Source: an uncultured Victivallales bacterium (lineage in GTDB: Bacteria; Verrucomicrobiota; Lentisphaeria; Victivallales; UBA1829). Taken from it: a stretch of DNA of 34,236 nucleotides. Positions 1 through 34,236 of the stretch are shown piece after piece. The notes under the pieces are model-generated. The model was given only the letters and a program-made list of their open reading frames with translations, was not told where the DNA came from and made no database searches. Made by a program: the position numbers and the translations under genes. Within the stretch, counting starts at the first letter, position 1; each line of letters begins with the position of its first letter. Location: NCBI GenBank assembly GCA_944389445.1, contig CALXMJ010000168.1:1-34236 (forward strand). Direction: 5' to 3'.

Positions 1-604
<604 letters not shown>

Positions 605-2767
605 TCATTTTGCCGAGGCCCAGTCGGGGCCGGCGCCGACCTCCGCGATCAGCGGGACGGCGAGGGATTGTACATGTTCCATCTCTTCCTTCAGGAGTTT
701 TCCGACGGTATCCGTCTCCTCCTGCGGGCATTCGATTACGAGTTCGTCATGAATCTGGAGGATCAGTTTTGAACGGAGATTCTCCCGTTTCAGCCGCCGG
801 AAGACATGGATCATTGCCAGTTTGATGAGGTCCGCCGAAGCTCCCTGGATCGGGGCGTTCAGCGCGACCCGTTCCCCGAACGCCCGGATGTTGTAGACCG
901 GCGATTGCAGTTCGGGCAGATAACGGCGGCGCCCCAGAATGGTGGAGACGAAGCCGTCCCGTTTCGCCTGTTCGACGATCGAATCCATGTAGCGACGGAC
1001 TCCGGCATAGCGCTGGAAATAGCGGTTCATGTATTCATCCGCCTCCTTGCGGGAGACTCCGATGTCTTCCGCAAGCGCGAAGCGGGAGATTCCGTAGACA
1101 ATGCCGAAGTTGACCGCTTTTGCTTTTCTGCGCATCTCGGGAGTCACCTGGTCCGGCGGCACATGAAATACCTGCGATGCCGTCACGGTATGGATATCTT
1201 CGCCGGAGCGGAAGGCTTCCTGCATGGCTTCATCGCCGGAGATGCAGGCGAGAATGCGCAGTTCGATCTGGGAATAGTCGGCGTCGATCAGCAGATGTCC
1301 GGGCGCGGCGACGAACATTTTCCGCAGTTCGGATCCCAGCTCGCTACGGACCGGGATGTTCTGGAGATTCGGTTCCGTCGAGCTCAAGCGTCCGGTGGCG
1401 GTGGTCATCATCTGGAAGGTCGTATGGATTCGGCCGTCCTCCGCGATTTCCGCGAGAAGCCCGTCGGCGTAGGTCGATTTCAGTTTGGAAAGCTGGCGGA
1501 ATTCGATCACATCCGCGACAACCGGATGACGGTTTTTCAGATTTTCCAGAACTTCGATATCGGTGGAATAACCGCTTTTCGTCTTTTTCCCGGAGGGCAG
1601 TTTCAGCTTTTCGAACAGAAGCTCTCCGAGCTGTTTCGGAGAATTGCGATTGAAGACCTCGCCCGCATGGTCGAACGCCTGTTTCTGAACGGCTTCCATC
1701 TTTTGCGCGAGCAGTTTCCCGAACGATTTCAGCATTTCCGGATCGACTCTTACTCCGGTATGTTCCATCTCGGCAAGAACCCGGCAGAGGGGAAATTCCA
1801 CTTCCGAATAAAGCCGCTCCATGCCGAAGCGTTTCAGCTCAGCGGTGAGTTTCGGCTGAAGAAGAGCAATCGCTTCCACCGAAGCGGCTTCTCCTCCCGG
1901 CGGTTCCATGGAGAGATAGTCGGGAACGATTTTTCCCAGAGGCCGGTTGCCATCCAGCGCATTGAGAAGATACGCGGCAAGAGCGGTATCGAAGACAAAG
2001 CCTTCCGCGGGCAGTCCGCGATCAAGAAGACGGCGCATGACGGGCTTCACATCGTGCGAGACTTTCCGGAGATCCCCGCTGAAAAATTCAGAGAGAAAGC
2101 GTTGGAATCTCTCTTTCCCGAAGGTTGCTTCCGCCGCAAGATGGATTCCGGAATCTGTTCTGATCCAGAGGTTTTCGAGTGTGGCATCGGCAGAAAACGG
2201 GACCGATTCCATTTTCCGGCAGAGATCCAGCAGTTCCGTGAGCTGTTCCTCGTTTTTTGTCTCAAGGACGGTCGGGACGGGAAACGGGGAAAGTTTCACT
2301 TCCGGAACCGTTTTTTTTTCGAATCCTCCGCGGCGAAGGCGTTTCAGCTGGAGTTTGGCGAGCGCGTCATAGACGGTGTGCATATCCTGTTCGATGCTCT
2401 TCCGCTCGGCTTCGGTTTTCCCGGACATGAATTCGGCGAGGGCTTCTGCGTATTTGTTTTTGTGCGCCTTGTTGAGTTCCTTCCAGGGGATTCCCCGGAA
2501 GAGATCGGCGATCCGCCTGTCGAGGGGGAGTTTTCCCTGAAGGAGAAGAACGGCAAGGATCGGATAGCCGGAATAGTTCTGCCATTTCGAGCCGTTGTCG
2601 TCGGAGGTGTAGGCGTCTCCATCCCATTGGACGGTATAGGTTTTTGTGCCGTCCGAGGAACGTACCTTTGCGGAATGTTCTCCCATGGCGACGCGGTCAT
2701 CGGCGACGGCGCTGTAGGCTTCGGGAATTTTTTCGATCGGCGGCAGTTTCCAGTTGTCGGTATCCAT
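605..2767 (-). CDS. polA: DNA polymerase I (family A), polymerase-only form without 5'-nuclease domain
   Basis: Family A DNA polymerase for gap filling and repair, 720 residues against about 900 for a usual PolA. The palm motifs are intact: motif A DYSQIELR (497-504, metal ligand D497), motif B RRKAKAVNFGIVYG (546-559) and motif C QIHDEL (671-676, D674). Residues about 160-320 align in order with the 3'-5' exonuclease domain, but the metal ligands look lost: DxE is SADAT (192-196), the second motif is SHDVKPV, and the last acidic motif is SVEAIALL. Proofreading is therefore probably dead. The usual 290-residue 5'-3' nuclease is absent. Residues 1-155 form a different, unrecognised region. The ATG at 2767 has a good GGGAGAG ribosome site. 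It is followed at 18 bp by ligA. The polymerase identity is sure; the N-terminus is not understood. Confidence 0.95.
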   Translation of the reverse strand: MDTDNWKLPPIEKIPEAYSAVADDRVAMGEHSAKVRSSDGTKTYTVQWDGDAYTSDDNGSKWQNYSGYPILAVLLLQGKLPLDRRIADLFRGIPWKELNKAHKNKYAEALAEFMSGKTEAERKSIEQDMHTVYDALAKLQLKRLRRGGFEKKTVPEVKLSPFPVPTVLETKNEEQLTELLDLCRKMESVPFSADATLENLWIRTDSGIHLAAEATFGKERFQRFLSEFFSGDLRKVSHDVKPVMRRLLDRGLPAEGFVFDTALAAYLLNALDGNRPLGKIVPDYLSMEPPGGEAASVEAIALLQPKLTAELKRFGMERLYSEVEFPLCRVLAEMEHTGVRVDPEMLKSFGKLLAQKMEAVQKQAFDHAGEVFNRNSPKQLGELLFEKLKLPSGKKTKSGYSTDIEVLENLKNRHPVVADVIEFRQLSKLKSTYADGLLAEIAEDGRIHTTFQMMTTATGRLSSTEPNLQNIPVRSELGSELRKMFVAAPGHLLIDADYSQIELRILACISGDEAMQEAFRSGEDIHTVTASQVFHVPPDQVTPEMRRKAKAVNFGIVYGISRFALAEDIGVSRKEADEYMNRYFQRYAGVRRYMDSIVEQAKRDGFVSTILGRRRYLPELQSPVYNIRAFGERVALNAPIQGASADLIKLAMIHVFRRLKRENLRSKLILQIHDELVIECPQEETDTVGKLLKEEMEHVQSLAVPLIAEVGAGPDWASAK

Positions 2768-2789
2768 GCATCTCTCCCTGTTTTTTTCT

Positions 2790-2817
2790 ATAATATGCGT
2801 CCGGGAGGAAAAATCAA
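2790..2817 (-). promoter_or_regulatory. sigma70-type promoter for polA-ligA
   Basis: On the minus strand, TTGATT (2812-2817) lies 16 bp upstream of TATTAT (2790-2795). Transcription would start near 2783, leaving a leader of about 16 nt that holds the ribosome site of polA. The spacing and position fit well, but this is by eye only. Confidence 0.5.
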
Positions 2818-2891
2818 GCGGTTCTTTGGTCTACGAAGTTCATTTTCTATAAAATTTTGATTGTTTTCTGCATATCAAAAAAGAAATTCCA

Positions 2892-2900
2892 TGCTATAAT
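2892..2900 (+). promoter_or_regulatory. extended -10 promoter for the ThuA-like gene
   Basis: A perfect extended -10 element, TG-C-TATAAT, sits 69 bp before the start codon. No good -35 hexamer is found at 16-18 bp, as expected for extended -10 promoters. It diverges from the polA promoter 75 bp away. Confidence 0.5.
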
Positions 2901-2968
2901 TCAGAAAAGGAAACGGAAAGATTCCGTATTCCGCATTCATTCAAACGGCTTTTAGAGGAGAAATCCAA

Positions 2969-3736
2969 ATGTCAAAGATCCGTGTTACTGTCTGGAACGA
3001 GTTCCGTCATGAGAGAAACAACGAGGGCGTCCGGAAGATTTATCCCGAAGGCCTGCACAAGGCAATCGGCGCGGGGATCGCCTGCGACGACTTCGAAATC
3101 CGCTATGCCACACTCGACGAGCCCGATCACGGGCTGACCGACGAGGTGCTCGATTCCACCGATGTCCTGATCTGGTGGGGACACGCCGCCCATGCGGAAG
3201 TGAAGGACGAGATCGTTGCCAAAGTGCAGCAGCATGTCTGGGACGGCATGGGATTGATCTGTCTCCACTCTTCGCACATGTCGAAAATCTTCCGCTTGCT
3301 GAACGGCACCAGCGGGAAGCTCCATTGGCGCGAGGTCGGGGAACGGGAACGGATCTGGTGTGTGAATCCCGCTCATCCGATTGCCGCAGGCATTCCGGAA
3401 ACATTTGTACTGGAACATGAGGAAATGTACGGCGAACCGTTCTGCATCGCCTGGGATGCTCAGCCGGTGTTCATCTCCTGGTTCGAAGGAGGCGAGGTCT
3501 TCCGCAGCGGAGTCACGTTCCAGCGCGGAAACGGCAGAATTTTCTATTTCCGTCCCGGTCATGAAGCCTATCGGACCTTCTACAATGAAACGGTTCTGCG
3601 CGTGATTTCCAACGGCGTCCGCTGGGCCGCGCCGACTCTGCGCGCTCCGTATCCGAAAACGCATCGCGAAGGATCCTATGAACCCATTTCCGACAAAGGT
3701 GTGGATTTCCCGAAAGCAGGAATCATTCTGAACTGA
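2969..3736 (+). CDS. ThuA-like domain protein
   Basis: Predicted cytoplasmic protein of 255 residues with the ThuA (trehalose utilisation) glutamine-amidotransferase-like fold. Signs of the family are the early [10 protein letters not shown] strand, [11 protein letters not shown] (about residues 66-76), the [14 protein letters not shown] turn (93-106), HPIAAGIPE and the [11 protein letters not shown] block near 190-200. ThuA itself is linked to 3-keto-disaccharide handling in rhizobia; for this copy the substrate is unknown. AGAGGAG precedes the ATG at a normal distance. No signal peptide is seen. It is followed by a strong hairpin and then a phosphoesterase gene on the same strand. The family assignment is strong, the function is only general. 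Confidence 0.88.
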
Positions 3737-3767
3737 TTTTCCGACAGCTGCACCTTCCTGAAAAAGC

Positions 3768-3810
3768 AATACGTTCGTGATGTTCCGGAGAGGAATGTCA
3801 CGAACGTATT
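3768..3810 (+). terminator. strong 19-bp hairpin after the ThuA-like gene
   Basis: Left arm 3768-3786 and right arm 3792-3810 pair along 19 positions, of which 17 are Watson-Crick and two are G-U, around a GGAGA loop. It begins 31 bp after the stop codon. No U-run follows on the plus strand; a short T5 stretch follows on the minus strand. It may end the upstream transcript, protect a 3' end, or act as an operator. The remainder of the gap up to 4035 shows no gene; a weak promoter for the next gene may be there. Confidence 0.5.
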
Positions 3811-4035
3811 CTGCTGTTTACGGAATCCGTTTTTCAAGAGTTCCCGGTTCTGTTCCGGAAAAACAGAGAAAGCAAATTTGAAAATACGGAAAAGACGTTT
3901 ACATTGTTTCAATCCGTTACTCTGCCGGAAGGACGGAAAGACAAGAGGTTCTGCGGGAGTCGGTGACATCTTCTCCGGGAAGTTTTGAGCGGTCGTTTCC
4001 GTTCCCGGTTCATGGTTTGGAAAGGAGTGTTTTTC

Positions 4036-4971
4036 ATGAAAACCGTTCGTTTCAGCGTTTTTTCGGATCTGCATTACCGCGACGGAAACTGGAATCAGGC
4101 GTCGGAACGTCTTGACGCGATTCAGAAACGGGCGGTGGAGAACAAGGTCGATTTCATCATCCACTGCGGAGATTTCTGTCACAATGTTGTGACCGGGAAA
4201 GAGATCATTGACCGCTACAACCGGTTTTCCATTCCCTCGTATCATACTGTCGGCAACCACGATTTTGAACAGACGGACGGGCTGGAGATTGTCTGCCGGG
4301 CATTCGGCATGAAAAACAGCTATTACAGCTTTGATGTGAATTCCTTCCGGATCATCTCCCTTGATACGAATTTTTACCGTTCCGCCGACGGCACCCCTCT
4401 TCACTATGCGTCCGGAGATTCCTGGGCGAAGTGTCATCAGGAGGAGCTTTATGTTCCGCCCGCAGAACTTGAATTCCTGCGGGATTCCATTGAGACGGCG
4501 AACGGGCCGTGCCTTCTCTTTTCCCACGGGAGTTTTGCCCGTCCGGACGGCGTAGCCAATTCCGAAGAAGTCCGGAGCATTCTGCGCGATTCCCGGCGTC
4601 GGACCGGACGGCCCCTGATGTGCATCAACGGGCATCACCATCGCAACAACCTCCGGATTCTGGACAATATTGCATTCTTTGAATTGAATTCAACGACTTC
4701 GGACTGGATCCCTCATCCGCATCATTCCTATCCGCCGGAACTTATGGCGAAATACGAGAATTCCGATCATGAACTGCTGTTCACCGATCCCGTTCATGCG
4801 ATTGTGACGGTAACGGATGAGGGCGAAATCCGTATTGATGGGATGCAGAGTTCCATGTATATGGGAGTCACGAGGGAAATGACGGGCAATTCCGTTTTCG
4901 ATCGAGCCGGATTGCCCTGTGATCCCTCCGTTCTGTCCGCGCATTTTCAGCTTTTCCGGGATTCTTTCTGA
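4036..4971 (+). CDS. calcineurin-like metallophosphoesterase
   Basis: Predicted two-metal phosphoesterase of 311 residues. The full ligand series is present: SDLHYRDGN (D11, H13), CGDFCHN (D46), VGNHDFE (N74, H75, D76), LLFSHGSFA and INGHHHRNN near residue 200. This is the arrangement of the class III cyclic nucleotide phosphodiesterase and related groups, but the substrate cannot be read from the sequence. The ATG at 4036 is chosen because AAAGGAG lies 8 bases before it and the conserved fold starts at once; an in-frame ATG at 3985 would add 17 unconserved residues. No signal peptide is seen, so it is probably cytoplasmic. It ends 36 bp from the convergent regulator gene. Confidence 0.9.
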   Translation: MKTVRFSVFSDLHYRDGNWNQASERLDAIQKRAVENKVDFIIHCGDFCHNVVTGKEIIDRYNRFSIPSYHTVGNHDFEQTDGLEIVCRAFGMKNSYYSFDVNSFRIISLDTNFYRSADGTPLHYASGDSWAKCHQEELYVPPAELEFLRDSIETANGPCLLFSHGSFARPDGVANSEEVRSILRDSRRRTGRPLMCINGHHHRNNLRILDNIAFFELNSTTSDWIPHPHHSYPPELMAKYENSDHELLFTDPVHAIVTVTDEGEIRIDGMQSSMYMGVTREMTGNSVFDRAGLPCDPSVLSAHFQLFRDSF

Positions 4972-5007
4972 AGAGGGATTTTCTCATGGGAAGCGCATGT
5001 CGCGTGT

Positions 5008-6045
5008 TCAGGAGACACGTGGCGGCGCGGTGGTGGCACCATGCAGAAATTCCACACCGAACACCTCATGGACCGGTTCGGCGGTTCTTTTTTCCAGGAT
5101 GGAAATCAGGAGTTCTGCCGCGTAGAAGCCGATCCGGTGAGGATGTTCGTCCACGGTGGTCAGCCGGATCAGACGCTGGACTTCGGGGAATCCGCTGAAT
5201 CCGGTCAGCGAAATATCTTCAGGGACGCGGAGTCCCATCTCTTTCAGACTCCAGTAGAATTCAAAGGCGACGTTGTCGCCGTCGCATGCAATCGCCGTTG
5301 CTTCGGGAAACCGTTTCAGCAGACGGCGGAGAAATTCAGACGGCAGAAGCCCGGAACGGAAATAGGATTCCTTCGCCAGAAGAGGAAGGGAATGCCGGTC
5401 CAGCTCATCCCGGAACCCGTCAAATCTGCGGGATAGTATGTTCGAAAGCTGTGCGATATAGAGAATTTTGCGATGGCCGAGCTCGTACAGGTGGGATGCC
5501 AGCATTTGGCCGCCGAGATAATCGTCGTGCATCAGCTGGTTGAGTTCACCGGGAACGACCGGAATCCGGTTTTTGTCGATCCAGAGCATCGGGATTTCCG
5601 ATTCCGGCTGATGAAAGAAATTGGCGATGATCGCGCCGTCCGCTCCTCCCATTTTCAGAAATTGTCCTGTTTCTCCGGGATCGCTGTTGACCAGGGAATA
5701 GTACAGCAGCGTGTTGTAACCGTAAGAGGCTGCTCCCTCCTGAATGCCGCAGAGAAGCGAGGAATAATACGAACTTTCCACTCCGCCCATGAAAACGGCG
5801 ATCGACCCTTTGAAGCGGGATACGTTCGGTTTTACCACGGTTCCGCCTCCCCGTGCGCGCCGCTCCAGATAACCGCGCACAACCAGTTCCTCCACGGCCG
5901 CGTTTGCCGTCATTTTGTTGACATGGAAGCGTTCTGCCAGATCGTATTCGGAAGGAATCCGTTTCCCCTCCTGGAGAACATTGCCGCGGATCTGCTCCAG
6001 AAGCCAGTCCGTGATTTTTTGTCGTTTTCCGCCTGATGCGTCCAT
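5008..6045 (-). CDS. GntR-type HTH / LacI-type sugar-binding transcriptional regulator (AraR-like chimera)
   Basis: Transcription factor of 345 residues. Residues 7-73 are a GntR-family winged helix (ITDWLLEQIR, RIPSEYDLAERFHVNK, AAVEELVVRGYLERR). Residues 80-345 are a periplasmic-binding-protein-like LacI/GalR effector domain (GSIAVFMGG, GADGAIIANFF, HDDYLGGQMLASHLYELGHRKILYI, ITLTGFSG-like ISLTGFSGFPEVQRL). This architecture is that of AraR, where sugar binding releases DNA. It is transcribed away from the large glycosidase gene at 6371, so that operon is the likely target. Its own promoter lies at 6080-6107. The effector sugar is unknown. Confidence 0.92.
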   Translation of the reverse strand: MDASGGKRQKITDWLLEQIRGNVLQEGKRIPSEYDLAERFHVNKMTANAAVEELVVRGYLERRARGGGTVVKPNVSRFKGSIAVFMGGVESSYYSSLLCGIQEGAASYGYNTLLYYSLVNSDPGETGQFLKMGGADGAIIANFFHQPESEIPMLWIDKNRIPVVPGELNQLMHDDYLGGQMLASHLYELGHRKILYIAQLSNILSRRFDGFRDELDRHSLPLLAKESYFRSGLLPSEFLRRLLKRFPEATAIACDGDNVAFEFYWSLKEMGLRVPEDISLTGFSGFPEVQRLIRLTTVDEHPHRIGFYAAELLISILEKRTAEPVHEVFGVEFLHGATTAPPRVS

Positions 6046-6079
6046 AAAAAATTCAATCTCCGATGTGTTGTTTTTTTAT

Positions 6080-6107
6080 ACTATAACGCGGGGAAATGAT
6101 TTTGCAA
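6080..6107 (-). promoter_or_regulatory. sigma70-type promoter for the GntR/LacI regulator gene
   Basis: On the minus strand, TTGCAA (6102-6107) and TATAGT (6080-6085) are separated by 16 bp. It lies 35 bp before the start codon and about 60 bp from the divergent promoter, so the two could share operators. Confidence 0.5.
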
Positions 6108-6165
6108 TCCCTGTTTTTGAAAAATTAGATCAGTCAAGATTTATTCTTTTTTCTTTGTTTTAGTG

Positions 6166-6194
6166 TTGACAAACGGTCGTGGTTGTTGTATAAT
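6166..6194 (+). promoter_or_regulatory. consensus sigma70 promoter of the 6371 operon with imperfect palindrome in the spacer
   Basis: TTGACA (6166-6171) and TATAAT (6189-6194) both match the consensus fully and are separated by exactly 17 bp. The spacer and its edges contain ACAAAC-N6-GTTGT-like symmetry (6169-6186, 5 of 9 pairs), a plausible operator for the divergent regulator. Transcription would start near 6201, leaving a leader of about 170 nt. The rest of the intergenic stretch 6046-6370 holds only the divergent promoter and a possible 28-codon reading frame. Confidence 0.75.
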
Positions 6195-6211
6195 CTTATA
6201 AAGAGCAAAAT

Positions 6212-6298
6212 ATGACCCGGTTAAAAAAGAGACGGATTGCCGATCCGGACGGAGACTCCTCCGGGAATGACGGCATGCAGAAAATGCGTCCGATTTAA
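6212..6298 (+). CDS. possible 28-codon leader reading frame
   Basis: A short frame begins with ATG about 11 bases after the predicted transcription start and ends with TAA at 6298, in the leader of the large glycosidase gene. It encodes a basic start (MTRLKKRR) and then an Asp/Gly/Ser-rich tail. The ribosome site is weak (AAGAG), and no repeated regulatory codons are seen. It may be a chance frame. Confidence 0.2.
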   Translation: MTRLKKRRIADPDGDSSGNDGMQKMRPI

Positions 6299-6370
6299 AA
6301 ATCAAACAAAACAGCAGCGCGGATTGTTCCGTAATCGGAGATCCGGTGCGAAGAGACAGGGAGAACAGGG

Positions 6371-9300
6371 ATGAAAAACGGATTGAAATGGTTTTGCAGA
6401 GCGGTGGTGCTGCTTTGCCTGACCTGTTCGGGAAATGAGTCGCTGAAGGCTCCTTCCTGGATGAAAATCATGCCGAACGGAACGTTCCAGATCGACGACA
6501 TCCGTGCGGCGATCGGCGTCAACGACGGACGCCGCGGCGCCAGCGAAACCGCCGCCAACAGCAAATTTGAAAAATCACCCGCCACGATTGAACTGGACAG
6601 CCGAATCTGGCAGACCCGTTTCCGTCCCTTTTCTCCGGGGCCGTTCTGCACTCTTCAGAAAAAACTGACCGTGTTTTCCGATACGGAGCTCAACTGGCGC
6701 TACACGTTTCTGGGGGCGGAAAAAAGCGGCATCCGGGGTGTCGGACTGGATTTGACCATGCCGGCTGCGGAACGCGAATTTATCGTTGACGGCAAGAAAG
6801 TTGCGGTCCCGGCAAAATTCTCCCGCGTGGTCCTTTACAACGGAAGCTGCCGCATCCTGAGAATTCCGGTCGCGGGGTCCGACGTCGAATTCTCCGGCGA
6901 TTTCAAGCTGACCATTTCCGATCTCCGGAAGTGGGGCAGCGGAACGATTATCCTGACTTTCCAGATGAAGGAAGTGGAACGTCCCTGGAAAAAAGCCTCT
7001 TTTGAATTTGATATCCGTTATCGCGGCGTTCGCATTTCCCGCGAGGCGTTTCAGGCGGCCGGACTCAAATTCACACCTGTCCCCCTTGCCTCCTCCGTCA
7101 ACAATACCACCTGGGACGATGTCGCTGACGACGGCAAGTGCGGCTGGACCGACAAGGGCCCCCAGGATGATCTCCGTCTTTTCCGCTGCAAAGGCCGCAC
7201 GGTTCTGAACGGGATCCCGTTCGACATTGCCGATCCTGCGAAAAGCCGCGGGAAAAATATTGTAAGCGTTGCCCATCGGAATCTGGGGCTGAATCTTCCC
7301 GACTCCATCGAACTTCCGATGAACGGAATCAAGGCGGGAGGCCTCTATTTCCTCCATGCCGCGGCGCTGGCGAATACGGCACCGGGAAGTTATGTGGTCC
7401 GGTACGCGGATGGTTCAGCGGAAACGATTCCTCTTCGCAATTTCGACAATATTTTCAACTGGTGGAGCGTTGGGACAAGTTCCTCCTCCGCCATCGGCTG
7501 GATTCCCGATCCGGCGGGCGACAGCAGAAAAGGCCTCGGGCTTTATCCGTGGAGAAATCCGCATCCGGAGAAACCGATCGCTTCCGTGACGATGAAAGTG
7601 GCTCCCGAGGCGAAAAAATGCATGCTGATGCTTGCCGGAATTACTGCGGTCGACCGTGCTCCGGTCATCCCTGCGGAGGAAGCTGCGTCGACGGTCAGCG
7701 ATGCCGGCTGGATTCCATATTCTCCCGTCGATGGAAAAGCGCTGGAGAACAGTATTCTTGACGTTGCGGACATGGTCCCGGCTCCCGCGGGAAAATTTGG
7801 ATTCGTCCGTGTGGATGGCGACCGCTTCCGTTTCGAAAACGGGCGTGAGGCGCGGTTCATGGGGATGTGCGTCCTCGGCTTTTTTCAGTGCGACAAAGCA
7901 TATACCTCCAAAGTCCTGCGCAGACTGCGCGGAATGGGCGTGAACATTGTCCGGGTTGGCGTCGGAGGGGATGAGAACGGCGGAATCTTCAAGGCGGGCG
8001 GACGCATGGAGTTTGATCCGCAGCGTCTTGACCGCTATTTCTTCTATCTTGCCGAACTGAAGAAAAACGGCATTTACATCCAGTTCGATCTTCTGCCGTC
8101 GCGGGGCGTGAAGAAGTTTGAGAATCCCGAGCTGGAAGGGGTCCGCTGGTATCCCAACGTGTTTGTCATGCCGCAGATCCGCAATCGTCAGAAGGAACTG
8201 ATTACCAAACTTCTGACGACCGTGAATCCCTACACCGGACTGCCGCTTGCGAAGGATCCCGCGCTGGCAATGCTGATGGTGGTCAATGAGACATCGCTTC
8301 TTGATCAGCCGGTCCGCGACAAACTGACTCATCCGCTGGTCAAGGCGGAGCTGAAGAAGAAGTTCAACCGTTTCCTGATGGAAAAATACAGAAACCGGGA
8401 AACGCTGAAAAAGGTTTGGAAAGGATCGCTTGCCGATTCCGAGGACCCCGGAGCGGGAACGGTTGCCATTCCGATGGATTACAACCGTCACCGTTACTCT
8501 GTTGAGCGGGAAACCGACTGCCGGGCGTTTATGGCGGCGCTGCAGAGCGAGTATTTTACGGAGATCCGGGACCATGTGCGTTCGCTGGGATGCGTCGCGC
8601 CCATTACCGGAAGCAATCACTGGACAACCGATCCGCTGGATTTTTACTCGAATGCCGCGTCGACTGATTTCATCGACCGCCATGCGTACTGGGCGCATCC
8701 CGCCGTGGACAACGGATGGGGAATTGAGCAGATTCTCTTCAATCCCAATTCCTCGCTCAAGTCCGGAACGGGCGGTTTGCTGGAGCAGATCGTCGCCCGC
8801 CGCGTTGCAGGGAAACCGTTCACGCTGACGGAGTGGAACGTGGCTTCTCCGAACGAGTTCCGCGCCGATGCGCAGCTCTACATGCCTGCCTATGCCTCCA
8901 TGCACGGCTGGAATCTTTTCCAGTTCCTCTTTAATATGAACCGCGCTCTCTCGGAGCCGAAACGCATCGGAAGCGCTTTCGATCTGGAACGCGATGTGCT
9001 TCAGCTTGCCATGTGGCCTGCTACTGCGGTTATGTTCCATCGGCAGGATATTCGCAAAAGCGAACCGGTCTTCCGCGAGAAGATGACATTTGCCGAAGCG
9101 GCGAATCCGCGTGGAAAACGGTTCGAGGCGGGAAAATTGGCGCGGACAGGTCTTTGTACCGGAACCGGAATCAGTTTCTCCGATGATCCCGACGGGAAAA
9201 GTTCTTCGGCCCGGATTCCTTCCGAAGATAAAAAGTCGTTCGCTTCCGACACAGGCGAGCTGTTCTGGGAAACGAGAGGGCTTTTCCGGATTGATACGCC

Positions 9301-9709
9301 CTGCACGCAGGCGTTTGCCGGATTTGTTCCGAATGAGACGGTCAAGTGCCGGGATGTCGATTTCAAGACAAGCAACGATTTCGCTGTTGTCATCATGACC
9401 AGCCGTGACAATCAGCCCCTCAAATCTTCCGGCCGGATTCTGATGACGGCGACCGCACGCTGCTGGAACACCGGGATGAAATATGCGCGTCTCCGCAACA
9501 GAATTTCCGCGCAGGGGGTTGCTCCGCAGATCTTCCAGCCGGTCAAGGGAAGCGTCTCGCTGCGGACCGGGAAAAATCTTGAAGTTTATGCCCTTGATTT
9601 CTCCGGACGCCGGACCGCACCGGTCAAATGTGTCTATCAGAATGGCGTTCTGACGATTCCGGTCGGCGCTGCCGTACACTATGAATTGACGGAAGGAGGA
9701 AAAAAATGA
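6371..9709 (+). CDS. very large secreted glycoside hydrolase, clan GH-A-like TIM barrel
   Basis: Predicted secreted enzyme of 1112 residues. An N-terminal signal peptide (basic MKNGLK, hydrophobic AVVLLCLT, end near residue 21-24) is followed by about 450 residues of beta-rich sequence. A TIM barrel then opens with RFMGMCVLGFF and RLRGMGVNIVRVG (residues about 495-535). Acid/base candidate E640 lies in MVVNETS and nucleophile candidate E821 in TLTEWN, in the order typical of clan GH-A. The last 200 residues look like a beta-sandwich. The gap of 181 residues between the two glutamates is longer than usual and implies inserts. GGGAG precedes the ATG. It is first in a plus-strand operon with a pseudopilin and an SGNH esterase. 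The substrate is not readable; a decorated plant or host glycan is likely from context. Confidence 0.8.
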   Translation: MKNGLKWFCRAVVLLCLTCSGNESLKAPSWMKIMPNGTFQIDDIRAAIGVNDGRRGASETAANSKFEKSPATIELDSRIWQTRFRPFSPGPFCTLQKKLTVFSDTELNWRYTFLGAEKSGIRGVGLDLTMPAAEREFIVDGKKVAVPAKFSRVVLYNGSCRILRIPVAGSDVEFSGDFKLTISDLRKWGSGTIILTFQMKEVERPWKKASFEFDIRYRGVRISREAFQAAGLKFTPVPLASSVNNTTWDDVADDGKCGWTDKGPQDDLRLFRCKGRTVLNGIPFDIADPAKSRGKNIVSVAHRNLGLNLPDSIELPMNGIKAGGLYFLHAAALANTAPGSYVVRYADGSAETIPLRNFDNIFNWWSVGTSSSSAIGWIPDPAGDSRKGLGLYPWRNPHPEKPIASVTMKVAPEAKKCMLMLAGITAVDRAPVIPAEEAASTVSDAGWIPYSPVDGKALENSILDVADMVPAPAGKFGFVRVDGDRFRFENGREARFMGMCVLGFFQCDKAYTSKVLRRLRGMGVNIVRVGVGGDENGGIFKAGGRMEFDPQRLDRYFFYLAELKKNGIYIQFDLLPSRGVKKFENPELEGVRWYPNVFVMPQIRNRQKELITKLLTTVNPYTGLPLAKDPALAMLMVVNETSLLDQPVRDKLTHPLVKAELKKKFNRFLMEKYRNRETLKKVWKGSLADSEDPGAGTVAIPMDYNRHRYSVERETDCRAFMAALQSEYFTEIRDHVRSLGCVAPITGSNHWTTDPLDFYSNAASTDFIDRHAYWAHPAVDNGWGIEQILFNPNSSLKSGTGGLLEQIVARRVAGKPFTLTEWNVASPNEFRADAQLYMPAYASMHGWNLFQFLFNMNRALSEPKRIGSAFDLERDVLQLAMWPATAVMFHRQDIRKSEPVFREKMTFAEAANPRGKRFEAGKLARTGLCTGTGISFSDDPDGKSSSARIPSEDKKSFASDTGELFWETRGLFRIDTPCTQAFAGFVPNETVKCRDVDFKTSNDFAVVIMTSRDNQPLKSSGRILMTATARCWNTGMKYARLRNRISAQGVAPQIFQPVKGSVSLRTGKNLEVYALDFSGRRTAPVKCVYQNGVLTIPVGAAVHYELTEGGKK

Positions 9710-9780
9710 AAATTTATCCGATTTGCAGGATGGATCTTTTCTGCCGATATGATGAAGAAAAATCAAACAGGAGTTCAGAT

Positions 9781-10449
9781 ATGAAACGTCGTTTTTCTTT
9801 GATTGAATTGCTGATTATCGTTGCGATCATCGCGATTCTGGTTGCTCTGCTGCTTCCCGCGCTTCAGAAAGCCAAGTCGAAATCCCGGGATGCGCTTTGC
9901 CTGGCTAATCTCAAGCAGGGGGCCGTGGCGATGAATTCCTACGCGCAGGATTTTAATGATTTCGTCAATCCGTGGCCGCTGGGGACGTGGACAGGGGATG
10001 CCTGTATCCGCCACACGAGTCCCTGGCGTGGATTCGGAGTTTATTACCGGAATAAATACCTGGAGAATCCCAGATCCATGTTTTGCGGGCAGTTCGGGGA
10101 ATTCAACAATACCGCAAGAGGAGATATTGAATATAACGCCATTGATTGGAGAACGATGAAATACAAACCGGGTGTTCCTTCCTCGCTTGGTTTCGCAGGG
10201 GCTGAGGCCGAGGTGATCTGGGGCTGCTACATCATGCGTGGAATGCGCAGCAATTCCAATCAGCCGCCGCGTCTGTTCAAAGCCGCTTCGACGGCGATGG
10301 TTTCGGAGTACGGATGCAACCGGATTGACGGATCACTGAATACGCGCTGGTTTGCGGCGCATACCGGTCGCTGGCCGGTTCTGTTCGGAGATTCCCGCGC
10401 GGTGTTCCTTTCGGAAAAGGAGATCCGGAAAGCCTGGTGGTATGATTGA
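9781..10449 (+). CDS. pseudopilin-like protein with prepilin N-terminus (H-X9-D type)
   Basis: Small type II secretion/type IV pilin-like protein of 222 residues. It has a short basic leader MKRR, then [24 protein letters not shown], i.e. the class III signal with glutamate at mature position 5 and one hydrophobic helix, then QKAKSKSRDALCLANLKQ. The C-terminus has HTGRWPVLFGDS, an H-X9-D match of the H-X9-DG motif in which the glycine is serine. Residue -1 is arginine and not glycine. The start at 9781 has AGGAG 7 bases upstream. An alternative ATG at 9706 overlaps the preceding stop, also has a strong GAAGGAGG site, and would add 25 residues. It lies between the giant glycosidase and the esterase. 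The role is unknown. Confidence 0.85.
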   Translation: MKRRFSLIELLIIVAIIAILVALLLPALQKAKSKSRDALCLANLKQGAVAMNSYAQDFNDFVNPWPLGTWTGDACIRHTSPWRGFGVYYRNKYLENPRSMFCGQFGEFNNTARGDIEYNAIDWRTMKYKPGVPSSLGFAGAEAEVIWGCYIMRGMRSNSNQPPRLFKAASTAMVSEYGCNRIDGSLNTRWFAAHTGRWPVLFGDSRAVFLSEKEIRKAWWYD

Positions 10450-10551
10450 TGTCCGGATGCGTTTCTCTTTCTCCGCCGCAATATGGCCGGTCGGAGGAAT
10501 AGAATGGGATAATTCGTTCGGGAAGAATGATTTGCAAATAGGCGGTGCTCA

Positions 10552-12027
10552 ATGAAGATGGAATCGGCTGGAAAAGGAATCGTTGCCGGATTGCTGGGGA
10601 TCGGTGCGGTATTTCTGCTGCCGCTCTCGGCTCCGGGGAATGCGGCTGTAAAGACGGAGAATGTTCCCGCACGTTTATTCTCCGTGCGTGACGGAATGCC
10701 GAATCTGGCGGCGAAGCTGGAAGCGGGAAAGAAAGTGGAGATCGTTTTTCTCGGCGGCTCCATTACGGTGATGGGGGGATATACGAACGATGGATATGTC
10801 CGGTATGTGGAACGCTGGCTGAAGGAGCGGTATCCCCGTGCGGAAATCAAGGTCCGCAATGCGGGCGTTCCCGGGACTGGGTCGGAGTATGGTGCCAAGA
10901 GGTATGACCGCGATGTCCTCCGCCATAAGCCGGACGCCGTTTTTATTGAGTTCGCAGTAAACGATGGAAAATCCGATCAGACCGCATCCATGGAACGCAT
11001 GGTGCATAAGAGCTGGCGGAAGGAACCCCGGATCGATCTGGTTTTCTTCTACACGCTCGACAAATCTCATCTGGAGAGTTACAGGAAGGGATGCCTGCCG
11101 TTTGCCGCCGGGTGTCATGAGCGTGTTGCGGAACAGTATGGAATTCCCACGATCGGGACGGCGTTTCATGCGGCGGAGAAAATCAATTCCGGTTCCATCG
11201 TCTGGAAGACGTTTTCCGGTGACACCTGCCATCCTTCCGCTGCCGGATTCCGCTTGTTTGACGAGGTGTTCGCCTCAGCGCTCCCGGAGCTGCTCCGGAC
11301 AAAAAAGGGAGGATTCCCGCATAAACTGGGCAAAACGATTACTCCGAATCTGGAGGTCTATCCGCCGGCGCTGAAGGCAAAACCGCTGGTTTCTCCGAAG
11401 ACTTTCCTTTTCACTGACGGAGAGGCTCCTGCCGACGTGTATGAACTTCCTCTTCCTGCGGTACATTGGGTCGGAGAGCCTGTCTATCGTTCCCCGAATG
11501 GAAAAATCCTTTGGCGGATTGAGTGTCTGCCCCGCCGTTTTGCCGGTAAACTGGATGGAAGCACCGGATCGGACCGTTCGCTTTGGAATGGGAAACCGGC
11601 GGAATGGTTTGAGGAAGGACACTGTTTCAGCGGAACGGATGGAATGTCTGTGTTTTCCGGTGACGGGAAAAAAGGCGGTCTGCTGGGAGTATCGGGCAGC
11701 AGTGTCGGAGTGCTTTGCTTTACTGCGCCGGAAAAAGGCAAATACGAATCCGGAAGGATTCGTTCGGGGGAGTTCCAGATGTGGGCGAATGAAGGCAGTA
11801 CAGTGGCTTTTTCGGCCCTGAAATTTTCCGGGAAAGGGGATCAGGGGGAGGTTCTTGCGGTTCACCGGGAGGTTCGGAAGGAACGGCGTGGAATTTCCAT
11901 GTCCTTTTCCGTGGAGCTTGAACGCGGGGACGAGATTGCCTTTCTTGCGGATCTGAAATTGCCGGAGTATATTCGCGGCGGATGGCGCAATTTGAAGATC
12001 ACTGCCGCAAGGAAGCTCGTGCCGTAA
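10552..12027 (+). CDS. secreted SGNH/GDSL-family esterase with C-terminal beta-rich region
   Basis: Predicted secreted hydrolase of 491 residues, probably a carbohydrate O-acetylesterase. A signal peptide covers about the first 28 residues (IVAGLLGIGAVFLLPLSAPGNAA). The SGNH blocks are all seen: GGSIT with nucleophile S70, the glycine block NAGVPGTGSEYG near 103-114, FAVND with N137, and DTCHP with D224 and H227. This domain ends near residue 245. The following 245 residues are an unrecognised beta-rich region that ends in ITAARKLVP. The ribosome site is weak. It is third in the operon after the giant glycosidase and pseudopilin, which suggests removal of acyl groups from the same polysaccharide. 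Confidence 0.87.
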   Translation: MKMESAGKGIVAGLLGIGAVFLLPLSAPGNAAVKTENVPARLFSVRDGMPNLAAKLEAGKKVEIVFLGGSITVMGGYTNDGYVRYVERWLKERYPRAEIKVRNAGVPGTGSEYGAKRYDRDVLRHKPDAVFIEFAVNDGKSDQTASMERMVHKSWRKEPRIDLVFFYTLDKSHLESYRKGCLPFAAGCHERVAEQYGIPTIGTAFHAAEKINSGSIVWKTFSGDTCHPSAAGFRLFDEVFASALPELLRTKKGGFPHKLGKTITPNLEVYPPALKAKPLVSPKTFLFTDGEAPADVYELPLPAVHWVGEPVYRSPNGKILWRIECLPRRFAGKLDGSTGSDRSLWNGKPAEWFEEGHCFSGTDGMSVFSGDGKKGGLLGVSGSSVGVLCFTAPEKGKYESGRIRSGEFQMWANEGSTVAFSALKFSGKGDQGEVLAVHREVRKERRGISMSFSVELERGDEIAFLADLKLPEYIRGGWRNLKITAARKLVP

Positions 12028-12612
12028 ATCTTGAAAACAGTTCGAACGTATTTTCGAATAACCCGTTGATAGAGATGGTTATGATGTATCTCACCGATGG
12101 GTTCTGGGACCGCTGTGAAACAGCGGAATTATGAACATTGCCTCTTTTTGAAAAAGCAGAATTGCTCCTCCCGGAAGAAACTTGCGATAAAACAAGGGAA
12201 TAGCACGGGCTTTGCGGATGCCGCCTGCGAATGCTTCAATCGCTTCCAAAAGGTTCTACAGGGAGAAGAAAAAGAGTGACCATATGATCGTTTCCTGCGG
12301 GTTCACTATTGCCATTGCTGGAAAATCAGCGTTATTCTGAGGAGGTATGTTACGCGGCAATATATTTTTTGCTGTTTTGGGTGTCTGCGAAGACGTTTGC
12401 TTTTTGAGGTTTGCCGGATATGACCGGTATCGTTGCATTTGGAAAACCGCGGACGGGGAAACAGATGAAGCATGCTTCCCTGATGTCAGAAGAAGTCTGT
12501 GGAATTTGATTTTTGCCTGGAGCGGAAAAGTAAAAAGGAAAAGGGATGGGAGAGTCCGGAACGCATTCCGCCGTTTTGCCGTCCGGGGGAAAGCGTTCCG
12601 GAGTATTTGACG
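12028..12612. other. 585-bp gap without a supported gene
   Basis: The stretch lies between two convergent operons. It has only short open frames (60-87 codons) with no recognisable protein pattern and poor or misplaced ribosome sites. It contains a small CCGCTG/CAGCGG hairpin near 12111-12127 and a larger inverted repeat at 12555-12602. It could be a decayed gene or a small RNA region; nothing firm can be said. Confidence 0.5.
12555..12602 (-). terminator. inverted repeat just downstream of the GH39-like/CBM9 gene
   Basis: TCCGGAACGC (12555-12564) and GCGTTCCGGA (12593-12602) are exact 10-bp arms. Inside, TTCC/GGAA and CCG/CGG continue the stem with two single mismatches. It begins 10 bp after the stop codon of the minus-strand gene and is followed on that strand by a pyrimidine-rich tract, not a clean U-run. 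It is a probable end of the long minus operon. Confidence 0.5.
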
Positions 12613-15468
12613 CTATTTCAGGATGATTTCTCCGAAGTTCTTCGGCGGCAGACGTTTCAACTGGAAGAATCCGATTGCGGAAACGTCGTTCTGTTTTTTA
12701 TATTCCGCATCGCGGTCGTTGACCGTTCCCGCGCAGAAGACCGACATGCCGGGCCGAACTTTCTTCAGATTGATGAAATGCCACGGGACGGCGACCTGAT
12801 ACAGGATTTCCACCCGTCCGCCGTTCCCTTTTGTGACCGTGATGCTGCGTGGGAACTCCTGCGGGGAAAGGAGTCCCGTTTTCAGCGATTCCGGATCGAA
12901 GGAGTATGCTCTCCAGGCCTCGGGACCCTGTGGCGTCAGGGCGAGATTGATTTCACTGAAGGCGAGCTGGAGCTGTTCCCCCACGCTGTTCGAGGTGCGC
13001 GGAACAGTTCTTTGTCTGGAGAATCCCAGCTGGACGCTGTCGCCGTTCCAGAGATTTCTTCCCCGGGAGTTCTGAAAGAATAGATCGTCCAGAACTCGGA
13101 GCTTGATCAGGAAATACTCCTCATTCCATCCGAATGCGATGGCGGCGGAGAGATCTTCGGTCCCGCTGTGGAACTCGGGACTCCGGACACATTCTTCCGG
13201 CAGTTTCAGGGAAGGTTCGGCCTTCCAGCCGGAGAAGTCGCCGTTCCGTCCGACTCCGGGCAGATAATCGGCGGCAAGGAAGTTGAATTCCCCGTGCTTC
13301 CGGGACCGGTATCCGGATTTCAGCTCAACCGTGAGTTCCGTTTTGAATTTTTGAAACGGAGAAGGTTCAAAGCCGGGAAAGAGAAGTGTGAATTCTCTGC
13401 TCTGATTTCCCTTCAGGGAGAAGCCGGTCCTTTTTCTGGATTCCGGAATGCCGGGAATCCGTGAGGATACGGAACCGGAGCAGTCATTGCCGGAGAGGTT
13501 CTTCAGCGAGAAACGGAGTCCGAATGTTCCATCCGGAGAACAGTATGCCCGCTCGTTCTCCACGGCGACCGGCGGACGGACCCCGAGACGGATTCCCGTC
13601 GATGCGAGAATGCGTCCTGTCTCATCCACGAGGTTCATCTGGAAGGGATAGCGTCCTTCGGGAAGGGTTTGCGGGAGGTGCATTTTAATGGAATAGCGCG
13701 AATCCTTTTTCAGGCAAACGGAAGTTTCTTTCATTCGAAGTGCTGCGGGAGCTTTCAGCGTGAGGCGTCCATCGGAGAGTACGGAACCGGTGAGCGTGAT
13801 CTCACCTCCTGAGACTCCGGAAAGTTCTGTGCTGTCGGGACGGATTTTCCGTTCGGCGTTCCGTCCCCACAGCTTCGGATCCGCGTCCAGAATGTAGACC
13901 GGAGCTTCCGTGAGAGTCAGGGCGAGACTGCCTTTGTCTGTTTTCATCCGTTTCCGGTTGCCCATGATGTCGGCGACTTCGATGCTGTCTCTTCCCGTTT
14001 CGATGCGCACATCGGTATTTCTTCCGCTGAAATCCCAGAGGGCGATTATGCAGTGGTCATTCCGGTCCGCGTAGGAGTAACCGAGAACGGTGTCGCCGAG
14101 GTATTCGATTGTTCCGGTCGGCCGATGTCCCTCCAGCAGGAAACTGGCGGCGGCAAGCGCGGGAAAAACCGGACGCGGCGCCACTTTTCCGGTTGCCCAG
14201 ATATGGTGTGGAATCGTCAGATTATAGGTCAGTCCATAGTCGCCTCTGCCGGACGCGTCATGATCGTAGCCGTAGAACGGTTCGTTGGAAAGAATTCCTT
14301 CTCCGAGCAGAATCAAACTGGCGCGGACTTGTCCGTACATCTGAATCCGTTCTTCCGCGGGGGTGGCTCTGGCGGAATAGCCGGATTCATTCGCCCGGAT
14401 GCCGATCTTTCTGCCCTTCGCATATTGGCGGATCGTCTCTTTGAGCGCACGGATATTTTCCACAAGACCGTTCTCCTCCACCGGATACTGAATGTACGGA
14501 TGCAGCGACACTTCGTCCACCAGATCCAGAAATCCTTTCTCGAACAGTTTCCTGTGCGCTTCCGCGGAACCGAGACCGATATGGGAGAAGCATGGACCCA
14601 GGATCAGGGCGTCCGGATCTGCCTCGCGGATGGCTTTCCGCGCAATCCGGTAGATTCGGACGATGTCGTCATTGGAAAGATAGAGATCCGGTTCCCAGAG
14701 CGGCTGATAGCGCATGACTTTATCAAAGCCCTTCTGTTCCAGACCGCGTTTTGCCGTATCATAGTAAACTTTTGCGAAGAGGTCCTCACCCTTCTTGTTC
14801 AGCGGACGCAGGGACTGTTCGTTTCCTGTGAGGTTTCCCCTTTTCTCAGCGGCGGTCAGCTGCTGGAAGACGCTGCTCGGGCCGCGGAACACTTCGTACG
14901 AGTAGTAGACCCAGGGTTTGTTTTTCCGGGCTTTGATGAATTCCTCCCGGTTTTTTGCTATGTTGCGCTTTCCCCAGCGGCTGCCGATCCAGGAAGCAAG
15001 TGTCGATTTCCCCGTGGAATTGCCATGGAGACCGAAAAACGACTCTTCCGGCGGAAGAACTTTCCGGGAGGCGGGGTCCGGCAGAACGGCATAGGTCAGA
15101 CAACCCGCCGGACGGCTTCCGGTTTTCTGCAGGAGAGTTCCGTCCGAAAGTTTTGCCAGCACGCGGTAGAAGCCGTATTCTCCGCGCGGAACCTCCGTGA
15201 CGCTTCCGTTCCATTCCCCTTTCTCATTGGCCTGAAAGGGAATCCGGAGCGTTTTCCGGCTTTTTTCGTTCTGATCCTGAAAATCCAGCAGAAGGGTTTC
15301 CTTCTTTCCGGGAGCGAGTCCGCTGACTTTGAAATACAGCGTGATGCCTTCTCCCCGTTTGAAGAGACTGTTGTACGGATTCGATGTATCTCCCGTGAGC
15401 GCCACGGCGGCTTCCGTTGCGGCTGCGGCGAAAAGACACAGAGCGGATAAAAGCAATCTTTTTTTCAT
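12613..15468 (-). CDS. secreted GH39-like glycosidase with C-terminal CBM9-like module
   Basis: Predicted secreted enzyme of 951 residues. A clear signal peptide (MKKRLLLSALCLFAAAATEA) is followed by an immunoglobulin-like region, then a TIM barrel from about residue 140 to 450. Acid/base candidate E259 lies in QPLWEPDLY and nucleophile candidate E361 in IRANESGYS, 102 residues apart as in clan GH-A families such as GH39. A beta domain (VLGYSYADRNDHCIIALWDF, EAPVYIL) follows. The last 210 residues resemble a CBM9/DOMON-type sugar-binding module (NGDFSGWK, WNGDSVQLGFS, VEILYQVAVPWHFI, GFFQLKRL). It is last in the long minus operon, 7 bp after the propeller gene. The family is not certain; the activity is not known. 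Confidence 0.82.
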   Translation of the reverse strand: MKKRLLLSALCLFAAAATEAAVALTGDTSNPYNSLFKRGEGITLYFKVSGLAPGKKETLLLDFQDQNEKSRKTLRIPFQANEKGEWNGSVTEVPRGEYGFYRVLAKLSDGTLLQKTGSRPAGCLTYAVLPDPASRKVLPPEESFFGLHGNSTGKSTLASWIGSRWGKRNIAKNREEFIKARKNKPWVYYSYEVFRGPSSVFQQLTAAEKRGNLTGNEQSLRPLNKKGEDLFAKVYYDTAKRGLEQKGFDKVMRYQPLWEPDLYLSNDDIVRIYRIARKAIREADPDALILGPCFSHIGLGSAEAHRKLFEKGFLDLVDEVSLHPYIQYPVEENGLVENIRALKETIRQYAKGRKIGIRANESGYSARATPAEERIQMYGQVRASLILLGEGILSNEPFYGYDHDASGRGDYGLTYNLTIPHHIWATGKVAPRPVFPALAAASFLLEGHRPTGTIEYLGDTVLGYSYADRNDHCIIALWDFSGRNTDVRIETGRDSIEVADIMGNRKRMKTDKGSLALTLTEAPVYILDADPKLWGRNAERKIRPDSTELSGVSGGEITLTGSVLSDGRLTLKAPAALRMKETSVCLKKDSRYSIKMHLPQTLPEGRYPFQMNLVDETGRILASTGIRLGVRPPVAVENERAYCSPDGTFGLRFSLKNLSGNDCSGSVSSRIPGIPESRKRTGFSLKGNQSREFTLLFPGFEPSPFQKFKTELTVELKSGYRSRKHGEFNFLAADYLPGVGRNGDFSGWKAEPSLKLPEECVRSPEFHSGTEDLSAAIAFGWNEEYFLIKLRVLDDLFFQNSRGRNLWNGDSVQLGFSRQRTVPRTSNSVGEQLQLAFSEINLALTPQGPEAWRAYSFDPESLKTGLLSPQEFPRSITVTKGNGGRVEILYQVAVPWHFINLKKVRPGMSVFCAGTVNDRDAEYKKQNDVSAIGFFQLKRLPPKNFGEIILK

Positions 15469-15475
15469 CAGGTCC

Positions 15476-17050
15476 TCATTTCTTTCCCTGTTTGAGCTGG
15501 AATCTCAGGATGCCCTTTCGCTCTGGCGAAGCGGCAAAGAGCCATTTTCCGTTTGCCGCGAGAGCTGTCAGTTTCCGGTTCTGGGCATCAAGAAGTTTTC
15601 CATTCCGGTCGAGCAGGAGAAGTTTATCTCCGGAGACGGCGATGCAGTCTCCCAGTACGGCGATGTCGCTGATTTTTCCGGGGAAGTTCCAGAGGGTTTT
15701 GCCGTCCTTCAGACAGAAGACCTTCCCGGCGTTTGCCGCGACGATTTCTCCGGACGGGAACACATCCACTTTCACGACGGGTTCCGTCAGATCGTTTTTT
15801 ACATTCAGCTTACCGGAGTCGGCAACGATGAGCTGTCCGTTAAGGAGAGCCATGTCGGTCGGGGCCTGAAAGGAACCTTTCTGAAGGCGCATGCGGTTCT
15901 TGTCGCCCCAGCGGGTGCGCGAGGGATCAAATTTCCAGACGGCTTTTTTCACCTTGTCCAGAATCAGGAATGTTCCGTCCCCGTTCGGGAGAGCGGCGAT
16001 TCCGGAGGAGCTCCAGTTCGCTCCGACTCTCCAGGCTTCGTTGCCGGCGTTCAGCAGAGGGGCGTCTGGCAGATCGTCCAGCAGAAGACGGTGGATCGCT
16101 CCGCCGCAGACTGCGATCACATGTTCCCCGGAGACCGCAAGCGCAGTGATCCAGGGAAGTCCTCCGATCCGGAAATCACATTCGGCGGGGGAGTCCGCCC
16201 GATAGTGTTTCAGCCCCTGAGAAGTCGCCAGGAAGAATCCGTTGTTTGCATCTTTGCAGATGGCATAAGTGTAACGGTCCGTCTCTCCGCCCACTTTTTC
16301 CCGCTTGGAGGAGAGCGGATGATCCCGGAACGTGGTTGCTCCGGCATCCACGCCCCAGCAGACGCCGTCCAGAGGGAAGAATGCCGATGCGGAACCGCGC
16401 AGGGGCCAGTTGCCGCTCTGTGCGGCTCCGTCCGGCGTGAATCGGTAGGTACGCAGTTCCGGATAGCCGGTTGAGGCGATCAGGTATCCCGCGCCGGGCA
16501 GAAAGCCCATGGAATAAAAGGGCGACTGGGGAGTCGTTTTTGCCAGATCTACGACTACGCCCAGAGAGGTTCCGTCGGCCTTCCACGCATGGATCTGTTT
16601 TGCTTTTCTGTCGTAGGCGAAATATTTGGCGACTCCTCCGAATGCCTGTTTTGTTTCATCGCCGGCGATTGCCACCCGGTCGAATTTCCGTTTCAGGTCC
16701 AGAACGGGCGCAGCGGATTTTGTGCCGTTTTTCAGTGTATAGAGACGGGTGTTGTCAAGCAGATAGATGGTCTTTCCGTCGGAGATCAGCGGTCCCGGGG
16801 TGCCGGAGCGGATTCGTTCGGCAGTCCGGCTTCCCGGCGTCAGGCGCCAGAGTTCGCCGTTTCCCTGATAGGGCCCGGTGATGAAATAGATTCCGCTCGA
16901 ATCCGCCGCGGCGGAGTAGACCGGCGTAAACGGAACAGGGGTGAATTTTTCCGGCTGGCTTTGTCCGAGTGCGCCGGAATACTCCAGCGAGGCTCCGAAT
17001 AAGGGAAGAAACGCCGCCAGAAGAATCGAAACAGTAAAAAGACGTGTCAT
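15476..17050 (-). CDS. secreted beta-propeller protein of unknown role
   Basis: Protein of 524 residues with a signal peptide (MTRLFTVSILLAAFLPLFGAS). The rest consists of repeated units of about 40-45 residues with the pattern of propeller blades: GIYFITGP.GNGELWRLTPG, GKTIYLLDNTRLYTLKNG, GIAALPNGDGTFLILDKVKKAVWKFDPS, DMALLNGQLIVADSG, GEIVAANAGKVFCLKDGKTLWNFPG and GDKLLLLDRNGKLL. The blades look like the PQQ/NHL type, but no catalytic or cofactor residues are recognised. It lies 7 bp upstream of the GH39-like gene and 50 bp after a pseudopilin gene, so it belongs to the same operon. It may be a polysaccharide-binding or lyase-type propeller; the function is open. Confidence 0.75.
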   Translation of the reverse strand: MTRLFTVSILLAAFLPLFGASLEYSGALGQSQPEKFTPVPFTPVYSAAADSSGIYFITGPYQGNGELWRLTPGSRTAERIRSGTPGPLISDGKTIYLLDNTRLYTLKNGTKSAAPVLDLKRKFDRVAIAGDETKQAFGGVAKYFAYDRKAKQIHAWKADGTSLGVVVDLAKTTPQSPFYSMGFLPGAGYLIASTGYPELRTYRFTPDGAAQSGNWPLRGSASAFFPLDGVCWGVDAGATTFRDHPLSSKREKVGGETDRYTYAICKDANNGFFLATSQGLKHYRADSPAECDFRIGGLPWITALAVSGEHVIAVCGGAIHRLLLDDLPDAPLLNAGNEAWRVGANWSSSGIAALPNGDGTFLILDKVKKAVWKFDPSRTRWGDKNRMRLQKGSFQAPTDMALLNGQLIVADSGKLNVKNDLTEPVVKVDVFPSGEIVAANAGKVFCLKDGKTLWNFPGKISDIAVLGDCIAVSGDKLLLLDRNGKLLDAQNRKLTALAANGKWLFAASPERKGILRFQLKQGKK

Positions 17051-17100
17051 AAAAACTTTCCTTTCGAATATAGTTGAATTGAAAAATCGGTATTTTTCCG

Positions 17101-17721
17101 TTACAGTCCCTGCCGGAGATTACCGAAATTGACGTCGGTCAGCTTTTCCTGATCGCTGACGATGGATGCGACATGACCGTCAAAATGGTAGACGTTGGAG
17201 CGCATGTTGTGCCGGAAGGAGATCCAGACCAGATATCCCACGTTCGAGGGCCAGTTGTAACGGGGATCGGTGTTGTTCTCCACCAGAATCTGCGCTTTGG
17301 AGGGCCGGCGGATGCGGGAGATCTTCTTGCAGACGTTTGCCGTGTCCCACTCGCCGGAAAAGAAGGTGTTCAATCCGTAGGAGTTGGCAGGATAAAGGGT
17401 CCAGGACGGACAGGGAATCATGTATTCCCCGTTTTTGTCTTTTTTTCTGGAAAGGCGTGCCGCCACCTCGTGAACCCAGGTGAAATCCTTCCGGACCATG
17501 AGCGGCATGCAGTATTCCGTATCGTTCGCATAAAGCTGCAAAGCCGTTCCGATGTTTTTCATGTTGTTGACGCATTGGATGGCGAATGCCTTTTCCCGCG
17601 CCTTGTTCAGCGCGGGAAGCAGAAGCGCTATCAGGATGGCCAGAATCGCAACTACGATCAGAAGTTCTATCAGGGAGAACCCCTTCTTCCTGTGGATGGG
17701 GTCTCTGGAAAGCCGATGCAT
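17101..17721 (-). CDS. pseudopilin-like protein with canonical G/F prepilin site and H-X9-DG motif
   Basis: Protein of 206 residues. The leader [14 protein letters not shown] ends in glycine, followed by [24 protein letters not shown] with glutamate at mature position 5, then [20 protein letters not shown]. The middle has single cysteines (IPCPSW, NVCKK). The end has [14 protein letters not shown], an exact H-X9-DG match. AAGGAG lies 9 bases before the ATG. It sits inside the long minus operon, between the CBM9-like fragment and the propeller gene, preceded by a 129-bp gap that has a TATAAT box near 17838 but no good -35. The protein resembles the small pilin-like family that is greatly expanded in Lentisphaerota and Planctomycetota; function unknown. 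Confidence 0.88.
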
Positions 17722-17850
17722 GAATCAAATCTCCTTATTTTGATTTTCGATGAAAACCGCTTGTCTGTTCGAACCTGTTGTTTGCCGTGATATTTCCCGG
17801 TGGTAACTGCAGATGTCACACCTCCATTCTGTATGAAATTATATTTTATT

Positions 17851-18435
17851 CTATTCGGTCAGATAGAGTGAGCCGTAGCGGACGGGATCCTTGCTCTCGA
17901 CGATTCCCCGGAAGAGACAGAGGGCTTTCCGGGAGCCGGAGTCCAGATCGTTGACTGCCGCGGCAAATCCGAAGCGGCTTCCGGTGCGCGGCGCTTCCCG
18001 CAGTCCGACTGCCTTCCAGGGGAAGAATACTTTGTAAGTCGTGACATTCCCTTTTCGTGTGACGGTGGCAGTTACATTTTCCGCCATACCCGGTTTCAGA
18101 ACAGGGTCGTAGGCATAGTGGCAGTAGGTCTGGACGCCGCTGCCGGTCAGTCCCACGGTAAATTCGAAACAGCGATGCCCTTTGAATCCGAATCCCTGAT
18201 TGTTTGCGTCCCACTCTTTGGATGCGTCCACATCGAATGCAAGCTGGAGGGAGTCTCCCAGCCACATCCGTTCCTGCTGATACGGCTGGGCAAATTCGTT
18301 GTCGGAGATTTCCGCGAAGACGTGAATGCCGTTCCGGTCGCGTGCGATTCTCAGTTCAGGGCGGCAGTCCGCTGCCTTCAGCAGAGACTTCTTTTCCTTG
18401 GGAGAGGTCCATTCGGATGCGGGAAGCGGGGGCAC
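17851..18435 (-). CDS. CBM9-like sugar-binding module, in frame with and cut off from the upstream glycosidase by one TAA
   Basis: A stretch of 194 residues with the marks of a CBM9/DOMON-like domain: ELRIARDRNGIHVFAEISD, WLGDSLQLAFDVDA, TTYKVFFPWKAVG, FGFAAAVNDLD and a closing RYGSLYL. It has no signal peptide. It is in the same frame as the gene at 18451-20928: the upstream stop TAA is followed by five sense codons and then the GTG at 18435. AGGGA lies 9 bases before that GTG, so coupled restart is possible. A homologous module is fused to the glycosidase at 12613 in the same operon, so the split here looks secondary. It is either a nonsense-broken tail, a readthrough extension, or a separate small protein. 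Confidence 0.7.
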   Translation of the reverse strand: MPPLPASEWTSPKEKKSLLKAADCRPELRIARDRNGIHVFAEISDNEFAQPYQQERMWLGDSLQLAFDVDASKEWDANNQGFGFKGHRCFEFTVGLTGSGVQTYCHYAYDPVLKPGMAENVTATVTRKGNVTTYKVFFPWKAVGLREAPRTGSRFGFAAAVNDLDSGSRKALCLFRGIVESKDPVRYGSLYLTE

Positions 18436-18450
18436 GGCACGGATTCCCTG

Positions 18451-20928
18451 TTACGGCAGCATCGGCATGGAGTAGAAATTCTGATTGATTGCCTTTTCTG
18501 TCCGGAACACCTCTCCCGGCTTTCCGGGATTCTGCACGGAGCAGACGATGTTTCCGGAGAGCTTCCGGAGTTTTCCCAGATCCAGAACAAGTTCATTTGT
18601 TCCTTTTTTCAGCTGGATTTTCTTTGTGATTCCGGCACAGGAGAGGGTTCCTGTCTTTTCCGCGTCGAATCTGGATTCCAGACGGATGCGGAGCCGGGGA
18701 TTCGCCTTTCCGGTCCAGATGGGGGTGGCTTCGGCGATGTTCACCGCGTTTTCCACCTGAACGGGAAGAATCCGGAGTTTGCCGTTGTCCCGAAGGATCA
18801 GGGAGTAGGCTCCCGGTTTGGCATGGTAGGGCAGACGGATTTTCCCCTGTTCGCGACGGAATTCCCGGGGGAGGAAAACCGGTGTTCCCGAAAGAGCCAG
18901 TTCCGATCCCGAAACCAGATTCACGCGCGGTTGTTCTTTTGCGTCGTAGAGAGCGGAGGATGTAGAGAAAAGATAGAGCGGGGATTCCGAAACCGTGATC
19001 CAGCCGTCTGCGGAGAGTTTTTCCTTTCCGCCCAGATAGTCTTCGGCGGATGTGAACGGAAACGGCAGGGAGATTTTTTCTTTTCCAGTGGCGTGCCAGA
19101 GAAGCTGAACGTAATCGCGGTCCCGTTTTCCTGTGACGAGGAAAATTTCCGGAGTCAGAGAAATGAGACGGGTGCAGCCGATGACTCCGGTCAGATTTCT
19201 TGTGAGAGTCATGTATGCCGCAACAGAAGGTTTGGGCGCCAGGTGGTCGTTTTCCCTGCGGAGAATGGAGAATCCGCTCTCTCCGCGGTTCCTGGTGTTG
19301 TAGAAGTCGCAGAAATAGATGACGCTGTCGATCCGTTCGGAGGAGAGCAGTGCCATGGAACGGGTCAGATAGCGGGCTTGCGTCACTTCGTCCACAGGAG
19401 TCTGCCAGGTGCCTTCCCAGGTGGTCCATCCGAATTCGGTGTAATGGAGAGGCATGTTCCGTTTTCCGATTTTTGTCAGAAAGTCGAAAAAGGCTTTCTG
19501 CTCGGTCCAGAATTCATCCTCGGGCCGGGTCCCGTCCACATAGCAGTGCATGACGATGCCGTCCATGGATTCGAAGAGACCGTACTGTGCCATTTTTTCC
19601 ATGAAATCGATTTTGATCCGGCTGCATACGGGCCCCATGACTTTGGTTCCCGGATGGATTTTCCGGACGGCTTCCGCGAAAACCCGATGGACATCCGCCA
19701 GTTCCTTTGTTGTTCCATACCAGCGGAAATCCGGTTCGTTGACTACGCAGAGGTATTTCCCGTTCATATCGGGATGCGCCTTGGCCCATGCCTCCACGGC
19801 TCTGCGGTAAAGGGACCAGTCAGCCGGCGGATAGAGTCCGTTTTTATTCCGGTGTTCGGCTTTGACGAGAGATTTCGGAACGGGAGTGTCGTTTCCCCCG
19901 GTGTAGATGGGGATTCTTGTATCGTCAAATTTGTGAAAATTGTTTTCTTTCTTCGGAGGCAGCAGTTTTCCTGATGCGTCAACCTTGCAGCTGCTCATGG
20001 AGAAGAAGCGCCAGTCCCAGCGGGCACCGATCCTCCGGGCGAAGTCAAAAGTGCCGTTTACGACCATCAGGCCGTATCTGGAGCGGCGAAGAAGGGAACT
20101 GTCGATGCTTTTGCCCAGTACCGCCGCCGCAAATTCCGTTGTGATCTGTTTTCCATCCGGATAGCGCGCTTCCACGAGGCCGATGTAGTAGCCTCGCCCG
20201 GATATTGTTTTCCGGGTATTGTCCGTGATGGTTTCCGAGGAGAGTTCTTTCCGGTCCGCATCCATAAGACGGAGCGTTGCGCGCGGTTTTTTCTCCGGGA
20301 ATGCGACTTGAATGTTCAAAGTTCCTTCTTCGGCAAAGAAGACATGGCGCAGAGTGTTGGAATTGATTTTGATTTCTCCGCCGGTGATCCGGTGGTTTTC
20401 CTGTTCGATCAGATCCACTTTCAGATCGCGCATCTCCAGAATGCCCTTCGGGACAAAAAAGCTCCATTCCAATGCCAGTGAATCCGGCAGGACGTTGCCG
20501 AAATCGACCAGCACGTCGATTCCCTTCCAGTTTTTGCTGTCGTTGAAGAGATAGCAGCTGTGGTCTCCGGTGACGCGGATGACCGGGGAGAGCGTCCCCA
20601 TGCGTCTGCCGTTCCGGTCATACTGCACGAAATTGAGCCCGATGCCCTGTCCCTTGTATTGTTCCGTCCGATAGGAACAGCGGAAGCGCATCCGATAGGG
20701 TCTGGAAAATGTTCCGGATCCCGTGATGGGAAAACGGGGAGAGGAGACCGATTTCTCCTTTCCCGTCTGTACAATCAGATTCCCTTTGCGAACGGAAATT
20801 TGCGGTTTTGAGGGGGTGTTCCGTTCCGTCGGAATGTACCAGCTGCGGGCCGTTTCCGATGCGGAGAGTCCGCAGGGAAACAGAAAGGCGGAACAGAGAA
20901 GAGAGAACAGAAAAGGATATTTCATCAT
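18451..20928 (-). CDS. secreted clan GH-A glycosidase (GH39/GH5-like)
   Basis: Predicted secreted enzyme of 825 residues. The start is set at the ATG at 20928 because AGGAG lies 9 bases before it; an upstream TTG at 20946 is less likely. The signal peptide is MMKYPFLFSLLCSAFLFPCGLSA. About 270 residues of beta-rich sequence come first, then a TIM barrel. Acid/base candidate E398 lies in CVVNEPDFRW and nucleophile candidate E498 in HYTEFGW, 100 residues apart. A beta domain and a jelly-roll-like tail end in MPMLP. The stop is followed in frame by a CBM9-like domain, so the original protein was probably about 1025 residues. It stands third in the long minus operon, 21 bp after a pseudopilin. 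The substrate is unknown. Confidence 0.85.
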   Translation of the reverse strand: MMKYPFLFSLLCSAFLFPCGLSASETARSWYIPTERNTPSKPQISVRKGNLIVQTGKEKSVSSPRFPITGSGTFSRPYRMRFRCSYRTEQYKGQGIGLNFVQYDRNGRRMGTLSPVIRVTGDHSCYLFNDSKNWKGIDVLVDFGNVLPDSLALEWSFFVPKGILEMRDLKVDLIEQENHRITGGEIKINSNTLRHVFFAEEGTLNIQVAFPEKKPRATLRLMDADRKELSSETITDNTRKTISGRGYYIGLVEARYPDGKQITTEFAAAVLGKSIDSSLLRRSRYGLMVVNGTFDFARRIGARWDWRFFSMSSCKVDASGKLLPPKKENNFHKFDDTRIPIYTGGNDTPVPKSLVKAEHRNKNGLYPPADWSLYRRAVEAWAKAHPDMNGKYLCVVNEPDFRWYGTTKELADVHRVFAEAVRKIHPGTKVMGPVCSRIKIDFMEKMAQYGLFESMDGIVMHCYVDGTRPEDEFWTEQKAFFDFLTKIGKRNMPLHYTEFGWTTWEGTWQTPVDEVTQARYLTRSMALLSSERIDSVIYFCDFYNTRNRGESGFSILRRENDHLAPKPSVAAYMTLTRNLTGVIGCTRLISLTPEIFLVTGKRDRDYVQLLWHATGKEKISLPFPFTSAEDYLGGKEKLSADGWITVSESPLYLFSTSSALYDAKEQPRVNLVSGSELALSGTPVFLPREFRREQGKIRLPYHAKPGAYSLILRDNGKLRILPVQVENAVNIAEATPIWTGKANPRLRIRLESRFDAEKTGTLSCAGITKKIQLKKGTNELVLDLGKLRKLSGNIVCSVQNPGKPGEVFRTEKAINQNFYSMPMLP

Positions 20929-20949
20929 TATGGAAAACTCCTGCAAATT

Positions 20950-21585
20950 TTATAGGAAATTGTATTTGGCCGGATTCGCCTGAATGTATGTTTTGAGTAC
21001 GGACCCTGCATGGCCGTCTCCGTAAAGAAGATTGAATGATCCCAGATGCGGCGGGGTGAACGGCCCGATATACCAGGAATGGATGGAATATTCGGAACAG
21101 ATGATGTCAGTGGATTTCATTTTCGGAAGGAGAAGGAGCTCCGGAGAGAAACTGCCGGTGCCGCGGAGCTGCCAGCTGCATCCGATGTTGTATTTCAGGG
21201 AGTCCATGGTTTCCCTGTTCCAGTCCATTTTGATGTCCTCCTCGTATTTCCCGCTGGAAAAGTGCTTGTGGGATTCGCAGTAGAAATACTGCGGAGACGG
21301 CAGGTATTTGTTCCGATAGTGAACGGCGAGTGTTTTCCAGTGTGTCCTACGGAGATTGTTCTGCATGTCTGTTTCGATGGTGATTCTCGGCCAGATCATC
21401 TGTTCGAAATCTTCTGCATAAAGAACGCAGCTCTGTCCGATCGTTTTCTGGTTGGAAATGCAGCGGACCTGCCGTCCTTTTTCCCGCGCCTTGTTCAGCG
21501 CCGGCAGCAGAAGCGAAACCAGGATGGAAATGACAGCGATGACGACCAGGAGTTCAATCAGGGAAAACTTTTCTGTTGTCTTCAT
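20950..21585 (-). CDS. pseudopilin-like protein with H-X9-DG motif
   Basis: Protein of 211 residues. It starts MKTTEK and then [24 protein letters not shown], with glutamate at mature position 5 and a single hydrophobic helix, followed by [21 protein letters not shown]. Residue -1 is lysine rather than glycine. The end has [13 protein letters not shown], an exact H-X9-DG match. It lies 35 bp after the GH5-like gene and 21 bp before the next glycosidase gene, so it is co-transcribed with them. Close in plan to the other three pseudopilins of the window. Confidence 0.88.
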
Positions 21586-21620
21586 TTGAGATACCGTTCC
21601 TTCTTTTGAAATGTTTTATT

Positions 21621-23420
21621 TTATAAACATTCGTTTGTTTTCTGTCCGCTGGACTTCGCATCTGCGGTCAGTCTGTATCTTCCGGGGAAGATGCGGATGG
21701 TTCCGCCATCCACTCGGATGGTTTCCCCTTCGATACTCCGGCAGTGCAGAATCGGATGGAGCGCGAATGAGAAATCGACCATCCGATCCATGGTCCGTGA
21801 GACCGGCGGTTCCTTCAGACAGTTCACATACCGGTTAGCCATGGAGCGGTAGGTGCGTCCGCGGGTCGGATCCATCAGGAACTTGTGGTCGGGGAAGAGT
21901 TCCAGTTCCCATTCCGTCTCCGAGAGTTTCCGGAGTACGTAGCAGCCGCTGCCGGAGGATTCCGCGTAACGGGATTTGCCGCGTCCGATGATTTTATTCA
22001 GCGCGGACGGATTGTCAAGGACTTCGTCGCAGTTCCCGGAATGGATGAAACACTCGGGCGAGCGGAAGACGACAAGATCGTTTTCCCGGCGGATTTTGAA
22101 ATTTTTCCCGTTCCATTCTTCGGAGCCGCATTCCACGGCGCACTCTTTTTCGTTGGTGCGGAAGATCTCGCCCGCGGCGGCGAATGCCGCGGCGCGTGCG
22201 GGCGTGTGTTCCATATTCAGAAAATGGACGAGCCATCCCGGATTCCATGGGGCGATTCCCGACGGTGTATAGGTGAAATAGGAGGCAATCTGGATTCCTG
22301 TCTGTGCATACATGGCTGCGATGGCGGCGAGAGGGTAGCCGGTCGTGGAGCCGGTGGCGTCGAATTCGTAGGAGATGCGGGCAAGACGGGACTGCGGCGC
22401 TTTTTTGAACCGGTCGAACCAGCGGGTCGCCAGTTCCAGATGGTTGGCGCTGTCGGTGTTGACTGCGTCGAAGAGTCCCGAGGCATTCAGGTAGGTTCCG
22501 ATGGTGGCGGCTTCGATCGGCGCCTTTTCGAAGACGGGTCTCAGATCCTCGTCCGGAAGCCCGGAGTAGCTGATGAACTGGGCGCGAATGACGTTGTTCC
22601 CGAAGAAATCCGTGATAATCGGCCAGAGAGAATCGAAATAGTGGTTCAGGATATGGGCGCGGAATTTGGAGAAGCATGCGTCGAAATCGGGATCTTCCGG
22701 ATGCGCGTCGCGGAAACTCTCCCAGAGGCGGACCAGTTTTTTCCGTTCCTCGCCCCGGGAATAGGTGGCGGCGGACATCCATTCCGGGGTCAGCTCCAGA
22801 TCTTTTTCCAGCTGCCACTTTTCCGGATAGCGCGGTTCGTTGAACAGTTCGAATACGACGATGTTGGAATATTCGTTCATCCGTTTTCCGCTGACGGTGC
22901 TTTTCCGGGAGAAGAGCCCGCGCAGATAGCGGGCCTGACAGTCGATTGCGTCCTGATCCCAGAGCATTGCGTCGCAGGAGAAGAAGTTGGTGAAGCCGAA
23001 CGCCTCCTGTGCGCCGATGTGCCAGTAGGCGTAAAGCTCCTCCTGCCGGAGCTGGTTGGCGACCGTGTTCCACCAGACGGTCGGAGAGAGCATCAGGTAG
23101 ATTCCTTTTTTTGAGCATTCCTCAATCAGATAGTCCAAGATTTCCAGGTTTTCGTTTTCGACGATGTTTCCCAGTCTGTCCGTGATTTCCCGTTCGTAGA
23201 GGTGCATGCGGATCAGGTCGATGCCGAGCAGTTGAAAATGGCGGAGATCCTCGTCGATGATCTTTCTGTGATCGAGCCCGAGTTCTTTGATGTTGAAGAA
23301 ATTATGATTGAACGGCACATAGTAGTTGACTCCCCAGAGTTTGACCGTTCGGTTTTCCGCGTCATAAATGGTTCCCTCTTTGACATGAAAGGGGGTCCGG
23401 TAGCGCCATCCTGTTTGCAT
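21621..23420 (-). CDS. GH5-like clan GH-A glycosidase without signal peptide
   Basis: Predicted TIM-barrel glycosidase of 599 residues. The start MQTGWRYRTPFHVKEG has no signal peptide, unlike the other glycosidases in the operon. The barrel opens with VKLWGVNYYVPFNH and LGIDLIRMHLYE. Acid/base candidate E195 lies in FELFNEPRYP and nucleophile candidate E352 in ISYEFDATG. WWNTVANQL and YFTYTPSGIAPWNP are typical cleft regions. A beta-sandwich closes the protein. GGAAGAG precedes the ATG. It is the first gene of the long minus operon and diverges from the second GntR/LacI regulator. It probably acts on imported oligosaccharides in the cytoplasm, or leaves by an unrecognised route. The family within the clan is not certain. 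Confidence 0.82.
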   Translation of the reverse strand: MQTGWRYRTPFHVKEGTIYDAENRTVKLWGVNYYVPFNHNFFNIKELGLDHRKIIDEDLRHFQLLGIDLIRMHLYEREITDRLGNIVENENLEILDYLIEECSKKGIYLMLSPTVWWNTVANQLRQEELYAYWHIGAQEAFGFTNFFSCDAMLWDQDAIDCQARYLRGLFSRKSTVSGKRMNEYSNIVVFELFNEPRYPEKWQLEKDLELTPEWMSAATYSRGEERKKLVRLWESFRDAHPEDPDFDACFSKFRAHILNHYFDSLWPIITDFFGNNVIRAQFISYSGLPDEDLRPVFEKAPIEAATIGTYLNASGLFDAVNTDSANHLELATRWFDRFKKAPQSRLARISYEFDATGSTTGYPLAAIAAMYAQTGIQIASYFTYTPSGIAPWNPGWLVHFLNMEHTPARAAAFAAAGEIFRTNEKECAVECGSEEWNGKNFKIRRENDLVVFRSPECFIHSGNCDEVLDNPSALNKIIGRGKSRYAESSGSGCYVLRKLSETEWELELFPDHKFLMDPTRGRTYRSMANRYVNCLKEPPVSRTMDRMVDFSFALHPILHCRSIEGETIRVDGGTIRIFPGRYRLTADAKSSGQKTNECL

Positions 23421-23478
23421 TGATCTCTTCCTTTCCCGATGAAAATCCGGATTTTATTTCCGCTTTTTGTTTTTTTTA

Positions 23479-23507
23479 ATTATACACCATTGTACCCTTA
23501 AAAGCAA
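23479..23507 (-). promoter_or_regulatory. promoter/operator copy 1, start of the long minus glycosidase operon
   Basis: On the minus strand, TTGCTT (23502-23507) and TATAAT (23479-23484) are 17 bp apart. The spacer contains TTTTAAGGG and the TACA-N4-TGTA symmetry. Nearly the same sequence forms the divergent promoter at 23658-23685. Most of the region 23421-23719 is AT-rich and has no gene. Confidence 0.7.
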
Positions 23508-23584
23508 GAGGGTGTTTCTATAATTTTCTTGAAAAATCTCTTTTTTGAACTTGTTTTATGCCAAAAACAGCTTGAATCCTTCTG

Positions 23585-23608
23585 TTTAAGGGGGGCATGT
23601 GTATCCTG
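23585..23608 (+). promoter_or_regulatory. third copy of the shared operator-like sequence
   Basis: TTTAAGGGGGGCATG followed by TGTATCCTG repeats the core of the two flanking promoters (TTTAAGGGG, CATG, TGTAT, CCTG) but lacks TATAAT. It lies 78 bp before the plus-strand copy, so it is a candidate auxiliary regulator site. Confidence 0.45.
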
Positions 23609-23657
23609 ATTTGGAAAAGAAATCCTTTTTTTAATGGAACAATTTTGAAAAATAGAC

Positions 23658-23685
23658 TTGATTTTAAGGGGACATGATGTATAAT
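23658..23685 (+). promoter_or_regulatory. promoter/operator copy 2, start of the regulator gene at 23720
   Basis: TTGATT (23658-23663) and TATAAT (23680-23685) are 16 bp apart. The spacer has TTTTAAGGGG and the perfect ACAT-G-ATGT palindrome. From CTTG to TATAAT, 26 of 29 aligned bases match copy 1 on the other strand, with one base of gap. It lies 34 bp before the start codon. Confidence 0.7.
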
Positions 23686-23719
23686 ATCCTGTAAAGACAA
23701 AGAAGGATGCCAACAGCCC

Positions 23720-24796
23720 ATGAGACCGCCAGTCAAACGTATGGAAATTGCCGGAATTCTGAGACGGGAGATTTGTTCAGGACGCTATGCGAACTGCAAT
23801 CGTCTGCCTGTGGAGCCTGAACTGGCTCTTCGTCTCGGCGTTACGAGAAAGACGCTGCGCAGCGCGCTGGATCTGCTGGAAAAAGAGGGCATTGTGGACC
23901 GCATTCCGGGAAAAGGGACATTTCCCGTCCGGCGGAATGCATCGGAGGACCGCAGCATCTTTCTTCTGATTCCCTGTTCCGATTATTTTCTGAAATCCGA
24001 TTATCAGACGCGGACGATTATCCGGGAAATCCTCAGCGGCTGTCTTCAGGAGGCGTGCCTTCGGAAAGCACATGTCATCACGCTTCCGGTGACTTCGGAT
24101 AACAAAATTGAGAATTTTGACGAGGCGGTTCTGGATCATCTTCCGAACGGCAGCCGGGTTATTTTTTACAGCAACTGGTATGCGCCGATCTTTCCGGTTT
24201 TTCTCCGGAAACAATTCCGGATAGCTCATATTCACCATCTGACCTATCAGCATTCGCCTCTGAAGCGCTTTACGGACCAGTGGATCTGCTGCAAGGCGGA
24301 TGTGGAATCCGGGGTCCGGAAACTGGTTGCCCGGTTCGCGGCGCGGGGATGCGCGCGGATCGCGCTGGTGACCAGTTTTCTGGAAACGGAATCATATCCG
24401 GCAAAGGCGGGTTATCTGCTGGGTCTCAGGGAACAGGCGCAGGAGATGCCGCAGCTGATGTGCGATGTCGGAGGAGTCAATGAACCTCCGATGCTGTTTG
24501 TCGAACGTCTGTGCCGGTTTTATGAGGAGACCCGGTTCGATGCCTTGATTTTCGGGCTCCATGATTCTCTTGTGCTGAACTTTGCACAAACGCTGAACTG
24601 GAATCTCGGCCTGCCGGAGAACGTTGCGATTGCCACCCTGTTCCCTTATGATTACAACAATAAATTCATCCCCGCGATTCCCTACATGAGTTTCCATTAC
24701 GAGTCCATTGGAATTTTCGCGGTGCAGAGTCTGTTTCAGGATCAGTACAAGCCGCAGGAAATCGTGTTTTCTCCGCAGATCGGTCTTCCTGAGTAA
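23720..24796 (+). CDS. GntR-type HTH / LacI-type sugar-binding transcriptional regulator
   Basis: Transcription factor of 358 residues with the AraR-like plan. Residues 6-72 are the GntR winged helix (MEIAGILRREICSGRY, RLPVEPELALRLGVTRKTLRSALDLLEKEGIVDRIPGKGTF). Residues 80-358 are a divergent LacI/GalR-like effector domain (SIFLLIPCSDYF, GVRKLVARFAARGCARIALVTS, FDALIFGLHDSLVLNFAQTLNW, NVAIATLFPYD). AAGGAT lies before the ATG at a normal distance. It diverges from the long minus operon and probably controls both itself and that operon through the repeated sequences at 23479-23685. The effector is unknown. Confidence 0.88.
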   Translation: MRPPVKRMEIAGILRREICSGRYANCNRLPVEPELALRLGVTRKTLRSALDLLEKEGIVDRIPGKGTFPVRRNASEDRSIFLLIPCSDYFLKSDYQTRTIIREILSGCLQEACLRKAHVITLPVTSDNKIENFDEAVLDHLPNGSRVIFYSNWYAPIFPVFLRKQFRIAHIHHLTYQHSPLKRFTDQWICCKADVESGVRKLVARFAARGCARIALVTSFLETESYPAKAGYLLGLREQAQEMPQLMCDVGGVNEPPMLFVERLCRFYEETRFDALIFGLHDSLVLNFAQTLNWNLGLPENVAIATLFPYDYNNKFIPAIPYMSFHYESIGIFAVQSLFQDQYKPQEIVFSPQIGLPE

Positions 24797-24812
24797 AGGG
24801 GGGACCGCCGGA

Positions 24813-24843
24813 GCGGGATTTTCGTCTGAAGCAAAAATCCCGC
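24813..24843. terminator. bidirectional terminator between two convergent genes
   Basis: GCGGGATTTT (24813-24822) and AAAATCCCGC (24834-24843) form a 10-bp stem with an 11-nt loop, extended by CCGG/CCGG around a bulge. Stop codons lie at 24796 on plus and 24858 on minus. The T4 within the stem and the TTTCTTATT that follows on plus fit an intrinsic terminator serving both sides. Confidence 0.75.
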
Positions 24844-24857
24844 CGGAGAGTTTCTTA

Positions 24858-27080
24858 TTATTTCCCCGAGATTTTCGTCCGGTGAACGTTCTGAATCCTT
24901 TTTCCGGTTCCGAACTCGACTTCATACAGATATCCATCCCGTGAGCGCAGACGGAATTTTCCGCTCCAGTTTTCCGGAACGGCGGGAAGAAGATCCGTTT
25001 TTCCGGAATGACTCTGGAGAAGCATCTCCTGAAGAGCGGTGGTATTTACGCCCGGAGAGTCCAGATAGGGCGCATCGGAAACCCCGAAGCGGCTTCCGGC
25101 GAGTCCTTTTCCGGGACTGTTCCAGCCGCCGTAGGGATAACGCTGCTGGAGCTTTGCATGTTTCAGCACAATTTCAGCGGTGTCGGGCAGATGCAGACGT
25201 GCCGCCTGCACACCGCATTGCGACCAGCCGGCGCGGTTCGGATAGTTTCTCATGCGGAAGGTCCGGACCATGCGTTCATATTCCGCGGCGGGACTGTATG
25301 CGTCGATCACGGCGAACGGATAGATGGCATAAAGTTCCGGATTCTCCTGATTGTAGGAGCCTTTGTCGTCCAGGAACTCGCGCAGGGGGGCGTAGACATC
25401 CGCAGGCACGATGACTCCCTGCTGTTTTTTTGTCTGAACCCGGAAGCCGAAGGGCAGTTCCGGCAGATGCTGATACCGCTCCCGGACCGCTTCCAGCAGA
25501 ACCGGTTCGAAGCCGAAGCCGGGTCCGTGTTTCAGCGCGGCTTCAAAGACCCGCCGGACTCCGGCAAGATCCGGTGCGGGATCGCGGACCTTGCGGAACT
25601 GTTCGATCGAATCCGATGGTTCCATGTGATACAGTCCATCGGGACCCTTTTTCAGAAATGTGACCAGAAAGAGCGTGATTTCATGGAGCCAGGGGGAGAA
25701 GATCCCGCTGGCGAACTGCGGATCGCCGGTATAGCGGAAGTAGTCGTCCAGCAGACAGATCCATTCCGCGGCGGCGGAGTGGATGTGCGTGGTATAGCCG
25801 CCTTTCCTGGATTCGAGGCGCTGATCGTATTGTTTTTCCAGAAGTTCGCGGGTGACGGGAGTTGTGACATGCTTCCGCGTTTTTTCCAGAACGCGGGTCG
25901 GGAGCCATTCCGGGAAGTAGATGCCGGCTTTGCCGAATTTGGCTGTTTCCTGTTGACGGTAGTGGAAATAGGAGTCATAGAAATCAATCTGTCTGCGCCA
26001 GATTTCCGGATGGTTGGCCGTTCCGAGGGGCCAGGAGATTTCGCGCTGGTTCTGGAACCAGTAGCCGTGTCCCCAGGAGATGTTGTCGTCGCGGACGCTT
26101 CCGAGTCCTCCGCTGAAGCGCGGCGGGTAGACTCCTCCGTGCACGCCTGCCAGACTGTACAGATTGACGAACCAGAGTTTATTCAGGTAGGCCGCATCCG
26201 GATCGCCGCGGAGGACGATGAAGGAACGCGACCAGAACTCCCGCCACCAGTTTTCCTGCTGTTGGATGATTTCCGGTGTTTTCATGACTGCGCTCTGAAC
26301 TGCGGCAATGTCGATGGAGTTTCCGAAGGTGACCGTTTCCGCCGTTACGAAGAAGCGGTAGTTCCGCAACGGAGTGGCGGACTTCGCGGAAATCGAATGG
26401 GAATCGTGTTCCGCCGGGAGAAGTTTGCCCTGATCCAGAGCGATTGCCAGATGGAGGCTCCGTCCGTAGACGTGATCGTCCGGCGAAGGCTTTTTCCCTT
26501 CGGGGAGGGGACGCTGGTTGGCCTGCAGAAGATTGGTTTCCCGGCAGAGAATGCGTCCTTCGACAAGATTCAGAAACTGCGGAGACCGATGGTTGAAATA
26601 GAGAATCGAGGCTTTGGCGGGAGTTTTTCTGTTATCTTCGACTTCAATCAGAAGCGTGTTCTTTCCCATGACGCCGCGGATGACGGCTTTCACGGTTCCT
26701 TCCGCGGTTCCGAGTTCAAACCGGAGACATCCGTGATACAGATCCAGTTCCTGCCGGAACCGTGTCAGAGACTCCGGTTTGAGTTCGGGAAAGATCCGGA
26801 TTCTGCCCGGAGAAAGCGGCAGGGGGGAGTAGTGATATTTGACGGCTTCATGACCGAAGAAATCATGTTTCCCGAGCTGAAGTTCGATTCCGTTTCCGAA
26901 TCCCGCCATCGCTTTGAGATCGCCCGATCCGACCGGCATGACCCAGGCGGGATCGGCATCGTAGCGGTCGAATACGGGATTCAGCTCCTTCATCCGGGCG
27001 GCGACATCCGGCGGGATGGTACCTGCGGAAAGGAGCGCCGCAGCGAATACGGCGCATCCGGCAATGAGGCTTTTATTCAT
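24858..27080 (-). CDS. secreted GH95-like (alpha/alpha)6 glycosidase
   Basis: Predicted secreted enzyme of 740 residues. The signal peptide is MNKSLIAGCAVFAAALLSAG. An N-terminal beta domain like that of GH95 and related proteins has WVMPVGSGDLKAMAGFGNGI, where such proteins have a similar GNGxxG turn. The helical barrel has SVRDDNISWGHGYWFQNQ near residues 328-345. The end has NTTALQEMLLQSHSGK and LLPAVPENWSGKFRLRSRDG, strongly reminiscent of the GH95 C-terminus (EMLLQSH, LLPALP, GLRARGG). GH95 enzymes act on alpha-L-fucose or alpha-L-galactose residues; this copy is distant, so the specificity is open. Its ATG overlaps the end of the lyase gene by 8 bases. It is the last gene of its operon. 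Confidence 0.8.
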   Translation of the reverse strand: MNKSLIAGCAVFAAALLSAGTIPPDVAARMKELNPVFDRYDADPAWVMPVGSGDLKAMAGFGNGIELQLGKHDFFGHEAVKYHYSPLPLSPGRIRIFPELKPESLTRFRQELDLYHGCLRFELGTAEGTVKAVIRGVMGKNTLLIEVEDNRKTPAKASILYFNHRSPQFLNLVEGRILCRETNLLQANQRPLPEGKKPSPDDHVYGRSLHLAIALDQGKLLPAEHDSHSISAKSATPLRNYRFFVTAETVTFGNSIDIAAVQSAVMKTPEIIQQQENWWREFWSRSFIVLRGDPDAAYLNKLWFVNLYSLAGVHGGVYPPRFSGGLGSVRDDNISWGHGYWFQNQREISWPLGTANHPEIWRRQIDFYDSYFHYRQQETAKFGKAGIYFPEWLPTRVLEKTRKHVTTPVTRELLEKQYDQRLESRKGGYTTHIHSAAAEWICLLDDYFRYTGDPQFASGIFSPWLHEITLFLVTFLKKGPDGLYHMEPSDSIEQFRKVRDPAPDLAGVRRVFEAALKHGPGFGFEPVLLEAVRERYQHLPELPFGFRVQTKKQQGVIVPADVYAPLREFLDDKGSYNQENPELYAIYPFAVIDAYSPAAEYERMVRTFRMRNYPNRAGWSQCGVQAARLHLPDTAEIVLKHAKLQQRYPYGGWNSPGKGLAGSRFGVSDAPYLDSPGVNTTALQEMLLQSHSGKTDLLPAVPENWSGKFRLRSRDGYLYEVEFGTGKRIQNVHRTKISGK

Positions 27081-29445
27081 AGGAAGGCACGACTCCTTTC
27101 TCTGTTGTTTTCCATTGAAACTGTTTTGGGATTTTCATGGGGATAACGGTTCCCCGGCCGGATTCCCCCTGATCCGAGAGTTCATATCCGGCGCTGGCAA
27201 GGCATCCGCCGGAAAGACGGATCGTGTTTCCGTTTTTCAGCGTCAGTTCGAAGCCGTCCGGCAGGCGTTTCCGCGATACGACGGGATTTTCGCCGCGGAA
27301 CGGTACTATGACCGTATAAAGTGTTTTGCTCCCCCGGCTGTTCCATTCGGTGAAGAGTTGAACGGCTGGAGTGAAGGTCCATGCTTTCCGGTCCGTCAGT
27401 TTCGCGACCCATCCGAGAATCCGGTCTTTTCGGAATATACCGCAGTGGGTGGAAAATTGCAAACCGTTGATTCCGTAAAAGTAGAATGCGGCGTTGACGG
27501 AATCGCCCGGCCGGGTTGTGACGACGCTGTCGGAATGAATGCGCAGAAACTCCGGTTTGAATTCGGGGGCGAACAGCCAGCTCTGCGTGAAACGGTGTTC
27601 CCGGAGGGAGTTCACTGTATCGCGGACGAGGAAAATTCCAGCGGATTTGATGAGGATCACGGCACGGTTGTGGGTGACATCGCCGATGACGGTGTCATAG
27701 GGTTTCCGGTCAAAGACTGTGACGTTGGCTCCATCCCGGTTGAAGTTCCATCCGGCATATTTTCCCTGATATTTGCCTTCGATGAAATCGAATTCCCGTC
27801 CGGTCAGAAAACGGTTGGGGAGGGGCGTTTCCCAGACTCTCGGGATTTTGGCGTCGAGTTTGACTTTCTGTCCGAATCCGTCCACGCTGATCGACTTGTG
27901 CGCGGCGGTGGAGTACCAGTATTCGTTCATTTTCGGATCGGGGTGGTACATTTCTCCGCCGGAGTTCACGATAATGGACTGACCGAGAGCATCAAGTTCG
28001 ATTCCGTTCACCCCTTCGCGCCAGTGGCCGTTTCCGGGACGGGAGCTTTTGAGAAATGCGTAGAGAGCATTTTTATCCCATCCGTTGCGCAGGACGCTCC
28101 AGCCGCCGAACGGGAATGTGATGCTCTGAAACGCCGGAGGGGTGCCGCGTCCTTCGTAGACAAAATCGCGGATCTGTCTGGAAAGCGGGAGAATGGAAAA
28201 ATCCGAGATCCGTCCGGCGGAGCGAGCCTCATTGGAGCCTTTGAAGAACTCCGCGCTGCTGGAGAGCCCGGGCATGGATTGACGTGCTTTGCCGTAATCG
28301 CGCCAGGTGTTGTTTTTTCCGGCGATCGGCAATGCGCCGCTCGGCTTGGCAAGGGAGTGGAGGAAATAGCAGCGGTTGCGATAGATTTCCTCCAGACGTT
28401 TCCGGAGGGGGAGTTGTTCTTCCGGAGGAAGCTGGCGGAGTGCCGTCATCATCTCCTGAATTTTTGCAGGGAGATCGGCGTTGTAGTTGAAGCTCTGTTC
28501 CATATCGCTGCCGTCGGGGAGGATTCCGCTGTTGAGGACGTTGCGGAGTCCGGTTACCCTCCAGCGCGGAGCGTCGCGGAATTCCGGGAGGGCGCTCCCC
28601 AGCAGGAAGAGCTGGATGGCGCAGTGCTGGCGCTGATTCGGGAGCCACTCTTTTGCCGCCAGCTGACGTTCCGCTGTGCCCGCTTCGTATTCCGTGATAT
28701 GGAGAAGAATTTCTGCGAATTTCGTGCTGTCGATCAGTCCGGCGGCTTCGCTTCGGCGGCTGATCGCGTTGAGTCCCTGAAGGAACGCCTGGATGCGCCA
28801 GCCGAGGTAGAGAGGAATATCGCACCATTGAATGGAGTTCTGCGGAAGACGGGTCCGGTATTCCCTGGTCTTGCGGATGGCGGCATACTGTTCCGGCCAG
28901 TGTTCGGCGAAGTCGGCCCAGTAGCCGATCCATGCGTCGAGATATTTGACATCGCCGGTCTGCTTGTATTTTTCGGCGAGTTTGTTTGTCCACTGCATGG
29001 TGGAGAGATCGCGGACGAGGAGATCGTACCCGTCATCGGGGAAGCGGAACCACTGCACCTGACCGGGAAGTCCGATGACGGCTCTGGTATCGGTGAATTT
29101 TCCGTATTGACGAGTCGTCAGAATCCCATTGAGAAGCTCATCGGCGCTGGCGGGTCCGTGCAGCCAGAAATAGAGATTCCGGATTTCCGGGGTTTTGGCG
29201 ATACGGGTCAGGAGCTCCCGTTTGAAACGGTCGAAGTCCGGCTTTTTCTGCATGGATGTTCCGCGATTGCCGATGGAGAGCTTTTGCAGGACGCGATCCT
29301 GTGCTCCTGCTGATTGTGATGGCGTATTGCCCGGCTGTCTTGCCGGAGGAGTGGTGGTTCCGGGTGTTTTGCCGAGCTGGATGTCTGCGAAAGAGCACCC
29401 GGCAGCGACCACTAGGATTCCGGCGGCGAGAAGTGATATTTTCAT
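27073..29445 (-). CDS. heparinase II/III-like polysaccharide lyase, probable lipoprotein
   Basis: Predicted exported lyase of 790 residues. The start at 29445 (MKISLLAAGILVVAAGC) gives a signal with a lipobox-like VAAGC at residues 13-17, and AAGGAG lies 9 bases before it; an in-frame upstream ATG at 29493 would hide the signal. A proline/threonine-rich linker follows, then the alpha/alpha toroid with EQSFNYNADLP (Y321), then the beta domain with the GNGHWREGVN block (H474) and AAHKSISVDG (H516). These correspond to the Tyr/His sites and the GHxD and AHNT motifs of heparinase II/III, alginate and related lyases. Substrates would be uronic acid polysaccharides. It lies 17 bp after the pseudopilin gene. 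Confidence 0.82.
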   Translation of the reverse strand: MKISLLAAGILVVAAGCSFADIQLGKTPGTTTPPARQPGNTPSQSAGAQDRVLQKLSIGNRGTSMQKKPDFDRFKRELLTRIAKTPEIRNLYFWLHGPASADELLNGILTTRQYGKFTDTRAVIGLPGQVQWFRFPDDGYDLLVRDLSTMQWTNKLAEKYKQTGDVKYLDAWIGYWADFAEHWPEQYAAIRKTREYRTRLPQNSIQWCDIPLYLGWRIQAFLQGLNAISRRSEAAGLIDSTKFAEILLHITEYEAGTAERQLAAKEWLPNQRQHCAIQLFLLGSALPEFRDAPRWRVTGLRNVLNSGILPDGSDMEQSFNYNADLPAKIQEMMTALRQLPPEEQLPLRKRLEEIYRNRCYFLHSLAKPSGALPIAGKNNTWRDYGKARQSMPGLSSSAEFFKGSNEARSAGRISDFSILPLSRQIRDFVYEGRGTPPAFQSITFPFGGWSVLRNGWDKNALYAFLKSSRPGNGHWREGVNGIELDALGQSIIVNSGGEMYHPDPKMNEYWYSTAAHKSISVDGFGQKVKLDAKIPRVWETPLPNRFLTGREFDFIEGKYQGKYAGWNFNRDGANVTVFDRKPYDTVIGDVTHNRAVILIKSAGIFLVRDTVNSLREHRFTQSWLFAPEFKPEFLRIHSDSVVTTRPGDSVNAAFYFYGINGLQFSTHCGIFRKDRILGWVAKLTDRKAWTFTPAVQLFTEWNSRGSKTLYTVIVPFRGENPVVSRKRLPDGFELTLKNGNTIRLSGGCLASAGYELSDQGESGRGTVIPMKIPKQFQWKTTEKGVVPSYE

Positions 29446-29462
29446 TGAGTGAATCTCCTTTG

Positions 29463-30206
29463 TCACTGCATTTTTGTACGGCGTGCGTTCCACGGACTTT
29501 TATTTTCATACTGCCGGATGCCGGTGGGATCGCCTTCCTGACTGTTTTTGAGTTCGACGTGTCCATCGGCGAAGGCGTAGTTGTAACGGAAAGGACCGTG
29601 CAGGGCGGGATCGCCGGTCCATTGTTTTGCGGCATTCTGAATGGATGCGTTGGAGGTGTATCCCAGTGTGTTTGTATTGTGCGCCATTTCAACAAGGGTG
29701 AAGGTCCGGGTGGGGAACTTGATCATTCCGCTCCGGATTGCGGCGCCGGAACCGTAGATGCCGGGATATTTGTTGTATTCGGCAGGATTGGAGGTGCCGC
29801 GTGTCAGGGCGTAGGTCCGGCGGTAAAGATTGGCTCCATAGGAGGAGACTCCGGCACGGTCCGAGGGACAGAGATAAAGATTTGCCCCGCCTTTGATCTC
29901 GACGAATCTTGCCGTTTTCTCGGATGCGGAGAGCCTGGGAGCCGGTGCATAGTCATTGATGAGGTCATCCCAGACCAGCATAGGTTCGCCTGTCGGTTCC
30001 GGATCGGCAATGTGGGGGAAGTAATCCTCGTGATCCATTCCGTACTGATTCAGTCCCATGGCAAGCTGTTTCAGATTTCCGGCGCATTTGATGGTCATGG
30101 CCTTTGCGCGGGCTCCGTTCAGAGCGGGGAGCAGCATTCCGGCAAGGATGGCTATGACTGCAATGACGATGAGGAGTTCTATCAGAGTGAATTGAGTCTG
30201 TTTCAT
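29463..30206 (-). CDS. pseudopilin-like protein with DGH motif
   Basis: Protein of 247 residues. It starts MKQTQ and then FTLIELLIVIAVIAILAGMLLPAL with glutamate at mature position 5, followed by NGARAKAMTIKCAGNLKQLAMGLNQYG. Residue -1 is glutamine rather than glycine. The end has HGPFRYNYAFADGHVEL, a near match of H-X9-DG with 10 residues between. YLCPSD holds the middle cysteine seen in the group. AGGAG is 8 bases before the ATG. It lies 2 bp after the LacI-type gene and 17 bp before the lyase gene, so it is in the same operon. Confidence 0.9.
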   Translation of the reverse strand: MKQTQFTLIELLIVIAVIAILAGMLLPALNGARAKAMTIKCAGNLKQLAMGLNQYGMDHEDYFPHIADPEPTGEPMLVWDDLINDYAPAPRLSASEKTARFVEIKGGANLYLCPSDRAGVSSYGANLYRRTYALTRGTSNPAEYNKYPGIYGSGAAIRSGMIKFPTRTFTLVEMAHNTNTLGYTSNASIQNAAKQWTGDPALHGPFRYNYAFADGHVELKNSQEGDPTGIRQYENKSPWNARRTKMQ

Positions 30207-30208
30207 GT

Positions 30209-31228
30209 TCAGTTCTCCTGAATGATTTTGGGATCGAGTTCGAGTTTTGTCAGCGGTTCGTTGCGGTTGTCGATTCTCCAGAGCAGGCGGCGCACGGCCT
30301 CTCTGCCGATGCGTTCCGGCTGGATATCGACGGAAGCCGGACGGGGATTCAAATTCTTCAGAAACGCCAGTTCATTGTTGACTCCGATGATTTCGACATC
30401 TTTGCCGGGAATGAGTCCGCAGTGCGGCAGAGTCTGGTAAAGTCCGAGCATGATGATATCGACCGGAGCGAAAATGGCGGTCGGCAGGGCGGGGAAGGTT
30501 TTCATTTCTTCCAGAAGAGTTCCGAGTTCCCGGACATTTGCCAGCTGGGTTTCGCCGGTTTCGACGATCAGTTCCTTTCCCTGGAGCGTTTCCAGACGGC
30601 CCCCCTTTTCCAGAACGGTCCGGCAGAAACTCTCTTCGCGCCGGGGAAAGGTGGAACGGATGCAGAGGAAGACGCGATGGCCGCGATTCCAGAGATGCTC
30701 CGCGGCATATCTTCCGACGGCGTCATCGTTGTAGGTGATGTGATCGAAGAAATCGTTTTCGCGCGGCAGCCCCATGATCCGGACGCAGGGAATTTCGCGC
30801 AGGGCGCGGATGAAGCGGGGATCCTCGCCGGAGAGGGCAAAGAGAATTGCGCCGTCGATGCGCGGCGGCAGTTTGGAAAACGGCTGTCCGCATTTGAAGT
30901 TGCGGAGGATCATGTTGTAGTCGTGTTCGCTCAGCTCCTCCTCCACGCCGCGGATGACGCGGGAGTAGATCGGCGCGTTCAGAACCGTGACCGGAAGACG
31001 GGAGAGCAGAGCAATCTGCATCTGTCGGTATTTCCGGCGGCGGATGGTTGTATGATTCTGCCGCAGATGGAACGGCCTCAGTTCGAATCCGAGGCGCTCG
31101 GATGCTTCCCGGACTTTCCGGACCGTCTCCGGGCTGATCTTCGGATGGTTGTTGTTGACACGCGAGACCGTGGCAGGCGATACTCCCGCCTCCCGCGCGA
31201 TTTCCAGAATGGTGATGTTATTTTTCAT
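30209..31228 (-). CDS. LacI-family transcriptional regulator
   Basis: Transcription factor of 339 residues. The N-terminal LacI helix-turn-helix is classic (ITILEIAREAGVSPATVSRVNNN, residues 5-27) with the hinge region before residue 65. The effector domain follows (QIALLSRLPVTVL, GAILFALSG, ITYNDDAVGRYAAEHLWNRGHRVFLCI, PTAIFAPVDIIMLGLYQTL, DVEIIGVNNE, PASVDIQPERIGREAVRRLLWRI). It overlaps the end of the symporter gene by 11 bases and is followed at 2 bp by a pseudopilin. Being inside the operon it likely regulates, it would act as an autorepressor released by a sugar; the operator candidates lie near 33044-33173. Confidence 0.93.
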   Translation of the reverse strand: MKNNITILEIAREAGVSPATVSRVNNNHPKISPETVRKVREASERLGFELRPFHLRQNHTTIRRRKYRQMQIALLSRLPVTVLNAPIYSRVIRGVEEELSEHDYNMILRNFKCGQPFSKLPPRIDGAILFALSGEDPRFIRALREIPCVRIMGLPRENDFFDHITYNDDAVGRYAAEHLWNRGHRVFLCIRSTFPRREESFCRTVLEKGGRLETLQGKELIVETGETQLANVRELGTLLEEMKTFPALPTAIFAPVDIIMLGLYQTLPHCGLIPGKDVEIIGVNNELAFLKNLNPRPASVDIQPERIGREAVRRLLWRIDNRNEPLTKLELDPKIIQEN

Positions 31229-32981
31229 CTCCGATCCTTCTCCTGTAATTGAAATAAAGCAGGCCGCCTGTAATCAGGGCAACTCCGCCGATGAACAGAA
31301 AACTGATTCTTCCCGCCGCTCCGTTCGGAATGAACACTCCCAGCAGTGTGAGCGCGCCGTATGCCAGACAGAGCATTCCGAGCATCCGGAACTGCATGGA
31401 ATCGGTATTTTCATGTTCATCGGAATCTTCCGTGACGGGTGTATTCATATCCTGAAAGAAGGCATCGACCTCCTTCTCCCTCTCAGAGCTGATCTTTCCC
31501 GCGAAGAAGCGCGACCCGAGAAACCAGATGCAGGAGATTCCTGCCACCAGAAAGATCATCAGGGAAAACTGCAGATCTCCTGCTTCCTGTTCCGTCAGTT
31601 TGCGCGGAATTCCCAGGAAGGTTGCAATCTCCTGAATCGGCAGCTGGTACGTGACCAGATACGCCACCAGAAGGCCGACGACAATCGTGCTCCACGCTGC
31701 CCATTGAGGCGTTTTCCGCACGAAAATTCCCAGCACCAGCGGCATGGTCAGCGGAATGGAGATCAATCCCGCGAGCAGCAGAGTCAGTTCAAAGAGCGGC
31801 AGTTTCGACACCTCGGAAAACCAGATTCCGAGCAGAATCATCAGCACGCCCAGCACCACGGTGGCGATCCGGGCGAAGAGCAGCAGTTCCCGGTCATCCG
31901 CCTGCGGCCGGATCAGCGCCAGATAGATGTTCCGTCCCGTGATCCCGCTGATCTGGTTCAGCGAGGTGTTGACCGAAGACATCGTTGCGGCAAAGATTCC
32001 GCATGCGAGCAGTCCGGTCAATCCCGCCGGGAACACCCTCATGCAGATCGCCACATAGGAGGCCTCTTCCGGATTCCGCAGGTACGGAAATTCCGCCGCG
32101 ATGTCGGGAATCACAAACGATGCCGCCATCGGCGGAATGAACCAGAACAGCGGGCCGACAATAAAGCCGAAGGCCACCAGCAGAGCCGATTTCCGTGCGT
32201 CCCGGTCGCTTTTCACAAACAGAAAACGACTGGCGCCCGCCGTCAGATTGATCGCACTGAAAATCTGATTGAAGAAGATCGCGATCAGCCAGCAGACGAC
32301 AATCTGCGGAGAGAGCGTCTCGCTCCAGTTGAAATGATAGCTTGGAATCTTCTCGAAGAATCCGCTCACTCCTCCCACCTCCGGCATCCGCAGTACCAGA
32401 ACCGCCGCGACGATCGTAATGGACATGACGATCAGCGCCTGTACAAAATCCGAAGCCGCCACCGCCCAGCTCCCGCCGGTTACCGCCAGAAACGTGATAA
32501 GCAGTCCCATGACCCAGATGGAGCCGTTCACGCTCATGCCCAGAATCGGCGCAAGAAAAATCGACAGCGTATAGAGTCCGAGTCCGCCGAAAATGAAACT
32601 GATGATCGTGTTGTACCACGCATAAACCTGCTCCGATCCCTTTCCGAATCTGCGCCGGACCGCGTCAATCGGCGTGATGACGCGCATCCGCCGGAAGCGA
32701 TGAGCAAAGAAAAGCGCAATCAGCAGATATGCCACCGCATTAAAGGCAAACAGCATGATCAGCAGAGTTCCCGTCTTGTAAATTTTTCCCGCGCATCCGA
32801 CAAAGGTCCATGCGCTGAACGTTACCATGAAATTCGACGCCCCGGAGAGGTACCAGCTCATGGAACCTCCTCCGCGCAGAAAGTCGCTTGTGTTCTTGCA
32901 GACATTCCGGAAATACACGCCGATCCCTGCCATGAATACCACAAACACTGCTATCACCGCATAGTCATAAAAGCCGATCAT
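31218..32981 (-). CDS. sodium/solute symporter (SSS family)
   Basis: Inner-membrane sodium-coupled transporter of 587 residues, SSS/SLC5 type. The start at 32981 (MIGFYDYAVIAVFVVFMAGIG) begins directly with the first membrane helix; AAGGAG lies 12 bases upstream. Family signs are the FLRGGGSMSWYLSGASNFMVTFSAWTFVG segment of helices 1-2, GLYTLSIFLAP, and GIFAATMSSVNTSLNQISGITGRNIY, the conserved sodium-site helix with the SSVNTSL motif. About 13 hydrophobic segments are seen; a polar loop (KISSEREKEVDAF) lies near the end. It is first in the operon with LacI regulator, pseudopilin, lyase and GH95-like enzyme, so it probably imports the released sugar or uronate. Confidence 0.92.
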   Translation of the reverse strand: MIGFYDYAVIAVFVVFMAGIGVYFRNVCKNTSDFLRGGGSMSWYLSGASNFMVTFSAWTFVGCAGKIYKTGTLLIMLFAFNAVAYLLIALFFAHRFRRMRVITPIDAVRRRFGKGSEQVYAWYNTIISFIFGGLGLYTLSIFLAPILGMSVNGSIWVMGLLITFLAVTGGSWAVAASDFVQALIVMSITIVAAVLVLRMPEVGGVSGFFEKIPSYHFNWSETLSPQIVVCWLIAIFFNQIFSAINLTAGASRFLFVKSDRDARKSALLVAFGFIVGPLFWFIPPMAASFVIPDIAAEFPYLRNPEEASYVAICMRVFPAGLTGLLACGIFAATMSSVNTSLNQISGITGRNIYLALIRPQADDRELLLFARIATVVLGVLMILLGIWFSEVSKLPLFELTLLLAGLISIPLTMPLVLGIFVRKTPQWAAWSTIVVGLLVAYLVTYQLPIQEIATFLGIPRKLTEQEAGDLQFSLMIFLVAGISCIWFLGSRFFAGKISSEREKEVDAFFQDMNTPVTEDSDEHENTDSMQFRMLGMLCLAYGALTLLGVFIPNGAAGRISFLFIGGVALITGGLLYFNYRRRIGDEK

Positions 32982-33014
32982 TGTTTGAATCTTCTCCTTT
33001 GTTTTCTCTCTTTC

Positions 33015-33042
33015 ATTATACAACAAAAGAAAAAAATAACAA
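33015..33042 (-). promoter_or_regulatory. promoter of the symporter operon
   Basis: On the minus strand, TTGTTA (33037-33042) and TATAAT (33015-33020) are 16 bp apart and 34 bp from the start codon. The upstream region is AT-rich and contains ATGCAAA repeats and a palindrome. The -10 box is strong; the -35 is weak. Confidence 0.55.
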
Positions 33043-33043
33043 C

Positions 33044-33173
33044 ATGCAAATTTTCGGTTTTATGCAAATAAAATCATAACATATTAATTATAATGTATTT
33101 ACATATAATGAAATTTATTTATAAACGAAACAGAAAAACAGGAGCCTTTGCAAAAAACGAAGTTTTATGCAAA
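33044..33173. repeat. three ATGCAAA copies, including a 12-bp direct repeat
   Basis: ATGCAAA occurs at 33044-33050, 33062-33068 and 33167-33173. The last two lie in the exact 12-bp repeat GTTTTATGCAAA (33057-33068 and 33162-33173), 105 bp apart. The third copy is also the right arm of a hairpin with GCCTTTGCA (33144-33152) and TGCAAAGGC (33168-33176). They flank the symporter promoter and are candidate sites for the LacI regulator of the operon. Confidence 0.5.
33087..33109. promoter_or_regulatory. AT-rich palindrome upstream of the symporter promoter
   Basis: ATTAT-A-ATGTA, then TT, then TACATATAAT: a 10-bp inverted repeat with one bulged A. It lies between the ATGCAAA repeats. It may be an operator or an AT-rich activator element. 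Confidence 0.3.
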
Positions 33174-33203
33174 GGCGTCAAAAGTTTAGGGAAAGAGGGG
33201 AGC

Positions 33204-33248
33204 GCGAGGGGAGAAGAACCGCTTTTCAAAGCGGTGTTCTCCTCTCGC
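33204..33248 (-). terminator. long hairpin after the Na+/phosphate cotransporter gene
   Basis: GCGAGGGGAGAA (33204-33215) pairs with TTCTCCTCTCGC (33237-33248) with one G-U pair, and inside ACCGCTT/AAGCGGT pair around a TTCA loop. It starts 2 bp after the stop codon on minus. No strong U-run follows, but the stability and position suggest a transcript end. Confidence 0.65.
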
Positions 33249-33250
33249 AT

Positions 33251-34236
33251 TCATTTAATGAGGGAAACGTAATGTTTCTGGATTTCGGGTGTGCGGACCG
33301 CGATGTTTGCGAGGTGGTCGCCGATGTGTTCCAGTTCCCAGAGGAGTTCAATAAAGATGACGCTGCTTTCGACGGAGCATTTTCCGGCGTTTCGGCGCGA
33401 GACATGTTCCATCTCGTACTGGCGTGTCAGCTGGTTGATTTCCCGTTCGTTCTCCATGGCGATGTTGGAGATTTCCGCATCGTCGCCGGTGTAGGGGATC
33501 TCGTTGTCGGTTTCATTCATCATAGCCTGGAGGGCGGGGGAATCTTTTCGTTTTGTGTAGTCTTTCTCGTATTTTTTCGCGAGTTTGTTGATGCGGCGCT
33601 CGCTGGCGAGAGCGGATTCGACGCTGTCATGGTCGGTGCCTCCGAGACCGAGAGCGACGTTCTTCGCCTGGAAATCAAGCAGTTCCCAGAGGGTATTGAG
33701 ATCCTGCCGGGCGACATCGGAGAGCTTCACGTTGGCCTTGGCAAGACGCTTTGTCAGCTTCATGATTGTTTCCGTATGATCCGCGATGCGTTCCGCGTCG
33801 TTGGTACAGTGCATGAGCAGGGGGATCAGGTCGGACTGGTGCTGGGTCAGATTCTGGCGGGTGATCTGAACCAGATAATTGGTTACATCGGCCTGCATGG
33901 AGTCGATCTTTTTTTCGCGTTCTTTGAGTTCCTTGAATCCTTCGGGATCGACGGTTGCCTCAATGAAATACCGGTTGACCGCCTGGTCGATCATGGCCCA
34001 GGAGTCCTGCACCATCCGCCGGATCTCGACGACGACCTGTTCCAGCGCGATTGTCGGGGTGGCCAGCAGGTGCGGTTCAAGCGATTTCGTGCTGGTCGAA
34101 GCCGTGTCTCGGATCGGCAGCAGTTTTTCGCACATCAGGGTAAAGAGTCCCATGACCGGGAAGATTGCTGTCACCGCAAGCACGTTGAACATCGTATGCG
34201 CCATGGCGATGTGGCGTTCCACGTTCTGAGGAATCG
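33251..34236 (-). CDS. Na+/phosphate cotransporter family protein, C-terminal part with PhoU-like domain (cut by right window edge)
   Basis: C-terminal part of an inner-membrane Na+/Pi cotransporter of the PNaS/NptA group. The frame has no stop up to the window edge, and the codons before the apparent GTG at 34222 read on as IPQN, so the gene continues outside. The first 35 visible residues (ERHIAMAHTMFNVLAVTAIFPVMGLFTLMCEKLLP) are the last membrane segment of the transporter. Residues 70 to the end form a helical PhoU-like/DUF47 domain with paired motifs (LLMHCTNDAERIADHTETI and LLWELEHIGDHLANIAVR), the acidic ExxxxD type of PhoU metal sites. It stands alone, ending in a strong hairpin. The family is well supported; the exact substrate is phosphate by analogy. 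Confidence 0.88.
   Translation of the reverse strand, partial: IPQNVERHIAMAHTMFNVLAVTAIFPVMGLFTLMCEKLLPIRDTASTSTKSLEPHLLATPTIALEQVVVEIRRMVQDSWAMIDQAVNRYFIEATVDPEGFKELKEREKKIDSMQADVTNYLVQITRQNLTQHQSDLIPLLMHCTNDAERIADHTETIMKLTKRLAKANVKLSDVARQDLNTLWELLDFQAKNVALGLGGTDHDSVESALASERRINKLAKKYEKDYTKRKDSPALQAMMNETDNEIPYTGDDAEISNIAMENEREINQLTRQYEMEHVSRRNAGKCSVESSVIFIELLWELEHIGDHLANIAVRTPEIQKHYVSLIK

Follow-up and report, generated by a model that had tools for sequence, protein, structure and literature searches.

Results

Organization of the locus

The window analysed here, that is, the whole stretch of 34,236 nucleotides, carries a gene for a secreted glycosidase that a single TAA separates from a CBM9 module lying in the same frame. 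The split lies on the minus strand, a point on which the original prediction was silent. The features concerned are as follows:

20928-18451, minus strand: secreted GH39-like glycosidase, 825 amino acids, ending at TAA (open reading frame, family profile, fold match, orthologues L045 and L046)
20860-20928, minus strand: probable signal peptide MMKYPFLFSLLCSAFLFPCGLSA (hydrophobic N-terminus; cleavage site placed by eye)
18453-18451, minus strand: in-frame TAA, codon 826 of the presumed ancestral gene (orthologue codon comparison; linker in the structure model)
18445-18449, minus strand: AGGGA, an SD-like sequence before the GTG (duplex energy, orthologue sequence)
18433-18435, minus strand: GTG, proposed re-initiation codon, GTT in G002 and GTG in G003 (orthologue codons)
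17854-18450, minus strand: CBM9_1 module, 199 codons after the stop and in frame (Pfam PF06452, dN/dS, hydropathy)
12613-15468, minus strand: distant glycosidase paralogue with a fused C-terminal CBM9-like module (module match and catalytic-part match)

The 825-codon frame starts with the ATG at 20928, preceded by GCAGGAGT (SD duplex -6.9 kcal/mol), and closes with the TAA at 18453-18451, after which the frame stays open, as predicted, for 199 codons with no other stop until the TAG at 17853-17851. This continuation is not a product of chance, since two orthologues of the same genus read through the same 1025 codons without indels.

Four small genes of the window, 9706-10449 (plus strand) and 17101-17721, 20950-21585 and 29463-30206 (minus strand), match DUF1559 and/or the prepilin N-methylation motif; they adjoin glycosidase and polysaccharide-lyase-like genes, so that pseudopilins are interleaved with carbohydrate-active enzymes. 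The minus-strand genes at 24858-29493 and 30209-33026, which encode GH95-like and heparinase II/III-like enzymes, a LacI-type regulator and a sodium:solute symporter, look like a glycan-use locus.

The enzyme and its family

The N-terminus of the 825-residue glycosidase is hydrophobic (maximum Kyte-Doolittle value over nine residues 2.19), and the signal peptide is followed by N-terminal beta-rich domains, a GH39-like barrel at about residues 280-600 and a C-terminal beta-sandwich. The window protein alone gave no Pfam match and thus falls below detection as GH39, and the assignment rests on the family, in which both profile and fold support GH39 over the catalytic domain. Pfam Glyco_hydro_39 was matched in five of nine family members, and the profile of the family alignment A2 matched GH39 beta-xylosidases and PslG over the catalytic barrel (1px8, E 5.6e-10; PslG, E 2.8e-8). 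With a structure model built from the intact G002 orthologue (mean pLDDT 74, pTM 0.66, nine sequences), the best fold found by Foldseek was 5jvk, a Bacteroides GH39 (E 9.8e-16, target TM 0.67). The motifs NEP (E398) and TEFGW (E498) are invariant in A2, and by analogy with GH-A clan enzymes we take these two glutamates to be the likely acid/base and nucleophile. Compared with known GH39 enzymes (beta-xylosidases 1px8 and 2bs9, PslG 5bx9 and the Bacteroides cellulosilyticus enzyme 5jvk), the window family is alike in catalytic-barrel profile and fold but larger, carrying additional beta-rich domains at the N-terminus and CBM9 at the C-terminus.

We weighed a distant relative within the order, L150 (G128:C112), as a possible orthologue that lacks the CBM naturally and set it aside, since it is only about 32% identical and not an orthologue of the glycosidase gene. 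Its 513-residue frame ends soon after the GH39-like catalytic domain and CBM9 is found in no frame of the 4.3-kb locus, so the protein may be CBM-less by nature or truncated.

The CBM9 module and a fused paralogue

The piece after the stop is a CBM9-like domain, as first proposed from the sequence: Pfam CBM9_1 (PF06452) matched it with an E value of 1.2e-9 and 38.7 bits against a curated cutoff of 23.4, and the same domain was found in all nine family members. The C-terminal part of the family profile matches 1i82, CBM9-2 of the Thermotoga xylanase 10A, with an E value of 7.5e-5; the likeness is thus to the module of Thermotoga maritima Xyn10A (1i82/1i8a/1i8u), while, unlike in other CBM9 modules of the comparison, in the window genome alone does one stop codon part the module from its enzyme. 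No export signal was seen on the released module, in which hydropathy shows no hydrophobic N-terminus (maximum Kyte-Doolittle value 0.18), and the expectation that the unfused module would not be exported is borne out to that extent.

The paralogous arrangement at 12613-15468, cited in the original prediction as a case in which the module remains fused, was recovered too: a CBM9-like match at 12694-13098 (31% identity, E 9.6e-8) lies inside its own uninterrupted 963-residue open frame, though Pfam called no CBM9 on this protein, and the catalytic part matches the glycosidase with an E value of 3.5e-6. In the window's own genome (G000), most CBM9-like modules likewise lie within long open frames.

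Orthologues carry a sense codon

Within the order-wide set of 137 genomes, true orthologues of the gene number only two, both from the same genus, in G002 (CASEYW010000189.1; 91% amino acid identity) and in G003 (74%). Both are single uninterrupted open reading frames of 1025 codons, equal in length to the split frame of the window with 0 indels against it, and the order of neighbouring genes is conserved between the window and the two loci. Codon 826 is TAA in the window, AGA in G002 and GAA in G003; a single change separates TAA from GAA, and a codon AAA would lie one step from each of TAA, AGA and GAA. Comparison of orthologous loci, which had been proposed as a check, thus found the genes fused in both relatives, each with a sense codon in place of the TAA, and separate in neither. 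More widely, 21 matches to the read-through protein were found in 9 of the 137 genomes, and an internal stop was present only in that of the window. A scan of genome contigs brought up no second genome for the species of the window, its one match being the G002 record, and no relatives were found among viral contigs.

Constraint on the module and age of the stop

Measured between the window and G002, dN/dS comes to 0.103 over the 825 codons of the glycosidase and to 0.104 over the 199 codons of the CBM part, so that purifying selection is equal on the two parts. When the CBM replacements are polarised with G003, five fall on the branch of the window and four on that of G002. Taking the glycosidase rate as the standard, the probability of finding no more than 20 replacements would be about 0.025 if constraint on the CBM part had been absent over 10% of the window branch, and about 0.0004 if over 20% of it. 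The equality of dN/dS in both parts therefore limits any loss of constraint to about 10% of the branch at most, an age bound that is approximate, as it derives from a simple Nei-Gojobori count. Equal constraint means that the stop is recent, or that the module is still made despite it, or that the TAA is an error.

The stop lies in an inter-domain linker

In the G002 model, the last strands of the beta-sandwich span residues 807-821 and those of CBM9 begin at 856 (856-863), thus placing codon 826 in a predicted linker between the two, and the stretch around this codon is variable. Among the 352 single-base changes that could create a stop, only 11 fall within the linker (823-855). With so few nonsense changes possible there, the position favours, modestly, a tolerated truncation over a random consensus error; as an argument for a true allele, linker placement is modest and post hoc.

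The draft genome of the window comprises 456 contigs and is 89.6% complete with 3.38% contamination. A codon-usage scan for genes split in the same frame, covering 448 kb in G000 and 386 kb in G002, gave 11 hits in the first and 12 in the second. Most were adjacent genes sharing a frame by chance and the split at codon 826 was not recovered, so the scan was dropped as unspecific. Its place was taken by a comparison of orthologous segments between G000 and G002, and in 29 segments (13,301 amino acids) the only mid-gene stop was that at codon 826, the other stop found lying 8 residues from an open reading frame end. Since the sampled segments of G000 hold no other mid-gene stop, the assembly is at that level free of widespread errors.

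Discussion

Three readings of the in-frame TAA had been put forward from the sequence, namely a very recent nonsense change, readthrough and re-initiation, and among them the first is best supported by our results, given that both orthologues are unsplit genes in which the site holds a sense codon and that the downstream piece has not decayed. We therefore favour, with a probability of about 0.68, a recent nonsense substitution at codon 826 that leaves the enzyme without its CBM9. The ancestor would have been a single gene of 1025 codons encoding a signal peptide, beta-rich domains, a GH39-like domain, a beta-sandwich and CBM9, in which a nonsense substitution hit codon 826 in the variable linker ahead of the CBM9 module. 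Ribosomes would be expected to terminate at the TAA and to release a secreted enzyme of 825 residues, in which the catalytic and beta-sandwich domains would be complete and the carbohydrate-binding module gone, while the remaining 199 codons would be untranslated or nearly so and their product not exported. That the substitution would be recent follows from the constraint on the CBM9 codons, which still matches that on the other codons of the gene. Three components of this reading we infer, namely the presence of the TAA in the organism itself, efficient termination at it and activity of the truncated enzyme. Most likely no new translation mechanism is needed, and ordinary evolution of modular enzymes accounts for the locus.

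The main alternative to a nonsense substitution is that the TAA is an artefact of assembly or sequencing, or the allele of a minority strain, and that the organism has a sense codon and a fused protein. The fragmented state of the draft and a CBM part free of decay speak for such an error, which we nevertheless consider unlikely, at well under half the weight of the favoured reading: the change is a substitution and involves no indel, the sampled orthologous segments hold no other mid-gene stop (one in 13,301 amino acids), and the stop falls in the short linker that holds only 11 of the 352 possible nonsense changes.

Equal constraint on the CBM part is also expected under readthrough or re-initiation. 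If termination were leaky, some ribosomes would decode the UAA, followed by C at +4, and both forms of the enzyme would be secreted. The downstream frame is intact and constrained, and the +4 base makes some leakage conceivable: in yeast, a C at +4 makes all three stops more prone to readthrough and tRNA-Gln contributes to readthrough of UAA (PMC5289835). In bacteria as in eukaryotes, however, UAA leaks less than the other two stops (PMC5289835), the stop at codon 826 is kept in no relative although the extension is constrained, and recency accounts for the constraint equally well. Nor was a suppressor tRNA seen, the anticodons TTA, CTA and TCA being present in none of the 36 tRNA genes found in the genome, which is about 90% complete. 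The 60 nucleotides downstream of the stop fold with -12.1 kcal/mol, a value obtained without a shuffle control and judged unremarkable. With a UAA stop unique to the window genome and no suppressor tRNA, the suggestion of readthrough made from the sequence gains no positive support, and we regard it as improbable. A shade less probable again is its stronger form, that a real, fixed and leaky UAA sets the ratio of soluble CBM-less enzyme to a little CBM9-tethered enzyme from one gene. As a separate observation, the genome has tRNA-Trp (CCA) genes on two contigs, L093 (G000:C31) and L094 (G000:C202), and this duplication could be a true second copy or result from binning contamination.

Re-initiation, or an independent start, at the GTG would yield a separate CBM9 protein and is the least probable of the readings, scarcely to be expected here. 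Both elements that had been named for it exist, the GTG (18435-18433) five codons past the TAA and AGGGA 9 nt ahead of it, with a duplex energy of -5.1 kcal/mol against the canonical anti-SD, but neither is distinctive: the GTG is GTT in G002, where AGGG with the following A is also present as coding sequence (AGGGA forms part of the sense codons CAG GGA), and the duplex lies within the background of the same gene (median -3.4, 10th percentile -5.9) and is weaker than those of six bona fide starts in the window (-5.6 to -9.3). As the module has no hydrophobic N-terminus, a re-initiated product would stay cytoplasmic, away from its substrate. A two-gene arrangement, with a conserved start, an SD sequence and an export signal on the module, was not found.

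A literature search for stops arising by mutation between a catalytic module and a CBM returned only loosely related papers. The nearest case is the pullulanase of Lactobacillus amylovorus, in which one isolate has a premature stop while the reference strains are intact (PMC11980422). There, too, the stop lies between binding module and catalytic part in one isolate only, but it removes the signal peptide and the N-terminal CBM, whereas in the window the C-terminal CBM alone is lost and the enzyme should remain secretable. For automatic annotation the locus would, with a real stop, be a caution, as it would be listed as encoding an orphan cytoplasmic CBM9 protein. If a recent nonsense substitution is the right reading, one change in a linker is predicted to turn a CBM-bearing enzyme into a CBM-less one, with secretion and catalytic part unharmed. 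If the stop is real, the gene would thus capture a modular carbohydrate-active enzyme at the point of losing a domain, and offer a minor example of change in the modular repertoire of gut polysaccharide degraders.
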